From Candidatus Calditenuaceae archaeon (GTDB lineage Archaea; Thermoproteota; Nitrososphaeria_A; Caldarchaeales; Calditenuaceae), in assembly GCA_025058225.1 (NCBI GenBank), contig JANXEE010000014.1:1-59801 (forward strand): a stretch of 59,801 nt of DNA, given 5' to 3'. Under the pieces are notes generated by a model, which was not told the origin of the DNA, searched no databases, and worked only from the letters and a program-made list of their open reading frames with translations. Numbering within the stretch: the stretch's first letter is position 1; each line of letters opens with the position of its first letter. The translations under genes were made by a program, and so were the position numbers. Shown here piece by piece: positions 1-59,801 of the stretch.

Positions 1-1023
1 GTAGTGCCTCGGCCTCCAGGTGGTGACGCGGCCCGCGACCGACTCAGCAGCGATCATTCCCTGCCTGTAGGCCCTGTGGGCGAGGAAGGGGGGACCAGTA
101 GCGTCGCCGGCGGCCCAAATCCATCCGGCTCCGGTCCTGCACTCCTCGTCCACCTCGACGAACCCCTTCGGGTCGACCCTCACTCCGAGGCCCTCCGCGA
201 CCGGCGCTCCGGTCCCCCGCTTCCCGACCGAGACGAGCACCCTCTCGGCCTCGAAGACCTCCTCGCCTGCAGGCCCCTTCACCTTCACCCTGACCGAGCC
301 GTTGAGCTTCTCGTGCCCGATGACCGTCGAGTTGAGCATCACCCGCACGCCGAGCTCCGAGAGCCTCCTCTGCACCGCGGCCGAGAGGAATCTGTCCATC
401 GCGGGGAGGACCCTGTCCATCACCTCGACCACGGTCACCTCAGAGCCGAGCTTCCTGAACGCGGTCGCCATCTCAAGGCCCACCGCTCCCCCTCCTACCA
501 CGAGCAGCCTCTCGGGGAGCTCCCTGATCGAGAAGACTTGCTTGAAGCTGAGGACCCTCTCGCCGTCGAAGGGGATCTGGGGGAGCTCCACGGGCGCCGA
601 CCCCGTCGCGATCAAGACGTTCCTGGCCTCGAGCGTCTGGGTCCCTGAGCTGGACTGCATCTTGACGGTGCCCCTCGAGAGGGCCCTGCCCTCGCCCCTG
701 ACGAGCTCGATGCCGTGGCCCCTGAAGAGCGACTCGATCCCGGTGACGAGCCTCCTCACGACCGAGTCCTTCCACTCGATCAGCCTCGCCATCTCGACCC
801 TCGGCCGTCCGAACTCGACCCCCACCTCCTTCAGCCTCTCGGCCCTGTGGACGACCTCCGCGACGCCGATGATCGTCTTCGAGGGTATGCAGCCCCAGTT
901 CAGGCACTCGCCACCAACTGACTCCCTCTCGACGACCACGACTTTCAAGCCGAGCTGAGCGGCCCTGATCGCGGCCACGTATCCCGCTGGTCCTGCGCCT
1001 ATCACCGCGAGGTCGTAGCCCAA
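1..1023 (-). CDS. lpdA: Dihydrolipoamide dehydrogenase (E3), C-terminus beyond window edge
   Basis: FAD- and NAD-dependent disulfide oxidoreductase that reoxidises the lipoyl arm of 2-oxoacid dehydrogenase complexes. The ORF track omits it because it runs off the left edge; I translated the minus strand. The N-terminus has the FAD Rossmann motif (DLAVIGAGPAGY), the redox-active disulfide CLNWGCIPSK and, further on, the NAD-binding motif VVGGGAVGLEMA. The FAD-binding GD motif (AAGDAT) lies near the truncation point. The start chosen is TTG at 1023, directly after GGGGGAGGAG, a Shine-Dalgarno sequence that decides this non-ATG start. It lies 10 nt after the mtnA stop, so the two are probably co-transcribed. 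An E2 gene is about 31 kb away at 32121-33311. Family is secure; the exact complex served is not known. Confidence 0.9.
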   Translation of the reverse strand, partial: MGYDLAVIGAGPAGYVAAIRAAQLGLKVVVVERESVGGECLNWGCIPSKTIIGVAEVVHRAERLKEVGVEFGRPRVEMARLIEWKDSVVRRLVTGIESLFRGHGIELVRGEGRALSRGTVKMQSSSGTQTLEARNVLIATGSAPVELPQIPFDGERVLSFKQVFSIRELPERLLVVGGGAVGLEMATAFRKLGSEVTVVEVMDRVLPAMDRFLSAAVQRRLSELGVRVMLNSTVIGHEKLNGSVRVKVKGPAGEEVFEAERVLVSVGKRGTGAPVAEGLGVRVDPKGFVEVDEECRTGAGWIWAAGDATGPPFLAHRAYRQGMIAAESVAGRVTTWRPRHY

Positions 1024-1033
1024 CTCCTCCCCC

Positions 1034-2074
1034 TCAGACCCCGGAGCGCTCCCTGAGGGCCATCAGCTCGTCCGGCCTGAAGACCCCTCTCTCGGTGATG
1101 ATCCCCCTCACGAGCTCCGGAGGCGTGACGTCGAAGGCGTAGTTGATGGCCCTGACCCCTCTCGGCGCGATCCTCTTTCCGGAGACCTCGAGCACCTCCC
1201 TCTCGTCCCTCTCCTCGATCTTCACCTGCGGAAGGCTCCTGACGAAGTCGATCGTGCTGACCGGTGCCGCGACGTAGAAGGGGACGCCGAAGTAGTTCGC
1301 CGCGAGGGCGAGCGAGAGCGTTCCTATCTTGTTGATCACGTGACCGGATGTCGCGAGGATCCTGTCGGCCCCCACCACCACGAGGTCCACCTCGCCCCTG
1401 CTCATCAAGAACGGCGCGGTGTTGTCGGAGATCACCCTGTGCTCGATGCCTGCGGACTTCAGCTCGAAGGAGGTCAGCCTCGCGCCCTGCAGCTTCGGCC
1501 TGGTCTCGGGGACGTAGACGAAGACCCTCTTCCCCTGCTCGACCGCGGCCCTTATCACCCCTAAGGCCGTGCCGTATCCCACGGTTGCCAAGGCTCCGGC
1601 GTTGCAGTAGGTCATCACCCGCGCGCCGTCCCGCACGAGCTGGGCTCCGTTCCTTCCGATGGCCCTGTTGACCTCGACGTCCTCCTCAGCCATCCTGTGG
1701 GCCTCCTCCAGGACCGCGTCGGCGAGATCCTCACCGTTCGTCACAGCCCTCTCAGCCCTGCTCAGCACCCTGTCGATCGCCCAGAAGAGATTGACCGCGG
1801 TCGGTCTCGTCGACCTCAGGACGTCGGCCGCCCTCTGAAGCCTCTCCAGGGCCCTCTGTGGGTCGAGCTTCCTGGACTTCACCGCGGTGAGGGCCAGCCC
1901 GTAGGCCGCGGCGACGCCTATGGCCGGAGCCCCTCTTACGGTCATGTCCTTGATGGCCCTAGCGACCTGTCTGTAATCGGCAGCAACGACGTACCTCAAC
2001 CTGTGCGGCAGGGCCCTCTGGTCCAGGAAGTAAACCTTGGAACCCTTCCAGTAGAGCGTCCTCAGCTCCCTCAT
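1034..2074 (-). CDS. mtnA: Methylthioribose-1-phosphate isomerase / eIF2B-like sugar-phosphate isomerase
   Basis: Aldose-ketose isomerase of the MtnA/eIF2B-alpha-like superfamily. It would isomerise methylthioribose-1-phosphate in methionine salvage, or ribose-1,5-bisphosphate in archaeal nucleotide salvage. Motifs visible in the 346-residue product are TVRGAPAIGVAAAYG near residue 45, YCNAGALATVGYGTALG near 155, ETRPKLQGARLTSFEL near 190 and VVGADRILATSGHVINKIGT near 232. The length is normal for MtnA. A TATA-like sequence (GTATAAAG, minus strand) lies at about 2130-2140. The E3 gene follows 10 nt downstream. The CNAG motif occurs in both MtnA and ribose-1,5-bisphosphate isomerases; full length and the RGAPAIG motif favour MtnA, but the substrate is inferred. 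Confidence 0.85.
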   Translation of the reverse strand: MRELRTLYWKGSKVYFLDQRALPHRLRYVVAADYRQVARAIKDMTVRGAPAIGVAAAYGLALTAVKSRKLDPQRALERLQRAADVLRSTRPTAVNLFWAIDRVLSRAERAVTNGEDLADAVLEEAHRMAEEDVEVNRAIGRNGAQLVRDGARVMTYCNAGALATVGYGTALGVIRAAVEQGKRVFVYVPETRPKLQGARLTSFELKSAGIEHRVISDNTAPFLMSRGEVDLVVVGADRILATSGHVINKIGTLSLALAANYFGVPFYVAAPVSTIDFVRSLPQVKIEERDEREVLEVSGKRIAPRGVRAINYAFDVTPPELVRGIITERGVFRPDELMALRERSGV

Positions 2075-2321
2075 GAGAAGACGTGGCCGTCGCTGCGATA
2101 TCAGCGTTTACCAAGCATCACTTTATACACATGTCCCCACACACTCAAGGTCTGGTCTGTTACCTCAGTTCATTTTACCGACTTTGATCTCACGAGTTTT
2201 ATCGAATTATTCGTTGAAGTTCAGAACTAGATTTTGAAAGTTAATCCTAGACAAACGATTCTTATTTCAATAATCGGCATTTTAGATAATTTTCAGACGG
2301 AAATAGCAGAGACGTAACCGG
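2075..2321. other. AT-rich intergenic spacer with mtnA promoter
   Basis: This 247-bp spacer is clearly more AT-rich than the flanking genes, mainly between 2160 and 2300. It contains a TATA-like box for mtnA on the minus strand at about 2130-2140, leaving a leader of roughly 36 nt. On the distal side it holds the 3' end of the oxidoreductase gene, and AT-rich stretches there may serve as its terminator. I see no coding frame, tRNA or clear hairpin. Confidence 0.5.
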
Positions 2322-3311
2322 TCACGGGGGAAGTCTGATGCCGTGTTCCTTCAAGAATTCGTTGAAGTGAACGACCCGATTCGTTCTCATGGAGAGCAGG
2401 ACCGCGTCGGCGACAGCAACCGAAATCAACCCGTCGATTTGGTTGGGCACGGGCTCGATACCTTCAGCGATGGACTTCACGAACTCCTCCAGCTCTACCC
2501 TCAGTGGTTCCCTCTGCTCCACCATAGGCGAATAGGAGCCGCTGCTCTTCTCGATGACCACCTCCCTCGTGAGGAACTCGAGGCGTATGACGCCCTGTGT
2601 GCCCGTGACGTACATCTCCCTCTTCTTCCTCGGTGTCAGCCAGTTGGATTCCAGCACCGCAGACCTGCCGGAGTTGAAGGTGACCGTGACCTGCACGTGG
2701 TCCTCCTTGGTGTGAATGAGAGACCCCCCGACCGCGTAAATGCTTTCAGGAGGGGAACCGAAGACGCAGTACGCCAGGTCTATGTCGTGAATGGTGGTGT
2801 CGTGGACAACTCCCACGTCCCCTATCCTCTCCGGCCACGGCCCAATCCTCCTTCCGTAAATGAGCAGAGGGTCTCCGATCGCCCCTGCCTCGAGCTCCCT
2901 CATCGCCCTAGCGACCGCGGGGTTGAACCTCTCGATGTGCCCCACCATGACCTTGCACCCTGACGACCTGGAGGCGTCTACAACGTCCAGGGCCTCGCTG
3001 AGGTTTGAGGCCATCGGCTTCTCTATCAGGACGTGCTTCCCGGACGAAAGGAAGTCGATCGTGATTCTGGCGTGGGAGGTCGACGGGGTGCAGACTGTCA
3101 CGGCGTCCAAGTCGTCGTCGTTCACCAGGTCCCTGTAATCGGTCAGGTACCTCTCGACCCTGAACCTCCTCGAGACCTCCTTGGCCCTTGCCAGGTCAAC
3201 GTCACAGATCGCGACCACCTCACAGCCCTGTAACTCCGAGAGCACCCTCACGTGATTCCTCCCCCAGAACCCCGCACCTATGACTGCGACCCTGACAGGT
3301 TCCACGCCCAT
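2322..3311 (-). CDS. Gfo/Idh/MocA family NAD(P)-dependent oxidoreductase
   Basis: Probable sugar or inositol dehydrogenase of 329 residues. The N-terminal Rossmann fold has VAVIGAGFWGRNH, followed by CTPSTSH and the family hallmark EKP (HVLIEKPMA) near residue 95. The C-terminal substrate domain has the usual GHIERFNPAV and HDTTIHDIDLA segments; the latter contains the conserved Asp-x-x-His typical of the family. The ORF track extends 141 residues further upstream, but that extension has no family similarity and overlaps the divergent JAMM gene. ATG at 3311 is preferred because a TATA-like CTTAATAC lies about 25 nt upstream, giving a leaderless start. The 3' end faces the AT-rich spacer. The substrate cannot be told from sequence; UDP-sugar 3-dehydrogenases are close in style. 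Confidence 0.85.
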   Translation of the reverse strand: MGVEPVRVAVIGAGFWGRNHVRVLSELQGCEVVAICDVDLARAKEVSRRFRVERYLTDYRDLVNDDDLDAVTVCTPSTSHARITIDFLSSGKHVLIEKPMASNLSEALDVVDASRSSGCKVMVGHIERFNPAVARAMRELEAGAIGDPLLIYGRRIGPWPERIGDVGVVHDTTIHDIDLAYCVFGSPPESIYAVGGSLIHTKEDHVQVTVTFNSGRSAVLESNWLTPRKKREMYVTGTQGVIRLEFLTREVVIEKSSGSYSPMVEQREPLRVELEEFVKSIAEGIEPVPNQIDGLISVAVADAVLLSMRTNRVVHFNEFLKEHGIRLPP

Positions 3312-3442
3312 CCGAGAACCCTCAGGAGGCCTTCGTATTAAGCGAGGTGCCGATGCTCTGTCGGGTTGAGACCGCTCGAGACCCCTCACCGTCATCCCTC
3401 GTGATGCGCCAAGAAATACGATCGCAGTCCCTCCGAGGAATC

Positions 3443-3454
3443 CGCATATATATC
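3443..3454 (+). promoter_or_regulatory. TATA box for the JAMM gene run
   Basis: The sequence CGCATATATATC is a strong archaeal TATA-like element centred about 33 nt upstream of the GTG at 3483. This places transcription start close to the start codon and supports leaderless translation. It would drive at least the JAMM and coiled-coil genes, which overlap. Confidence 0.65.
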
Positions 3455-3482
3455 TCCGATGTGCTTCATGGTCGGATAGGTC

Positions 3483-4097
3483 GTGATACGGGTCTCGGGC
3501 GAGGCCCTGACGAAGGTCCTCAGGCACGCGCTCAGCCACCCGAGGCGAGAGGTAGCTGGGCTCCTGATCGGGAGGGAGAAAAGGGAGGAGCTTCTCGTCA
3601 CGGACGCGGTCACAGGACATCAGAAGGGCTCGGCAGGGCACGTAACCCTTGACGACTCGTTGATGGCCACGCTCTCGGAGCTGCTGGAAGGGCAGAGGTC
3701 TCAGCTCTACGTCGTTGGATGGTATCACACCCACCCAGGCATGGGCGTCTTCCTCTCCGCAGTCGATTACGCCACTCAGCTCAACTACCAGAGGCTTTAT
3801 GACCGCGCGGTGGCTCTGGTGGTTGACCCCTGGGAGTTCGTGAGGTACAACGGGCTGTCCCCCTCATGCTTCAGGTTCTTCAGGATTACAGTGGACAGCG
3901 GACTGGTGGTCGAAGTTCCTTCTCTGGTCGAGGGAGAAGTGAGGGTCCTGTCGCTTCCCAAGCTGCCCGCATCGTCGAGCCCAGAAAGAGACGAGGGCTT
4001 CGTGACCTCTCACGAGTCCCCTGGAGTGGGTTCGAGCAGGGGTTTGCTGTATTATATAAATGAGTTCATCAGTAAGATATCCTGGTGGAGGCAGTGA
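3483..4097 (+). CDS. JAMM/MPN+ metalloprotease, Rpn11-like
   Basis: Predicted zinc metalloisopeptidase of the JAB1/MPN/Mov34 family, 204 residues. The complete JAMM signature is present: Glu23 in REVAGLLIG, then His82-x-His84 and Asp95 in HTHPGMGVFLSAVD. The surrounding GWYHTHPG, followed by RAVALVVDPWEF, resembles eukaryotic Rpn11/CSN5 (GWYHSHPG, VDP) more than the short archaeal SAMP-removing JAMM proteins of about 120-140 residues. The C-terminal third (about 140-204) is extra and unassigned. The start is GTG, placed by a TATA box 33 nt upstream. It overlaps the next gene by 13 nt. By family knowledge it would cleave a ubiquitin-like modifier from a target; no modifier, E2 or RING gene is visible here, so the substrate is unknown. 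Confidence 0.88.
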   Translation: MIRVSGEALTKVLRHALSHPRREVAGLLIGREKREELLVTDAVTGHQKGSAGHVTLDDSLMATLSELLEGQRSQLYVVGWYHTHPGMGVFLSAVDYATQLNYQRLYDRAVALVVDPWEFVRYNGLSPSCFRFFRITVDSGLVVEVPSLVEGEVRVLSLPKLPASSSPERDEGFVTSHESPGVGSSRGLLYYINEFISKISWWRQ

Positions 4098-4939
4098 CGT
4101 TCGATCAGCGCCGCCGGATAATTATCAGGAAAAAGCCCCTCGAGCAACCACAGGATTTGTCGGCACAGACCCAGAGTAACGCGCTCGCTCCGGTCGGTCT
4201 TCAGGAGAGGCAGCTGGCCGATGAGGCCCAGCAGAACGCTCGGGCACTCGAATCGACGCAGCTCGGGTCCGTGAGTCCTGAAGCGGAAGAGCTGATCAGG
4301 AGGGCTGAGGAGGAGTGCAGGAGGGCAAAAGTTCGGTACGATGAGCTCCTCGTTAAGCTGGAAGACCTCCGCACACGCGACAAATCAATCCAGAGGGTCT
4401 TCGTGGAGAAGTACCCCACACCGAACCTGACGGTCGTGAAGAAGAAGCTCAGCGAGCTCGAGGCCGAAAGGAGCAGAATTCTGGCCGGCGTTGGCGAGAT
4501 AGAGGCTTCGATTCAGCAGGCGATCAACGAGCTGGACTCGGTGATCTCAGAGCTCGAGCAGGTCCTCTTCGACAAGTCCGTTGACCTCGAGTATCTCTAT
4601 GAGGCCAGGTCTTCAGGGAAAGGTGACAGTCAGGGACCGGTCGCGGAGTTGGAGGCGGAGTGTAACAGGATACGGGGTGAGATAGCGCGCATCATGTCGT
4701 TGAGGGGCGAACTGACACAGAAGCTCGAGGTCCTCCGGAACCTCCCGAACTCGATCTACAAGTTCACCACCTACGGTGACCTCGCTCCGGAATACCTGAA
4801 GAAGTTGAAGGAGTCTAAACCTCTGGACGAGTCGAAGCTGCAGCACGCGATAACCAGGGTCGTTCAGGACGAACAGGTTCCGAGAGAGTATGCCATCCTC
4901 TACCTTTACAAGAAGCTGATGTCGCAGAAGCCCACGTGA
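4085..4939 (+). CDS. Coiled-coil protein overlapping the JAMM gene (unrecognised)
   Basis: A 284-residue protein I do not recognise. Residues 1-60 are Gln/Ala-rich and probably disordered, with a basic start (RRRIIIRKK). Residues about 75-240 are long heptad-like helices rich in Glu, Arg and Leu (for example EELIRRAEEECRRAKVRYDE), broken by a short Pro-containing stretch near 115 (EKYPTPNL). The last 60 residues form a compact-looking tail ending AILYLYKKLMSQKPT. GTG at 4085 lies inside the JAMM gene, so the two are translationally coupled and may act together. No signal peptide or membrane segment is visible. The architecture is loosely like archaeal adaptor or division coiled-coil proteins, but no named family can be assigned. 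Confidence 0.8.
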   Translation: MEAVTFDQRRRIIIRKKPLEQPQDLSAQTQSNALAPVGLQERQLADEAQQNARALESTQLGSVSPEAEELIRRAEEECRRAKVRYDELLVKLEDLRTRDKSIQRVFVEKYPTPNLTVVKKKLSELEAERSRILAGVGEIEASIQQAINELDSVISELEQVLFDKSVDLEYLYEARSSGKGDSQGPVAELEAECNRIRGEIARIMSLRGELTQKLEVLRNLPNSIYKFTTYGDLAPEYLKKLKESKPLDESKLQHAITRVVQDEQVPREYAILYLYKKLMSQKPT

Positions 4940-4970
4940 CGTGTGCCGATGAAGGGCTGAATCCGCGGAG

Positions 4971-6104
4971 ATGAACGAGTTCGCCTTCGAGCTCCGCTAC
5001 GACCTCTGGAGGCTCCCCACCTTCGAACCCAACCTGGCGTATCCCGTGCACAGGTGGTTCCACTTCAAGGAGGGGTTCTCGAGGGACCTCGTGGAGTTCG
5101 TGGTCAGGAGGATGGGGCTGCAGGAGGGCCAGGTGGTGCTCGATCCTTTCGTAGGTTCAGGAACTACGCCGTTGACCTGCATGGAGTTGGGCCTCGACGC
5201 GGCAGGCGTTGACGCATCGCCGTTGATGGTCCTGATAAGTTTCGCCAAGACCAGACTCTACGATCCCGAAAGGTTGCTGAAGATAGCGGGCCGTCTCCAG
5301 TCGGTCGCTTTCAGAGCTCAGGACCTCTCCTCCGTCAGCCCACTGGTGAGGAGGGCCTTCACGCCGGAAACACTTCAGCAGCTCCTCTCCCTCAGGGACG
5401 AGGTGATGAAGATCGAAGACCACGACGCGAGGGCCTTCTTCACCCTAGCCTTGATGTCGGCTGTCATGAGGTGCTCCTACGCGATCAAGGACGGATCAGT
5501 CATCAAGATCAGGAAGCGTAAGCTCCCTGAATTCAGAGGGGTCTTCCGGTCAAAGGTGAGGCAGATGATCGAGGACGTGAAAAGGATAGAGCTGCGCTCC
5601 GGCCCGGCGGAGATCTACGCGGGTGACGCGAGAGAGATGAACTTCATCGGCGACGAATCGATCGACGCGGTCATCACGTCCCCACCTTACCTGAACAAGA
5701 TCGAGTACACCAGAGTGTATGAGATCGAGATGGAGCTCTTCGTCGGCGGGTCGAGGCCCAACCTGATGAGGTCCTACATCGGGCTCTCACCGAGGCCGGG
5801 GCGCATCCCCCCCGAGGCCGAGGGGCTACCAGACTCCGCGGTGGCCTACTTCGTAGACTTGGAGCAGTCACTCTCGGAGGTCCTGAGGGTGCTGAGGAGG
5901 GGCGGAAGGGCGGCCTTCGTGGTCTCCGGAGGGGTCTACCCGGGCATCGTCGTTGAGGTGGACTCGGTCCTCGCGAGAATCGCGAAGCGGCTGGGGTTCG
6001 AGGTCGAGCGCGTGATAGCGATGGGCAAGCGGGTCGCCACCTACGAGAGGGTGAAGAGGATCGGTGAGTCGAGGGAGAGCGTCCTGATGCTGAGAAAGGG
6101 CTGA
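4971..6104 (+). CDS. DNA methylase-like SAM-dependent methyltransferase (N6/N4 type)
   Basis: A 377-residue AdoMet methyltransferase. The SAM-binding motif DPFVGSGTTP lies near residue 62 and the catalytic motif ITSPPYLNKIEYTR near 235, followed by a late beta-strand region LRRGGRAAFVVSGG near 310. TSPPY is characteristic of N4-cytosine and some N6-adenine amino-methyltransferases. The order, SAM motif before catalytic motif, differs from beta-class N4 enzymes. There is no restriction endonuclease or specificity subunit nearby, so it would be an orphan DNA methylase; an RNA target cannot be excluded because related folds modify tRNA. ATG at 4971 follows GGAG. It sits 31 nt after the coiled-coil gene and 20 nt before the ATPase subunit gene, so it probably belongs to the same transcript. 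Confidence 0.8.
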   Translation: MNEFAFELRYDLWRLPTFEPNLAYPVHRWFHFKEGFSRDLVEFVVRRMGLQEGQVVLDPFVGSGTTPLTCMELGLDAAGVDASPLMVLISFAKTRLYDPERLLKIAGRLQSVAFRAQDLSSVSPLVRRAFTPETLQQLLSLRDEVMKIEDHDARAFFTLALMSAVMRCSYAIKDGSVIKIRKRKLPEFRGVFRSKVRQMIEDVKRIELRSGPAEIYAGDAREMNFIGDESIDAVITSPPYLNKIEYTRVYEIEMELFVGGSRPNLMRSYIGLSPRPGRIPPEAEGLPDSAVAYFVDLEQSLSEVLRVLRRGGRAAFVVSGGVYPGIVVEVDSVLARIAKRLGFEVERVIAMGKRVATYERVKRIGESRESVLMLRKG

Positions 6105-6124
6105 GGACGGTTAACTTTCATAAG

Positions 6125-6820
6125 ATGGCCATCGAAGGGAATACGAGGATGTCCGTATCCTTCGGCGGCGGCTATCTGAGGACTAAACTGGAACTGCTCA
6201 GGCTAAGGAGGTCCCTCAGGACCGCGGAGAGGGTCTACAGGATCCTCGAGGACAAGCGTGACGTGCTCGTGAGGAGGATCAACGAGCTCATCGACGAGGC
6301 CCAAGAGCTGAGGGAGGCCCTCAACGCGAAGCTCTCGGAGGCCTATCAGGAGCTGATCACCGCCTACCTGAAGTCCGGGCCCAAGACCATTCAGACCATC
6401 ACCTCGACCCTCCCGGAGACGTTAAAGGTCAAGGTCGGCTCCTACACGATGATGGGGATACAGGTGCCCACGGTCGAGCTCGAGGAGGTTTCGTTCCCGC
6501 TGCCCTACGGGTTCCTGGAGACTTCGGTCCACCTCGACGAGGCGTCCAGGAAGCTGAGGTCCGTGATAGGCGACATTTGCAGGGCCGCAGCCGTCGAGAA
6601 CGCGATCTTCCGGATCGCGGAGGAGCTGAAGCGGACCCAACGGCTCCTCAACGCCCTCGAGTACGTCATCATGCCCAAGTACAGGAACGCCATAAAGGAG
6701 ATCGCGATGTCGCTGGAGGAGTCCGACAGGGACTACTTCGTCAAGCTCAAGCACGTCAAGCGGGTCCTCGAGAGGCGCAAGATCGGAGCAGCTCAGGAGC
6801 GAACCGTTCAGGTCGGATAG
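6125..6820 (+). CDS. atpD: A/V-type ATP synthase subunit D
   Basis: Central-stalk subunit D of the archaeal A1Ao ATPase, a long antiparallel coiled coil that couples the catalytic hexamer to the membrane rotor. The 231-residue product has the family N-terminus (LRTKLELLRLRRSLRTAERVYRILEDKRDVLV), a middle region of short beta-strands near 100-140, and the C-terminal helix with NALEYVIMPKYRNAIKEI, a well-conserved subunit D segment. ATG at 6125 is the track start. ATG at 6149 (MSVSFGGG) is equally possible because a TATA-like TTAACTTTCATAAG lies just before 6125. Other ATPase subunits are not adjacent, unlike most archaea, where D sits in the atp operon. Confidence 0.92.
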   Translation: MAIEGNTRMSVSFGGGYLRTKLELLRLRRSLRTAERVYRILEDKRDVLVRRINELIDEAQELREALNAKLSEAYQELITAYLKSGPKTIQTITSTLPETLKVKVGSYTMMGIQVPTVELEEVSFPLPYGFLETSVHLDEASRKLRSVIGDICRAAAVENAIFRIAEELKRTQRLLNALEYVIMPKYRNAIKEIAMSLEESDRDYFVKLKHVKRVLERRKIGAAQERTVQVG

Positions 6821-6854
6821 GGAGTCTTAATAACAGGGAGTTGCTCGTTAGGTC

Positions 6855-9137
6855 GTGAAGTCAGCAGAGCTTGTCTCCTGCCTGTTGGCCATGGCCTTTC
6901 TAGTCTCTCTCCTTCCCCCCACCTTCTCCGGCGAGGTGGAGACGGCGAACCCCATGCCGCCGCCGGTGCCGCACAAGTTCAACGCGTTCAAGCTGATCGC
7001 GCCGATGCTCACGGGGAGGTCTCCTCTGATCGCCGAGGGCATAGACCCGGTTACCAGCCTTCCTACCGGCGAGGTCGAGCGGGAGAAGAGGGCCCCCGAG
7101 GACAGGGGACAGCAGGGACCTAGGCTCACGCCGACGCCCGCGCTCCAAGCGCCCGGAGCGGCCGGAGTCCTGATACCCTTCAGGAGCCCGGCGCCGGCGT
7201 TCTCGAGGAACGTCCTCCTGACACGGGACTTCAGCCCCTTCCCGTACCAGACGGAGCCCCACATCGCCGTAAATCCGAGGAACCCCGACCACATCCTGGT
7301 GGGCGTGATAGACTACAACTTCCCAAGCGTCTCGGCCTACGTCTCGATCGACGGCGGTGAGACCTGGGAGGGCCCGAAGCTCGTCAAGTACCTGGGCAAG
7401 GACCTTGCGACCGGGGGAGATCCGGTCGTTGGTTTCGACAGGAACGGCGTGGCCTACTACGTGATGCTCTCGCTGGGGATCGAGGACGTCAGGATAGGTC
7501 CCTTCGTGATCGAAGAGGTGGTGTCCAGCGCGGGCGTCGCCGTCAGCACCGACGGAGGCTTCTCTTGGTCGGAGCCCGTCTCGTCGGCGAGGAGCAGGAT
7601 AACGCTCAGGAACGAGCGCGTCGACGAGCTCGGCAGGCTCAGGGGTCAGCTGGCCTTCGGGTTCATCGACAAGCCCTGGATGGCCGTGGGGCCCGACAGG
7701 GACGACCCGCGGCGGGACGCAGTTTACGTCACGTACACAGAGTTCGCGACGGTCTACGACCTGCTCTACATCGGGGAGCTGGTGTTCCTGGCGAACCCTG
7801 TGCTCGAGACCACGATAAAACTCGTGAAGGGCACCAACGAGGGCAGGACCTGGAGCGCGCCGATCAGCGTCAGCCCGACCGTGATCAGGTGGTTCGGGCC
7901 GGGAGGGCCAAAGAGGGTCCTTCAGGGCTCCAACGTCGCGGTGGCTCCTGACGGAACCGTCTACGTCGCCTACCTCGATACCCTAGACGACGGGGAGATG
8001 GAAGGGTTGGCGGAGATCAAGGTCGTCAGGAGCACCGACGGCGGAAGGACCTGGAGCAGGCCCGTGACGGCCGCGGTCTTCAACGAGATCCCCTTCACGC
8101 CCAGGAACGCCAACTTCAGGTACTGGGGCTCCGCGTTCCCGCAGATGGCCCTCGGCCCCCGGGGCGAGGTATACGTCGTCTTCGTGGGAAGGCCGGGTGA
8201 CAGGCCCCTCGACGACGGAGACGTCTACTTCGTCTCGAGCACCGACGGGGGCGCGACCTGGTCGAGGCCTTTGAGGCTTAACGACGACGACACCAACAGG
8301 CTCCAGTTCTTCCCCGCGATATCCGCGGACCCGAAGGGCGTGATACACGTCATCTGGGGCGACTTCAGGGACGACCCCAGCGAGACCCGTTACCACATCT
8401 ACTACACCAGGAGCGAGGACGGCGGCAGGACCTGGGGCTTCCTGATCAGGGAGATAGGCCAGAGGGTCGTCAACACGAGGGTCACCGACGCCTACTCGAA
8501 CCCCAACTTCTGCTTCCCGAATGGGGCCTTCATAGGCGACTATTTCGCGATCAAGGCGACTGAGAACGACGTCTACGCGGTCTGGGCCGACTGCAGGCTG
8601 GGAGAGTTCCTCGGACTCAACCAGAAGATCGGGTTCGCGCGTGTCAGGCCCATGCGTTCGCCGAGCGTCTTCATAGGGCCTTCAGTCGGCACCAGCGGCC
8701 AGAGCGTCACGATCAGGGGCACCAACTTTCAGCCCGACTCCAACGTCTACATCGAGGTCTCAGGGTCCGTGATCGCGACCACTAAGTCCGGGCCCGACGG
8801 GAGCTTCACGGTCAGGCTCTTCATGCCCGTCACGACCGAGGGCACCCAGACGGTCGTCGTCTACGACCAGACCGGCAACTTCGCATCGGCGTCCTTCTAC
8901 ACTCAGGTCGGAATCGACACGCTCTGGAGGGGCTTCGAACAGATGAGGTCCCTCTCCGGCCAGATCTTCGACTCCATAAAGGCCCTCAACCGGACTTCCT
9001 CGAACCCGGAAGGTGTCACGGCCCCGAGAGGCACCGAGAGCGACTGGCTGATGCCGGTCCTGTTGACGGTGGCAGCCGTCGCGGCGCTCAACACCGCCCT
9101 GCTGGTAGTCCTCTTGGTCAGATCGCGGAGGAGGTGA
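6855..9137 (+). CDS. Secreted Asp-box (BNR repeat) protein with C-terminal membrane anchor
   Basis: Extracellular protein of 760 residues. Residues 1-25 form a signal peptide (LLAMAFLVSLLPPTFSG). At least six Asp-box motifs of sialidase-type propellers follow: SIDGGETW, STDGGFSW, STDGGRTW, STDGGATW, SEDGGRTW and the variant GTNEGRTW. Residues about 610-690 resemble an IPT/TIG-like Ig domain (SVTIRGTNFQPDSNVYIEV). A single C-terminal membrane helix ends LLVVLLVRSRRR. Sialidase catalytic residues cannot be assigned, so this may be a glycan-binding or glycosidase-like propeller rather than an active enzyme. GTG at 6855 fits a TATA-like CTTAATAAC about 27 nt upstream. The ABC importer genes follow within a few nucleotides, which suggests that it processes or captures the imported substrate. 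Confidence 0.82.
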   Translation: MKSAELVSCLLAMAFLVSLLPPTFSGEVETANPMPPPVPHKFNAFKLIAPMLTGRSPLIAEGIDPVTSLPTGEVEREKRAPEDRGQQGPRLTPTPALQAPGAAGVLIPFRSPAPAFSRNVLLTRDFSPFPYQTEPHIAVNPRNPDHILVGVIDYNFPSVSAYVSIDGGETWEGPKLVKYLGKDLATGGDPVVGFDRNGVAYYVMLSLGIEDVRIGPFVIEEVVSSAGVAVSTDGGFSWSEPVSSARSRITLRNERVDELGRLRGQLAFGFIDKPWMAVGPDRDDPRRDAVYVTYTEFATVYDLLYIGELVFLANPVLETTIKLVKGTNEGRTWSAPISVSPTVIRWFGPGGPKRVLQGSNVAVAPDGTVYVAYLDTLDDGEMEGLAEIKVVRSTDGGRTWSRPVTAAVFNEIPFTPRNANFRYWGSAFPQMALGPRGEVYVVFVGRPGDRPLDDGDVYFVSSTDGGATWSRPLRLNDDDTNRLQFFPAISADPKGVIHVIWGDFRDDPSETRYHIYYTRSEDGGRTWGFLIREIGQRVVNTRVTDAYSNPNFCFPNGAFIGDYFAIKATENDVYAVWADCRLGEFLGLNQKIGFARVRPMRSPSVFIGPSVGTSGQSVTIRGTNFQPDSNVYIEVSGSVIATTKSGPDGSFTVRLFMPVTTEGTQTVVVYDQTGNFASASFYTQVGIDTLWRGFEQMRSLSGQIFDSIKALNRTSSNPEGVTAPRGTESDWLMPVLLTVAAVAALNTALLVVLLVRSRRR

Positions 9138-9161
9138 ACGGGCATCAGGTATACCGCCGGC

Positions 9162-11690
9162 GTGCTGGTCGTCGCGATCGTCGCAGTTCTGCTGTTTGCA
9201 CCGATGCCGTCCCTCGCTCAGGAGGTGAAGGGCCCGGCTGTCGATAGGGTGATCTTCAGGGGCCTCGGGTCGCAGGACATCGCGGAGCTCGAGATGAGGG
9301 CCGGCAACATCGACCTCTTCTTCTACAACCTCAAGACTGAAGCTGCGAGGGCCCTCAGGGCAAGGGGGGACATCAGGCTGGTGGAGGTCCCCTCGTCGAC
9401 CGTTGCGATCATCCTCAACCCGGCACCCGCGCCATCGGGCGAGCTTAACCCGTTCTCCATCAAGGAGGTGAGGTACGCGATGCAGTTCCTCGTCGACAGG
9501 GAGACGATCGCCTCCAGGTTCTACGGCGGCATGGCGATCCCGATGTACACGCACGTCTCGCCGATGGACCTCGACCAACTGACGGTCGAGGACGTCATAT
9601 CCAGGCGCGGCATAAGGTACGATCCTGAGTACGCGAGGCAGGTCGTTAGTGACGCGATGAGGAGGGCCGGTGCTGAGCTGAGGGGCGGTATCTGGTACTT
9701 CGGCGGAAAGCCCGTCACGGTCAGGGTCATCATCAGGCCCGAGGACGAGAGGAGGGAGATAGGGTTGGCGTTCGTCGCGGAGCTGAAGAGGCTCGGGTTC
9801 AACGTCGAGGAGATCCTGCTCGAGTTCGGGCTGGCGATTCAGAGAGTTTACTCGACTGATCCGAGGACCTTCGCCTGGCACGCCTACACCGAGGGATGGG
9901 GAAGAGGTGCTGTCGAGCGGTACGACTCTACGGGGATCAACCAGTTCTGCGCTCCGTGGCTGGGCAACATGCCTGGATGGAGGGAGGTGGGCTTCTGGCA
10001 GTACGAGAACCCGCGGCTCGACGAGCTCGGCCAGAGGATCTTCAAGGGGGAGTTCAGGGACTTCAACGACCGGAACGAGCTCTACCGGAGCGCGACCGAC
10101 CTCTGCCTCGACGAGTCCATACGGGTCTGGGTCGTCACCGTGATGAACTCCTATCCCGTGGCACCGGCCGTGAGGAACCTCATCACGGACCTCGTGGCGG
10201 GCGTCAGGTCCGTCTTCAGCCTCAGGGAGGCCTCCATCGAGGGAAGGAACGTCATCAGAGTCGGGCACCTCTGGGTCGACACGGAGAGGACCACGTGGAA
10301 TCCTGTGGGTGGGTTCGGGGACGTCTACAGCGTCGACATCTGGAGGTATCTGGTAGATTCGCCGCTGGTCCGTGATCCCGTCTCGGGGAGGACGGTCCCG
10401 TTCAGGTCCGAGTTCAGGGTCGAGACTGCAGGTCCCGCAGGAACGCTCACCGTGCCTCCGGACGCCTTCACCTGGAACGCCGATGCCGGTGCGTGGAGGC
10501 GGGTCGTGCCCGGAACCACAGCGAGGAGCAAGGTCACGTTCGACATGTCCAAGTACATAGGAACCAGGTGGCACCACGGCCAGCCCATCACGTGGGCAGA
10601 TGTCCTCTATTCCATTTACCAAGGCTTTGATATGTCATACAACTCAAACAAGAATAGAATAGAGACAGCGATCGCGGTTACCAGCAGGCCTTTCCTCGAG
10701 ACCGTGAAGGGCATACGGATAGTTGGTGACAGGTACCTGGAGGTATACGTCGATTACTGGAACTTCGAGACCGACAAGATCGCTGAGTATGCGGCGATCG
10801 GGTTTCCGTCGATGCCGTGGGAGTTATACGCTGCGATGGACGAGCTAGTCTTCAACAGGAGGAGGGCTGCCTACAGCGACACGGCAGCCTTCCGCTTCAA
10901 CGTGATCTGGCTCAACCTCGTCAAGGAGGTTCACGGCAGACTGCTGGTGGACGTCCTGAGGTCCTTCACGGAGAGGCGCTTCGTACCGGAGACCGTCTTC
11001 ACGCTCGACGGGCGGAGTCTCGTCTCTCCAGCGGAGGCCCTGAGCAGGTATGAGGCCGCGATCTCGTGGTTCAACTCGAGGAGGCACCTCGTGATCAGCA
11101 ACGGCCCCTTCTACCTCGACAGGTTCGACGGAGCTGCTCAGACAGCCGAGATAGCCGCGTTCAGGGACGCGACCTATCCGTTCTCGAAGGGCAGTCTGAT
11201 GGGGTTCGCGAAGGAGGCCAGGTTACCGACGGCCTCTCCGGAGGGGAGGCTGGAGGTGGTCATCGGCAGCGACTCCACTCTGACCTTCAGGGCCACCGGT
11301 GACCCGGGGACGAAGGCCAGCGTCAGGGTTTACGAGGGTGGTACCGGCAGGGTCGTCTTCAGGTCGGCCGATGTGCCGGTGGAGGGCGGAAGGATAAGGG
11401 TCACGCTGCCGACGGCCATCACGTCACAGCTGAGGAGAGGCCTCTTGGTCGTCGACGTAAGTCTCTACAACCCCGAAAACCTAGGCGTCATCAGGACGTT
11501 CCGGTTCACGACGGAGGCCCTTCCGGCCGGTGCGCCACCGACGCAGGTCACCCAGACTCCGGGAACCGTGACTGCCCCACAGCAGCCCCAGCAGCTTCCG
11601 CTGACCACCGTCGCGATCGGAGTCGTAGCGGCAATCGTTGCGGTAACGGCCGTCCTCTTGGTGATGCTGAGGAGAAGAAAGGGTAGCTGA
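9162..11690 (+). CDS. ABC transporter substrate-binding protein, family 5 (peptide/sugar type)
   Basis: Membrane-anchored solute-binding protein of about 842 residues, long for the family. It begins with a hydrophobic signal segment (LVVAIVAVLLFAPMPSLAQE). Family 5 features include the segment NPFSIKEVRYAMQFLVDRETIA near 90 and a second lobe where KVTFDMSKYIG precedes WHHGQPITWADVLYSIY (about 460). The C-terminus has a beta-sandwich-like stretch, a Pro/Gln/Thr linker (APPTQVTQTPGTVTAPQQPQ) and a membrane helix ending RRRKGS. GTG at 9162 leaves no basic residue before the hydrophobic core. An in-frame ATC at 9144 would give IRYTAGVLVVA and is preceded by GGAGGTGA, so the true start may be that rare codon. 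The permease gene overlaps its stop by 1 nt. Confidence 0.85.
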   Translation: MLVVAIVAVLLFAPMPSLAQEVKGPAVDRVIFRGLGSQDIAELEMRAGNIDLFFYNLKTEAARALRARGDIRLVEVPSSTVAIILNPAPAPSGELNPFSIKEVRYAMQFLVDRETIASRFYGGMAIPMYTHVSPMDLDQLTVEDVISRRGIRYDPEYARQVVSDAMRRAGAELRGGIWYFGGKPVTVRVIIRPEDERREIGLAFVAELKRLGFNVEEILLEFGLAIQRVYSTDPRTFAWHAYTEGWGRGAVERYDSTGINQFCAPWLGNMPGWREVGFWQYENPRLDELGQRIFKGEFRDFNDRNELYRSATDLCLDESIRVWVVTVMNSYPVAPAVRNLITDLVAGVRSVFSLREASIEGRNVIRVGHLWVDTERTTWNPVGGFGDVYSVDIWRYLVDSPLVRDPVSGRTVPFRSEFRVETAGPAGTLTVPPDAFTWNADAGAWRRVVPGTTARSKVTFDMSKYIGTRWHHGQPITWADVLYSIYQGFDMSYNSNKNRIETAIAVTSRPFLETVKGIRIVGDRYLEVYVDYWNFETDKIAEYAAIGFPSMPWELYAAMDELVFNRRRAAYSDTAAFRFNVIWLNLVKEVHGRLLVDVLRSFTERRFVPETVFTLDGRSLVSPAEALSRYEAAISWFNSRRHLVISNGPFYLDRFDGAAQTAEIAAFRDATYPFSKGSLMGFAKEARLPTASPEGRLEVVIGSDSTLTFRATGDPGTKASVRVYEGGTGRVVFRSADVPVEGGRIRVTLPTAITSQLRRGLLVVDVSLYNPENLGVIRTFRFTTEALPAGAPPTQVTQTPGTVTAPQQPQQLPLTTVAIGVVAAIVAVTAVLLVMLRRRKGS

Positions 11691-12730
11691 TGTTCAGAAG
11701 GCTGCTCTCCCGTGCCCTGACCCTGACGGCTGTCCTCATTACGGTCCTCACGCTCCTCACGGTAGTCCTAGGGGCTACGGGTTACTCCGACAGGATCATC
11801 CAGTCCCTCATCGGCGAGCAGCTCAGGTCGATGCGCGAGAGTCTGGCCCAGAGGATCAGGGACCCTGAGGAGCTGGAGAGGGCCCTCTCCGGTCTCAAGT
11901 CGGAGATGGAAAGGGCCTACGGGCTCGACAGGCCGTGGTACACGAGGATCCCCGAGACGGTCCTCAGGGTTCTGACGCTGGACCTGGGCGACTCCAGGAC
12001 TGCCAGGAGCACCTCCGGCAGCACGAAGGTCATCGACGTCCTCTCCGAGAGGATCCCGAACACCGTTGTCCTCGTAACGACGGCGATGCTGATCTCCTCC
12101 CTGCTGGGCCTCTACATCGGCGCGACGCTCTCAAAGCGCGTCGGGACACGACTCGAGAGGTCCGTCACGTACCTCTCCGCGGTCTCCAACAGCTTACCGA
12201 GCTGGTGGACAGGCATACTGCTGCTGATCGTCTTCGCGTATCAGCTCAGATTGTTCCCGGGCTCGGGCATGTTCAGCAGTCCACCTCCCGAGGGGGCGCT
12301 GGAGAGGGCCGTCGACGTCCTCTGGCACTCGGTGCTACCCGTGACGACGCTCGTCCTGATATCGATAGGGCCTTCGATCTACGCCAGCAGGACCCTCTTG
12401 CTTAACGTCGCACAGGAGGACTTCGTCTCGGTCGCGAGGTCCAAGGGCCTCCCGGAGAGGGTCGTCTCGCTCAGGTACGTCCTCAGGCCCGCCTCACCTC
12501 CGATTGTGACCGGCCTGGCGCTGTCGCTGCCGGCGTCGCTCGGTGGAGCGATACTCACGGAGACCGTCTTCAACTGGCCAGGGATGGGAAGGCTCTACTA
12601 CAACGCGGTCATCATGGGCGACGAGGTGCTGATCGTCGCGCTCACCTACCTCTTCACGCTGATGTACGTCGCCGCGAGGTTCATCCTCGAGGTCCTCTAT
12701 CACCTGCTGGATCCACGGGTGAGGGTCTAG
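11690..12730 (+). CDS. ABC transporter permease, DppB/OppB-like
   Basis: Integral membrane permease of 346 residues for a peptide/opine/sugar-type importer. The N-terminal helix (residues 8-30) is followed by an extracytoplasmic segment of about 100 residues, as in DppB. A membrane core of about five helices follows, with the cytoplasmic EAA-like loop DFVSVARSKGLPERVVSLRY near 245, which contacts the ATPase. ATG overlaps the stop of the binding-protein gene by 1 nt (TGATG), so translation is probably coupled. The second permease starts immediately after its stop codon. The transporter ATPases that normally follow are missing from the window. Confidence 0.9.
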   Translation: MFRRLLSRALTLTAVLITVLTLLTVVLGATGYSDRIIQSLIGEQLRSMRESLAQRIRDPEELERALSGLKSEMERAYGLDRPWYTRIPETVLRVLTLDLGDSRTARSTSGSTKVIDVLSERIPNTVVLVTTAMLISSLLGLYIGATLSKRVGTRLERSVTYLSAVSNSLPSWWTGILLLIVFAYQLRLFPGSGMFSSPPPEGALERAVDVLWHSVLPVTTLVLISIGPSIYASRTLLLNVAQEDFVSVARSKGLPERVVSLRYVLRPASPPIVTGLALSLPASLGGAILTETVFNWPGMGRLYYNAVIMGDEVLIVALTYLFTLMYVAARFILEVLYHLLDPRVRV

Positions 12731-14119
12731 TTGAGCGCGTCCGGTTCCTGGAAGCTCCTCACCTCCACCTGGTCGGGAAGGGTGGGCGTCTCGCTCCTAG
12801 CGGCGATGGTCGTCGTGTCGGCTCTGGTGTTGATCCTCATGCCCCTCGACTTCGGTACGAGGTACTGGAACGACCCTGCGCACTGGATGGAGCTGCCGAA
12901 GGCCGTGCCGCCTGCGTGGTACGCGTGGTTCACAGGTTCTCCCTACTTCCCCCAGACCAAGTTGACGCTCCTGAGGGTTGGAGATGACGCGGGATTCGTC
13001 ACATACGTCGGCGGTCTCAAGTACGATTACGAAGTCCTACCCTCGCACGTGTTAGTGGTCATTCGGGGAGTGAGGTTCTCCGGTGATCCGCCGACGATCG
13101 CCGTCGACCTGCTCAGGCCGGACGGTCTGCGCCTCCCTCTGGCCAGGGTGCTAGTGCCTCCCCCCTCACCTCAGGAGAGGAGCCCCTACGTCAGGTGGTC
13201 AGATCCGCCTCTGAGGGCCGCGCCGGAGAGTTCACAGGACTTCATCACAGCACTAACAGGCTGGTTCTCAGCCACGTATAGCGCCGAGGTCAGCGGGGTC
13301 ACCTCAAGGATGGCCTTCGCTCTCCCCACGTCGATGGGGCCGGTGCCCCTGAAGGGCGAGTACGTCCTGGTCGCCAGGCTCTTCGGTTCACCCGGTGACG
13401 GCGTAGATTCGGTCTCCGTGGTGCTGGGAGGGTCGCACTACGGTCTGGCAGGCACCGACGTGGTCGGAAGGGACATCTTCCTCGGACTCCTCTACGGCTT
13501 CCCGGTGGCGCTGGGAATCGGCGCGTTCGCTTCGGTTCTGGTCACGGCCATAGGAACGCTCCTGGGCCTCCTCAGCGGCTACTACAGGGGTCTTCTGGAG
13601 GAGGCCATACAGAGGGTCGCGGACGTGGTGGCCAACGTCCCCCTCCTGCCGCTCCTGGTCTTCCTCTCCTTCCTCCTGAGGCCCGGCATCCTAACCATCA
13701 TGTCGATACTCGTGCTCTTCTCTTGGCCTGGACTCACCATAATAGTGAGGTCGATGGTGCTTCAGGTGATAGAGATGCCGTTCGTAGAAGCCGCTAAGGC
13801 CGAAGGCGCGGGTGACATGAGGGTGATCCTGCATCACGTCCTTCCACAGATCGCTCCCTACGTAGCTGCCCAGATGGTCTTCTTCGTGCCTTCGGCGATC
13901 CTCGCAGAGGCGGGGCTGAGCTTCCTCGGGCTAGGAGACCCAACTATTCCAACGTGGGGTCAGATACTGGAGCTCGGGTTCAGGACCGGCGCTGTCTTCA
14001 CCGGCTACTGGTGGTGGGTCATACCGCCCGGACTTCTGCTGGTCCTCACAGGCGTCGCCTTCGCGTCGATCGCGCTGGGGCTCGAACCGCTCGTCAACCC
14101 GAGACTGAGGAAGGCCTGA
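12731..14119 (+). CDS. ABC transporter permease, DppC/OppC-like, with large extracytoplasmic insertion
   Basis: Second permease, 462 residues. After the first membrane helix (about 20-38) comes an unusually long non-membrane region of roughly 185 residues. The canonical DppC segment GLAGTDVVGRDIFLGLLYG then appears near 237, followed by five membrane helices. The EAA loop reads EMPFVEAAKAEGAGDMRVILHHVLP near 355, and the conserved AGLSFLGLGDPTIPTWGQIL near 397. Bacterial DppC has only a short loop before the GTD motif, so the insertion is a probable substrate- or partner-facing domain. The TTG start at 12731 directly follows the previous stop. The operon ends here; the pyrophosphatase gene converges from the other strand. 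Confidence 0.88.
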   Translation: MSASGSWKLLTSTWSGRVGVSLLAAMVVVSALVLILMPLDFGTRYWNDPAHWMELPKAVPPAWYAWFTGSPYFPQTKLTLLRVGDDAGFVTYVGGLKYDYEVLPSHVLVVIRGVRFSGDPPTIAVDLLRPDGLRLPLARVLVPPPSPQERSPYVRWSDPPLRAAPESSQDFITALTGWFSATYSAEVSGVTSRMAFALPTSMGPVPLKGEYVLVARLFGSPGDGVDSVSVVLGGSHYGLAGTDVVGRDIFLGLLYGFPVALGIGAFASVLVTAIGTLLGLLSGYYRGLLEEAIQRVADVVANVPLLPLLVFLSFLLRPGILTIMSILVLFSWPGLTIIVRSMVLQVIEMPFVEAAKAEGAGDMRVILHHVLPQIAPYVAAQMVFFVPSAILAEAGLSFLGLGDPTIPTWGQILELGFRTGAVFTGYWWWVIPPGLLLVLTGVAFASIALGLEPLVNPRLRKA

Positions 14120-14148
14120 TCGATAGATGCTTTCAGGTTGCGGACTCC

Positions 14149-16314
14149 TCAGAGCGTCAGCAGGGAGTAGATGAAGAGCGGTATGAAGACCAGAGAGAGC
14201 GTGTTAAGCAGCTTGATCAGTATGTGCAGGCTCGGGGCGTAGGTGTCCTTCATCGGGTCACCGACGGTGTCGCCGACCACCGCTGCCTTGTGTGCGTCCG
14301 AACCCTTCTTCCCCGCGATCTCGAGGTACTTCTTCGCGTTGTCCATCGCGGCCCCTCCGTAGAACCCTACTATCGCGAGCGGTATCGCTGAGATCGTCGC
14401 TCCTATTACCAGCGCGCCGACTGCCTTCCACCCGAGCAGGACGCCGACCAGGATGGGGGCCAGCGTGACCACGAGCGTCGGTGTGACCATGAGCTTGAGC
14501 GCGGTCCTGGTCGAGATGTCGACGCACCTCCCGTACTCGGGCCTCGCAGCCCCGTTCAGGAGTCCCGGAATGGTCCGGAACTGTCTCCTTACCTCCTCGA
14601 CCATCAGGAAGGCCCCGTTGGCGACAGCGTTGACCGCGTAACCCGAGAACAGGAACGGTATCATCGCGCCGATGAAGAGCCCTATGAGGACCGTCGGGGA
14701 GTTGAGCTGGAGCTGGTTCGAGAGCTGCTCGATCTGAAGCAGTAGTCTCTGCGACTGCGCCGGCGTTAGGTGGCTCAGCTCGATGATTCCCGCGAGGTAC
14801 CTGCCGACCTCTAGGAGGAAAGCCTGGAACAACAGCAGGGCCGCGAGCGCCGCGGACCCCATCGCGTAGGACTTCGTAAGGGCCTTGGTCGTGTTGCCCA
14901 GCGCGTCCAACGGTTCCAACCTGTCCCTCGTCTCCTTAGGTGCGTTCGCCATCTCCGCGATGCCTCCTGCGTTGTCGACGATCGGGCCCACTCCGTCCAT
15001 CGTGAGCACGAAACCTGCGGTAGATAGCATGCCCATGGTGGCCATGGTCGTGCCGAAGACTCCTCCGAGGAAGAGGTCCGGAAGTCCAGCCATCTTGGCC
15101 CACTCGATCCCCAGCAGGTACGAGACTACTATCGCGACCACCACGGTTATCACGGGGAGCGCTGTGGAGATCATTCCGACCGCGAGCCCTGAGACCACCG
15201 TCAGAGCGGGTCCGGACTCGCTGTTGCTGGCTATGGATCCCACGTATTTGGACCTTAAGCTGGTGTAGATCTCGCTGTAGAACATGATGAGAATTCCAGC
15301 TACCAGGCCCACCAACATGGAGACGTAGAGGGGGAGGAAGCTCTGCCCGAAGACCGTGGAGGAGATCAGGTACATTAGGACAGCGGCTGTAACCGAGGTG
15401 ACTATAAGCCCGTTCCTCAGCGGCTCTATCGCGTCCTTGAAGCCCCTCTGGTAGACGGCCCACCCGACTCCCGCGAGCGTTGCAACGACGCCTACCGCCC
15501 TGACGAGCAACGGCATCACGACGTAGTCCTCGTTTATCCGCTGGAAGAGGATGATCGAGACCATCAGAGCGATGATCATGCCGCCGAGGTTCTCCGCGGT
15601 CACAGACTCGAAGAGGTCTGCACCCCTTCCGGCCTCATCTCCCACGTTGTCGCCCACCTGGTCCGCTATCACTGCAGGGTTCCTGGGGTCGTCCTCGGGG
15701 ATACCCACCTCGACCTTCCCTACTAGGTCTGCACCGATGTCGGCGCTCTTGGTGTAGATCCCCCCACCCAGCTGAGCGAAGAGGGCCGCGAGGCTCGCAC
15801 CGAACCCGAAGCCCGCCAGTATGCCGGGATCCCTGAAGACCCAGTAGAGTATCGAGAGGCCGAGGAGGCTCATCGCGATCACCGCAAGTCCCAAGGCCGC
15901 TCCGCCCAGCGTCGCAACCCTGAGCGAGGAGACCGAGTCCTTCGACGCAGCGTAGGCGGTCCTTACGTTGGCTCTCGTCGCCGAGTCCATCGCGATGCTC
16001 GCCGCGATCAGAGAGAACGTCACGCCGAGGATGAAGCTGCCACCGATGGAGAGGCCGTAGCTGAAACCTCCCATCGCGGGGAAGGCCCCGAAGCTCACGA
16101 CGATCAGCAAGAATATGAAGGCGGCGATCACGTAGATCGTTTTGTACTGCCTCTTGAGGTATGCAGATGAACCCTCCCTGATGGCCGCCCATACGGAGAC
16201 AAACGCGTCAGGACCCTTCGGATACCTGTTGACCAGAATGACGAACGCCACCGCGGTCAGCGCTCCGAGCGCCCCAAGTGCCGTTGTGAGGATCATCGGG
16301 TCTATCCACATCAC
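14149..16314 (-). CDS. hppA: Membrane-bound proton-translocating pyrophosphatase, K+-independent type
   Basis: Polytopic ion pump of 721 residues that couples hydrolysis of pyrophosphate to proton export. About 16 membrane helices are apparent. Substrate and Mg-binding motifs are ADIGADLVGKVEVGIPEDDPRNPAVIADQVGDNVGD near 190 and GDTVGDPMKD near 690. The potassium-switch position reads GNTTKALTKS, with Lys where K+-dependent enzymes have Ala, so the pump should be K+-independent. The block after DNVGD reads EAGRGADLFES, where many family members have a small residue and Met. A TATA-like GTTTAAATGC about 28 nt upstream supports the start at 16314; GTG is directly followed by ATG, so either could be used. 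It stands alone and converges on the permease gene. Confidence 0.95.
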   Translation of the reverse strand: MMWIDPMILTTALGALGALTAVAFVILVNRYPKGPDAFVSVWAAIREGSSAYLKRQYKTIYVIAAFIFLLIVVSFGAFPAMGGFSYGLSIGGSFILGVTFSLIAASIAMDSATRANVRTAYAASKDSVSSLRVATLGGAALGLAVIAMSLLGLSILYWVFRDPGILAGFGFGASLAALFAQLGGGIYTKSADIGADLVGKVEVGIPEDDPRNPAVIADQVGDNVGDEAGRGADLFESVTAENLGGMIIALMVSIILFQRINEDYVVMPLLVRAVGVVATLAGVGWAVYQRGFKDAIEPLRNGLIVTSVTAAVLMYLISSTVFGQSFLPLYVSMLVGLVAGILIMFYSEIYTSLRSKYVGSIASNSESGPALTVVSGLAVGMISTALPVITVVVAIVVSYLLGIEWAKMAGLPDLFLGGVFGTTMATMGMLSTAGFVLTMDGVGPIVDNAGGIAEMANAPKETRDRLEPLDALGNTTKALTKSYAMGSAALAALLLFQAFLLEVGRYLAGIIELSHLTPAQSQRLLLQIEQLSNQLQLNSPTVLIGLFIGAMIPFLFSGYAVNAVANGAFLMVEEVRRQFRTIPGLLNGAARPEYGRCVDISTRTALKLMVTPTLVVTLAPILVGVLLGWKAVGALVIGATISAIPLAIVGFYGGAAMDNAKKYLEIAGKKGSDAHKAAVVGDTVGDPMKDTYAPSLHILIKLLNTLSLVFIPLFIYSLLTL

Positions 16315-16445
16315 TTCAGGTTCCTACTTCTCGAAGCATTTAAACTAAATCCATCCTGGGTCGGGCCAGAGTTCGCGGCCGAAAAGAGGTCCCAAATTTG
16401 ATGCGGCGTCCGGACGTTCCGCAGGACAGGCAGACAGACTGTGTC

Positions 16446-16871
16446 TCAGGGCGGGTAGATCTTTATCGCCAGCACCGGGCAAGCCGACTCGCAGGCCATG
16501 CAGAAGATGCAATCGGCCTCCCTGACGGGGTCCGACTTGTCGGTCCTGTACTTCTCCCAGAGCTCCCTGTCGTTGTTGGGGTCTATGACCCTGTCCTTTC
16601 CGGATCCAGACTGTCCGGGGTTGAGGAGCCACTCGAAGACGTTCACGGGGCAGACGTCCATGCAGGCACCGTCAGCGACGCACGAGTCGAAGTCGACCGC
16701 CACCGCCGATCCGTGAATTCCCAGCTTCGTCGGGTAGGGCTTACCCTCCGCGTCGAACCTCTGGATTCCCTCTCCCCAGACTTCGTGAGCGTGGTGGGTA
16801 GAGGTCTTCGTGAGCTTGCTCTTGAAGTCGGGATCGATGGGCGCCGACTTGAAGTCCACCTGCCGAACCAT
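16446..16871 (-). CDS. Zinc-containing 7Fe-type ferredoxin
   Basis: Electron carrier of 141 residues, like the zinc-containing ferredoxins of Sulfolobus and thermophilic relatives. The N-terminal extension has histidines suited to zinc binding (TSTHHAHEVWG) and the conserved LGIHGSAVAVDFD. The cluster motifs are CVADGACMDVCP, where the second cluster cysteine is replaced by Asp as in 7Fe proteins, and CIFCMACESACP near the C-terminus (KIYPP). A 20-residue insert, NPGQSGSGKDRVIDPNNDRE, lies between them. The track ORF starts 66 residues further upstream. I prefer ATG at 16871, because a TATA-like TAAACTATATC lies about 30 nt upstream and the family begins here. It probably serves 2-oxoacid oxidoreductases encoded elsewhere. 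Confidence 0.9.
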   Translation of the reverse strand: MVRQVDFKSAPIDPDFKSKLTKTSTHHAHEVWGEGIQRFDAEGKPYPTKLGIHGSAVAVDFDSCVADGACMDVCPVNVFEWLLNPGQSGSGKDRVIDPNNDRELWEKYRTDKSDPVREADCIFCMACESACPVLAIKIYPP

Positions 16872-17290
16872 TTCACGTCTTGCTCCCCAACGCTCCGTGA
16901 TATAGTTTACATCGACGAGCAGGGCTGAACCATCAGGTCGTAAGGTCGAAGGGCTGATCTGGTGAGGGTTACTGTCTCCGGGTTCGTCGGAACGATGACC
17001 GTCCTCTGACGTCTCGAGACCCCTCATCTGGTCTGAAGAACGGCGTCCAGTGTTCGTCTCCGCGTCCAAATCGTCGCGCCCTGATGCTGGTCCTCCTTGA
17101 TTTGTTCAGATGCGGTGAGGTCTTTGCGGTTCACGTTACTCAAGAACGACGTGAAGAGCCTGGCCTTCCAGAGACGCTCAGGAGACCTGAGGGCCCCCAA
17201 CGGTCACGGGGGTTAAGCCGTTCGGAAAGGTGAGCTGTCTGGATTAGCTCGCGCCGAAGCGCTAATATCAGGAGAGTCGGTTGACTGGTC
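16872..17290. other. 418-bp divergent intergenic region, ferredoxin and ilvD promoters
   Basis: This is the only gap over 300 bp. At the left it holds the ferredoxin TATA box (minus strand, about 16895-16910). At the right it has a plus-strand TATA-like GCTAATATC at about 17261-17269 serving ilvD. A short GC inverted repeat (CCCCC...GGGGG) lies near 17200. An open frame continues upstream from ferredoxin but has no recognisable protein. I looked for conserved SRP RNA, RNase P RNA and box C/D elements and saw none convincing. Function of the middle 280 bp is unknown. Confidence 0.5.
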
Positions 17291-18991
17291 ATGGAGTCGA
17301 GTCTCAGGCACAGGTCTCTCCCGAGCCAGCAGAGGTATCAGGGGGTCTTCAACGCCAGCCATCGGGCCTTTCTGAGGTCAATAGGGCTGACCGACAGCGA
17401 GCTGGCCAGGCCGCTCGGGTGCATCGTCGTCTCATGGAGCGAGGCTGGCCCCTGCAACTTCCACACGCTCGAGCTGGTCCGACACGTGCGGGGCGGGATG
17501 GAGGCGGCCGGTGTGACGGGCCTCGCGGTGCCGACGATAGTGGTCAACGACAACATCAGCATGGGAACCGAGGGGATGAGGTACAGCCTCGTCAGTAGGG
17601 AGGTAATAGCCGATACAATAGAGGCTCAGGTCTCAGCCCACGCCTTCGATGGGTTCGTGGGGATCGGCGGTTGTGACAAGACCCAGCCAGGCATCATGAT
17701 GGCGATGGTTAGACTTAACATGCCATCGGTCTTCGTTTATGGTGGATCAGCGGAGCCCGGCTACCTCGGCGACAGGAAGCTGACGATCGAGGACATCTAT
17801 GAGGGGATGGGCGCGTACATCAAAGGAAAGATAACAGAAGAGATGCTCTACGAGATCGAGCGGCGGGCTCATCCAACCGTTGGGACGTGTGCCGGCCTCT
17901 TCACCGCCAATACCATGGCCAGCATCAGCGAGGCCCTCGGCTTAGCACTCCTCGGCTCATCAACCCCCGTCGCCACCTCCTCGAGGAGGGCGCAGTACTG
18001 CTACTCCAGCGGAAAGGCCCTAGGTCAGCTGATAGAGAACGGGATAAGGGCTAGGGACATCGTCACCTACGACGCGCTGTACAACGCGACGGTTCTCCTG
18101 ATGGCCACGGCTGGTTCCACGAACGGTATCCTGCACCTGCTGGCGATCGCCCACGAGGCCGGAGTCAACTTCACCCTTCAGGACATCGACGAGCTCTCAA
18201 GGAGGGTGCCGTACATCGTCAGCATGAAGCCAGCGGGTGAATACGTGATGGCTGACCTCGACGCTGTAGGTGGGGTTCCGATGGTGCTGAGGAAGCTGAT
18301 GGAGAGGGGGTACCTTCGTGGAGAGGCCCTCACGGTAACCGGGAAGACGCTCTCGCAGAGCCTCAAGGAGTACAGGCACATCGAGGTACCGCACGAGCAC
18401 ATCGTAAGGGACCCATCAAGGCCCTTCAGGCCCACCGGCGGCATAAGGGTCCTCTGGGGCAACTTAGCACCCGAGGGCGCGGTCCTCAAGGTCGCTGCGA
18501 CTGGTCTCATGAGGTTCGAGGGAAGGGCCAGGGTCTTCAACGACGAGGACTCCGCCTTCGAGGCGGTGAAGAAGAACGAGGTCACCGAGGGTGAAGTGAT
18601 GGTGATAAGGTACGTTGGGCCCAAGGGCGCGCCCGGCATGCCGGAGATGCTGAGGGTGACCTCGGCGATCGTTGGTGCGGGTCTAGGGGACTCGGTGGCT
18701 ATGGTTACCGACGGAAGGTTCAGCGGCGCCACCCGGGGCATGATGGTCGGTCACGTCTCTCCGGAGGCTGCTGTGGGGGGACCCATCGCAGCCCTTCAGG
18801 ACGGTGACCGGGTGCTCATCGATTCAGACGCTGGTAGGCTCGACGTGCTGCTCGATGACTCGGAGCTGCGGAGAAGGCTTGAGGATTGGAAACCGATGCC
18901 TCCGAGGGTGAGGGCGGGCCTGTTGGCGAAGTACGCAGCGCTGGTTCAGTCAGCGAGCAAAGGCGCCGTTACCTCACCCGGGCCTCTGTGA
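17291..18991 (+). CDS. ilvD: Dihydroxy-acid dehydratase
   Basis: Iron-sulfur dehydratase of valine, isoleucine and pantothenate synthesis, which converts 2,3-dihydroxy-3-methylbutanoate to 2-oxoisovalerate. The 566-residue length is normal. The cluster cysteines are in AGPCNFHT (about 55), [11 protein letters not shown] (about 126) and [14 protein letters not shown] (about 199). Conserved motifs continue with [33 protein letters not shown] and, near the end, [24 protein letters not shown] at 17291 fits a TATA-like box about 25 nt upstream. The gene overlaps the converging leuB-like gene by 18 bp. The pairing suggests local branched-chain amino acid synthesis. Sugar-acid dehydratases of the same family are the main alternative. 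Confidence 0.93.
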
Positions 18992-19993
18992 GATCTTACT
19001 TATCACCTCGTCGGTGAACCTGGCAGCGGTGGCGCTCCCTCCCAAGTCTCGCGTTTTGACCCTCCCCTCCTCCAGCGTGCTCTCGAGGGCCCTCTCTACC
19101 TCTCTCCCCGCAGCCAGCGCCTTCCCGTCCGTCCTGCTCTCGCCGAGCCATGTCAGCATCATCCCAGCAGCCAGTATCATCGCCGTGGGGTTCGCGGTCT
19201 CAGGGTCTATGTCTGGAGCTGAGCCGTGGACGGGTTCGAAGAGCCCGTAGCGGTCACCGACGTTCGCGGAGGGCGCAACGCCGAGCGTCCCGCACACGCC
19301 CGCGGCCTCATCGCTGAGTATGTCACCGAACATGTTGGTGGTCAGGATCACGTCAAACCTCTCCGGCCTCACGACGAGCTGATAGGCTGCGTTGTCGACG
19401 TACATGAACTCGTAGGAGATCCCCCGATGGGCCCTCATCACCTCAGCCGCCACTTCCCTGAAGAACCTGTGAGAGAGGAGGACGTTCGCCTTGTCTACGA
19501 CCGTGATCTTCTTGGCCCTTTGTGATGCGTACCTGCACGCGATTCTGGCTATTCGTTCAGTACCCTTCCTTGTGTAGACGGCCACCGAGAACGCGTGATC
19601 GCTCCCGACGTCCTCGATTCCCTTGTAAAGGTCCTCGACGTTCTCTCTCACGATCAGGAGGTCCACGTTCCCGAACCTCGACGGAACGCCCTTCAGAGTC
19701 CTCGCGGGGCGCAGGTTCGCGTAGAGGTCCAGCTCCCTCCTCAGCAGCACGATCACGTCCCTCGCGGTCTCTCCGACAGGTCCCTTCAGGCAGGCGTCGG
19801 AGTCCCTGATCTTGGAGAAGGAGTCCTTCGGCAGCGCAACCCCCCTCTCGCTGAGGACGGCGTCTCCTGCAGGTGCGTCGACGAACTCCAGTGAAAGGGA
19901 CCACGCGTCCGCAACCCTCTCCAGTACCCTCTTCGCCTCCCTCACCACCACCGGCCCTATGCCATCACCCGGAATGACGGCGATCCTGTACAT
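18974..19993 (-). CDS. leuB: 3-Isopropylmalate dehydrogenase-like (beta-decarboxylating dehydrogenase)
   Basis: NAD-dependent decarboxylating dehydrogenase of 339 residues. Family motifs are [14 protein letters not shown] at the start, LYANLRPAR near 92, [17 protein letters not shown] near 110, [11 protein letters not shown] near 192 and the metal-binding [25 protein letters not shown] near 218, followed by [12 protein letters not shown]. The RENxEDLYKG form resembles archaeal LeuB of Sulfolobus. Closely related enzymes act on isocitrate or homoisocitrate, and a homocitrate-synthase-like gene exists at 33777, so substrate is inferred. The stop overlaps ilvD by 18 bp. A TATA-like CTCTTTTAG about 33 nt upstream supports ATG at 19993. 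Confidence 0.85.
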
Positions 19994-20046
19994 GTGCGGA
20001 TCGGTGCGGGATGGTCTGCACTGCTAAAAGAGTTTGACCGTTCAGG

Positions 20047-21357
20047 TCAATCGGCGTCCCGGAGCTCGACGCTCCCCAGCGGAACGACCGCGAACGCCTT
20101 TCCCCGTGCGAGGGCCCTTACCCTCTCGGCCAGATTCGTTGGAGCCTCTGCGATCACCCTCACGCCGTCGCTGAGATACTCGACGCTCTCGACCTTTCCG
20201 TGGGTGTAAAGGTCCTCGAGAAGCGAGTTGACTGGGTCTCCGTAATCGAGCTTGGCCTCGAACCTCACCAGGTTGGGCAGGTGCCTGGAGATCGCACCGA
20301 CGAGCTCCTCCATCCCCTTCCCGGTCACCGCGGATACCGGTACCGATGGGAGCTCTCCAAGGTCCAGCTCTTCCGTCCTCTCCTTCAGCTCCTCCTCTTT
20401 CAGGAGGTCGACCTTGTTGAGCGCGACGATGATCGGCAGTCCGCTGGCACCGATCTGCCTGAGCGTGTTCAAAGAGACCTCAAGCTTCGTCCTGAGGACC
20501 TCGACGGGTTCGGAGACGTCCAGCACCAGCAGCACGAGGTCAGAGTCGGCTATCTCCATCAGCGTCGACATGAACGCCGAGATCAGCAGCGTCGGAACGT
20601 TCCTGATGAAACCGACGGTGTCCGAGACGTAGACCGGTCTGCCGTTCAGTCGCGTGAGCCTCCTCTTCGTCGAGAGGGTTGTGAACATCGCGTCTGAGAT
20701 CTCCGTTGGGACAGAGGTCAGCCTCGTGAAGATCGTCGACTTGCCGGCGTTAGTGTAACCAGCGAGAGAGATCGTGGGTATCCCCGAGGCCCTCCTCTGT
20801 CTGCTCTCCCAGACCTTCCTCCTCTTTATCTCCTCGAGCTTCTTGGTGATCGTCACCACTTGTCTCTTGACCTCCTCGTAGTAGACGTCGGCCTCGTATG
20901 CGCCGAGCCCGTGGAAACCGGGCTGCTCGCCCTGCTTCGCGAGCCTCACCTTCTCCTTAGCCCTAGGTAGTTCGTACCTGAGCGACGCCAGCTTGATCTG
21001 GAGGTGGGACTCGAGGCTGGTTGCGTGCATCGTGAAGATCTCTAGTATCAGCCGGATCCTCGTGATCACGTCGACGTTCAGCTCCTTCGCGAGGTTGTAT
21101 TCCTGCACGGGCTTGAGCTCGTTCTCGAAGACAACTTTGGTGACCCCGAGGTCCCTCACCGCCTCCTTGAGCTCCCGCAACTTCGACGGCCCGATGTTGT
21201 AGACGGGGTGAGGGAATCTGTGTTGCACCAGTCTGTAAACGACGTCATATTCGGCCGTTCTACAGAGCTCCTCAAGTTCGTCGAGGTTGTCGTCCTCCTC
21301 CCAGGGGTAGAGCCGGTGGACGATCGCCACCCTTCTGCTCCCCGCTAAGCCCACCAC
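20047..21357 (-). CDS. hflX: Ribosome-associated GTPase HflX
   Basis: Obg-HflX GTPase of 436 residues that binds the large ribosomal subunit. The N-terminal HflX domain includes YNIGPSKLRELKE and VVFENELKPVQEYNLAKEL. A basic coiled-coil linker (about 130-185) follows. The G domain begins near 198 with the P-loop GYTNAGKST, then G2/G3 (TLSTKRRLTR, VSDTVGFIRNVP) and NKVD. A short C-terminal domain ends the protein. The GTG start fits a TATA-like TATATTTTTAAG about 33 nt upstream, giving a leaderless transcript. It follows the leuB-like gene with a 53-bp gap but has its own promoter. Confidence 0.95.
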   Translation of the reverse strand: MVGLAGSRRVAIVHRLYPWEEDDNLDELEELCRTAEYDVVYRLVQHRFPHPVYNIGPSKLRELKEAVRDLGVTKVVFENELKPVQEYNLAKELNVDVITRIRLILEIFTMHATSLESHLQIKLASLRYELPRAKEKVRLAKQGEQPGFHGLGAYEADVYYEEVKRQVVTITKKLEEIKRRKVWESRQRRASGIPTISLAGYTNAGKSTIFTRLTSVPTEISDAMFTTLSTKRRLTRLNGRPVYVSDTVGFIRNVPTLLISAFMSTLMEIADSDLVLLVLDVSEPVEVLRTKLEVSLNTLRQIGASGLPIIVALNKVDLLKEEELKERTEELDLGELPSVPVSAVTGKGMEELVGAISRHLPNLVRFEAKLDYGDPVNSLLEDLYTHGKVESVEYLSDGVRVIAEAPTNLAERVRALARGKAFAVVPLGSVELRDAD

Positions 21358-21462
21358 CCATTGTGGGGAGCCACTGCCCAGTTCTTAAAAATATAGCGTC
21401 GACGTCCTGACGCCGGATCGCGGTGACGACCTCAGAACCCAAGTCCTCGCCCGCGGATCAGC

Positions 21463-21843
21463 TCAACTCTCCGGTGGCCCTCGCCCCGAACGGGGAGAGC
21501 TCTCCTCGCCGAGCATGTCACCCAAGGTAGGGCCCTGCCTGGGAACCTTCTTGAGGGCCTTCTCAAGTGCCTCGTCGGTCGACTCGATCAGCAGCTTGAT
21601 CCTCAGGGCCCTCTCTAGCCTCCTGGCCAGTTCCATTGAGGGCCTCAGCTCGCCGTTCTCGATCCTCTTGATGGTGGACGCCTTCTCACCCACCAGCTCC
21701 GCCAGCCGCTCTCTGGTGAGGAACCTCGCCTCCCTCCCCCTCCTAACGACCTCACCGTAACCCTCGACGAGCTCGTATCTCTCGACCCGCTCAACGATAC
21801 CACCGTACCTGTCTAGCCGCGCGCCCCTGGGCTGACGGCTCAC
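21463..21843 (-). CDS. MBF1-like helix-turn-helix protein lacking the zinc ribbon
   Basis: DNA- or ribosome-associated XRE-family protein of about 126 residues. The helix-turn-helix core (LTRERLAELVGEKASTIKRIENGELRPSMELARRLERAL) closely follows archaeal multiprotein bridging factor 1, including the preceding EGYGEVVRRGREAR. Archaeal MBF1 normally starts with a CxxC zinc ribbon; here there is none, only a basic stretch SRQPRGARLDRYGG. The C-terminus is a disordered-looking tail. The track start is ATG at 21876. I chose GTG at 21843 because a TATA-like ATTTATC at 21867-21873 would start transcription there. ATG at 21858 is also possible. Confidence 0.75.
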   Translation of the reverse strand: MSRQPRGARLDRYGGIVERVERYELVEGYGEVVRRGREARFLTRERLAELVGEKASTIKRIENGELRPSMELARRLERALRIKLLIESTDEALEKALKKVPRQGPTLGDMLGEESSPRSGRGPPES

Positions 21844-21972
21844 GTCCCAACAACGCATTAGAGCCTGATAAATCATCTCTCAGAAGGCACCGAAGGCTCA
21901 GCGCACCTGCTCTACCCGCGGGCCCTCTTCACGGAAACGTTTAACTAAATCGTCTGACGTCGTTTGAGACGC

Positions 21973-22869
21973 ATGATTCCTAGGTCTTTTCAGTACGCAG
22001 CGCCCAGGACTCTGCCCGAGGTCGTGAAGACGTTGAGGAAGTACAAAGGAGACGCGAAGCTCCTCGCAGGAGGTCACAGCCTTGTTCCGTTGATGAAGCT
22101 CAGGCTCTCGAACCCGCAGGTGATCGTTGACATGAGGCACTTGAGGCCCAAGCTCTCTTACGTCAAGACCGACGGCAGGAGCGTGAGGATAGGCGCGCTG
22201 ACGAGGCACGCTGAGATCGAGCACTCCTCGGAGCTGAGGAGGGTGCTCCCGATTATGCCGACCGCCGCCGAGTGGATCGGTGACATGCAGGTCCGGAACA
22301 TGGGGACCATAGGAGGGTCTCTGGCTCACGCGGATCCGGCCTCGGACTGGCCTGTGGTGATGCTCGCCACCGACGCGACGATGGTCGCCTACAGCGGGAG
22401 GACCAGAAGAATACCAGCTGTCAAGTTCTTCCAGGGGCCCTTCACTACGTCGCTGAAGTACTACGAAGTGTTGACCGAGATAGTGATACCGAAACCTCCT
22501 CCGAACCACGGATGGTCGTGGAAGAAGTTCGAGAGGAAGGCTGGAGACTTCGCGACGGTCAACACGGCCGTAATCGTGATCCCCGGTAAGGGTGGTCGCA
22601 TCGAGAGGGCATCGATAGCGGTCGGTGCGGTGCACGTCAGGCCTTACAGGGCCACAGAGTCCGAGAGGATGCTGGCCGGAAAGACACCGACGATAGACCT
22701 GTTGAGGAGCGCCGCGGAGAAGGCCGCGGAGGTCGCTGAGCCAACGTCCGACCTCAGGGGAAGCGCCGAGTACAAGCGCGAGATGGTGAAGGTCTTCGTG
22801 AGGAGGGCGTTGGTGGAGGCCTGTGAGCGCGCCAACCTCATAAGGCCCCAAGTCGCGGAGGTGAGGTGA
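21973..22869 (+). CDS. coxM: FAD-binding medium subunit of a CoxM/xanthine dehydrogenase family oxidoreductase
   Basis: FAD subunit of a molybdenum hydroxylase (aerobic CO dehydrogenase/xanthine dehydrogenase family), 298 residues. FAD motifs are AGGHSLVPLMKLRL near 33 and GTIGGSLAHADPASDWP near 113, both typical of CoxM. The C-terminal CoxM domain ends FVRRALVEACERA. The track begins at TTG 21964. ATG at 21973 is preferred because a TATA-like TTTAACTAA about 30 nt upstream predicts a leaderless start there. The small subunit gene begins immediately after the stop codon. No large molybdopterin subunit follows, so the substrate (CO, purine, aldehyde) cannot be assigned. Confidence 0.9.
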   Translation: MIPRSFQYAAPRTLPEVVKTLRKYKGDAKLLAGGHSLVPLMKLRLSNPQVIVDMRHLRPKLSYVKTDGRSVRIGALTRHAEIEHSSELRRVLPIMPTAAEWIGDMQVRNMGTIGGSLAHADPASDWPVVMLATDATMVAYSGRTRRIPAVKFFQGPFTTSLKYYEVLTEIVIPKPPPNHGWSWKKFERKAGDFATVNTAVIVIPGKGGRIERASIAVGAVHVRPYRATESERMLAGKTPTIDLLRSAAEKAAEVAEPTSDLRGSAEYKREMVKVFVRRALVEACERANLIRPQVAEVR

Positions 22870-23415
22870 ATGGCTCGTAGGGCCGGTGGTGCCAAGGCTG
22901 CAGGTCCGCTCTCGAAGGTCTCCGTGAGAGTGAAGGTCAACGGCGTCGAGTACTCACATGAGGTCGAGCCGAGGCTTCTGCTGGTTCACTACATCAGGGA
23001 CGTCCTCGGACTCACGGGAACACACATCGGATGCGACACCTCCAACTGCGGCGCATGTACAGTGTTGATGAAAGGCCCTTGGGGAGACGAGTGGAGGGCT
23101 GTGAAGTCCTGTACGTTCTTCACACCTCAGGCCGATGGGACAGAGATCATCACGATCGAGGGCCTTGCGAGGGACGGTGAGCTTCACCCGCTGCAGAAGG
23201 CCTTCTGGGAACACCACGCCCTCCAGTGCGGCTACTGCACACCCGGCATGATACTCTCCGCACTCGGGTTCCTCAAGATCAACCCCAATCCGACGAGGGA
23301 GGAGATCAAGAAGGGCATCTCGGGGAACCTGTGCAGGTGCACCGGCTACGTCAACATCGTCAAGGCTATCGAGGCGGCAGCGAAGGAGATGCGGGAGAAG
23401 GGCAGCTGGATATAG
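22870..23415 (+). CDS. coxS: [2Fe-2S] small subunit of a CoxS/xanthine dehydrogenase family oxidoreductase
   Basis: Iron-sulfur subunit of 181 residues carrying two [2Fe-2S] clusters. The plant-type cluster motif is [13 protein letters not shown] with a later Cys in VKSCTFF. The second cluster domain has [10 protein letters not shown] and [14 protein letters not shown] 20-residue N-terminal extension ([15 protein letters not shown]) precedes the ferredoxin fold. ATG directly follows the coxM stop, so the pair is coupled. A seven-T run 25 nt after the stop looks like a terminator, so the transcript ends without a coxL gene. Confidence 0.93.
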
Positions 23416-23439
23416 TAGCCCTAAGGAGGCCCTGTAGCC

Positions 23440-23446
23440 TTTTTTT
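23440..23446 (+). terminator. Oligo-T transcription terminator after coxS
   Basis: A run of seven T residues on the plus strand, 25 nt past the coxS stop codon and about 100 nt before the tRNA-Gln gene. Archaeal RNA polymerase terminates at such T-runs without needing a hairpin. It separates the cox transcript from the tRNA. Confidence 0.55.
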
Positions 23447-23545
23447 CGGTCTGTTTCCCGATACCGTCGTCAGCGTCGTCGAGCCGCTCACGTCCTGAAC
23501 TCGTGAAAAGGTCTAAATCGATCCGCCAGGAACTTGTGTTGCGAA

Positions 23546-23651
23546 AGCCCGGTCGTCTAGCGGCCAAACTGGCCAGAGGGCCAAGGATTCCGGGCTCTGG
23601 ATCTCAGAGAGGGGATCCCCGGAGACGGCGGTTCGAATCCGCCCCGGGCTA
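23546..23651 (+). tRNA. tRNA-Gln (CTG) with two introns
   Basis: The ends pair as an acceptor stem (AGCCCGG/CCGGGCT, then A73), and the T arm GGCGGTTCGAATCCGCC is perfect. The anticodon arm reads CCGGG CT CTG G, then an insert of about 16 nt (ATCTCAGAGAGGGGAT), then C CCCGG; this is the canonical intron site after position 37. The D loop is about 17 nt too long, with three GGCC repeats (GGCCAAACTGGCCAGAGGGCC), which I read as a second, non-canonical intron. Removing both leaves 73 nt. A TATA-like TCTAAATCG lies about 30 nt upstream. Exact intron ends in the D loop are ambiguous because of the repeats. Confidence 0.88.
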
Positions 23652-23732
23652 CGCGTTTCGCTATGTCGACCAAAGGCACCTGCTTCAGCTGAGTGAACGC
23701 TTTATCTGAAGGAACTGGATGACAGGAGTGGC

Positions 23733-24098
23733 TTGTCGAAGGCGAGGAAGGAGCAGGTCAGGGAGAAGGTGGTAAGGTCTGTCGAGACGCCGGCCGCGAA
23801 GGAGCTCGAGGAGTACGTGAGGTCCCTCAGCTACGTGACGCCCTCGATGCTCGCCGAGAGGTTCAAGGTGAGGCTCTCGCTGGCGAAGGACCTACTCTCC
23901 CAACTTGCCTCGCAGGGTCTCCTCCGGGTAGTCAGCGGCACGAACAGGCTCCGGATCTACGCTGTCGTCGGCGGTAAGGCTCCTACGCGAATTCAGGCAA
24001 CAGGTTCTCCCGGTCAGCAGGTCGAGGCCGCCGGCGAAGGGGCAGTCGTCTCCAAGGCGAAGAAGTCCAAGAAGTCTGGAGAGAAAAAGAAGAAGTGA
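23733..24098 (+). CDS. rps25e: Small ribosomal subunit protein eS25
   Basis: Archaeal/eukaryotic small-subunit protein of 121 residues with a winged-helix core: SYVTPSMLAERFKVRLSLAKDLLSQLASQGLLRVV followed by RLRIY. A basic N-terminus (SKARKEQVREKVV) precedes it. The C-terminal 40 residues are a lysine-rich disordered tail ending SKKSGEKKKK, as in many archaeal eS25 proteins. The TTG start is supported by a TATA-like CTTTATCTG about 32 nt upstream. It lies between two tRNA genes with its own promoter. eS25 is found in TACK archaea and eukaryotes but not in most euryarchaea. Confidence 0.9.
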   Translation: MSKARKEQVREKVVRSVETPAAKELEEYVRSLSYVTPSMLAERFKVRLSLAKDLLSQLASQGLLRVVSGTNRLRIYAVVGGKAPTRIQATGSPGQQVEAAGEGAVVSKAKKSKKSGEKKKK

Positions 24099-24115
24099 GG
24101 CGGGGTTCGGTCGTC

Positions 24116-24239
24116 TGGGGCCGGTGGGATTTGAACCCACGACATCCAGCGCTCTGTCTCGCCCCTGTGTCGCCCCTCATCGAGCCACAGGACAGCTTAA
24201 CCCCAGGCTGGCGTCCACTCCATGCTGGACCACGGCCCC
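24116..24239 (-). tRNA. tRNA-Pro (GGG) with a 49-nt intron
   Basis: The minus strand gives acceptor stem GGGGCCG/CGGCCCC with A73, D stem GTCC/GGAC, and T arm GTGGG TTCAAAT CCCAC. The anticodon stem CCAGC/GCTGG encloses CT GGG G, identifying proline. About 49 nt are inserted after position 37. The insert contains a stable hairpin (CCTGTG...CACAGG, extended by CTGTC...GACAG), as expected of an archaeal intron. Removal leaves 74-75 nt. A TATA-like GGTTTATAGATG about 29 nt upstream (minus strand) supports it. The ORF track shows frames across it that should be ignored. Confidence 0.9.
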
Positions 24240-24342
24240 CGATCGGTCATCTGCCTCGAACCATCTATAAACCTTCCAGAGTCAGTTGGGCTCAGGCTCC
24301 GAAGCAACAGCTATCACAAGGGACGCTCGTGCTCCGGCCGGT

Positions 24343-24428
<86 letters not shown>

Positions 24429-24485
24429 AGTTCCCCAGCTACCCCACACTAAAATTAAATTCGGATAAGATCACAACTTCTGGCG

Positions 24486-24698
24486 ATGTTGAGGGGGTCG
24501 AAGGAGGAGCTCCCGAGGCAGCTGGCGACTCCCATAACTGTCATGAAGTGTGAGGTCTGTGGAACCGAACACTCAAGGCCGCATCAGGAGCAGGACTTCG
24601 TCTTCAAGAAGCTAAAGTCCTTCTGTCCGAAGTGCAACGCGGAGACCGAGATGGTGGTCGTGAGCATTCACGTCGAGGAGAAGAAGCAGAAGACCTGA
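24486..24698 (+). CDS. Small zinc-ribbon protein (unrecognised)
   Basis: A 70-residue protein with one four-cysteine zinc ribbon: CEVCGTEH at 22-29 and CPKCNAE at 47-53, separated by about 21 residues containing a basic KKLKSF stretch. The end is charged (HVEEKKQKT). I do not recognise the family. The size and basic character fit a ribosomal or RNA-polymerase accessory protein, and its neighbours are tRNA and ribosomal genes, but this is inference. ATG at 24486 fits a TATA-like CTAAAATTAAATT about 35 nt upstream. ATG at 24543, directly before the ribbon, is a possible alternative start. Confidence 0.8.
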   Translation: MLRGSKEELPRQLATPITVMKCEVCGTEHSRPHQEQDFVFKKLKSFCPKCNAETEMVVVSIHVEEKKQKT

Positions 24699-24700
24699 GT

Positions 24701-25591
24701 TCAGGTCAGGACCTCTGCACCGTCCTCCCAGATCAGTACAGTGTGCTCGGCCTGCGCTACCGGCGCTCCTGATTTCTCGACGAGGACCGCGTAGCCGTGC
24801 ACGTAGCCTCTGCGGTAGAGGGCATCATGCAGTGAGGGGTCCAACCACCTGAACCACCTGGTGGAGTAGGGCAGACCTCCGGTCGCTTCGTGGAGTTTCG
24901 TCAGATGTTCCCGCTGCTCCTTCGGAAGTCTGCTGGCCCTCTCGAGGGAAGTGTGAGGCACCCGAAAGATCTCGACCGAGTTTGAGTCGGTCACCCTTCC
25001 GGCGGCGCTGGACTTCGTGACGAAGGGTTCTATCGCGTAGACCTTCCCCCTCTCGAGCCTTCCCTCTCCAGCCTTCACGTTGGGTATCGAGAGGCCCGCG
25101 TGCAGGTTGTAACGCTCGATCTGGTGTCCAGAGAGGTTGCTGATGGGCCTGTAGCCGAGCGACGTTATCGAGTCGCCGATCGCGCCACCTATTGTCGACA
25201 CTGGGGTGCCTGCTCTCGAGACCCTCACCGCGACTTGAAGGGCTCTCTCCGCAGCCAGCACCATGCCCTCGTCTGATCCGGGCAGGGGGACGGTCACGGC
25301 AGTGTCAGCTATGTAGCCCTCGATAGAGACTCCAAGGTCCACCTTGACCAGCGATCCCCTTCTCAGCTGGTAATCGGTTGAGGGTGTCGGCGTGGAGTGG
25401 GCTGCGATCGAGTCAACCCCGACGTTGCACGGAAACGCAGGCCTTCCGCCGAGCTCCGCTATTCTGGACTCGACCCACTCGGCCACCTCCAGAGCGCTGG
25501 TCCCCTCCTTTACCATGGACCTGACCTCTTCTCTGACCTTCCTAGCTATCTCGCCCGCTGACCTGAGCTGATCGTACCAGCCTTCGCTCAT
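24701..25591 (-). CDS. map: Methionine aminopeptidase, type II
   Basis: Removes the N-terminal methionine from nascent proteins. The 296-residue archaeal type II enzyme has all five metal ligands: Asp in VKVDLG, Asp in IADTAV, His in NLSGHQI, Glu in AIEPFV and Glu in QAEHTVL. The type II helical insert lies at about 200-250. The substrate-pocket His residues are also present (AAHSTP). The gene converges on the zinc-ribbon gene 2 bp away and follows eL40 by 12 bp, so eL40-map is a likely translation-related operon. Confidence 0.95.
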   Translation of the reverse strand: MSEGWYDQLRSAGEIARKVREEVRSMVKEGTSALEVAEWVESRIAELGGRPAFPCNVGVDSIAAHSTPTPSTDYQLRRGSLVKVDLGVSIEGYIADTAVTVPLPGSDEGMVLAAERALQVAVRVSRAGTPVSTIGGAIGDSITSLGYRPISNLSGHQIERYNLHAGLSIPNVKAGEGRLERGKVYAIEPFVTKSSAAGRVTDSNSVEIFRVPHTSLERASRLPKEQREHLTKLHEATGGLPYSTRWFRWLDPSLHDALYRRGYVHGYAVLVEKSGAPVAQAEHTVLIWEDGAEVLT

Positions 25592-25603
25592 GATGCCTCT
25601 GCT

Positions 25604-25768
25604 TCACCTGCGCGCGATCTCCCTCTTCTTCCACCTGAGGTTGTAGCTCCTGCACTTCCTGCACTTCTCGGCGGTCATCGGGTTCCTGGCGCCGCACTTC
25701 CTGCAGATCTTGTAGTGCAGTCTCTTCCTCTGAGCGAGCTGGATCAGCGAGGCGTCAAGCACCGGCAT
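25604..25768 (-). CDS. rpl40e: Large ribosomal subunit protein eL40
   Basis: This 54-residue gene is too short for the ORF track; I found it by reading the minus strand. The translation starts MPVLDASLIQLAQRKRLHY and has the eL40 zinc ribbon CRKCGARN...CRKCRS, followed by the basic YNLRWKKREIARR end. In eukaryotes this protein is made fused to ubiquitin; here it stands alone with no ubiquitin-like domain. ATG at 25768 is the only sensible start. It is 12 bp upstream of map and 35 bp downstream of the dys stop, on the same strand. Confidence 0.93.
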   Translation of the reverse strand: MPVLDASLIQLAQRKRLHYKICRKCGARNPMTAEKCRKCRSYNLRWKKREIARR

Positions 25769-25803
25769 GCCGTCCCAACCTCTTCAAGCCGCCCAATTAA
25801 TCT

Positions 25804-26835
25804 CTATTTCAACCCCGAGAAGACCCAGCTCAGGTCCGGGCCCCTCCTGCCCTCCGGCACCCTCTCTGCCAGCGCGTGTGCGATCAGCGGCAGCGCTATC
25901 GTTGCGTCCGCGAAGCACTGGACCTTGTAGCTGTCCTTCGCCTCCTTCCCCCAGCTCACCGCCTCCTCCAGCGTCGCCCCCGAGAGCCCTCCCCAGTGCG
26001 GGCTGTCGGTGGTCACCTGCATCGCGAACCTGTGCGGCCTAGTCTTCGTCAGGTCGCCGTTGGTCAGCACGTCGACCGAGACCGCGACCAGCTGGATGAT
26101 GTCCTTCGGGACTCCACCTCCGATGAAGACCGCAGCGCTGTCCCTGAACCTCGACCTGATCCTCACCATCTGCTCGAAGTCCCTGAAGTGGTCTATCAGG
26201 AGGCCGAAGGAGCTGTCCCTCCACCTGTTCACGAGGTATGCGACGCCGTAACCGCTGTCGACCAGCGCCGGCACGAAGACTGGAACACCAGCCCTGTAGG
26301 CAGACGTCACTATGCCGTCGACCCCCCTGCTGTTGAGCCAACCCCCGAAGAGGTGAAGGTACTCCGCAGACGTGTAGACCCTCGATCTGTCGAGGCTTAG
26401 CATGAACTCCGCGACCATCTCCTCCATCTTCAGGTAGTCCTCCTCTCTGACTAAGACGTCGTGGAACCTATAGATCCGCTGGGACCTGAGCTCCGCGTCG
26501 TCGAAGTTGTGGGAGCTCTGCCAGTACTTCATCCCCATCGCCTCGATGAGGTCCTCGGAGACGTTCGCACCCGTCGAGACCAGAACGTCGACGAACCTCT
26601 TCTCGATCAGCCACTTCACGACCTTCCACTGGCCAGTGGTGCTCATGGAGCCCGCAAGCCCCATGAAGATCACCGTGTCCTCGGCCCTGATCGCCTTCTC
26701 CCAGACCCTGACGGCCTCTCCGAGCGTTCGGCCCTGAAATCCGGTCCCAGACATCTCTTCTAGGATCCTCGAGACGTTCTTTCCGGCACTCACCTCGATC
26801 GGTCTCAGGGGGAGTTGCAGGGGTCCTTCGCGCAC
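25804..26835 (-). CDS. dys: Deoxyhypusine synthase
   Basis: Transfers the aminobutyl group of spermidine to a lysine of translation factor aIF5A. The 343-residue product has the conserved NAD-site segments GLAGSMSTTGQWKV near 59, STGANVSEDL, the substrate region TDSPHWGGLSGATLEEAVSWGK with the catalytic lysine near 310, and VQCFADATIALPL. The GTG start fits a TATA-like CTTATGAAC about 40 nt upstream. The aIF5A gene is not in the window. It is first in a minus-strand run dys-eL40-map devoted to translation. Confidence 0.95.
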   Translation of the reverse strand: MREGPLQLPLRPIEVSAGKNVSRILEEMSGTGFQGRTLGEAVRVWEKAIRAEDTVIFMGLAGSMSTTGQWKVVKWLIEKRFVDVLVSTGANVSEDLIEAMGMKYWQSSHNFDDAELRSQRIYRFHDVLVREEDYLKMEEMVAEFMLSLDRSRVYTSAEYLHLFGGWLNSRGVDGIVTSAYRAGVPVFVPALVDSGYGVAYLVNRWRDSSFGLLIDHFRDFEQMVRIRSRFRDSAAVFIGGGVPKDIIQLVAVSVDVLTNGDLTKTRPHRFAMQVTTDSPHWGGLSGATLEEAVSWGKEAKDSYKVQCFADATIALPLIAHALAERVPEGRRGPDLSWVFSGLK

Positions 26836-27007
26836 CTTTTCAGCACCTAGTGCGTTGAGTTGGTCCGTCGGTTCATAAGGGTTAACCTGTATGCGAAAAC
26901 GTGATAACCTGCTATCTCACCAATTCAATTGAAAGGGGAATTCTCAGACAGACCGACGGACAGGGTAGGTCAATCTTGATAAGCACCTCTTAGTGTTGTA
27001 AGCCAGA

Positions 27008-29197
27008 ATGCATGAGGAGCAGCAGCCTGTGAAGGAGCTGAGGTTGAGGGTTGCCGAGGCGCGTCAGAGGGACGTCGGGTACGGAATAGCCAGGATCGAC
27101 AGAGAGGTAGGGTCATCTGCAGGTCTAGCAACTGGCGACATAATAGAAATCAGGGGTCGGAAGCTGGCGGCGGCAACGCTCTGGCTAGGATACCTTGAGG
27201 AGGAGAAGGACGTCGTCAGGATCGACGGCTACATCAGGAGCAACGCGGGCGTCTCGCTGAACGAGTACGTCATCGTGAGGAAGGCCAACGTCAAGGAGGC
27301 GCAGCTCGTGGTCCTCGCGCCCGTGAACAACACCATCAAGCCCGACGAGAACTTCACGAAGCTCGTCAAGAGCAGGCTCATCGAGTACCCGCTGGTCCAG
27401 AAGAACGTCATCCCCGTCCTCTTCTTCGGGAACCTCTTCAACTTCGCGGTCCTCCAGACCAGGCCCACGGGCATAGTCAAGATCACCCCGAAGACCAAGA
27501 TCGTCATCCACAGCAGGCCTGTCCAGGAGAAGTCGCTGAGCACCAACGTCACCTACGAGGACATCGGCGGCCTTCACGAACAGATCCAGAAGATCAGGGA
27601 GATGGTCGAGCTGCCCCTCAGGTACCCTGAGCTCTTCCAGAAGCTCGGCATCGACCCACCGAAGGGCGTGCTCCTCTACGGCCCGCCTGGGTGTGGTAAG
27701 ACGCTGCTGGCGAAGGCCGTCGCGACCGAGGCGGAGGCCAATTTCTTCCTCATCAACGGCCCCGAGATCATGAACAAGTACTACGGCGAGACCGAGGCGA
27801 AGCTCAGGGAGGTCTTCAGGAAGGCAGAAGAGGAGGCCCCGGGCATCATCTTCATCGACGAGCTCGACGCGATCGCGCCTAAGAGGAGCGAGGTCACCGG
27901 TGAGGTCGAGAAGAGGGTCGTGGCTCAGTTACTGGCCCTCATGGACGGACTGGAGGGAAGGGGGCAGGTGATCGTGATCGGTGCCACCAACAGGCCCAAC
28001 GCGCTGGACCCAGCCCTCAGGAGACCGGGCCGGTTCGATAGAGAGATCGAGATCGGCATACCGGACAAGCGGGGCCGCAAGGAGATATTACAGATTCACA
28101 CCCGAGGGATGCCGTTGGCACCTGACGTGGACACGGACAAGCTGGCCGATATTACGAAGGGTTACACGGGTGCGGACCTGGCTGCCCTCTGCAGAGAGGG
28201 CGCGATGAAGTGCATAAGGCGCATCCTCCCGAGCATCGACTTCAACGAGGAGCGTCTCTCACCAGAGATACTGGACCAGCTGGTGGTCACCATGAAGGAC
28301 TTCATGGACGCCTACAAGGAGATAACTCCGACCGCGCTGAGAGAGGTTGAGATCGAGACACCGACGGTCAATTGGGAAGACATCGGCGGCTTGGAGGAGG
28401 TCAAGCAGAGGCTCATCGAGTCGATCGAGTGGCCCATAAAGTACGGCGAGAAGTTCGACAGGTTGGGCATCAAACCTCCCAGAGGCGTGCTCCTCTACGG
28501 CCCACCTGGGTGTGGTAAGACGCTGCTGGCGAAGGCCGTCGCGACCGAGGCGGAGGCGAACTTCGTCACGATCAAGGGCCCCGAGGTCTACTCGAAGTGG
28601 GTCGGAGAGTCCGAGAGGGCGGTCAGAGAGGTCTTCAGGAAGTCGAGGCAGGCGGCTCCGTGCGTCATCTTCCTCGATGAGGTGGAGACCCTGATCCCGA
28701 GGAGGGACATGCTGGACGACAGCTCCGGCGTCACCCACCGCGTAACCAGCACGCTGCTGGCAGAAATGGACGGCATCGAGGAGCTGAGGGACGTCATAAT
28801 CATAGGCGCGACCAACAGACCTGACCTCCTTGACCCCTCTGCCTTAAGGCCCGGGAGGTTCGACAGGTTGATCTACGTGCCTCCACCCGATGAGAAGGGC
28901 AGGTATCAGGTCCTCCGAATATACACTAGGAAGATGCCCCTTGCGCCTGACATAGACCTCGAACGCCTCGCGGCGATGACCGAGGGCTACTCCGGTGCAG
29001 ACCTAGAGGCGCTCTGCAGGGAGGCGGGGCTCTCAGCCCTGAGGAGGAACCCCGACGCGGAACACGTGACCTGGGCCGACTTCCAGGAGGGGCTGAAGCT
29101 GGTCAAGCCCAGCATAACTCCTCAGATGCTGAAGGAGTACGAGAAGATCGCCGAGCTGCTGAGAGCCTCCGACAAGCCGCTGACGATGTTCGGTTAG
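27008..29197 (+). CDS. cdc48: Cdc48/p97/VAT-like tandem AAA+ ATPase
   Basis: Hexameric unfoldase of 729 residues. Residues 1-180 form the double-psi barrel N domain ([18 protein letters not shown]). D1 has Walker A GPPGCGKT near 225, Walker [10 protein letters not shown] near 281 and [20 protein letters not shown]2 has Walker A near 498, Walker [15 protein letters not shown] near 554 and [18 protein letters not shown]. The C-terminus (LTMFG) has no HbYX proteasome-docking motif. A TATA-like CTTGATAAG about 28 nt upstream places a leaderless ATG at 27008. A small winged-helix-like gene follows after 5 nt. Cdc48 extracts ubiquitin-like-tagged proteins in eukaryotes; that link here is inference. 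Confidence 0.97.
27665..27738 (+). repeat. cdc48: Walker A segment of cdc48 D1, nearly identical to D2 (28484-28557)
   Basis: A 74-bp stretch around the D1 Walker A motif matches the equivalent D2 stretch at 28484-28557 with one mismatch (position 27685 versus 28504). Synonymous codon choices are also shared (GGT AAG ACG CTG CTG GCG AAG). Flanking sequence on both sides diverges at once. Protein conservation alone does not require identical third bases, so recent gene conversion between the two domains is likely. Confidence 0.75.
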
Positions 29198-29202
29198 AGG
29201 TC

Positions 29203-29424
29203 ATGGGGAGGACGGAGCTGATCCAGGCGGTTCTGGACGTCCTGAGGAAGAACAGCGGGAAGATGATGGAGTCGAGCCTGCTGAAGTCGCTACAGAACAG
29301 GTACAGGGACGTCACGCTCTCCGAGCTGAGGAAGGCCCTGCTCGTGATGGAGCTGAACGGGGTCATCAGGGTCCACAGCCTCGACGAGGAGCGGAAGCTG
29401 ATCAGCGTCGTCGGCGTCAAGTGA
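29203..29424 (+). CDS. Small winged-helix-like protein linked to cdc48
   Basis: A 73-residue protein, unrecognised as a named family. The pattern of three helices (ELIQAVLDVLRKNSGKMMES, LLKSLQNRYRDV, LSELRKALLVMELNGVIR) followed by a charged beta-hairpin (VHSLDEERKLISVVGV) fits a winged helix-turn-helix. ATG at 29203 lies 5 nt after the cdc48 stop, so the two are almost certainly co-transcribed. It converges on fen1 with 2 bp between stops. It might regulate cdc48 or bind DNA or RNA; neither is shown by sequence. Confidence 0.8.
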   Translation: MGRTELIQAVLDVLRKNSGKMMESSLLKSLQNRYRDVTLSELRKALLVMELNGVIRVHSLDEERKLISVVGVK

Positions 29425-29426
29425 GT

Positions 29427-30461
29427 TCAGTACCACTGGTCCAAGCTCGTCAGACCTGACCTCTTCCTCTGCTGCTCCAGAAGCCCCTTCAGGGCCTTAT
29501 CGACCCTCTCCTCGCTGAAGTCGTGTTCGTCGCAGAGGACCCTTTTGACACGCTCCGGATCCACCGGTCTCCATTCGAGCTTGACGTCGTCCGTCACGGC
29601 CGGCTCCGTGAAGAGCTTCCTCACCACCCTCAGGTTCGCCTTGGGCTCGACTCTCAGGTGTATCAGCGCAGCCTCCGCGCTGCCGTGCTCTCTGATCAGC
29701 TGCAGGGCTCTCTTGGGGCCTATGCCCTTGACGCCCTCGATGTAGTCGGTGCCGACGAGCATCGCCACGTCGATCAGCTGCTCCCTGCCGATACCCAGGG
29801 AGTTGAACAACCTCTCCGTGTAGATGACTTCTGGCTTGACCTCGACGTACTCCCTCCTCCCCGGTAGCTTCCTCCTGCCGATCACCGAGAGGTTCCTGAC
29901 TAGCCTCGGAGAGCCGAAGAGGATCGAGTCGTAGTCCTGTGAAGCTGAGGCCCACACAAGCCCCTTTCTGGCCATGTGTGCAGCCTGGGCCTCTCCCTCT
30001 GACGGCGCCAGGACGTACGGCACGCCCATCGCGTCCAGGAGCCTCGTCGCAGATTCCAGCATGTACCTCTCGAGCGTCGCGGTCTGGACGGCGTATCGCC
30101 TCGCGGCCTCCAGGTCGCCCACCTTCAGAGCCTCCTCGTACTTAGCTAACGCCTCCTTCTTGGCCTCGATCCTCCTCCTTATCGTCTCGAGCTTCTGCTG
30201 CGGGGGCTCTCCGTCGAAGACGTAGACCAGCTTCATGTCGACCTCGAGCAGGTTGACGGTCCTGAAGAAGAGGCCGCTCAGGTGACTGGTCACCCTGCCC
30301 TTGGAGTCCATCAGAGGTCTTCCGTCGGGGCCCCTGATGATCGAGAGGAACTGGTAGAGCGCGTTGTAACCGTCTATCGCGACCGATCTGCCCCTGAAGA
30401 ACCCGAGCTCGACCTCCTCCGCCGCCCCGGGAGGGATTATGTCGCCGAGCTTTACGCCCAA
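29427..30461 (-). CDS. fen1: Flap endonuclease 1
   Basis: Structure-specific nuclease of Okazaki fragment maturation and repair, 344 residues. The N-terminal XPG domain has VAIDGYNALYQFLS, with the first catalytic Asp near 31, and FDGEPP near 83. The internal XPG domain has PSEGEAQAAHMA near 153 with catalytic Glu residues, SQDYDSILFGSP, and the helix-hairpin-helix segment VGTDYIEGVKGIGPKRALQLI near 238. The C-terminus SGLTSLDQWY looks like a PCNA-interacting peptide. The TTG start gives the family-typical GVKLGDIIP. Confidence 0.96.
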   Translation of the reverse strand: MGVKLGDIIPPGAAEEVELGFFRGRSVAIDGYNALYQFLSIIRGPDGRPLMDSKGRVTSHLSGLFFRTVNLLEVDMKLVYVFDGEPPQQKLETIRRRIEAKKEALAKYEEALKVGDLEAARRYAVQTATLERYMLESATRLLDAMGVPYVLAPSEGEAQAAHMARKGLVWASASQDYDSILFGSPRLVRNLSVIGRRKLPGRREYVEVKPEVIYTERLFNSLGIGREQLIDVAMLVGTDYIEGVKGIGPKRALQLIREHGSAEAALIHLRVEPKANLRVVRKLFTEPAVTDDVKLEWRPVDPERVKRVLCDEHDFSEERVDKALKGLLEQQRKRSGLTSLDQWY

Positions 30462-30512
30462 ACCCTTCCCTTCCCTAACACCGCTCGCCCTTCGATAACG
30501 CTTTCCCCCGAC

Positions 30513-31067
30513 TCACTTCAGGGTCCTCAGGTTGGCGGAGAGCTCGACCTCACGCATGAAGGTCCGAAGCACAGGCGACCTCCTCAACGACTCCGAGAAG
30601 ATCTCCCGCAGGAGGTTCTCATCAGCGTCGGACCTGACGTAACAGGTCAGGGAGATCCTCACGAACCCTGGGTCGCCTTCGTCCGAAAGACCGAGGTAGG
30701 TCATCAGGTCTCCCAGCTCGCCCTCAACAGCCACTTCAACGTCGTCCACGCGGACGTTCCTCCTCGTAGCGACGTAGACGAACGTCAGAAGCACGCACGC
30801 TCCCAACGCGCCCAGCAGGTACTCCAAGGAGGTTGGAGTGTTTGAGGGGCCACTGGGGTCTTCGTCCACCTCGAACCTCCCCGCCCCAGCCCTCACCAGG
30901 GACCTCATCCCTCCCCTCCAGGAAGCCCTCGACCTCCTCAGGTTCATCTGTCTCCGCCTGTTGGGTTCGCCGTACTGCTCCGAGACCATCCGTATCGCCT
31001 TCTCCAGCACCTCCACGTCGATGCCGTTCACCTCGACCAATTCTGGTGTTGAAGGTGCGTCCGGCAC
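30513..31067 (-). CDS. OsmC/Ohr-family protein with one catalytic cysteine replaced
   Basis: OsmC-fold protein of 184 residues. The first active-site segment is GPSNTPTSLEYLLGALGACVLLT near 95, which retains the first cysteine. The second cysteine, normally in a CPV motif, is Ser here (RRSPVLRTFM, near 166). OsmC and Ohr peroxidases need both cysteines, so classical hydroperoxide reduction is doubtful; the protein may be a binding or sulfur-related variant. The N-terminal 70 residues are an extra helical region (VEVLEKAIRMVSEQYGEP). The GTG start is used. It shares a short AT-rich promoter zone with the divergent dehydrogenase gene. Confidence 0.85.
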   Translation of the reverse strand: MPDAPSTPELVEVNGIDVEVLEKAIRMVSEQYGEPNRRRQMNLRRSRASWRGGMRSLVRAGAGRFEVDEDPSGPSNTPTSLEYLLGALGACVLLTFVYVATRRNVRVDDVEVAVEGELGDLMTYLGLSDEGDPGFVRISLTCYVRSDADENLLREIFSESLRRSPVLRTFMREVELSANLRTLK

Positions 31068-31113
31068 TAAACCTTTCGCCCTTTCGGTCGTGGAGGGTTC
31101 TTAGGCCTCAGCA

Positions 31114-31126
31114 GAACCTTTATGAC
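31114..31126. promoter_or_regulatory. Shared promoter zone between OsmC-like and dehydrogenase genes
   Basis: The sequence AGAACCTTTATGA contains a TATA-like core that reads CTTTATGA on the plus strand and CATAAAGG on the minus strand. It is about 25 nt from the dehydrogenase ATG at 31142 and about 50 nt from the OsmC-like GTG at 31067. It is the only plausible TATA element between the two divergent genes, so it may serve both directions. Confidence 0.45.
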
Positions 31127-31141
31127 GGTCAGGGGTCTCGG

Positions 31142-32092
31142 ATGTCGATGAGGAGGAAGGTTCTGGTTAACGCCGGTGAGGAGTGGCCGGCCGACCTGAT
31201 AGCGGAGCTCTCCGAACACGCAGAGGTCATCAAGTACGGCACCGCCACCGTGGAGGACCTCAGGGACGCGGAGGTTCTGGTGACGCTCTACCTCAGCCCG
31301 GACGACCTCAAGCTCATGCACAACCTCAAGTTCATACAGGTACTCTCGGCAGGCGTCGACCACCTGAACTGGTCGGTGATACCTGAGGACGTGATGGTCT
31401 GCACTAACGCCGGATCCAACGCGGAGCCCGTGGCCGAGCACGCGATGGCCCTGCTTCTGGCCGCGGCCAAGAGGGTCACCTTCTACGACAGTAAATGTAA
31501 GTCCGGAGACTTCAGCAGGCCCCTGAGGACGGCCCTGCTCAAGGGATCGACGCTGACCGTCCTCGGACTGGGGCCTATAGGGCTCAAGGTCGCTGAACAC
31601 GCTAGGTCTATGGGCATGAAAGTCAGGGGCTACGTCAGAAGGCCCAGAAGTTACCCATCGGTCGATGAGCTGTTCCTCCACCCCGACATCGCCGGGGCCC
31701 TGAGAGGGGCAGAAGCCGGTGTGGTGGCCCTTCCCCTCAACAAGCACACCAGGGGTCTGATAGACTACGAGGCCCTGAGCTCCATGAAGAGGAACGGAAT
31801 TCTCGTCAACGTCGCGAGGGGGCCGATCGTGGTGAAGGAGGACCTGATGAGGTTCCTGAACGAGAACCCGGACTTCGTCTACGCGACCGACGTCTGGTGG
31901 AACACCCAAGACCTATCGAAGGACTGGGACATCGCTTTCTTGCCCAACGTAATCTCGACGCCGTGGGTCGCGGGCGCCTTCGGGAATCCGGCGGTCTTCG
32001 GTGAGATGGTCAGGTCCGCGCTGCTGAACGTCCTCAGGTACCTCAGGGGCGATGAGACGCTCAACAGGGTCGACAGGTCCGACTACGTATAG
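31142..32092 (+). CDS. D-2-hydroxyacid dehydrogenase family protein with altered catalytic site
   Basis: NAD(P)-binding protein of 316 residues in the phosphoglycerate/glyoxylate reductase family. The coenzyme fold has TVLGLGPIGLKVAEHARSMGM near 143, and the catalytic Arg is present in NVARGPIVV near 230. The catalytic His normally in a TPHxxG motif is Trp here (ISTPWVAGAFG, near 281), and the Glu expected after DV is also missing (TDVWWNTQDL). It therefore probably does not carry out the classical hydride transfer, or uses other residues. The track ORF begins 103 codons upstream through unrelated sequence. ATG at 31142 matches both the family N-terminus and the TATA box 25 nt upstream. Confidence 0.88.
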   Translation: MSMRRKVLVNAGEEWPADLIAELSEHAEVIKYGTATVEDLRDAEVLVTLYLSPDDLKLMHNLKFIQVLSAGVDHLNWSVIPEDVMVCTNAGSNAEPVAEHAMALLLAAAKRVTFYDSKCKSGDFSRPLRTALLKGSTLTVLGLGPIGLKVAEHARSMGMKVRGYVRRPRSYPSVDELFLHPDIAGALRGAEAGVVALPLNKHTRGLIDYEALSSMKRNGILVNVARGPIVVKEDLMRFLNENPDFVYATDVWWNTQDLSKDWDIAFLPNVISTPWVAGAFGNPAVFGEMVRSALLNVLRYLRGDETLNRVDRSDYV

Positions 32093-32120
32093 CGTCTGGG
32101 GGGAACAGGCTCCTCCTGAA

Positions 32121-33311
32121 CTACACCACCAGCAGCCCCGGGTTCTCGAGGTATCTGACCACTGTCCTCAGGAAGCGGGCCGCCGGTTCGCCGTCGACGA
32201 CCCTGTGATCAAACGTCAGGGAGAGAGGCATCACGTGCCTCGGCATTATCTGTCCCTGGACTACCCTCGGCGTCAGGACGATCCTGCCGGTCCCGAGTAT
32301 CGCCGTCTCGGGATAATTCGGTATCGGATTGCCGCTTAACCCCTCGACCGCACCGTAGTTCGTGACGCCGATCGTGCCCTTCATGACCTCCTCAACCTTT
32401 AGGGTCCTACTTCTGGCCCTCTTGATCAGCTCCTCGAGTCTCGAAGCGATCTCGAAGAGGTTCAGGGAGTCGGCGCCGTGCAGCACGGGCACTATCAGGC
32501 CGTCCTGCGTGTGCACCCCCACGCTCACGTTCACCCTCCTGTGGTACCTGATGACGTGCCTCTCGTCGTCGACGGTGGAGTTCAGCTCCGGATGCTCCTT
32601 GACCGCCAGCACCAGGGCCCTCACAGCGAATGGAAGGTAAGTCAGCCTCACGCCTCTCTTCTCCGCGATGGGCTTCAGGGACTCCCTCAGCTCCACCAGC
32701 CTCGTGACGTCGGCCTCGTCGAAGACCGTGACGTACACCGCGTTCCTAGCAGCTCTTGTCAGGTGATCGGCGATAGCCTTCCTCACGCCCCGGAACGGGA
32801 CCTCCTCGTACTCGGCTTCGGTGCTGACCGCTGATGCCGCGGCTACAGGTTTCATCGACTCGGCGTGCCTCCTCACGTCCTCCTCTGTTATCCTGCCCCC
32901 GGGCCCGGTCCCCTTGACCTCCTCCAGTGGAACTCCGAGCTCCTTTGCGAGCTTCCTCACCATCGGCGATGCTAAGACTTCCCGCTGGGCTTCGCGCTCG
33001 GCCCTTCGCGGACCGATCTCTCGTGGTGCTGCCGTCGCCTCAGCAGGTTGCGGAGCCGCCCACACCTCCGACTCGGCGGCCACCTCCTCTATCACCGCGA
33101 TGACCTGGCCTACCTTGGCGATCTCACCCTCTCGAGCCAATATCTTCGTCAACCTCCCCTCCACCGGTGAGGGGACCTCGATGTTCACCTTGACAGTCGT
33201 GACCTCCACGATCGGCTGGAACTTCTTGACGTGGTCTCCCTCCTTAACCAGCCAGCGGACGATCTCGGCCTCCGTCACGCCCTCACCGATCTCGGGCAGC
33301 CTCACGTCCAT
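32121..33311 (-). CDS. 2-Oxoacid dehydrogenase complex E2 (dihydrolipoamide acyltransferase)
   Basis: Core acyltransferase of a pyruvate/branched-chain/acetoin dehydrogenase-type complex, 396 residues. Residues 1-76 are a lipoyl domain with the probable lipoylated Lys41 (EVTTVKVNIEVPSP). A Pro/Ala/Glu linker leads to the E1/E3-binding domain at about 112-150 (ASPMVRKLAKELGVPLEEV, GPGGRITEEDV). The catalytic domain ends with the active-site FDHRVVDGEPAARFL near 370. A TATA-like CGTTAAACAG lies about 40 nt upstream of ATG 33311. E3 is at the left window edge and no E1 alpha/beta gene is visible, so the complex is split across the genome. Confidence 0.93.
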   Translation of the reverse strand: MDVRLPEIGEGVTEAEIVRWLVKEGDHVKKFQPIVEVTTVKVNIEVPSPVEGRLTKILAREGEIAKVGQVIAVIEEVAAESEVWAAPQPAEATAAPREIGPRRAEREAQREVLASPMVRKLAKELGVPLEEVKGTGPGGRITEEDVRRHAESMKPVAAASAVSTEAEYEEVPFRGVRKAIADHLTRAARNAVYVTVFDEADVTRLVELRESLKPIAEKRGVRLTYLPFAVRALVLAVKEHPELNSTVDDERHVIRYHRRVNVSVGVHTQDGLIVPVLHGADSLNLFEIASRLEELIKRARSRTLKVEEVMKGTIGVTNYGAVEGLSGNPIPNYPETAILGTGRIVLTPRVVQGQIMPRHVMPLSLTFDHRVVDGEPAARFLRTVVRYLENPGLLVV

Positions 33312-33548
33312 CCCACGTCACACCTCCACGACGTGTGGGAAGGTCTGTTTAACGGTGACCTGATCGAGCGACGATACGTTGCGTGGTGCCGTCCTGTTGT
33401 GATGGGGCGTTTCGAGAAGGTACGGGGAATCCGAGCTCATCGACGAGCGTCCCGGTAACTCGTGGACCATCGGTGTTCACCGTGCAGTTACGCAGGCCCG
33501 CTAGACCATAGACCTTTTGCTGTGGTACCCGTCGTCGACCCTAGAGCG

Positions 33549-33651
33549 CGGGCCCGGCGGGATTCGAACCCGCGACCTCTCCCGGGGACTTGGTCGAACC
33601 CGTCCCTACCGGTTAAGAGCCGGCCGCTCTACCTGACTGAGCTACGGGCCC
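33549..33651 (-). tRNA. tRNA-Lys (CTT) with an intron in the variable region
   Basis: The minus strand gives acceptor GGGCCCG/CGGGCCC with G73, D arm GCTC AGTCAGGTA GAGC, anticodon arm GCCGG CTCTTAA CCGGT with an uninterrupted loop, and T arm GCGGG TTCGAAT CCCGC. Between the anticodon and T arms lie 34 nt where 5 are expected (AGGTC). The extra 29 nt (GGACGGGTTCG...GGGAGA) form a hairpin (GGAC...GTCC) and are best read as a non-canonical intron in the variable loop. Removal leaves 74 nt. A TATA-like CCAAAAATAC lies about 29 nt upstream. Confidence 0.88.
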
Positions 33652-33776
33652 TCGTGCCCTATCACCGGACCCCAGTATTTTTGGGTGATCGTCGCCTTTC
33701 AGCGATCCAGTGGTTCCGATGTTCGACGAAAGTCTGAACATAGATTGATTTATCGGCTAATTCTCAGCCGCTCAAG

Positions 33777-35189
33777 GTGCGTGGCGTGGTAACGGTGCTC
33801 GACTCCACGCTGAGGGAGGGTGAGCTCTTCAAGTTCCTGACGCCGGAGAGGAAGCTACGGGTCGCGGAGCTGCTGGCCGAGCTGGGGGTCCGGAGGGTCG
33901 AGGTGACCGTCGACTACCCCCCGAAGACCACGGAGGCCGACGTCAGGCCGGTAGTGGACCTCCTCAGGGAGAAGGGCGTTGAGGTGGTGATGCACGGCAG
34001 GGCCTACAAGGGCGACGTAGAGGCCTTCTCGAAGTACGACCTCTTCGGTGTCGCGGTCTACATCGCCGTGTCGCGCGTGCATCGCGAGCACAAACTGAGG
34101 GGCATGAGTGAGGAGGAGGTGATGGCGAGGTTCCTCGAGGCGGCGGAGCTCTGCAGGTCCCAGGGCTACAGGTACATCAGGGTCACACTCGAAGACGTCT
34201 CGAGGCTGTACGTCGAGCGGCAGTTCGAGGAGCTCGACAGGTTGTTGGAGTTCACGCATGAGCTCCGGGGCGCCGGAGCCACGATGGTCAGCCTCCCCGA
34301 CACGAGCGGCCTCATGACGCCCCCAACGGCATCGTCCTTCACCAGGTACTGCAGGGAGAGGTCGGCCCTGCCGATCGCGTGTCACTTCCACAACGACTAC
34401 GGAATGGCCTCCGCCAACACGGTGGCCTCGGTTTTGGAGGGCGCGGAGGAGGCGCACGTCACGCTCTTCGGCATCGGCGACAGGAACGGCATCGCCGACC
34501 TCTACGAGGTGGTCGCCACGCTCCACGACGTCCACGGCATGGACCTGGGCATCAGGAGGGAGAGGCTGGCATGGACCTACTCCGAGTTCGCGAAGCTCAC
34601 AGGCATCAGACATCACTGGAGGCATCCCCTGGCACCGGAGTCGAGGACCGTCAGGGCCGGGGTCCATCAGTCTATGGTGATCAAGAGGCCCGAGGGGTAC
34701 GTACCGAGGGGTAAGCTCATGTTCGACTTCGACGGCGTGGCCCTCGCACCGACACCCTACATCAGCCACAAGGTCTTCTTGGACATAGCTTCCAAGCTTA
34801 ACTCCTCAATAGACGAGGAGACCGCGAAGAGGGCGTCGGAGTTCGTTGCGGCGCACTACGTCGCCACCGGCGGGAAGGTCCGGTTCCAGGAGCTGAGGGA
34901 GGGGCTTGAGTCAATTCTCGGGCTCCGCATACCGGAGAACCTGCTCAGGACGTACTTCGGGATTGAGAAGGTCTACGTCCTGGTGAAGCTGAGGCCCCAG
35001 TCCGATGCGTCGAGGATCATCGAGGAGGTCGCGAGCTGGCAGGACGTTGAGGCGGTTGATGAGGTCTACGGCGACATGGACCTCGTGATAGTCGGCAAAG
35101 TCACCGCCGGCCCCAACAACCTCATCGATAGGGTCAGGAGGACCTTCCTCGGCGTTGCGGAAGAGATGAAGGTACTGATAACTGACTGA
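33777..35189 (+). CDS. Homocitrate/2-isopropylmalate synthase family enzyme with C-terminal RAM domain
   Basis: Claisen-type acyltransferase of 470 residues. The TIM barrel has the metal-site start VLDSTLREGE near 7, LPDTSGLMTPP near 180, and HFHNDYGMASANTVASVLEGA near 202 with the metal His-x-His. GIGDRNG follows near 238. Residues about 398-470 (VYVLVKLRPQSDASRIIEEV...LITD) match the Lrp/AsnC RAM effector-binding fold, a regulatory domain seen on homocitrate synthases of Sulfolobus. This suggests lysine- or leucine-type feedback control. Homocitrate, isopropylmalate and citramalate synthases cannot be separated confidently by eye. GTG at 33777 fits a TATA-like ATTTATCG about 28 nt upstream. 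Confidence 0.85.
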   Translation: MRGVVTVLDSTLREGELFKFLTPERKLRVAELLAELGVRRVEVTVDYPPKTTEADVRPVVDLLREKGVEVVMHGRAYKGDVEAFSKYDLFGVAVYIAVSRVHREHKLRGMSEEEVMARFLEAAELCRSQGYRYIRVTLEDVSRLYVERQFEELDRLLEFTHELRGAGATMVSLPDTSGLMTPPTASSFTRYCRERSALPIACHFHNDYGMASANTVASVLEGAEEAHVTLFGIGDRNGIADLYEVVATLHDVHGMDLGIRRERLAWTYSEFAKLTGIRHHWRHPLAPESRTVRAGVHQSMVIKRPEGYVPRGKLMFDFDGVALAPTPYISHKVFLDIASKLNSSIDEETAKRASEFVAAHYVATGGKVRFQELREGLESILGLRIPENLLRTYFGIEKVYVLVKLRPQSDASRIIEEVASWQDVEAVDEVYGDMDLVIVGKVTAGPNNLIDRVRRTFLGVAEEMKVLITD

Positions 35190-35232
35190 CGTCGATCACG
35201 GTTTATTGGCGAGAGAGAACGTGATTGTCTCA

Positions 35233-36252
35233 ATGATAGAGCTGAGAGGAAAGGACCTGATCTCCAGCCAGGACTGGTCCCTTGAGGAGATCGGAGCGGT
35301 GATGGACCTCGCCAGACAGATCAAGGTGATGAGGTACGCCGGGAACGTCCCGGAGCTCTTCAAGAACAGGACCTTCTTCATGATCTTCTACAACACCTCC
35401 ACCAGAACTAGGGCGAGCTTCGAGGCCGCGGCGACGATGCTGGGAGGGCACGCACAGTTCATCGACTTCGCGACCACTAGAGGTGCTGAGGGTGAGTCGG
35501 TAAAGGACATGGCGAAGATGTACGAGCGCTTCGGGCACGCGATGGGCGTCAGGATACTGGAGTCCGCGGTCGACTACGTCTACGGAAGAGGGAACGCGGT
35601 GGTGAGGGAGTACGCCCAGCACGCGAAGATCCCCGTGGTCAACATGGCCGACGACATGTATCATCCCTCACAAGCGATAGCCGACCTGTACACGATCTCC
35701 GAGAGGTTCGGGTGGAGGACCGAAAAGAAGCGGTACGTGATAATGTGGACCTACAGCGACCGGATCAGGAGTTGGGGGAGCGTTCAGGACGAGATGCTGC
35801 TGGCCACGCGGTACGGGATGGACGTGGTCCTCTGCCATCCACCCGGCTTCGACCTCGACGATGATCTCGTCAAGTTAGCGGGGCAGAACGCCAGGGACTC
35901 CGGCGGCTCCCTCGAAGTATCCCACGACCCGAGAGAGGCGTTGAGGGGGGCCCACGCGGTCTTCCCGAGGAGCTGGGCGAGCCACGCGTGCGTCATGGAG
36001 GGCCTCAACAGGTTCGGGAGGGAAAGGGAGCTGGAGCTCCACAGGAGGTATCAAGGCTGGAGGCTCACCACAGAGCTCACCGACCTCATGGACAGGCACG
36101 GCATCGTCACACACGTCCTCCCGGTCTTCAGGGGGCAGGAGGCCGACGACGAGGTCATGGACGGCCCCAGGAGCGTCATCTACGACCAGGCCGAGAACCT
36201 GCTCTACGTGAGGGCCGCGATACTGGCGCTGATCGCGGGAACCGGCCCCTGA
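35233..36252 (+). CDS. Transcarbamylase family protein, atypical (ornithine carbamoyltransferase-like)
   Basis: Carbamoyltransferase-fold protein of 339 residues. The carbamoyl-phosphate loop is intact (YNTSTRTRASFE near 56) and so is HPSQAIADLYTI near 140. The ornithine-binding Cys of OTC (HCLP) is Val here (THVLPVFRGQE, near 295), although the following DGPRSVIYDQAEN closely follows OTC. The middle segment VIMWTYSDRIRSWGSV...RYGMDVVLCHPPGFDL resembles the acetylornithine/YgeW-type transcarbamylases. The amino-group substrate is therefore unknown; arginine synthesis should not be assumed. ATG at 35233, with a TATA-like GTTTATTGG about 33 nt upstream, is preferred to the track's TTG at 35206. 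Confidence 0.85.
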   Translation: MIELRGKDLISSQDWSLEEIGAVMDLARQIKVMRYAGNVPELFKNRTFFMIFYNTSTRTRASFEAAATMLGGHAQFIDFATTRGAEGESVKDMAKMYERFGHAMGVRILESAVDYVYGRGNAVVREYAQHAKIPVVNMADDMYHPSQAIADLYTISERFGWRTEKKRYVIMWTYSDRIRSWGSVQDEMLLATRYGMDVVLCHPPGFDLDDDLVKLAGQNARDSGGSLEVSHDPREALRGAHAVFPRSWASHACVMEGLNRFGRERELELHRRYQGWRLTTELTDLMDRHGIVTHVLPVFRGQEADDEVMDGPRSVIYDQAENLLYVRAAILALIAGTGP

Positions 36253-36299
36253 GATCGCGGCGATTCCGTTATCACCGGGTTCTGAGGACTTCCGGAGGC

Positions 36300-36983
36300 A
36301 TGGTGCTGACCGCGAAGGTCTTCGAGGTGAGGGCCCAGTCGACGTTGGGAGCCGTTGCCCGTAAGCTGAAGGACTTCAGGAACGTCGAGGCCGTCAAGGA
36401 GGACGACTCGGAAGTCGAGCTGATCACGGACGTTCACGACGTCAGAGGCGAACGCGATAGGGTCTCGGGCGTGTTCAGCAGGGACAAGCTGGTCAGGGTC
36501 AGGCAGAGGGGGAAGGTCGTACCTGTGGTGAAGACCGTAGACGCGTACATCGAGTTCAGGGACAGAGGAGACAAGCTGCTGCTGGTCGTGATGCAGGAGA
36601 AGCACTTCGCGAACTACGTCGCAACCACCCTCAGCAACTCCCTCTTCCTCAACTACAGGTCGATCGTCGAGGCGAGGATCCCACACGAGAGGCTGGTGGA
36701 GCTCCACAACCGAAACCCTGAGTCGACGAGGCTCATCTGGTTCGATCAGGTCGATTACCCGGGGGTCGACAAGCTGGCCCTCGCGGGGCCCTCGCTGATG
36801 GACACCTCGATGTACGACGAAGCCCTCAAACACGGCAAGATCTGGTACATCGTCTACGCCACGAGGGAGGGCGGGAGGATCTACGGGCTGACCAGGAACT
36901 GCGTCGTCACCGCCTTCAGCAGGATCTCCGAGTCCGACTTCCTCGACTACGTGGTCAGGGATGTCCTGCCGCTGATAGAGTGA
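36300..36983 (+). CDS. Conserved-looking protein of unknown function after the transcarbamylase gene
   Basis: A 227-residue protein I do not recognise. It has no signal peptide or membrane helix. It looks like a mixed alpha/beta soluble protein, with an N-terminal segment (LTAKVFEVRAQSTLGAVARKLKDF) and a C-terminal segment rich in aromatic residues (KIWYIVYATREGGRIYGLTRN). The track ORF extends 104 codons upstream inside the transcarbamylase gene and is a shadow there. ATG at 36300 follows CGGAGGC, a good Shine-Dalgarno match, 47 nt after the previous stop, so the two genes are probably one transcript. Confidence 0.75.
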   Translation: MVLTAKVFEVRAQSTLGAVARKLKDFRNVEAVKEDDSEVELITDVHDVRGERDRVSGVFSRDKLVRVRQRGKVVPVVKTVDAYIEFRDRGDKLLLVVMQEKHFANYVATTLSNSLFLNYRSIVEARIPHERLVELHNRNPESTRLIWFDQVDYPGVDKLALAGPSLMDTSMYDEALKHGKIWYIVYATREGGRIYGLTRNCVVTAFSRISESDFLDYVVRDVLPLIE

Positions 36984-37008
36984 GAAATCTGGGCCTGCTG
37001 AGTCGGCT

Positions 37009-38688
37009 TCAGAACGGATACCTTCTCCTCCTGCCCACCACGATCGCAGCGCCGAGCAGGGCCGCTATCACCGCGAGGAGCGCGGGTATGATGTAGGTCG
37101 TGATCGGTTCCGCGAATACCTGCGTGGTAGTAAAGGTCTGAGTTGTTTGGAAAGTCTGCGTCGTCTGGAAGGTCTGAGTGGTTTGGAGCGTTTGCGTGGT
37201 CTGGAAGGTCTGGGTCGTCGACTCCGTTCTGGTCGTAGTCGTAAGGGCCGTGATGGTGGTCGTGGTGCTCGTGGTCCCGGTGAGCGTCGTCCTCTCGGTC
37301 TGCGTGATGGTGGTCGTCCTGATGTCGTAGGCCGTGGTCGTCGTGCCCACCACCGAGGTGACCGTAGTAGAGAGGGTCGTCGTCGTGGATGAGGTGACGG
37401 TCGTGGTGGTCGAGGTGACTAGCGCGTCGGGGCAGAACCTCGAGTAGAAGGAATCCATGGTCCCCGGGGTGTTGAGGGACGGCGTGAACGGCGTCAGCGA
37501 CGGAGACGCTGCGACATCGACTGGTGAAGGAGTTGTGATCGACGGGCTCGGGGAAGAAATGCTGAAGCTGATCGGTCCCACGGTGAGGTCAGGAACTGCG
37601 TAAAAGATCGGCCAGCTGTCGGTGTCGCCGCCGAAGACGACGCAGGACCCCAGTGGCGCTGAGTCCATGGCCCTCTGCTGGGACATCTCCCTCGCGACGA
37701 CGAAGGCGAAGGCGAGGCTGCCGTCGGACTTGAGCGCGACCATCAGGGCGTCCTGTGTGCCGAAGAGTGTCGTCGTCCCGAGAGAGTATACGATGCCGCC
37801 CACGACAGATACGGTCTGCGTGATCGCCGCACCGGGCGACATGTCGATCACTCTAGCCCAGTCGGGGTTGAGGTTCGCCGGGTCGAGCCTCATGACCAGC
37901 ATCCTCTGTCCGGCGGGTGGTGCATGAATCCCTGAGACGTAGGCCCTGCCTCCCGATATCGCGATGTCCGTCCCTCCCTCGATGTCAGGCGTCGCGAACG
38001 TCCTCGTTGACTCGTGGTTGCCGTTGGCGTCGAAGCGTGACACGATGAGGTCGCCGTTAAAAGTCCTGCCGGTTACGTAAAGCTTCCCTCCGTCAAAGGC
38101 CACCGACTGCGCGAGGTCTCCTCCGACGACCTTGAACTCCCTGACCCATACCACGGAGAGGTCCGACGCCCTCACGGCCATCAGCAACGCACCGAGCTGC
38201 GTAGCGCCGGCGGTGTAGATGGTGTTACCGTCTCCGCTGATCGCCACCCCTTCAACTTGGTCCGAGGGGCCCAAGTCGTAGACCTTCAGTCCCGCTAGAT
38301 TGCAGCTGGAGTCCATCTTCGCTATGAAGACGTTCGGCGGGTTCGGGCCGTGGTCAGTCTGCCCTACGACGTAGACCCAGCCTCCGTGCACAACGACCTT
38401 CCTCGCGAGGTCCCTAGGACTGCCGTTGATGTCGACCGCAGAGCTGCACCGATGCGCGTTGTCCGAGAGTCTGAAGACGGAGAGGAAGAAGTTCATCGGG
38501 TTAGTGCCGAAGCTCTGCGTTGCCCCCACGGCGTACAGATAGGTCCCGTCGACCGCTATGCCGCCGAAAAGCTCCGGCTGAGGTCCGCCGAAGCTCTGCC
38601 GGAACGTCACCACCTCCGCGTGAGCGACGTTCAGCGCGATCACCATGACAAGGGTTCCCGTCAGCAGTAGAAGCTGAGCACTCCTCAT
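37009..38688 (-). CDS. Secreted beta-propeller protein with Thr-rich stalk and C-terminal anchor
   Basis: Cell-surface protein of 559 residues. The signal peptide is at 1-24 (LLLLTGTLVMVIALNVAHA). Residues about 30-370 are repeated blades with segments such as GGIAVDGTYLYAVGAT, RKVVVHGGWVYVVGQT, GVAISGDGNTIYTAGAT and SVAFDGGKLYVTGRT, a propeller of the SBBP/Kelch-like kind. A Ser/Pro region and about 110 residues of Thr-rich stalk follow, including tandem TTQTFQ units. The protein ends in a membrane helix and RRRRYPF. The track ORF starts 23 codons earlier. ATG at 38688 is preferred because of the signal peptide and a TATA-like AAAGATATTTGG about 30 nt upstream. The stalk is probably O-glycosylated; function unknown. 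Confidence 0.85.
   Translation of the reverse strand: MRSAQLLLLTGTLVMVIALNVAHAEVVTFRQSFGGPQPELFGGIAVDGTYLYAVGATQSFGTNPMNFFLSVFRLSDNAHRCSSAVDINGSPRDLARKVVVHGGWVYVVGQTDHGPNPPNVFIAKMDSSCNLAGLKVYDLGPSDQVEGVAISGDGNTIYTAGATQLGALLMAVRASDLSVVWVREFKVVGGDLAQSVAFDGGKLYVTGRTFNGDLIVSRFDANGNHESTRTFATPDIEGGTDIAISGGRAYVSGIHAPPAGQRMLVMRLDPANLNPDWARVIDMSPGAAITQTVSVVGGIVYSLGTTTLFGTQDALMVALKSDGSLAFAFVVAREMSQQRAMDSAPLGSCVVFGGDTDSWPIFYAVPDLTVGPISFSISSPSPSITTPSPVDVAASPSLTPFTPSLNTPGTMDSFYSRFCPDALVTSTTTTVTSSTTTTLSTTVTSVVGTTTTAYDIRTTTITQTERTTLTGTTSTTTTITALTTTTRTESTTQTFQTTQTLQTTQTFQTTQTFQTTQTFTTTQVFAEPITTYIIPALLAVIAALLGAAIVVGRRRRYPF
37121..37216. repeat. 18-bp tandem repeats encoding TTQTFQ
   Basis: About five tandem copies of an imperfect 18-bp unit (plus-strand forms include TGCGTCGTCTGGAAGGTC and TGAGTGGTTTGGAGCGTT). 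They encode the TTQTFQ/TTQTLQ repeats of the surface-protein stalk on the minus strand. In-frame 18-bp units suggest length variation by slippage or unequal crossover. Confidence 0.8.
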
Positions 38689-38818
38689 ATCACGGGGAAT
38701 GTAGAGAACCGGCCAAATATCTTTTTCGTGGGTTCTAGAGAATAGGCAGTTCCTCATAATATCTGCGTCATACGTCGTAGAGAATATGTTCAGAGGGGTA
38801 ATCGCCTTGCGGAATTTT

Positions 38819-40006
38819 TCAGTACCTGGGAATGCTCGGGTCGATCCTCTCCGAGTACGCGTCTATTCCGCCTGCGAGGTTGAAGGCACGGGAGATGCCG
38901 ATGTCCCTCAGCAGCTTGACCGCGAGAGAGCTCCTCTGTCCCGTATGACAGTAGACCACCAGCTTCTTGGTCTGGTCGATCTCGTGGAGCCTGGACGTGA
39001 GCTGTCCGAGCGGGATGAGCTTCGCGCCCGGTATGCGGCATATCTCCCACTCCACGGGTTCCCTCACGTCGATCAGCTCCACTCTCTCACCCCGTTCGAC
39101 CATCTCCCTGAACTGCTCGGGTGTGATGCTGAAGCTCGCGCCCAGTTCCTCCCCCGTGACCCTGACGCCGCAGAAGGCCTCGTAGTCGATCAGCTCCCTG
39201 ATGGTCGGGTTGTCGCCGCAGACGGGGCAGTTCCTGTCCCTCTGGAACGACAGCTCCCTGAAGTTCATCGAGAGCGCGTCGACCAGCATGAGCTTCCCTA
39301 TCAGCGGCCTCCCGACCCCGAGGATCAGCTTGATCGCCTCGTTGGCCTGCAGAGACCCTATGATGCCCGGCAGCACTCCCAGAACACCCCCCTCCGCACA
39401 GGACGGCACCAGACCCGGCGGTGGAGGCTCTGGATAGAGGCACCTGTAGCAGGGTCCCTTCCCCGCGTAGAACACGGAGACCTGACCGTCGAACCTGAAG
39501 ATGCTCCCGTAGACCAGGGGCTTTCCCAAGAAGACGCATGCGTCGTTGAGGAGGTATCTGGTGGGGAAGTTGTCGGTGGCGTCTATCACGACGTCGTAAT
39601 CCCTAATGATGTTCAGCGCGTTCGAAGAGTCGATGGGTGAGTTGTAGGTCTCTACCTCGACGTAAGGGTTGAGCCTCCTCAGCCTCTCCTTCGCGACCTC
39701 AACCTTGGGTCTGTCGACGTCCTCGGTGGTGAAGATCACCTGGCGCTGGAGGTTGGTCTCGTCGATGTCGTCGAAGTCCACGATGCCGATTCTCCCCACA
39801 CCGGCGGCCGTGAGGTAGAGGGAGATGGGGGAACCCAATCCACCGGCCCCCACCACCAGCACCCTCGCTGCTTTGAGGCGCTTCTGACCCTTCATACCGA
39901 CCTCCGGCATGATGAGGTGCCTGCCGTACCGCCTGATCTCCGGAAGGCTCAGAGCCACTTCCTCCCAGCCCCTCACAACGGGCTCCAGACCTGTTAGCTC
40001 GACCAC
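38819..40006 (-). CDS. E1-like adenylyltransferase with C-terminal rhodanese (MoeZ/Uba4-like)
   Basis: Activates the C-terminus of a ubiquitin-fold sulfur carrier or modifier (MoaD/ThiS/SAMP/Urm1 type) and transfers sulfur to it. Residues 1-270 form the MoeB/ThiF domain: nucleotide loop VVGAGGLGSPISLYLTAAGVG near 50, DATDNFPTRYLLND near 142, zinc cysteines CYRCLYP and CPVCGDN, and the active-site Cys in PSCAEGGVLGVLPG. Residues about 285-395 form a rhodanese domain with active loop CHTGQRSS. This is the Uba4/MOCS3 arrangement. The GTG start fits a TATA-like ATTAAATACG about 30 nt upstream. No small ubiquitin-fold protein is encoded nearby, so its partner is unknown. Confidence 0.93.
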   Translation of the reverse strand: MVELTGLEPVVRGWEEVALSLPEIRRYGRHLIMPEVGMKGQKRLKAARVLVVGAGGLGSPISLYLTAAGVGRIGIVDFDDIDETNLQRQVIFTTEDVDRPKVEVAKERLRRLNPYVEVETYNSPIDSSNALNIIRDYDVVIDATDNFPTRYLLNDACVFLGKPLVYGSIFRFDGQVSVFYAGKGPCYRCLYPEPPPPGLVPSCAEGGVLGVLPGIIGSLQANEAIKLILGVGRPLIGKLMLVDALSMNFRELSFQRDRNCPVCGDNPTIRELIDYEAFCGVRVTGEELGASFSITPEQFREMVERGERVELIDVREPVEWEICRIPGAKLIPLGQLTSRLHEIDQTKKLVVYCHTGQRSSLAVKLLRDIGISRAFNLAGGIDAYSERIDPSIPRY

Positions 40007-40195
40007 CTCGAAGCTTCTCCGGTATCACTTCGTATTTAATCCTGAGCCGTCACCCCAGCGTCCGCAGTCCGCGTCTTTTGCACCGTCGACCCTAAATTTC
40101 CGGTTATCGGTAAGCACTTTCCGTTATGCGTCCCGCAGTTCAACTTTGTTATAAAAATCTATTTATGTTAGTGCTGAATATGTACTGGCACTACG

Positions 40196-40645
40196 ATGTC
40201 CGTCAGGGGCCTTGACGAGAAGGACAGGAAGCTTATCGAGTATCTCGCGAGGGACGCGAGGACGCCCTATAAGAGGCTTGGCGAGCTGGTCGGGCTCTCC
40301 GAAGGGGCGGTGAGGAAGAGGGTGAAGAGGTTGAGGGAGCAAGGTCTTCTGAGGTTCACGGTGATCGTGGACGACAAGTCGATGGTGAAGGCCGTCACGA
40401 TGATCAACGTCGACCCAGGCACCCCCACGCCGGCCGTCGCGGAGACCCTGTCCAAGCTCGAGGGCGTCCTTGAGGTTCACGAGGTCACCGGGAACTTCGA
40501 CGCGGTGGCGGTCATCCTCGCAAGAGACATGGCCTCTCTGAACAAGTGCATTGACAGCATAAGGCGCATAAAGGGCATCAGGAGCACCAACACCTGCATC
40601 GTCCTGAGGTCAGTTCAGTCGTCTCCGCCCGGAAAGCGTCAGTGA
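40196..40645 (+). CDS. Lrp/AsnC family transcriptional regulator
   Basis: Feast/famine regulator of 149 residues. The N-terminal helix-turn-helix (LDEKDRKLIEYLARDARTPYKRLGELVGLSEGAVRKRVKRL) is followed by a RAM effector domain (about 65-140) with the usual beta-alpha-beta pattern (VTMINVDPG, VLEVHEVTGNFDAVAVILA). ATG at 40196 lies in a very AT-rich promoter (TTATAAAAATCTATTTATG). The target is unknown. The E1-like gene diverges from it, and the cupredoxin gene follows with its own TATA box. Confidence 0.93.
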   Translation: MSVRGLDEKDRKLIEYLARDARTPYKRLGELVGLSEGAVRKRVKRLREQGLLRFTVIVDDKSMVKAVTMINVDPGTPTPAVAETLSKLEGVLEVHEVTGNFDAVAVILARDMASLNKCIDSIRRIKGIRSTNTCIVLRSVQSSPPGKRQ

Positions 40646-40717
40646 CCCGTGATGCGCTCGCCTCGGAGAGCGTCGGCCGGTCATGTCGTTAAATAGGGCC
40701 TCGGTGCTCTACTCACC

Positions 40718-41380
40718 GTGGACAAGACGATTACGTGGATCTCAGTGCTCTTGATCGTCACGGGGGTTGCGGGGATATTCCTGACGTACTCGGGCGTCTC
40801 GAAGACCTTCGAACACGGAATGAACGCGGTCTCCGCCTTACTGCTTTTGATGGGCGTTCTCATGCTCCCCGGAGGTCTCCTGAGGGGAGGGCCCCCGAAC
40901 GTCAACGTGCGGCAGGTCATGGCACTGGGTATAGTAGTCTTCGCGGTGAGCGCAGGCCTCTCGACCGCGGCCGTCACCGGTTACGGTCCTTTCAAGCTGC
41001 TCTACGCAACGGGTCCAACGATCGGCGAGTCACCGATAAAGGTCTTCGTCTCGATAGTTCCCGGGTCTTGGGACCCCAGGCAGACCGAGAACTACGTTCC
41101 CAACGCCATCAGGGTGATTCTCATGATTAACCACACGGTCGTCTGGACCAACGACGAGGAGCTGGATGTCGCCCACACGGTAACCCATGACGGCGGGCTA
41201 TTTGACTCGGGGCTGTTCGGTAAGGGGGAGACGTACAAGTACTCCTTCTCCAGGGAGGGCTTATACAGCTACCACTGTGTCCCGCATCCGTGGATGAGGG
41301 GCTCCGTCACCGTTGAATCCCTGCCAACGGATCAGGTCAGGGAGATCCTTCGGAGGCTGAACGTCACTACTACCTCCTGA
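40718..41380 (+). CDS. Membrane-anchored blue copper protein (cupredoxin)
   Basis: A 220-residue protein with three N-terminal membrane helices (about 6-24, 36-55, 66-86) and an outward-facing cupredoxin domain at about 125-205. Type 1 copper ligands are visible: His in DVAHTVTHD, and Cys, His and Met in YHCVPHPWM. It probably carries electrons at the outer face of the membrane, as plastocyanin-like proteins do in Nitrososphaeria and haloarchaea. The GTG start is supported by a TATA-like GTTAAATAG about 28 nt upstream. It overlaps the convergent membrane-protein gene by 11 bp. The partner oxidase or reductase is not in the window. Confidence 0.9.
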   Translation: MDKTITWISVLLIVTGVAGIFLTYSGVSKTFEHGMNAVSALLLLMGVLMLPGGLLRGGPPNVNVRQVMALGIVVFAVSAGLSTAAVTGYGPFKLLYATGPTIGESPIKVFVSIVPGSWDPRQTENYVPNAIRVILMINHTVVWTNDEELDVAHTVTHDGGLFDSGLFGKGETYKYSFSREGLYSYHCVPHPWMRGSVTVESLPTDQVREILRRLNVTTTS

Positions 41381-41909
41381 AGGGCGTGATGGGAGCCTTC
41401 ACCCTCATCCTCAACACGAATGCGTTGAACGCCAGCAACGCAGCGCCTATGTAGCCCGGTATCATGCCGAGTGTACTGGCGATGCCTATCCCCATGAGGG
41501 CCAGAACGAGGGACGGAACCCACCCGCAGCACAGGTAGAAGGTCGACGCCAGCGTACCTACGAGGGCTCCTATGGCCGATCCTCCTCCTATCACGAGGCA
41601 CGACCTGAGCCGTCCCTGAGCGTGCAGCGTCACGAGGTAGAACACGTTGAGCGCCAGCAGAAATGAGAGCAGGGCACCCAGCAGCACCGCGTAGACCTTG
41701 AACGTGACGATGAATCCGTCGCCGATGAGGTGGAGTGCCGGGCCAGTGTAGGCCTGCGACTCTAGGTAAGCAGGAACCACCACGATTCCCGTCACGCCTA
41801 TCTTGGGGACGATCCAGAGGGTGGTTGCGCCCGAGAGGGTCGAGAACGCGAGGAAGTACAGCGCTCCGAGGGCCGCCCCGACGGTCTGTGAAAGCGCCGT
41901 TACTCTCAT
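41370..41909 (-). CDS. Polytopic membrane protein of unknown function
   Basis: A 179-residue protein with about four to five hydrophobic helices (TVGAALGALYFLAFS, FIVTFKVYAVLLGALLSFLLALNVFYL, LVIGGGSAIGALVGTLASTF, LVLALMGIGIASTLGMIPGYIGAALLAFN). A Cys-Cys pair sits in FYLCCGW near the extracytoplasmic end of one helix. The pair could bind metal or haem, but that is speculation. ATG at 41909 is favoured over the track's 41924 because a TATA-like AGAAATAAC lies about 30 nt upstream. It converges on the cupredoxin gene with an 11-bp overlap; a shared role is possible, not shown. Confidence 0.78.
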   Translation of the reverse strand: MRVTALSQTVGAALGALYFLAFSTLSGATTLWIVPKIGVTGIVVVPAYLESQAYTGPALHLIGDGFIVTFKVYAVLLGALLSFLLALNVFYLVTLHAQGRLRSCLVIGGGSAIGALVGTLASTFYLCCGWVPSLVLALMGIGIASTLGMIPGYIGAALLAFNAFVLRMRVKAPITPFRR

Positions 41910-42062
41910 GACCCTCACAAACAACGGGGGCCGGTGAGTTATTTCTGTTGTCCTGACAGTCTGATCCGGAGCTCAACACGTCGGGCGACTCGTGCCGGTG
42001 TGGGGAGGCTTACGGACCTTTGAGGGTCGGCCGTGGAGGGAGTCGGGTTCAACGGTAGCCCT

Positions 42063-43685
42063 TCATCCCCCCTTCGATCCGGTTCCTGGAGCGTACTGTG
42101 AGAGTATCTCTTCGAGCCTCGCGGGGCCCAGGTCGTAGAGGTAAGGGCCGAGTCTGGGGCCGCTGTCCCTGTTCAGGAGGACCCTGTAGAAGTACCTGAA
42201 GACGTCAGCTGGGTTAATGCCCCTAGCCCTGGACCTGTTGAAGACCTCGCTCTGGATCTCCTCGGGCCCCGCACCCCTCCTCACCACCTCCACCAGCTCC
42301 CTTATGACCGACATGACGTCATCAGGCACTTCCACCTTCGAGGGCCTTGCGGTCATTCCGAAGTCGTTGACGTAGTTGGTGGCGTACCAGATCCTCTTCC
42401 TCGCGTCCTCCGAATCGACCTCGTACCCGTATCTCCTCAGCCTCTCGACTACGAACTCGTTCCTTTTCTCTGGTGGAGCGAGCGATATCAGATCGATCAG
42501 TAACCTGTAGGGGATTCTGACCGAGGGCCTGCTCTTCGGTTTGAGCAGGTTGGCGTACTCGTAGAGCCCCCGAAGCTTCACAGTCTTGAAGTCGGTCACG
42601 TGCTTGGTCCTGAAGTACAGCTCCTCGAGCTTGTCGATCTCATCCATGATCCTGATTATCGTGGAGGGTGAGATCCTCCTAGTGCCGACGGACCTCTTGA
42701 GGAGGAAGAGCGTCAGGCTCGGAGGCGAGGCGTAACGGTACCACATCTGCGGTGTGAAGACGTTTCCAGTCGACTTGGAGATCTTCCTTCCCACGGCGTC
42801 GAGGAACATCTCGTACCTCACGTGATACGGATGCGGATGTCCCAGGACGTTCTCCGAGACCCAGTCGTTCACCTTCACGGAGTCGGCGATGTCCTTGCCG
42901 TATGCCTCGAACCTGATGTCGAGCGCCGCCCACCTCGCAGCGAACTCGGTCTTCCAGGCCAGCTTGCCGTCATCGGTGTAGACGCTCGCCTCGCCCTCGT
43001 ATCCACAACCGTCGAACCATCCGGACTTCAGCTGCGTGCCGACGCACCTGTACTTCACGGAGCCCCTCTCCGCATCGAAGCTGTAGGCCTCGGCTGTGTA
43101 TATTCGACCGCACCCTCTGCAGATCGGGAAGTAGGGCAGGACCTTCGTGTACTTCTCTTGGCCGGTCATCTCTCGAATCGTTTCGCCGATCCTCCGCCAG
43201 CTCAGCAGCACCTTCCTGATCTGGTCCGCCAGCAGGCCGGTCCTGTACGCCTCCCTCCCGGACATGAACCTGTAGTCGAGTCCGGCCTCGTCCAGGGCCT
43301 CGCGCAGCATGGTCGTCATCCTCTCTGCGAAGGAACCGAAGTTGCCCAGGGGGTCTGGGACGTTCGAGACGGGTCTGAGGACGTGCTCTTTCAGCCAAGG
43401 AGGCAGGTTCGCAGGAACCCTCCTGAGGCCGTCCATGTCATCGCAGAAGACGATCAGCTCAGAGCTGTAACCGATGTCCCTCAGGGCGAGCGTCACCGCG
43501 TAGGCCCTGACTGCGTCGGCCATGCTGCCGATGTGCGGAATTCCGCTGGCACCGAACCCGCTCTCTGTCCGAATCAGGCGGAGGCTCCTGCCGAGGTCCC
43601 GCTCCCTCTGAGCGATTCTATGGGCTACCATGTCCATCCAAGTCCCCCTTCCGATTACCTTCTTCGTGGTGGTGTCGCCCCGCAT
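42063..43685 (-). CDS. lysK: Lysyl-tRNA synthetase, class I
   Basis: Class I LysRS, typical of archaea, 540 residues. The HIGH-like motif is ASGIPHIGSM near 45 and the KMSKS-like motif is KISKSTGN near 300. Zinc-type cysteines are in CRGCGRIY and the later YRCVGTQ...DGCGY. The class I anticodon-binding helical bundle forms the C-terminal third. The track start is 43709. ATG at 43685 is preferred because a TATA-like GGTTAATTTC about 27 nt upstream predicts a leaderless start there; the family core begins at WMDMVAHRIAQRE. The tRNA-Lys genes in this window are its substrates. Confidence 0.95.
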   Translation of the reverse strand: MRGDTTTKKVIGRGTWMDMVAHRIAQRERDLGRSLRLIRTESGFGASGIPHIGSMADAVRAYAVTLALRDIGYSSELIVFCDDMDGLRRVPANLPPWLKEHVLRPVSNVPDPLGNFGSFAERMTTMLREALDEAGLDYRFMSGREAYRTGLLADQIRKVLLSWRRIGETIREMTGQEKYTKVLPYFPICRGCGRIYTAEAYSFDAERGSVKYRCVGTQLKSGWFDGCGYEGEASVYTDDGKLAWKTEFAARWAALDIRFEAYGKDIADSVKVNDWVSENVLGHPHPYHVRYEMFLDAVGRKISKSTGNVFTPQMWYRYASPPSLTLFLLKRSVGTRRISPSTIIRIMDEIDKLEELYFRTKHVTDFKTVKLRGLYEYANLLKPKSRPSVRIPYRLLIDLISLAPPEKRNEFVVERLRRYGYEVDSEDARKRIWYATNYVNDFGMTARPSKVEVPDDVMSVIRELVEVVRRGAGPEEIQSEVFNRSRARGINPADVFRYFYRVLLNRDSGPRLGPYLYDLGPARLEEILSQYAPGTGSKGG

Positions 43686-43848
43686 CCGTGCGATTCGATT
43701 ACCAGACACGAAATTAACCGTGTGTCCTCAAAGTCTAGGCACGCCCAAGCTCCGAGGGGCACCTGACCTGACAACTCTTGCAGATCGGAATTCGCGGCGA
43801 GACGGTAATTTCCCGGTTCACGCGCTCTGTATGAGGGACGCCGCGGTA

Positions 43849-44310
43849 TCAGTCGCCGGATGAGGGTCCCTTTCCGACGTGACTTCCGGTGTTGAGCGCC
43901 TCTATGAGCTCTCTCGGCAGCTCCCTTGACCTCATGGACCTCGGGTCAACGCAGACGTAAGTTATCGACCCTGTTGCGACCAGCTCACCTCCCCTCAACA
44001 CCTCACCGCGAAAGTTCAAGGACCGTCTCCCCAACCTCCCGACCTCGATCCCCAACTCCAGCTGGTCGTTCAGCCTGAGGGGTTTGAGCATCCTGCAATG
44101 GTACTCCCCCGTTACCAAGGTCCATTCGACCTTGAGGCCCCTGTAGACCACGTTGCCGCGCTCGTCGAACTCGAGCCCCCTCTCCCTCATGAAGTCCTGA
44201 ACCGCGTCGTCGATCCACTCGACGTACCTCGGGAAGAAGACCCTCGTGGTGCAGTCGGTCTCCGCGAACCTCACCCTCCTCCTCGACAGATGGAGATACC
44301 TCGACTTCAC
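43849..44310 (-). CDS. Hotdog-fold acyl-CoA thioesterase (4HBT family)
   Basis: A 153-residue thioesterase-like protein. The 4HBT signature is VRFAETDCTTRVFFPRYVEWIDDA, with the catalytic Asp near 19; the usual Gly-Val after it is Thr-Arg here. Later strands include TLVTGEYHCRMLKPLRLNDQLELGIEV and ATGSITYVCVD. It would hydrolyse a small acyl-CoA, substrate unknown. The GTG start lies 25 nt after the dinB stop, so dinB and this gene probably share a transcript. Confidence 0.87.
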   Translation of the reverse strand: MKSRYLHLSRRRVRFAETDCTTRVFFPRYVEWIDDAVQDFMRERGLEFDERGNVVYRGLKVEWTLVTGEYHCRMLKPLRLNDQLELGIEVGRLGRRSLNFRGEVLRGGELVATGSITYVCVDPRSMRSRELPRELIEALNTGSHVGKGPSSGD

Positions 44311-44335
44311 GCCGGTAACGAGCTCTGCAATCGGA

Positions 44336-45430
44336 TTAGGGTTCCTCGGTGAAGTCCGTTAACGCGCTCTGACCTCCCATTCTGACGAGCTCGTGAAGCC
44401 TGACGCCGGCTCTCCTCAGTTTGAGCCCCGGCACCTCGTCCAGCATCTCCGCTAAGAGCGACCTGAGGGCCCTCATTATCTGTTCCCGGTCCTTGTTGGG
44501 CCGGGGCAACGTCAGGGACCTCGTGTAGACCTTCAGGTCAGTTGAGATGCCGATGGCGCCGACTCCTCTGTGAGCGAGGCCCTCGCCGGCCAGCCTCGAA
44601 CACAGGTCCTCCACCGGTAGGAGGAGCTGTTGAAGTATCTCGTCGACGTCGGAGCTGTCTCTTTTGAGCGTCACGATCCTGCTGAGCTGTCTTCTCTCGG
44701 TCCTCGGGGCTAACGGTTCGTCGTACCGGCCCCTGCTCGCAAGATAGAGATAGGTCCCCAGTGAGCGGCCGAACCTCTCCGCCAAAACCTGTGGGTCCAC
44801 CTTGGCCAGTTCACCCACCCTCTCGACGCCCATCTCCCTCAGACGTCCTCCGACCTTCCGTCCCACGAAGGGCAGTTCCGTGATTGAGAGGTCCCTGAGG
44901 AAGAGCTCGACCTCCTCGGGCCTCACAACCATCAACCCGTCAGGCTTGGACCTGTCGCAGGCCACCTTAGCGATCAGCTTGTTGGGCCCTATCCCTACAG
45001 AGCACCTCAGGCCGGTCGATTCCCTCACCGCGCGCTTCAGCTCCGCTCCCACCGCCGCTGCGCCCTCGAAGCCGCCGGCCAACTCCGTCAGGTCGAGGAA
45101 CGCCTCGTCCACGCTGACCACCTCCATCACGCTCGAGAACCTCTCCAGCGACCCGAAGGTCCTCCTCGAGAGCTCAAGGTAGTACTGCTTGTCAACCGGT
45201 AGCAGGACCGCGTCCTTCCCCCTCAACTTCCTGACAGCTTCCCTGATCGGCATGCCGGCTTTCACGCCGAACGACCTGGCGACGTAGTTGGCAGACGCCA
45301 CAGCACCGCTGAGCTCGTCCCTCCCCGAGTAGACGCAGACGACCACCGGCTTACCCGATAGCTCCGGCCTCCTCAGCTCCTCCGCTTGAGCGAAGAAGTA
45401 GTCGATGTCCACACAGGCTATCACCCTCAC
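44336..45430 (-). CDS. dinB: DNA polymerase IV (Y family, Dpo4/DinB)
   Basis: Translesion DNA polymerase of 364 residues. Motifs in order: catalytic Asp in VDIDYFFAQAEEL near 8, SFGVKAGMPI near 54, SVDEAFLDLTEL near 104 with the second and third carboxylates, and CSVGIGPNKLIAKVA near 146. The helix-hairpin-helix near 180 (LPFVGRKVGGRLREMGVERV) and the little-finger domain follow. The end has no clear PCNA motif. The GTG start diverges from apgM with a shared TATA zone. A thioesterase gene follows in the same direction. Confidence 0.95.
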   Translation of the reverse strand: MRVIACVDIDYFFAQAEELRRPELSGKPVVVCVYSGRDELSGAVASANYVARSFGVKAGMPIREAVRKLRGKDAVLLPVDKQYYLELSRRTFGSLERFSSVMEVVSVDEAFLDLTELAGGFEGAAAVGAELKRAVRESTGLRCSVGIGPNKLIAKVACDRSKPDGLMVVRPEEVELFLRDLSITELPFVGRKVGGRLREMGVERVGELAKVDPQVLAERFGRSLGTYLYLASRGRYDEPLAPRTERRQLSRIVTLKRDSSDVDEILQQLLLPVEDLCSRLAGEGLAHRGVGAIGISTDLKVYTRSLTLPRPNKDREQIMRALRSLLAEMLDEVPGLKLRRAGVRLHELVRMGGQSALTDFTEEP

Positions 45431-45448
45431 CTCCCTCCCCTCTCCGTC

Positions 45449-45462
45449 AGGAAAGCTAAATC
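45449..45462. promoter_or_regulatory. Shared TATA zone between dinB and apgM
   Basis: AGGAAAGCTAAATCAC holds the only TATA-like core between these divergent genes. It reads GCTAAATC toward apgM and GATTTAGC toward dinB. It lies about 25-30 nt from each proposed start, which fits one element serving two leaderless transcripts. Confidence 0.4.
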
Positions 45463-45486
45463 ACTGGGGGCTTGATAACGGGTGTT

Positions 45487-46731
45487 GTGCCGGACAGGGT
45501 GCTCTTCCTGATGCTCGACGGTCTCGGCGACAGGCCTTCACGTGAGCTTGGGCTGATGACGCCGCTTCAGGCCGCACGCAAGGTCGCTCTCGACCTGATC
45601 GCCTCGGAGGGGATGACCGGTCTTCTTGACCCATACGCCCCGGGCGTGCCGGTCGGCAGCGACACCGGACACCTCTCGATACTGGGGTACGACCCGAAGG
45701 TCTACTACACAGGCAGGGGACCGCTGGAGGCGCTCGGCGCGGGGATAGACCTGAAGCCAGGCGACGTGGCCTTCAGGGTGAACATGGCCACCGTTGACGA
45801 CGACTGGAACCTCCTCGACAGGAGGGCCGGGAGGATATCGACCGGGGAGGCCAGGGAGCTTGCGAGGGCGGTCGCTGAGTTGGCGGAGCGCTTCGACTCT
45901 ACGCTCAGCTTCGAGTTCCACTCGACCGTGGAGCACAGGGGCGTGCTGGTCATCAGGGGGGAGAAGGCGTCGTCTTCGGTCACGGATGTGGACCCCCATC
46001 GAGAGGGTGTGAGGGTTCAGATGCCGAGGCCGACCGATGGCAGCGAGTCAGCGAGGGTGACCGCTCAGGAGCTGACCAGATTCCTCCTCAGGGCGAAGGA
46101 GGTCCTCGACCGTCACCCGCTCAACGTCGCGAGGCGACAGAGGGGCCTCAACCCCGCGAACGCTCTCCTTCCTCGGGGCGCCGGCGTCATGCCGAAGCTG
46201 CCCTCGCTCAGAGAGAGGTATGGCGTCAGATCCGTGGTAATTGCCGGTGGGGCCCTCTACAGGGGCGTCTGCAGGGCCGCGGGAATGGACGTGAGGCTGG
46301 TGCCCACAGCAACCGGCACCCTCAACACGGACCTCCGGGCGAAGTTCGAGGCCGCAGTGGAGTCGCTTAGGTCGTACGAGCTGGTCTTCCTCCACATCAA
46401 GGGCACCGACACGGCGTCACACGACCTCAACCCCTCAGCGAAGAGGGACTTCATCGAGCGGATCGACAGGGAGCTTCACAGGCACCTCGACTCAATCCTC
46501 TCCGGGTCGGTGATCTGCGTCACCGGTGACCACACGACCAGCTCGCTGGACGGCCGCCATCACGGAGACCCGGTTCCGTTGGCGGTTGCTGGCGAGGGGG
46601 TGAGGAGGGACGACGTGGCCAAGTTCGATGAGCTCAGCTGCAGCAGAGGCTCCGTGGGGAGGGTCAGGGGACTGGACCTCATGAACGTGCTGATGGACCT
46701 GATCGGGAGGGTCGAGATGTACGGCGAGTGA
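45487..46731 (+). CDS. apgM: 2,3-Bisphosphoglycerate-independent phosphoglycerate mutase, archaeal type
   Basis: Glycolytic/gluconeogenic mutase of the alkaline phosphatase superfamily, about 414 residues. The first metal site is LMLDGLGDRP near 10, the phosphorylated Ser is in GSDTGHLSILGYDP near 60, YYTGRGPLEALGAGI follows, and later metal ligands lie in HIKGTDTASHD and TGDHTTSSLDGRHHGDPVPL. The track uses TTG 45472. I prefer GTG 45487 because the TATA core at about 45456 would start transcription near 45482. Its 3' end overlaps the small gene 46679-46921 on the other strand by 53 bp. Confidence 0.93.
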   Translation: MPDRVLFLMLDGLGDRPSRELGLMTPLQAARKVALDLIASEGMTGLLDPYAPGVPVGSDTGHLSILGYDPKVYYTGRGPLEALGAGIDLKPGDVAFRVNMATVDDDWNLLDRRAGRISTGEARELARAVAELAERFDSTLSFEFHSTVEHRGVLVIRGEKASSSVTDVDPHREGVRVQMPRPTDGSESARVTAQELTRFLLRAKEVLDRHPLNVARRQRGLNPANALLPRGAGVMPKLPSLRERYGVRSVVIAGGALYRGVCRAAGMDVRLVPTATGTLNTDLRAKFEAAVESLRSYELVFLHIKGTDTASHDLNPSAKRDFIERIDRELHRHLDSILSGSVICVTGDHTTSSLDGRHHGDPVPLAVAGEGVRRDDVAKFDELSCSRGSVGRVRGLDLMNVLMDLIGRVEMYGE

Positions 46732-46921
46732 CCGGTGCGAAGGCCTCCTCGACCAGCTCCATCACCCTCACTCCGTAGATCACTTCGGCCTTGAACCTAG
46801 AGGAGATGTAGGCGTCGCGGTCGAGTTCTCCCCTCTCGTAGAGGTCCCTGAGTCGCCTGACCTCATCCGACAGCTCAGAGGTCTCCGACTTGATCCGTCG
46901 CATCCTCTCCTTCGGGCTCAT
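46679..46921 (-). CDS. Small helical protein translationally coupled to eS19
   Basis: An 80-residue charged protein with two predicted helices (MRRIKSETSELSDEVRRLRDLYERGEL and DRDAYISSRFKAEVIYGVRVMELVEEAF) and a basic Ser/Arg tail (RRTSRPSRSGPSARS). The LYERGELDRDAY element resembles SHOCT-type short C-terminal motifs. Its ATG overlaps the eS19 stop by 4 nt (ATGA), strong evidence of translation. In many archaea eS19 is followed by a PDCD5-like DNA-binding protein; this product is shorter and does not look like PDCD5. The last 53 bp overlap apgM on the opposite strand, so the C-terminal end is constrained by two genes. Confidence 0.7.
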   Translation of the reverse strand: MSPKERMRRIKSETSELSDEVRRLRDLYERGELDRDAYISSRFKAEVIYGVRVMELVEEAFAPVTRRTSRPSRSGPSARS

Positions 46922-47337
46922 GAGCTCTTCAGTATTTTCTCACAGAACTCCTCCACCAGCTCCCTGCCCTTCTCGGTGAGCACCCTTCCCTTGTTGCCGT
47001 GTTTGGTAACCAAGTTGGCTGCCTCTAGCTGCTGCAGGGCCTCCCTGACGACGCTTCCGCTCCCCGGCGCCGAATGAGGTTTCCTGTGGCCCATCCTGTG
47101 CCTGTCGCTGTACTCCCTCCTCAGCCTCGAGACTCCTATCGGCCCCTTCAAGTACAGCTTCCTCATCAACGAGGCGCATCGGACGTACCACCAGTCAGGG
47201 TCCGTGGGTGGCCTCTCCTTCGAGACCCCGGTCTTCGCGAACTTCGCCCAGGGTGGCGGCGTCACTACCCTCTTCTCCTTCAGGTACCTCGAGAGGTCCG
47301 ATATCAGTCTCCACGAGTCCACCAGCTTGACGCTCAA
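46918..47337 (-). CDS. rps19e: Small ribosomal subunit protein eS19
   Basis: Winged-helix ribosomal protein of 139 residues found in archaea and eukaryotes. Conserved blocks are PPPWAKFAKTGVSKERPP near 27, DPDWWYVRCASLMRKLYLKGPIGVSRLRREY near 47, GSGSVVREALQQLEAANLV near 92 and NKGRVLTEKGREL near 114. The TTG start is supported by a TATA-like CGTAAAATAG about 30 nt upstream, which lies at the 3' end of the upstream hydrolase gene. It forms a coupled pair with the small helical protein. Confidence 0.95.
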   Translation of the reverse strand: MSVKLVDSWRLISDLSRYLKEKRVVTPPPWAKFAKTGVSKERPPTDPDWWYVRCASLMRKLYLKGPIGVSRLRREYSDRHRMGHRKPHSAPGSGSVVREALQQLEAANLVTKHGNKGRVLTEKGRELVEEFCEKILKSS

Positions 47338-47372
47338 CCCTCAGATTTCACGCGGTCCAACTATTTTACGTA

Positions 47373-48263
47373 TCACACGCTCAGGTACGCTCCCAGGACG
47401 TATCTCCTTATCCAGTCCCTCGCTATCGGGTGAAGGGGTGCCCTGAGTACCGACTCGTACTCCCTGATGAATATCTCCGCTATCGCGTCGTGGTTGAGCT
47501 TATCGTTCTTCAGGGCCCTGATCCTCTCGAACCATCCACGGTAAAGGCTCAGCTCCTCCTCCCTGAGCTCCTCCGTCGAGAGGTAGCCACCGTAGTGGGT
47601 CAGGAGGATGAGCTTCCCCTTGAGGTCGAAGATCCGCTCTATGCTCCTGAGGCCCTGTTCGTAGTCGAACCGGGGAGGGACCGTGTCCGGCAGAGGGAAG
47701 CTGAAGACCGTCCCCCTCGTCGAGAGAGCGTCTCCCACTAACACGTAGTTGTGAGGCAAGAGGAGGTAGGCAACGTGGTGAGGCGCGTGACCGGGCGTGT
47801 AGATCGTTCTCAGCGTCACGCCCCCGACCCCGACGTCCTCTTCGTCCGATACCTCCACTACCCTCGATGGGTCCATGGGGTCCATCCCCCCCATCGCCTC
47901 GAAGTCCCTGGGCCTGAAGATGCTCTTGGTGGACTCCAAGAGCTTCGACGGATCGATCAGGTGTCTGGAGCCTTTCGGGTGAACAAGCACCGTCGCGTTC
48001 GGGTAATCTCTGACCAGCCTCGACGCAGCACCGCAGTGATCCAGGTGAACGTGGGTCAGCGCGATGACGCTCAGCTCGGTCCTGGATACTCCTATTGATG
48101 TGAGGGCCCTCTTGACCCGATCATACCTCGACGCGTAACCCGTGTCAACGATGATGGCCTTGTTGTCGCTCCTGATGACGTAGGTGGCGTTGGTCCTGTC
48201 GTAGTAGAGGCCTCCGTTGTCGATCATGTAGACCCCCTTACCGATGTGGGCAACTCCGTCCAT
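47373..48263 (-). CDS. MBL-fold metallo-hydrolase
   Basis: Metallo-beta-lactamase-fold hydrolase of 296 residues. Metal motifs: THVHLDHCGAAS near 69, a later His in YTPGHAPHHVAYLL near 157, Asp in VLVGDALSTRG near 172 and His in LLTHYGG near 220. The C-terminal helices are typical of the glyoxalase II/flavoprotein-like group, but no specific substrate is evident. ATG at 48263 fits a TATA-like CTATATTTC about 28 nt upstream. Confidence 0.9.
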   Translation of the reverse strand: MDGVAHIGKGVYMIDNGGLYYDRTNATYVIRSDNKAIIVDTGYASRYDRVKRALTSIGVSRTELSVIALTHVHLDHCGAASRLVRDYPNATVLVHPKGSRHLIDPSKLLESTKSIFRPRDFEAMGGMDPMDPSRVVEVSDEEDVGVGGVTLRTIYTPGHAPHHVAYLLLPHNYVLVGDALSTRGTVFSFPLPDTVPPRFDYEQGLRSIERIFDLKGKLILLTHYGGYLSTEELREEELSLYRGWFERIRALKNDKLNHDAIAEIFIREYESVLRAPLHPIARDWIRRYVLGAYLSV

Positions 48264-48317
48264 TCCTTTCGTCGGTGATGAGGTCTCAGAAATATAGGTT
48301 AAAGTTCGGGGGTGACT

Positions 48318-49157
48318 TCAGCGCTCTATCGGCAGACCTACCGAGTTGCCCCACTCGCTCCAGCTGCCGTCGTAGTTTCTGACCTTCGGGTAGTTCAGGA
48401 GGTGTTTCAGGACGAACCAAGTCACCGAGGACCTCTCGCCTATCCTGCAGTACGTGATGACCTCCTTGTCCGGTGTGACTCCTGCCGACTCGTAGAGCCT
48501 CTTCAGCTCCTCGATGCTCTTGAAGGTCCCGTCCTCGTTGAGGGCCTTTCCCCACGGAATGTTGACCGCTCCCGGTATGTGTCCACCCCTCTGTGCGTGC
48601 TCAGTCGGGTACTCCGGAGGTGCCAGTATCTTCCCCGTGAACTCATCGGGTGACCTCACGTCGACCAGCGCGACCTGCGGGCTTCCGAGCCTCGTCCTGA
48701 CGTCGTTCATGAAGACCCTGAACTCGTAGTTGACCCTGGTGACCCTGTACTGAGTCGGTGGATACGAGGGGACGTCCTTCGTCAGCTCCCTCTCCTCCGC
48801 GATCCACTTCTTCCTGCTGCCGTCCATGAGGCTGACCCTCTCGTGGTTGTAGAGCCTCACCACCCAGAACGCGAACGCCGCGAACCAGTTGTTGAAGTCG
48901 CCGTAGAGGACGACGTGTGTGTCGTTGGACACGCCGCTACGTGACATGAGGGCCTCGAAGCCCTCCTTCGAGACGATGTTCCTCTCGAGCTGGTCGTTGA
49001 TGTCCCTCTTCCAGTCCCAGAGCACCGCGCCCGGCACGTGCCCCTGATTGTACGCGGTCAGGGGGTCGTAATCGACCTCGATTATCCGAACGTTCGGGTT
49101 ACTCAGGTTCCTCGCGACCCACTCGGTTGAGACCAAGGGCTGAATTTGCGTGTCCAT
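48318..49157 (-). CDS. Two-domain sulfurtransferase (thiosulfate/mercaptopyruvate type)
   Basis: A 279-residue protein of two rhodanese domains. The N-terminal domain (VRIIEVDYDPLTAYNQGHVPGAV) is inactive: its active-site position reads LYGDFNNWFA, without cysteine. The C-terminal domain has VDVRSPDEFTG near 165 and the active loop CRIGERSSVTW near 237. The CRIGERS loop is of the thiosulfate sulfurtransferase type. It may supply sulfur to the pathway served by the E1-rhodanese protein, which is an inference. ATG at 49157 sits about 28 nt from a TATA-like TTCATATAATG. Confidence 0.92.
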   Translation of the reverse strand: MDTQIQPLVSTEWVARNLSNPNVRIIEVDYDPLTAYNQGHVPGAVLWDWKRDINDQLERNIVSKEGFEALMSRSGVSNDTHVVLYGDFNNWFAAFAFWVVRLYNHERVSLMDGSRKKWIAEERELTKDVPSYPPTQYRVTRVNYEFRVFMNDVRTRLGSPQVALVDVRSPDEFTGKILAPPEYPTEHAQRGGHIPGAVNIPWGKALNEDGTFKSIEELKRLYESAGVTPDKEVITYCRIGERSSVTWFVLKHLLNYPKVRNYDGSWSEWGNSVGLPIER

Positions 49158-49305
49158 ATCTTAGCATTATTTCACAATAAGAGCATTATATGAAATTACT
49201 CAGGTTACTCGGGTGAGCGTCCCTCGGTGTGGCCTCTTCGGTCGCTTTCAGGCCAAATGAGTGGCGAAATAACCTTATTAGGCGAGGATTTGTAAAAAAC
49301 CCGAA

Positions 49306-49545
49306 ATGCCGATCGCGTTCGTCCTGATCAACACGGAGATCGGGTCGGAGGAAGAGGTGCTCAGGAAGCTGCAGAGCATACCTGCGGTAAAGGAGGCCTA
49401 CGCGGTCTATGGCGTCTACGACATCGTCGCGAAGGTCGAGGCGGAGAACATGGAGAAGCTGAAGGAGATCGTCTCTTGGAACATCAGGAGGCTCGACAAG
49501 GTCAGGTCGACGCTCACGATGCTCGTCATGAGCGCCTCGACCTGA
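49306..49545 (+). CDS. Stand-alone Lrp/AsnC RAM-domain protein
   Basis: A 79-residue protein consisting only of the Lrp/AsnC effector-binding fold: AFVLINTEIGSEEEVLRKLQSIPAVKEAYAVYGVYDIVAKVEA and a C-terminal strand STLTMLVM. There is no DNA-binding domain. Such proteins are common in archaea and may bind amino acids or form mixed oligomers with full-length Lrp proteins, for example the one at 40196. ATG at 49306 is about 30 nt from a TATA-like CCTTATTAG. Confidence 0.92.
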   Translation: MPIAFVLINTEIGSEEEVLRKLQSIPAVKEAYAVYGVYDIVAKVEAENMEKLKEIVSWNIRRLDKVRSTLTMLVMSAST

Positions 49546-49603
49546 AGGGTTCTGCGGTCTCAAACACTCTCCTATCATTGAGTTGTGAGGTAAGATTTTT
49601 GGG

Positions 49604-49957
49604 ATGGAGAGGATCATCTGCCACGTGGATCGGTTAGACATCGAGGTGACACCTCTCGCGGTCCGGAAGATGAAAGAGGCACTGAAGGATGCCGGTGAGT
49701 CGGTCGGCGTCAGGATATTCGTCAGCGAGGGCTGCTGCGGTCCGTCCTATGGACTCGCGCTCGACGATCAGGTGAACGGTGACGACATAGTTCTCAACGT
49801 CGATGGTGTCAAGTTCCTCGTCGACAGCTTCTCCGCGGAGAGACTGCGGGGCGTCGTGCTGGACTACGCCTCTACACCCTACGGTGAGGGGTTCGTGGTC
49901 AAGGGCGCCCGGCCCTCCAGCGGAGGGCACGGCTGTTCCTGCGGCTGCGGACACTAG
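49604..49957 (+). CDS. IscA/HesB-like iron-sulfur carrier
   Basis: A-type iron-sulfur carrier of 117 residues. The HesB pattern is clear: VTPLAVRKMKEALKDAG, VRIFVSEGCCGPSYGLALDD near 43 with the first conserved cysteine, and the C-terminal CSCGCGH with the other two. The GCCG variant has one more cysteine than usual. It would deliver Fe-S clusters to target enzymes. It is 16 nt upstream of the peroxiredoxin gene, suggesting a two-gene oxidative-stress unit. Confidence 0.9.
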   Translation: MERIICHVDRLDIEVTPLAVRKMKEALKDAGESVGVRIFVSEGCCGPSYGLALDDQVNGDDIVLNVDGVKFLVDSFSAERLRGVVLDYASTPYGEGFVVKGARPSSGGHGCSCGCGH

Positions 49958-49972
49958 TCGATCTTATCGGCT

Positions 49973-50461
49973 ATGTCCTCGGGTCCCGAAGAGCTGCTGG
50001 GAAGAAAGGCCCCCGATTTCGAGTTACCCACATCTGACGGAGGTACCTTCAGACTCTCCGAGTCGCTGAAGTCTGGCAGATACGTCGTTCTCTACTTCTA
50101 TCCGATGGCCGACACGCCGGGCTGCACGAGGGAGGCCTGCAGCTTCAGGGATGCTCTGCCAGACCTCTCACGGTTCGGAGCGTTGGTCGTCGGGGTCAGC
50201 ACAGACCCGCCAGAGAGGAACGCGAAGTTCGCGAAGAAGCACGGCCTCAACTTCACTCTCCTCAGCGACGTCAAGGGAGAGGTCTCGAGGGCCTACGCAT
50301 CGCTCAACTCGATAGTTAGGAAGTCGAAGCGTCACACGTTCGTGATAGGTCCTGATGGTACGGTGGTCGGCGTCTTCACGAAGGTCAGCCCGTCAGAGCA
50401 CGCAAGGGAGGTTCGGTCCCTCCTCGAGCGGTTGAGCTCTCAGACCCGAGCCGAGTCGTAG
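49973..50461 (+). CDS. Peroxiredoxin, PrxQ/Bcp type
   Basis: Thiol peroxidase of 162 residues that reduces hydrogen and organic peroxides. The peroxidatic and resolving cysteines are five residues apart in DTPGCTREACSFRD near 50, the PrxQ arrangement. Other blocks are KAPDFELPTSDG near 10 and GVSTDPPERNAKFAKKHGL. ATG is 15 nt after the IscA-like stop. It overlaps the converging RpiB-like gene by 22 bp. Confidence 0.94.
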   Translation: MSSGPEELLGRKAPDFELPTSDGGTFRLSESLKSGRYVVLYFYPMADTPGCTREACSFRDALPDLSRFGALVVGVSTDPPERNAKFAKKHGLNFTLLSDVKGEVSRAYASLNSIVRKSKRHTFVIGPDGTVVGVFTKVSPSEHAREVRSLLERLSSQTRAES

Positions 50462-50880
50462 CCCTTCAGTTTCTCTATGTTCCTCCTCTCGGATTCGTCG
50501 ATGGAATCGACCGATAGCCAGGCCTCCACTATCTCCTTGGCGACCTGAGGTGATGCGAGTCTACCGCTCAGCGCGAGGACGTTCGCGTCGTTCCAGAGCC
50601 TCGCCCCCCTTGCGGTCTCAGCGTCGAAGCAGAGCGCCGCCCGCACGCCCCTCACCTTGTTCGCAGCGATCGACACCCCCGTCCCCGTGTAGCAGATCAC
50701 GACCCCCCAATCGACCTGACCGCTCGTCACCTTCTCGCCGACCTCGGTTCCCACTTCCGGCCACGGTTCCACCTTGCCCGACTTCAGAGATCCCAGCTCC
50801 ACAACCTCGAAGCCCCTCGCTCTAAGGTGCTCAACGACGGCCCTCGCAGCGGGATAGATGTCGTCAGCTCCTACCGCCAC
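50440..50880 (-). CDS. RpiB/LacAB-family sugar-phosphate isomerase with altered active site
   Basis: A 146-residue protein of the ribose-5-phosphate isomerase B fold. The catalytic Cys region is kept (VICYTGTGVSIAANKVRG near 61), and so is NDANVLALSGR near 97. Two His residues usual in RpiB are changed: the N-terminal SDHAG is ADDIY, and the His before NDANV is Trp. An authentic RpiA gene is at 58348, so this protein may act on another sugar phosphate. GTG at 50880 is the start; an in-frame CTG at 50901 is the only upstream alternative before a stop. It follows the Rdx gene by 27 nt. Confidence 0.83.
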   Translation of the reverse strand: MAVGADDIYPAARAVVEHLRARGFEVVELGSLKSGKVEPWPEVGTEVGEKVTSGQVDWGVVICYTGTGVSIAANKVRGVRAALCFDAETARGARLWNDANVLALSGRLASPQVAKEIVEAWLSVDSIDESERRNIEKLKGYDSARV

Positions 50881-50907
50881 TCTCCTCGGTCTTCCGCCGC
50901 TCAGGGC

Positions 50908-51150
50908 TTATCCCTCGATGGCCTTGGCGATCTCGTCTGCGGTGGGGAACCGGCCGCCAGCGGCCTTCCTCGAGAAGACGAGCTTGCCGTCGACGAAGAC
51001 GTCAAACGTCCCTCCATCAGAGGTATCCAAGGTGACCGAGAAGTTCTTGAGGTATTTCGTCCCGTACCTGTTCAGAAGTTCTGACGCCAGCTGAGTTGCC
51101 TTGGGGAGGTGACCGCAGGGGACGCAGTACACTATCTTTACCTGTGGCAT
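50908..51150 (-). CDS. Rdx/SelW-family thioredoxin-like protein
   Basis: An 80-residue small redox protein of the SelT/SelW/SelH family. The CxxC pair is in VYCVPCGHLPKATQLA near 10, and the rest follows the fold (FSVTLDTSDGGTFDVFVDGKLVFSRKAAGGRFP). It would carry out thiol-disulfide exchange; its partner is unknown. ATG at 51150 has a TATA-like CCTAAATATCG about 27 nt upstream. It is probably co-transcribed with the RpiB-like gene. Confidence 0.9.
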   Translation of the reverse strand: MPQVKIVYCVPCGHLPKATQLASELLNRYGTKYLKNFSVTLDTSDGGTFDVFVDGKLVFSRKAAGGRFPTADEIAKAIEG

Positions 51151-51229
51151 CGAGGTTATCGCTCCATCTACGATATTTAGGTCTATTCCGTCGAATCAGC
51201 GACGTACCGAGGTTAATCGACCGAAGGGG

Positions 51230-51994
51230 TCACCTGAAGAGGTCCTCCTCTCGAGGCCTCACGATTGCCGCAGCACCCTCCTCGGAGGCCCTGTATCTGT
51301 ATCCCCTGATGATCGCGACCGGTATTCCCTCGTCGGCGTTGCCCATCACCAGCTCCGCGGCCGATGCCAGCTCGTCCGCCACGCAGACCTGCTTGCTCTG
51401 AAGCACCCTTCCGTAGAGGTCCTTACTTCCCCTGAGGTCCAGAACAGGCTCGATCCCGCTGCACCCTATCGCCACGTTGACAGCACCCCTCCTGAAGGGC
51501 CTGCCGTGGCTGTCGGAGACTATCACGCCCACCTCGATCCCTCTCAGCTCTCTTATCCTCTCCCTTATCCTCCTCGCGGAGGAGTCGGGGTCCACTGGCA
51601 GAAGTGAGACGTTGTTCTCGCCGACGTTGGAAAGGTCCACGCCGCTGTTGGCACAGACCAGTCCGTGACGCGTCTCGGTGATGATGAGACCATCGGCCCT
51701 AACCCTCAGGACGTCCACCGCTTCTCTGAGTATCGCTTCGACGTGTCTCGGGTCCTTGCCCGTGAGGCGTGCTATCCTGTGGGCCCTGGTGCTGGCCTCG
51801 ATCGATGCGAGTGGCATCACCCTTCCCTCGGACTTGGAAACGACGATCTGGGAGACCACGACGATGTCACCCGACCTCAACCCGACGCCGTGCACCTCGG
51901 CCGCGGAGACTATCAGCTCCGCCAGGTCATCTCCCTCTCTCACCACCGGCAGACTCAGCCCTGTTACCTCAACTCTCCGGACTCCTCGGAGCAT
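51230..51994 (-). CDS. cofE: Coenzyme F420-0:L-glutamate ligase
   Basis: Adds gamma-linked glutamate to F420-0, the last steps of F420 synthesis. The 254-residue product has SGDIVVVSQIVVSKSEGR near 41, a CofE block, then LIITETRHGLVCANSGVDLSNV near 98 and VIVSDSHGRPFRRGAVNVAIGCSGIEPVLDLRGSKDLYGR near 158, which contains the metal and GTP-binding residues. ATG at 51994 is 7 nt after the stop of the Cys-rich gene, so the two are one transcription unit. It implies F420-dependent metabolism in this organism. Confidence 0.95.
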   Translation of the reverse strand: MLRGVRRVEVTGLSLPVVREGDDLAELIVSAAEVHGVGLRSGDIVVVSQIVVSKSEGRVMPLASIEASTRAHRIARLTGKDPRHVEAILREAVDVLRVRADGLIITETRHGLVCANSGVDLSNVGENNVSLLPVDPDSSARRIRERIRELRGIEVGVIVSDSHGRPFRRGAVNVAIGCSGIEPVLDLRGSKDLYGRVLQSKQVCVADELASAAELVMGNADEGIPVAIIRGYRYRASEEGAAAIVRPREEDLFR

Positions 51995-52001
51995 CGGCCA
52001 T

Positions 52002-52343
52002 TCAGAACCCTAGGTCCCTCATCCTCTTACCGGCCCGGCCCCGAATGTTCAGCTTCACCTCAGGCACCTCCTCCTGTGCCTCAGCGGTCTTCGCCGCCTC
52101 CTTCGGCTTGATGAAGAGGGAGCACTTCCCGTCGGGGAGGAGCTTTAGCTGGACGCACGACGCGTAGACGCACCTGAACCCTATGCAGGGGCCATCGACC
52201 CAGTTGCACCAAGGGGGGTTCCGCTTGAAGTCGAGTGCCGGCCTTCCGGGCGCTAGGAACTTCGTGCACCTGAAGAACCTGCAGAGCGGGTTGCAGACAG
52301 GTGTCGGCTCTCTGGATAGCGTCCAGGGAACCTCCGTTGTCAA
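52002..52343 (-). CDS. Cys-rich putative metal- or cluster-binding protein upstream of cofE
   Basis: A 113-residue protein I do not recognise. Eight cysteines lie in residues 17-74 (CNPLCRFFRC, then WCNWVDGPCIGFRCVYASC and a final Cys in DGKCSLF), enough for two metal sites or an iron-sulfur cluster. The C-terminal third is charged and probably disordered, with a basic end (NIRGRAGKRMRDLGF). TTG at 52343 is favoured because a TATA-like CATATTAATG lies about 29 nt upstream. cofE starts 7 nt after its stop, which suggests a role tied to F420 or redox metabolism; no function is established. Confidence 0.78.
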   Translation of the reverse strand: MTTEVPWTLSREPTPVCNPLCRFFRCTKFLAPGRPALDFKRNPPWCNWVDGPCIGFRCVYASCVQLKLLPDGKCSLFIKPKEAAKTAEAQEEVPEVKLNIRGRAGKRMRDLGF

Positions 52344-52369
52344 GGGTCAGGATTTTACCGGTTCCTCGC

Positions 52370-52381
52370 ATTAATATGCCT
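52370..52381. promoter_or_regulatory. Palindromic TATA element shared by the Cys-rich and sfsA genes
   Basis: GCATTAATATGC is a near-perfect palindrome and the only TATA-like sequence in the 77-bp gap between the divergent genes. It is about 29 nt from the TTG at 52343 and about 45 nt from the ATG at 52421. A symmetric element would allow TBP binding in both orientations. Confidence 0.45.
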
Positions 52382-52420
52382 TTTCTGATGACCATCGAAC
52401 GGTAATGGGCTCGCTCGTTG

Positions 52421-53149
52421 ATGTGGGCGGTGCAGTTGAGGTCGCTGCTGTGGCTGAGGCTGAGGCGTTCGAGGTTCGTCTCGAGGCCTAACAGGTTCCT
52501 GGTGATCGCGGAGTCCGACGGTGATCTCCTCAGGCTGCACAACAGGAACACCGGCCGGCTTGGAGAGCTGTTGCGACCGGGTGCTGACTTGCTCTACGCG
52601 CCCAAAGAGAGCGGTAGAGGTTCGTCCACCTCGGGCACGCTGATCGGTGTGTCGACCGACGAGGGGTTGGCTCTCGTCGACCCTCCGACGCAGGCCAAGG
52701 CCTTCGAGCTGGCCTGGAGGAGGGGTTACGTGAACTGGTTGAGCGGATGGTGTCCCACGAGGACTGAGGTCAAAGTGCGCGGCGTGAAACTCGACTATGA
52801 GATGCTGGGGCACAAAGGCATGGTCGGGTATCTGGAGCTGAAGTCCGCCGTCTACCTCGATCAGCTCGGCCGGTGCTCGTACCCCGACGCCCCCAGCGAG
52901 CGTGGTCTGAAACACGTCAGGGCGCTCGAGGTGTTGAGAGGGGAGGGTAGGAGATCGGTGATCGCCTTCGTCGTCGCCCACCCCTCGTGCAGGGCCTTCA
53001 GGCCCTTCGTCGAGCGTCACCCCGAACTGGCCTCGGAGCTGGCGAGGGCCTCAGAAGCTGGGGTCGAGGTGAGGGCCATGAGGGTCCTGCTCGGTACAGA
53101 GGGCAGCGTTTCACTCGATGAACCAGACCTTCCGGTTCTACTGGCTTGA
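52421..53149 (+). CDS. sfsA: SfsA-family nuclease-like protein
   Basis: SfsA (sugar fermentation stimulation) protein of about 242 residues. The N-terminal OB-like region (RFVSRPNRFLVIAESDGDLLRLHNRNTGRLGELLRPGADLLY) is followed by a nuclease-like domain containing LKSAVYLDQLGRCSYPDAPSERGLKHVRAL near 143 and VIAFVVAHPSCRAFRP. YPDA-ERG-KH is the SfsA hallmark. SfsA was first described as a DNA-binding protein and has a PD-(D/E)XK-type fold. The start is uncertain: TTG 52418, ATG 52421 or GTG 52430. It overlaps the 37-residue zinc-ribbon gene by 12 bp at the 3' end. Confidence 0.88.
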   Translation: MWAVQLRSLLWLRLRRSRFVSRPNRFLVIAESDGDLLRLHNRNTGRLGELLRPGADLLYAPKESGRGSSTSGTLIGVSTDEGLALVDPPTQAKAFELAWRRGYVNWLSGWCPTRTEVKVRGVKLDYEMLGHKGMVGYLELKSAVYLDQLGRCSYPDAPSERGLKHVRALEVLRGEGRRSVIAFVVAHPSCRAFRPFVERHPELASELARASEAGVEVRAMRVLLGTEGSVSLDEPDLPVLLA

Positions 53150-53251
53150 ACAGCTCACGCAGAGCCCGCACCGAGGACATCTGTGGGCGTCCTCCGGTAT
53201 GTCGGCATGGCATCGCGGGCACTCGTTGACGACCTCGCCCGACGTAAACAT
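53138..53251 (-). CDS. 37-residue zinc-ribbon protein, absent from the ORF track
   Basis: Found by reading the minus strand. The product begins MFTSGEVVNECPRC and ends CGLCVSCSSQ. It has CPRCH at 11-15, CPRCG at 25-29 and an extra CVSC at 31-34, so six cysteines in all, as in minimal zinc ribbons. A TATA-like TTAAATATG at about 53281-53290 is about 33 nt upstream of ATG 53251, consistent with leaderless expression. The overlapping 94-residue ORF in the track is in another frame and has no such motif. Function unknown; archaeal proteins of this type often bind nucleic acid or partner proteins. Confidence 0.7.
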   Translation of the reverse strand: MFTSGEVVNECPRCHADIPEDAHRCPRCGLCVSCSSQ

Positions 53252-53317
53252 CCCCGGTCCGTTGGTAGTTCTCGTCACCCATATTTAAGTCAAAAACAAA
53301 ATTACGTTAAACTGTCA

Positions 53318-53332
53318 CCTCGCCGGGCGAGG
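53318..53332. repeat. Inverted repeat upstream of the PIN-ATPase gene
   Basis: CCTCGCCGGGCGAGG is a perfect 7-bp inverted repeat around a single G. It lies between a TATA-like GTTAAACT (53306-53313) and the GTG start at 53395, so it could be an operator or a small hairpin in the leader. Confidence 0.45.
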
Positions 53333-53394
53333 GGGGAGATAGGCGCGATGGGGTTGAATAGAGGGCCTGAGCAGACTGTGTAGAGGCAAGGAAG

Positions 53395-54924
53395 GTGCTG
53401 GAACGCTACGTTGTCGACGACGTGGCTCTGGTTACGGGGTTAGCGTCATCTCTCGTTGAGGAGGGTAAGCTGAGGGGGTCGATACTCCTTCACCGTAGGA
53501 TCGTCAGGTCGCTCGGCGAGAGGTTCAGGAGCGGCGACGAGAACGCTCTGGATTCTCTGAAGGTGTTGAGGGAGTCCTGTGAGCGGAAAGGCATATCGAT
53601 AGAGCTCATCGGCAGCGAGGAAGCCGGTGGTGACGTTCGTGACGTCGTCAGAGAGGAGGCCACCAAGAACGGCGCGGTCGTAGTTACCGCAGACCCCCTC
53701 ACCTACAGGCTCTGTGAGGCCCTGGGCGTCAAGACCGTTCGCGTCGAGGTGCGAAGTGAGTGGTCCCTCGAGGAGGTCTTCAGGGGGAACGTGATGTCGC
53801 TGCACCTGAAGGAGGGCGTCCCGGCGAGGGTCAAGGCCGGTACCCCCGGCAGGTGGAGGTTCCTGGAGCTATCACCCGAACCCGTGAAGAGGGAGAGGCT
53901 GGAGCTCTTCGTCCTCCATCTCCTTCAGCGCGTCTACGAGGACGAGTCAAGGACCTCCTTCATCGAGGTCGACGGCAAGAACGTCACCATCCTCCAGTAC
54001 GGTGAGTACAGGGTCGTCATCACCCGACCTCCTCTCAGCGACGGCCTCGAGGTCACGGTGGTCAGGCCCGTTGTCCGGAAGTCCATTCACGAGTACAGCC
54101 TTCCATCCGTGTTGATGGAGAGGCTCACGACCCGTGCAGAGGGCATACTCATAGCCGGTGCACCGGGGATGGGCAAGTCGACCTTCGCTCAAGCGATCGC
54201 GGAGCACTACAGGTCGATGGGGAAGGTGGTGAAGACCGTGGAGAGCCCGAGGGACCTGGTGCTTCCGGCCGACGTCACGCAGTACTCCAAGTCCTCTTCA
54301 TCGGGCAGCGAGCTCCACGACGTGCTCCTCCTCAGCAGGCCCGACTACACGGTCTTCGACGAGATGCGCAATGAGGAGGACTTCCAGCTCTTCGTTGACC
54401 TCAGGCTAGCCGGCATAGGGATGGTGGGCGTCGTCCACGCAACCTCTCCCATCGACGCGATTCAGCGGGTCGCCAACAGGGTGGACATAGGTGTTGTTCC
54501 GTCGATAATAGACACCGTGATCTTCATGCACTCCGGCGAGGTATCGAAGGTCCACGTCCTTGAGGTCTCCGTGAGGGTTCCGAGGGGCATGAAGAGGGCC
54601 GACCTCGCAAGGCCCACGATAGAGGTGAAGGACCTCCTGACCGGTGAGGTTGAGTACGAGATGTACGTCTTCGGCGAGCGGACCTTCATCGTCCCCGTAG
54701 GCAGGTCTCAGGGCACCTCTCACGAGGAGGGAAGGGTTCAGTCGGTCCTGAACAAACTGATCGGCAAACACATCGACAGCTACGACCTGAGGGTTTCGGG
54801 CGGTGTGGTAAGGCTCGAGGTACCTCCGGAGTACATGAGGGTCTACGTCAGGAAGTTGCAGAAGAGGCTCCACAGGATCTGTCAGCAGCTCGGACTCGAG
54901 CTGGAGGTAGTCCCGAGGAAGTAG
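53395..54924 (+). CDS. PIN-domain ATPase, PINA-like
   Basis: A 509-residue protein. The N-terminal PIN domain (about 5-120) has acidic residues VVDDVALVTGLASSLVEE and VVVTADPLTYRLCEALG. The middle is a secretion/VirB11-type ATPase with Walker A GAPGMGKST near 258, YTVFDEMRNEEDFQLF near 319 and the AGIGMVGVVHATSPIDAIQRVANR block near 340. The C-terminus is a KH-like RNA/DNA-binding region (DSYDLRVSGGVVRLEVPPEYMRVYVRKLQKRL). This matches PINA, a Holliday-junction branch-migration factor known from Sulfolobus. The GTG start gives LERYVVDD, typical of PIN domains. Confidence 0.92.
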   Translation: MLERYVVDDVALVTGLASSLVEEGKLRGSILLHRRIVRSLGERFRSGDENALDSLKVLRESCERKGISIELIGSEEAGGDVRDVVREEATKNGAVVVTADPLTYRLCEALGVKTVRVEVRSEWSLEEVFRGNVMSLHLKEGVPARVKAGTPGRWRFLELSPEPVKRERLELFVLHLLQRVYEDESRTSFIEVDGKNVTILQYGEYRVVITRPPLSDGLEVTVVRPVVRKSIHEYSLPSVLMERLTTRAEGILIAGAPGMGKSTFAQAIAEHYRSMGKVVKTVESPRDLVLPADVTQYSKSSSSGSELHDVLLLSRPDYTVFDEMRNEEDFQLFVDLRLAGIGMVGVVHATSPIDAIQRVANRVDIGVVPSIIDTVIFMHSGEVSKVHVLEVSVRVPRGMKRADLARPTIEVKDLLTGEVEYEMYVFGERTFIVPVGRSQGTSHEEGRVQSVLNKLIGKHIDSYDLRVSGGVVRLEVPPEYMRVYVRKLQKRLHRICQQLGLELEVVPRK

Positions 54925-55080
54925 AAGGGCTCTAAGCCGGTTATCGTTGCGGTCTGCTCATTAGAAGATTCACTGTTCTCTTACGGGGTGATCTTTAGAA
55001 CTGTGGCCTCCCAGGTGAGAGCGCTCTTTCCAGCTCTCATCAGAGAGCTTTATTAGAGGCCGTCGGTGATTCGGTTCAGC

Positions 55081-55662
55081 ATGGCAGCTGCCGAGGGTAC
55101 CGAGGGGCAGAGGGTCGTCAAGAGGTACGTTGAGGAGGTGCTGAGGGTAGAGGAGGGCGTGAAAGTGACCGTCGAGGACGGAGGCGTTCTCAGGGTGAAG
55201 GGGCCGCTGGGAGAGCTGACGCTGGACTTCAGGGTCGCAGGCGTCGAGTTCATCGGCTCCGATGGAGGTCTTGTCGTGAGGGTTCACGGGAAGGGTAAGA
55301 AGGCGAAGGCGCTGCTGGGGACGGTCAGAGCAAAGGTACGGAACGCCGCGCTGGGCGTCACCAAGGGCTTCACCTACAAGCTCAAGATCGTCAAGACCCA
55401 CTTCCCGATGTCGGTGAAGGTGCAGGGTGACACGCTTCTGATAGAGAACTTCACCGGCGAAAGGGTTCCCAGGACGATCAAGCTGGTCCCCGGCGTGAAG
55501 GTGGCCGTCAAGGGCGACGACGTCATCGTCTCCGGCATCGATAAGGAGAAGGTCGGCCTCACCGCAGGCATGATCGAGCAGGCCACCAAGATTCGGGAGA
55601 AGGACCTGAGGAAGTTCCTCGATGGCATATACGTCTACGAGAAGTCGGTCGGCAGGGAGTGA
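55081..55662 (+). CDS. rpl6: Large ribosomal subunit protein uL6
   Basis: A 193-residue protein of two similar domains. Conserved features are VKVTVEDGGVLRVKGPLGELTLDF in the first, a basic GKGKKAKALLGTVRAKVRNAALGVTKGFTYKLKIV in the middle, and the archaeal end VGLTAGMIEQATKIREKDLRKFLDGIYVYEK in the second. ATG at 55081 is preferred to the track's 55066 because a TATA-like GCTTTATTAG lies about 30 nt upstream. In most archaea this gene is in the spc ribosomal cluster; here its neighbours are the PIN-ATPase and a lut gene. Confidence 0.96.
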   Translation: MAAAEGTEGQRVVKRYVEEVLRVEEGVKVTVEDGGVLRVKGPLGELTLDFRVAGVEFIGSDGGLVVRVHGKGKKAKALLGTVRAKVRNAALGVTKGFTYKLKIVKTHFPMSVKVQGDTLLIENFTGERVPRTIKLVPGVKVAVKGDDVIVSGIDKEKVGLTAGMIEQATKIREKDLRKFLDGIYVYEKSVGRE

Positions 55663-55664
55663 TC

Positions 55665-57764
55665 TCATCGGGTCTGAAACGTCATGACCTCCAGCGGGTG
55701 AAGAACCCGAAGGCCAGTGGTTCGCCTGTACTGGATCGCGCAGACGCTGCTCTCTGTCAGGAGGACCTCGACCCCCTTGGAGCGGAGCAGTTCTCCGAGT
55801 CTCATTCCCATCAGGTCCGATAGCCCCCTCCCTATAGGTCCGGCCTTCATCCCGAATGTCCCACCCATTCCGCAGCACATACCGTCCCCGACCTCAACCA
55901 CCTCCAACCCGGAGAGCTCCAGCAGCTTCAAGGTGAATGCGCCGCTCGACAGAGACCTCTGATGGCAGGGCACGTGAAGTCCGTACCTTCCGCCGACGCT
56001 GCCGGCCCTCAGGTGACCTCCCTCCACCAGCTCCAAGAGGACCTCCATGCCCTCAGCAGTCGCCCTCGAGAGCGACTCGGCGTCATCCCTGCCCCTCAGG
56101 AGATATGGGTAGACGTGCTTCAGCGCGTAGGTGGCCGTCGGCTCGAGTGACACTACCCTCCTCCCCTTATCCACGTGGGCTTTCAGGACCGAGACGTTCC
56201 GCTCTGCGACCTCAGTGGCTCGCTTGAGGTCTCCGTATGCGACGAACGGATAGCCTGAGCTCATCACCTGCGGCACCTCGACCTCCAACCCAGAGGCGCG
56301 GAGGGCCCTCACGAACTTCAACGCTAGGTCCGGCCTGACGTACTGGTAGAAGAAGTCGGGGAACAGCACGATCGTGTCCCTCGGGTTCTCGACCGATGAC
56401 CTCTCTTCCCTCAAGCGGTCGGTGAGCGTCTTCGACGAGAGTCTGGGCATCTCTACATCAGAGTCCAGTCCGACGACCCTCTCCATCAACTCCCTGAAGG
56501 CCCTTGAACTCATGAGTGCGTTGGCCAACGGAGCGATCCTGGAGGCGACCCGCGCGAATGTCTCGTAGCGCATCATGGCCCTGCTGGACCTCGGAGAACC
56601 CCTTGACTCCGCGAGCAGCCCCTTGACCTTCGAGATGGACATGGGGATGTTGATCTTGACCGGACAGACCTCCATGCAGAGGCCGCAGCTGATGCACAGC
56701 TCCGCGAACTCGGCCCTATCGAGACCGTGGACGTTCGCTGTCCAAGGTATCCCGATTGGTCCTGGGTAGATGTGACCGAAGACGTGACCTCCTACGACGC
56801 TGTACGGCGAGCAGACGTTCATGCAGGCGCCGCACCTGATGCAATAAAGCGCCTCCCTGAATACGGGGTCGTCCAGCATTCTCCTCCTGCCGTTATCGAG
56901 CAACACGATGTGCAGCTCCCTTCCACCTTCACCGGAGACCGGCAGCCTGCCGCCCATAATCGAGACGTACGTCGTCAGACGCTGACCGGTTGCGGCGACC
57001 GCGTGAGACCTCGCGAGAATCAGCGCCTCCTCGACGGTCTTCACGACCTTCTCGATCCCCATCAGCACCACCTGAACGCGGGGGAGCGATGCCGTCAGGC
57101 GTCCATTGCCCTCGTTGGTCTCCAGGACCACCGCACCCAGCTCTGCTATCGCGACGTTGGCTCCGTTGATCCCCACGTCCGCGTCCAAGAACTGCGACCT
57201 CAGTCTGCGCCTCACGTAGTTGAGTATCGGCCTCACGTCGTGATCCAGCTCCTCCCCGCCCTCCTTGGAGAAGAGTTCCGCGACCTCGGAGACCGATTTG
57301 TGAATCGCGGGGAAGACCAAGTGGCTCGGCCTCTCTCCGGCGAGCTGGATGATGCGTTCGCCGAGGTCTGTCTCGACGACCTCGATGCCCCTCGACTCGA
57401 GGTACTGGTTGAGCTCGATCTCCTCGCTGGTGAGAGACTTTGACTTGACGATCAGCCTCGCCCTCGCACCGGAAGCCACCCTGAGGATGATCTCGTTGGC
57501 TTCAACCGCGTCCCTCGCGAAGTGCACCTTGGCACCCCGGGCCTCGGCGTTCCTCACGAACTCGGTCAGCAACTCCTCCATCTCCTCCAAGCTCCTCTCC
57601 TTGATCCTCCTGGCCTCGTCCCTGAACCGCTCGTAGTCGTCAATCTCCGACGCGGCCCTCTTCCTCCCGAGGAGGCCCCTCATCATCGCGAGGTAGAGCC
57701 CCCTCACCGGTCCCCTGCTCAGGGATTCCTCAACCGTCTGCTCGAGGGCCCTGAGGCCCCTCAA
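55665..57764 (-). CDS. LutB-type iron-sulfur protein fused to a GlpC-like domain
   Basis: Fusion protein of 699 residues for lactate or a related hydroxyacid oxidation. Residues about 50-300 are a LUD domain (FPAIHKSVSEVAELF, DADVGINGANVAIAELGAVVLETNEGN). Two [4Fe-4S] motifs follow: CIRCGACMNVC near 317 and CISCGLCMEVC near 360. The C-terminal 230 residues resemble GlpC/LutA CCG domains. The first CCG is degenerate (VMSSGYPFVAYG, no cysteines); the second is intact (HVPCHQ, GDGMCCGMGGTFG). The TTG start overlaps the lutC stop by 4 nt, directly after GGAGG. Normal systems encode these parts as separate LutA and LutB. Confidence 0.9.
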   Translation of the reverse strand: MRGLRALEQTVEESLSRGPVRGLYLAMMRGLLGRKRAASEIDDYERFRDEARRIKERSLEEMEELLTEFVRNAEARGAKVHFARDAVEANEIILRVASGARARLIVKSKSLTSEEIELNQYLESRGIEVVETDLGERIIQLAGERPSHLVFPAIHKSVSEVAELFSKEGGEELDHDVRPILNYVRRRLRSQFLDADVGINGANVAIAELGAVVLETNEGNGRLTASLPRVQVVLMGIEKVVKTVEEALILARSHAVAATGQRLTTYVSIMGGRLPVSGEGGRELHIVLLDNGRRRMLDDPVFREALYCIRCGACMNVCSPYSVVGGHVFGHIYPGPIGIPWTANVHGLDRAEFAELCISCGLCMEVCPVKINIPMSISKVKGLLAESRGSPRSSRAMMRYETFARVASRIAPLANALMSSRAFRELMERVVGLDSDVEMPRLSSKTLTDRLREERSSVENPRDTIVLFPDFFYQYVRPDLALKFVRALRASGLEVEVPQVMSSGYPFVAYGDLKRATEVAERNVSVLKAHVDKGRRVVSLEPTATYALKHVYPYLLRGRDDAESLSRATAEGMEVLLELVEGGHLRAGSVGGRYGLHVPCHQRSLSSGAFTLKLLELSGLEVVEVGDGMCCGMGGTFGMKAGPIGRGLSDLMGMRLGELLRSKGVEVLLTESSVCAIQYRRTTGLRVLHPLEVMTFQTR

Positions 57765-58300
57765 ACCTCCACCACCACGACCGTCGAATGAGGACCGTGA
57801 ACTCCCATCACCAGCCGGAGCTCTATGTCGCCTGTCCTGCTGGGGCCGGAGATCAAGGTGACAGCGAAGTTCCTCCGCGAGGCCTCCCTTATCAACGGGG
57901 CCACATCGACGAGCCTCTCGAGGACCGAGCTCCCCTTCAGGATCGCTAGGTGTAGAGGCGGGAGAGAGGAGACGAGCCTGTCGGAGTCGTCGAAGTTGAT
58001 CTCCAGTATCGAGCCGGTCTCTGCGACCGCGGCCACTGGGAACGTGATGCCCGCGTCACACGAGGCGATCTCCCTGGGTCGCGCTCTCGGTCCTATCACC
58101 TCGAACTCCGCCTTCAGGGCCTCGAGCAGCTCACCGCCGAACCCGTCCCAAGGAGTGGCGATGCAGACGCGTCTCCCACCGGAGGACCTCAGCTCCTCGA
58201 TCAACGCGTTCAAGACCGCCTCGTGACCGCTCGCCGTACGCAACCTGCCGCCCTGCTCGGAGAACCTCTCCGCGAAGACCTGCAAGGCCCTCCCGGACAT
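57761..58300 (-). CDS. lutC: LutC-like LUD-domain protein
   Basis: A 179-residue LUD-domain protein, third component of the LutABC lactate oxidation system. Motifs are ASCDAGITFPVAAVAETGSILEI near 92 and the C-terminal LISGPSRTGDIELRLVMGVHGPHSTVVVV near 152, both typical of LutC. A TATA-like GAAATTAGC lies about 38 nt upstream. It overlaps the LutB-GlpC fusion by 4 nt, so the whole system is two coupled genes. The electron acceptor is not identified here. Confidence 0.94.
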   Translation of the reverse strand: MSGRALQVFAERFSEQGGRLRTASGHEAVLNALIEELRSSGGRRVCIATPWDGFGGELLEALKAEFEVIGPRARPREIASCDAGITFPVAAVAETGSILEINFDDSDRLVSSLPPLHLAILKGSSVLERLVDVAPLIREASRRNFAVTLISGPSRTGDIELRLVMGVHGPHSTVVVVEV

Positions 58301-58347
58301 GACGCGCTCCCTGGCTTCAGTTTCAGAGTGCAGCTAATTTCGTTTCG

Positions 58348-59040
58348 TCAGCGACTCAGCTCGAGCACCTCGTCACCGGCCCCGACCAAGACCGTGTATC
58401 CTCTGTTGGGACAGATGCCGACCTCCACCACGCCGGGGATCGATTTGACGTAGAGCTCCGTCGACGCTGCGTCATCGAGCTCGCCCGTCATCAGGTCCAA
58501 GATGAAGTTGCCGTTCTCGGTAACCACAGGCCCCACCTTGCCCGTCCCCACCCTCAACTTCGGCGACCATCTCTGTTCCGTGAAGAGGTGCATGAGGTAA
58601 TCGACCGCGAACGGCAGCACCTCGACCGGTACCGGGCCCCGCAACCTGTCGACCAGCTTCGCGGAGTCACCGATCAGCACGACCTTCTTCGAGGCCCTCA
58701 TCAGGACCTTCTCCCTCGTCACCGCAGCACCTCCGCCCTTAACCGAGTTGCCGGACCTGTCGACCAGATCGAAGCTGTCCACGTAGACGTCCGGCTCGAC
58801 GCACTCGGCCAGACCGGTCACCCTCAGCCCCACCCTCCTAGCGACCTCCTCCGACTGCCTCGACGTCGGTATGACCGCTCTCACCGCAGAGGTCGCCCCC
58901 CTTTCCTTCAGCACCCTCCCGAAGACCTCGACCGTCGAGCCCGTTCCCAGACCGAGGAAAAGGTCCCTCCCGAGCGAGAGGAGCGTCTCCACGGCCCTCA
59001 CAGCGGCCGCCTCCCTCTCCAGCTCCGCCCCCGTCCTCAA
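58348..59040 (-). CDS. rpiA: Ribose-5-phosphate isomerase A
   Basis: Interconverts ribose-5-phosphate and ribulose-5-phosphate. The 230-residue product has the phosphate loop LGLGTGSTVEVF near 29, the active-site region DVYVDSFDLVDRSGNSVKGGGAAVTREK near 84 with the catalytic acid and lysine, and GDSAKLVDRL. The C-terminal GVVEVGICPNRGYTVLVG is also conserved. The TTG start is supported by a TATA-like TCATCTAAG about 28 nt upstream. A second, RpiB-fold gene occurs at 50440, with changed active-site residues. Confidence 0.95.
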   Translation of the reverse strand: MRTGAELEREAAAVRAVETLLSLGRDLFLGLGTGSTVEVFGRVLKERGATSAVRAVIPTSRQSEEVARRVGLRVTGLAECVEPDVYVDSFDLVDRSGNSVKGGGAAVTREKVLMRASKKVVLIGDSAKLVDRLRGPVPVEVLPFAVDYLMHLFTEQRWSPKLRVGTGKVGPVVTENGNFILDLMTGELDDAASTELYVKSIPGVVEVGICPNRGYTVLVGAGDEVLELSR

Positions 59041-59144
59041 CGACCCTTCTCAAACGTCGGCTTAGATGAACCTCTTCCTCTTGGAGGACCGACGTCCAGT
59101 TCGGAAAACATCAATAGGAGCCCAGTGGGAGTTGGCAGAGGCCC

Positions 59145-59600
59145 ATGCCGACGTGGGGTTACTCGGTGCAGGACCTCGACGAGTCAAGGACCGTTAAGGC
59201 GAGCCTCAGGGAGGTGGACGCATCGCCGAAGTGGACCAGGGAGCTCTGCGCCGCGATCAAGGGCATGAACCTCGAGGACGCGAAGAAACTGCTCGAAGAC
59301 GTCATCGCGAAGAGGAGGATGATACCCTACAGGAGGTACAGGAAGCTGAGGGCCCATCACTCGGAGACGAAGGGGCCTGGAGGTTATCCGGTGAAGCCTG
59401 CCAAGTTGCTCCTCAAGCTCCTCGAGTCGCTCGAGGCTAACGCAGATTTCAAAGGCCTGGACACCGCGAGGCTGAGGATCGTCCACGCGGCGGCCCACAG
59501 GGGTAGAGTTCTGGAGCGTTTCTTCCCGAGGGCTTTCGGTAGGGCTTCGCCCCACAACAGGACGCTGATCCATGTCGAAGTGATAGCGGAGCAGTACTGA
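59145..59600 (+). CDS. rpl22: Large ribosomal subunit protein uL22
   Basis: A 151-residue archaeal uL22. Conserved features are KASLREVDASPKWTRELCAAIKGMNLEDAKKLLEDVIAKRRMIPY, then KGPGGYPVKPAKLLLKLLESLEANA and the C-terminal PRAFGRASPHNRTLIHVEVIAEQY; part of the protein reaches into the peptide exit tunnel. A TATA-like CATCAATAG lies about 30 nt upstream. It is normally in the S10 operon next to uS3; here it is alone beside rpiA. Confidence 0.96.
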   Translation: MPTWGYSVQDLDESRTVKASLREVDASPKWTRELCAAIKGMNLEDAKKLLEDVIAKRRMIPYRRYRKLRAHHSETKGPGGYPVKPAKLLLKLLESLEANADFKGLDTARLRIVHAAAHRGRVLERFFPRAFGRASPHNRTLIHVEVIAEQY

Positions 59601-59604
59601 GGTC

Positions 59605-59801
59605 TCAGACTTCATAGGCCTCTCTGAGCCTGTTGCTGAGCCTTTCAGCCCTCAGGTCCTTCAGCCTCTCGGGGGCCAGTTCGACGGTCAGAACGGTCGG
59701 CTCCTCTCCGGCCGTCACCTCCTCGGTCACCACCACACCCCCTCTCAACTCCACCAAGTCAACAGCTAGGGACATGCCGTTGAAAGAGTTGCCCAGCACC
59801 A
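59605..59801 (-). CDS. C-terminal part of an unrecognised protein, cut by the window edge
   Basis: Sixty-odd residues at the right edge, reading VLGNSFNGMSLAVDLV... and ending LSNRLREAYEV. It has mixed beta-strand (GGVVVTEEVT, TVLTVELAP) and helical character. The track treats GTG at 59799 as a start, but the frame is open to the edge and the gene probably continues. I cannot assign a family. It converges on uL22 with 4 bp between stops. Confidence 0.6.
   Translation of the reverse strand, partial: VLGNSFNGMSLAVDLVELRGGVVVTEEVTAGEEPTVLTVELAPERLKDLRAERLSNRLREAYEV

Follow-up and report, generated by a model that had tools for sequence, protein, structure and literature searches.

An archaeal rpn11 gene overlaps a gene of a Caldarchaeales-specific coiled-coil family, a candidate partner of the deubiquitinase

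The ubiquitin system of C. subterraneum serves as a reference for the possible origin of eukaryotic ubiquitination, and work on its Rpn11 has treated the enzyme as soluble and acting alone. The window examined here is a stretch of 59,801 nucleotides, namely contig C8 of a Calditenuaceae MAG (Caldarchaeales, 'Aigarchaeota') that spans 1.17 Mb and is 73% complete. It carries an rpn11-type gene overlapped by a gene for a coiled-coil protein, with the following features.

3483-4097, forward strand: gene for a 204-aa rpn11-type JAMM deubiquitinase, started by GTG; CsRpn11 ortholog
3549-3551, forward strand: catalytic Glu23 codon, invariant in the ortholog alignment
3726-3767, forward strand: metal-binding motif H82-x-H84-x10-D95 (HTHPGMGVFLSAVD), invariant in the ortholog alignment
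4038-4091, forward strand: C-terminal helix predicted at JAMM residues 186-203, which may serve for tethering or docking; from the tails of 42 orthologs compared with background proteins
4094-4939, forward strand: gene for a coiled-coil protein (281 aa if started at 4094, 284 aa if at 4085) of an undescribed family specific to Caldarchaeales
4094-4097, forward strand: GTGA, the JAMM stop overlapping the likelier coiled-coil start; other Calditenuaceae have the 4-nt ATGA geometry
4109-4135, forward strand: conserved basic-hydrophobic N-terminal motif RRRIIIRKK (consensus PKRIIIK), from the family alignment
4865-4915, forward strand: C-terminal QDEQVPREYAILYLYKK, best conserved part of the family; Y269 and A270 invariant, Q261, P266 and R267 near-invariant

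A methylase gene (4971-6104) and the gene for A-ATPase subunit D (6125-6820) follow downstream, as the first-pass annotation had reported; these neighbors are local to the genus of the window, g1.

The ORF at 3483-4097 matches Pfam JAB (E=1.5e-18). A full JAMM site at Glu23, His82, His84 and Asp95 had been read from the sequence, in an Rpn11/CSN5-like context with GWYHTHPG and VDP motifs. Both motifs are present, and the four residues are intact at those positions and invariant in an alignment of 16 orthologs. The protein therefore has the complete site of archaeal Rpn11-type JAMMs, Glu + HxHx10D within the GWYHxHPG context. A PDB search returned C. subterraneum Rpn11 as the top match (6fjv, E=1.2e-35), followed by yeast Rpn11 (1e-18) and then CSN5 (1e-15). 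JAMM-1 desampylases (HvJAMM1, PfJAMM1) have the JAMM fold in common with the window protein, but its score with the NCBIfam desampylase model is far below the cut-off (24.6 vs 130 bits). The gene is under purifying selection (dN/dS 0.14 against the Calditenuaceae relative L003), and the JAMM protein of one Calditenuaceae locus is 78% identical. An AlphaFold model of the JAMM protein, made from two sequences, had a pLDDT of 34.8 and was left out of the analysis.

JAMM matches were found in 44/44 Caldarchaeales genomes and an Rpn11 ortholog in 43/44; the second JAMM of G012 (57% complete) is its only one. Sequences from archaea, bacteria and yeast were placed in one tree, in which the Caldarchaeales Rpn11s, including those of the window and C. 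subterraneum, all fall to one side of a branch (95/90). The window JAMM thus sides with CsRpn11, apart from the other JAMMs of archaea and bacteria. With more Asgard rows in the tree, two Asgard sequences fall among the Caldarchaeales Rpn11s; the second JAMM of g1 and a bacterial JAMM remain outside. In this tree Asgard Rpn11-like JAMMs are the nearest relatives beyond Caldarchaeales. By these sequence comparisons the window protein is an ortholog of the characterised deubiquitinase CsRpn11, and cleavage of ubiquitin conjugates would follow from its family membership.

The JAMM of G003, which we take to be the C. subterraneum genome, agrees with the PDB sequence of CsRpn11 across the printed alignments. 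CsRpn11 (CSUB_C1473; PDB 6FJU/6FJV/6FNN/6FNO) and the window protein come from the same order and have the JAMM core and catalytic residues in common. In both genomes a gene of the coiled-coil family lies directly downstream. The window Rpn11 differs in that it is 38% identical, has an aromatic C-terminal helix and lacks the H4 motif R.K.LEST, which is conserved in Rpn11 orthologs outside g1.

A genome lacking a ubiquitin system was considered and rejected. Ubiquitin, E2 and E1 genes occur in that order on contig C18 of the window's own genome (C18:6643-8532), and C31 encodes a RING protein for which four membrane helices are predicted (L194:2469-3305, reverse strand). In contrast to C. subterraneum, rpn11 is no longer beside Ub-E2-E1 in g1; in G010, of the same genus, the two are ~69 kb apart on one contig. 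Adjacency is not essential, as they are also separated in G006/G007. The genome search for a ubiquitin-like modifier with a C-terminal Gly-Gly, proposed at first pass, yielded the ubiquitin on C18, which ends ...TVGG and differs from that of C. subterraneum in having no pro-peptide. Because the g1 ubiquitin already ends in Gly-Gly, processing of pro-ubiquitin should be unnecessary, which would leave Rpn11 with deconjugation only. RING proteins of the C31 kind, having a C-terminal RING and four predicted membrane helices, recur across Caldarchaeales (also L070:12380-13132, forward strand), and this type is likely to be a membrane E3. The 73%-complete assembly yielded no small RING, but a second RING match exists in both G010 and G011.

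A second ubiquitin-like system is found in g1 on contig C28 (L069; 10237-11058, with 9741-10232 and 11678-12520, all on the reverse strand). One ORF there has a ubiquitin-like domain ending PRPVGG fused directly to E2 (UQ_con E=1.2e-7, ubiquitin 3.7e-4). This fusion, conserved in G010 and G011, adjoins a second JAMM and a short E1, and its sequence looks like that of a Ub-E2 precursor cut at Gly-Gly. The window itself holds a second E1/ThiF-like gene, probably of MoeB/ThiF type, at 39440-39886 on the reverse strand; over 148 aa its product is 39% identical to Calditenuaceae E1.

The longest form of the coiled-coil ORF spans 4085-4939 on the forward strand. An overlap of 13 nt with rpn11 had been described for it; the overlap is real, but that length assumes the GTG at 4085, and the GTG at 4094 gives a 4-nt GTGA. 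In relatives of the same family the two genes overlap by 4 nt (ATGA), and GTGA at 4094-4097 would give the window the same geometry, so the second start is the likelier. A dN/dS of 0.105 against L003, together with conservation across the order, indicates that the ORF is a real gene. The window protein has the elements that define the family, namely a PKRIIIK-type N-terminal motif, a coiled coil and a C-terminal IPREYA motif, the last within the family stretch QxExIPREYA. Hydrophobic heptad periodicity (3.5 residues) was significant, being as high in 0/2000 shuffles, for the two longer-studied helices and was weaker in the first helix (p=0.03). The predicted structure, built on two sequences (window and L003; pLDDT 74.5), has disordered residues 1-60, three long helices and a helical C-terminus. 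The N-terminal motifs of the family weakly resemble those of small RING proteins.

Known identities for the coiled-coil protein were sought and rejected. No Pfam family scored above cut-off, which bears out its earlier description as unrecognised; the best matches were sub-threshold coils that differed between members. A known fold was discarded as well, since neither PDB nor viral structures matched at E<=0.001. PADLOC matched SMC-like coils only, and an anti-phage component was likewise dismissed.

Coiled-coil homologs were detected in 41/44 Caldarchaeales genomes, including 29/29 good ones. Across the remaining Thermoproteota, a 31-member profile gave a full-length match in 0/354 genomes and one partial coil match (E=2e-7), and 0/119 Asgard genomes had a family match at E<=1e-5. 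The search across TACK and Asgard genomes, another step proposed at first pass, thus shows a family restricted to Caldarchaeales. Asgard Rpn11-like JAMMs differ in this respect, and some have a coiled coil inside the JAMM protein itself. In the literature, PMC6043591 never uses the word 'coiled' and PMC5654768 uses it only for Rad50; the genome paper of Nunoura 2011 could list the downstream gene. Judged by these sequence searches, the family is undescribed, present throughout Caldarchaeales and so far found there only.

Linkage of the two genes was scored by HMM in draft genomes, with the coiled-coil gene starting between -2 and +50 nt relative to the stop codon of the JAMM gene. The coiled-coil gene lies on the same strand within 50 nt 3' of rpn11 in 27/41 genomes and 10/14 genera, comprising every genome of families f1, f2 and f3 with both genes plus genus g13 of f4. 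Conservation of the pair had been singled out for checking, and its absence from all relatives would have spoken against it; the pair is instead widespread. In C. subterraneum the coiled-coil gene is 31 nt behind CsRpn11, next to the ubiquitin operon. The contrast drawn in the first-pass annotation, between this locus and archaeal ubiquitin operons, consequently fails: the coiled-coil gene belongs to the ancestral ubiquitin locus, and the window's genome has Ub-E2-E1 (C18) and a RING (C31). Linkage is not obligatory, because in the f4 genera g10, g11, g12 and g14 the coiled-coil gene is apart from rpn11 and both genes persist. The f4 cases that were traced show a ~10 kb inversion with a breakpoint between the two genes; rpn11 has remained beside ubiquitin in them.

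These observations suggest a two-gene, translationally coupled operon in which the coiled-coil protein is an accessory adaptor or tether of the Rpn11 deubiquitinase and not a catalytic activator, a reading that we hold to be somewhat better than an even bet. Rpn11 would act as a zinc JAMM isopeptidase that removes ubiquitin from conjugated proteins. The coiled-coil protein would be elongated and helical, with a disordered N-terminus bearing a short basic motif, an antiparallel coiled coil and a conserved helical C-terminus; by binding Rpn11 it could place the enzyme on targets or at the membrane. On its own in solution CsRpn11 is reported to be an active monomer (PMC6043591), so a partner should position Rpn11 and not switch it on. 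The CsRpn11 helices H4 and H5 are reportedly dispensable for activity, and residues 174-202 are unresolved (PMC6043591). Candidate contact surfaces are H4 (R.K.LEST, outside g1) and the C-terminal helix, which would be free for a partner or the membrane. On sequence grounds the coiled-coil protein is a good candidate for the missing partner of Rpn11.

The main rival is that inherited synteny could partly lie behind conservation of the pair. The coiled-coil protein would then be a passenger with an unrelated housekeeping job, left beside rpn11 through slow shuffling of an ancestral block of mevalonate-type genes, coiled coil, rpn11 and Ub-E2-E1. The coiled-coil gene keeps thiolase/HMG-CoA-synthase-like neighbors both in C. 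subterraneum and in f4 genera without linked rpn11, and its family is universal in the order, linked or not. The junctions speak against a passenger. In g1 and g7 (G006/G007) Ub-E2-E1 has moved elsewhere, yet the rpn11-coiled-coil pair is intact, with the genes overlapping or nearly so, and in g1 the other flank of the pair has changed too. The link from rpn11 to the coiled-coil gene was probably lost a single time, and that from ubiquitin to rpn11 two or more times, a pattern that supports coupling short of proving it. The stop-start overlaps point in addition to translational coupling. We consider the passenger explanation rather unlikely.

A change of role within g1 is improbable, though parts of the record fit it. 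Under this explanation the Rpn11-coiled-coil pair was re-purposed, and deubiquitination is shared with, or has passed to, the second JAMM beside the C28 fusion. The g1 Rpn11 has diverged unusually far, with 35-41% identity to the 13 aligned orthologs of other genera, and has lost the H4 motif, while g1 ubiquitin and E2 are still 72-76% identical to those of other Calditenuaceae; within Caldarchaeales the second JAMM system turned up in g1 alone. Against it, all catalytic residues of Rpn11 are intact and the canonical Ub-E2-E1 is still present.

Eukaryotic Rpn11, CSN5 and BRCC36 act in complexes, and the Rpn11-Rpn8 and CSN5-CSN6 heterodimers pair an MPN+ catalytic subunit with an MPN- one; the window encodes a similar MPN+ catalytic domain and has a candidate dedicated partner gene in a conserved pair. 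An analogy with such obligate MPN partners had been proposed, but a JAMM that depends for its activity on bound coiled-coil protein, in the Rpn8/KIAA0157 sense, is highly improbable, as isolated CsRpn11 cleaves pro-ubiquitin and conjugates (PMC6043591, PMC5654768), and neither the coiled-coil protein of the window nor 30 relatives have a Pfam JAB match that would mark an MPN domain, the model of the coiled-coil protein being all-helical. Because the MPN domain is missing and CsRpn11 works alone, an adaptor or tether is favored over an obligate partner.

The C-terminal tails of Rpn11 were also compared, with membrane calls made from Kyte-Doolittle hydropathy and hydrophobic-moment scores only. 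In Asgard Rpn11-like JAMMs a single strongly hydrophobic helix ends <=15 residues from the C-terminus in 26/33 proteins (L198, L206-L230). Family f3 of Caldarchaeales resembles them, its Rpn11 tail being a membrane helix with a mean hydropathy of 3.0 (for example L082 of G020, 8845-9645, reverse strand, and L028 of G021). Caldarchaeales Rpn11 tails do not align with each other; 69% of them contain a cationic amphipathic stretch, compared with 16% of 159 other same-locus proteins, a clear trend across the order. The window Rpn11 has no membrane helix, and its C-terminal helix has a hydrophobic moment of 0.56 (shuffle p 0.055) and a net charge of +1. Membrane tethering of Rpn11 is thus well suggested by sequence in Asgard and plausible across Caldarchaeales; the window protein, whose tail is weakly supportive, may be tethered. 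An incomplete literature search found no paper describing such Asgard tails.

A broader proposal, which we put forward tentatively and with belief short of even, is that archaeal Rpn11 is membrane-tethered and not a primordial soluble enzyme. It would be tail-anchored in most Asgard proteins examined and in one Caldarchaeales family, and held by a cationic amphipathic C-terminal helix elsewhere; in Caldarchaeales it would work with its coiled-coil partner opposite the four-helix membrane RING. Its ancestral job would then have been at the membrane, before the proteasome lid. If archaeal Rpn11 is tethered as the Asgard tails suggest, the view of what the enzyme did before there was a lid would change. 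If the coiled-coil family is the partner of Rpn11, an overlooked component of the C. subterraneum ubiquitin system has been found.

Two further arrangements around JAMM genes were seen. A Gfo/Idh/MocA oxidoreductase gene lies beside an Rpn11-like JAMM gene both in the window (2322-3311, reverse strand) and in a Helarchaeote (L005:5017-5952, forward strand); the orientation differs and the likeness may be chance. In G067, another member of the Thermoproteota, the genes for E2 and ubiquitin neighbor one for a JAMM that has large additional domains and a membrane helix (L169:2293-4757, reverse strand).
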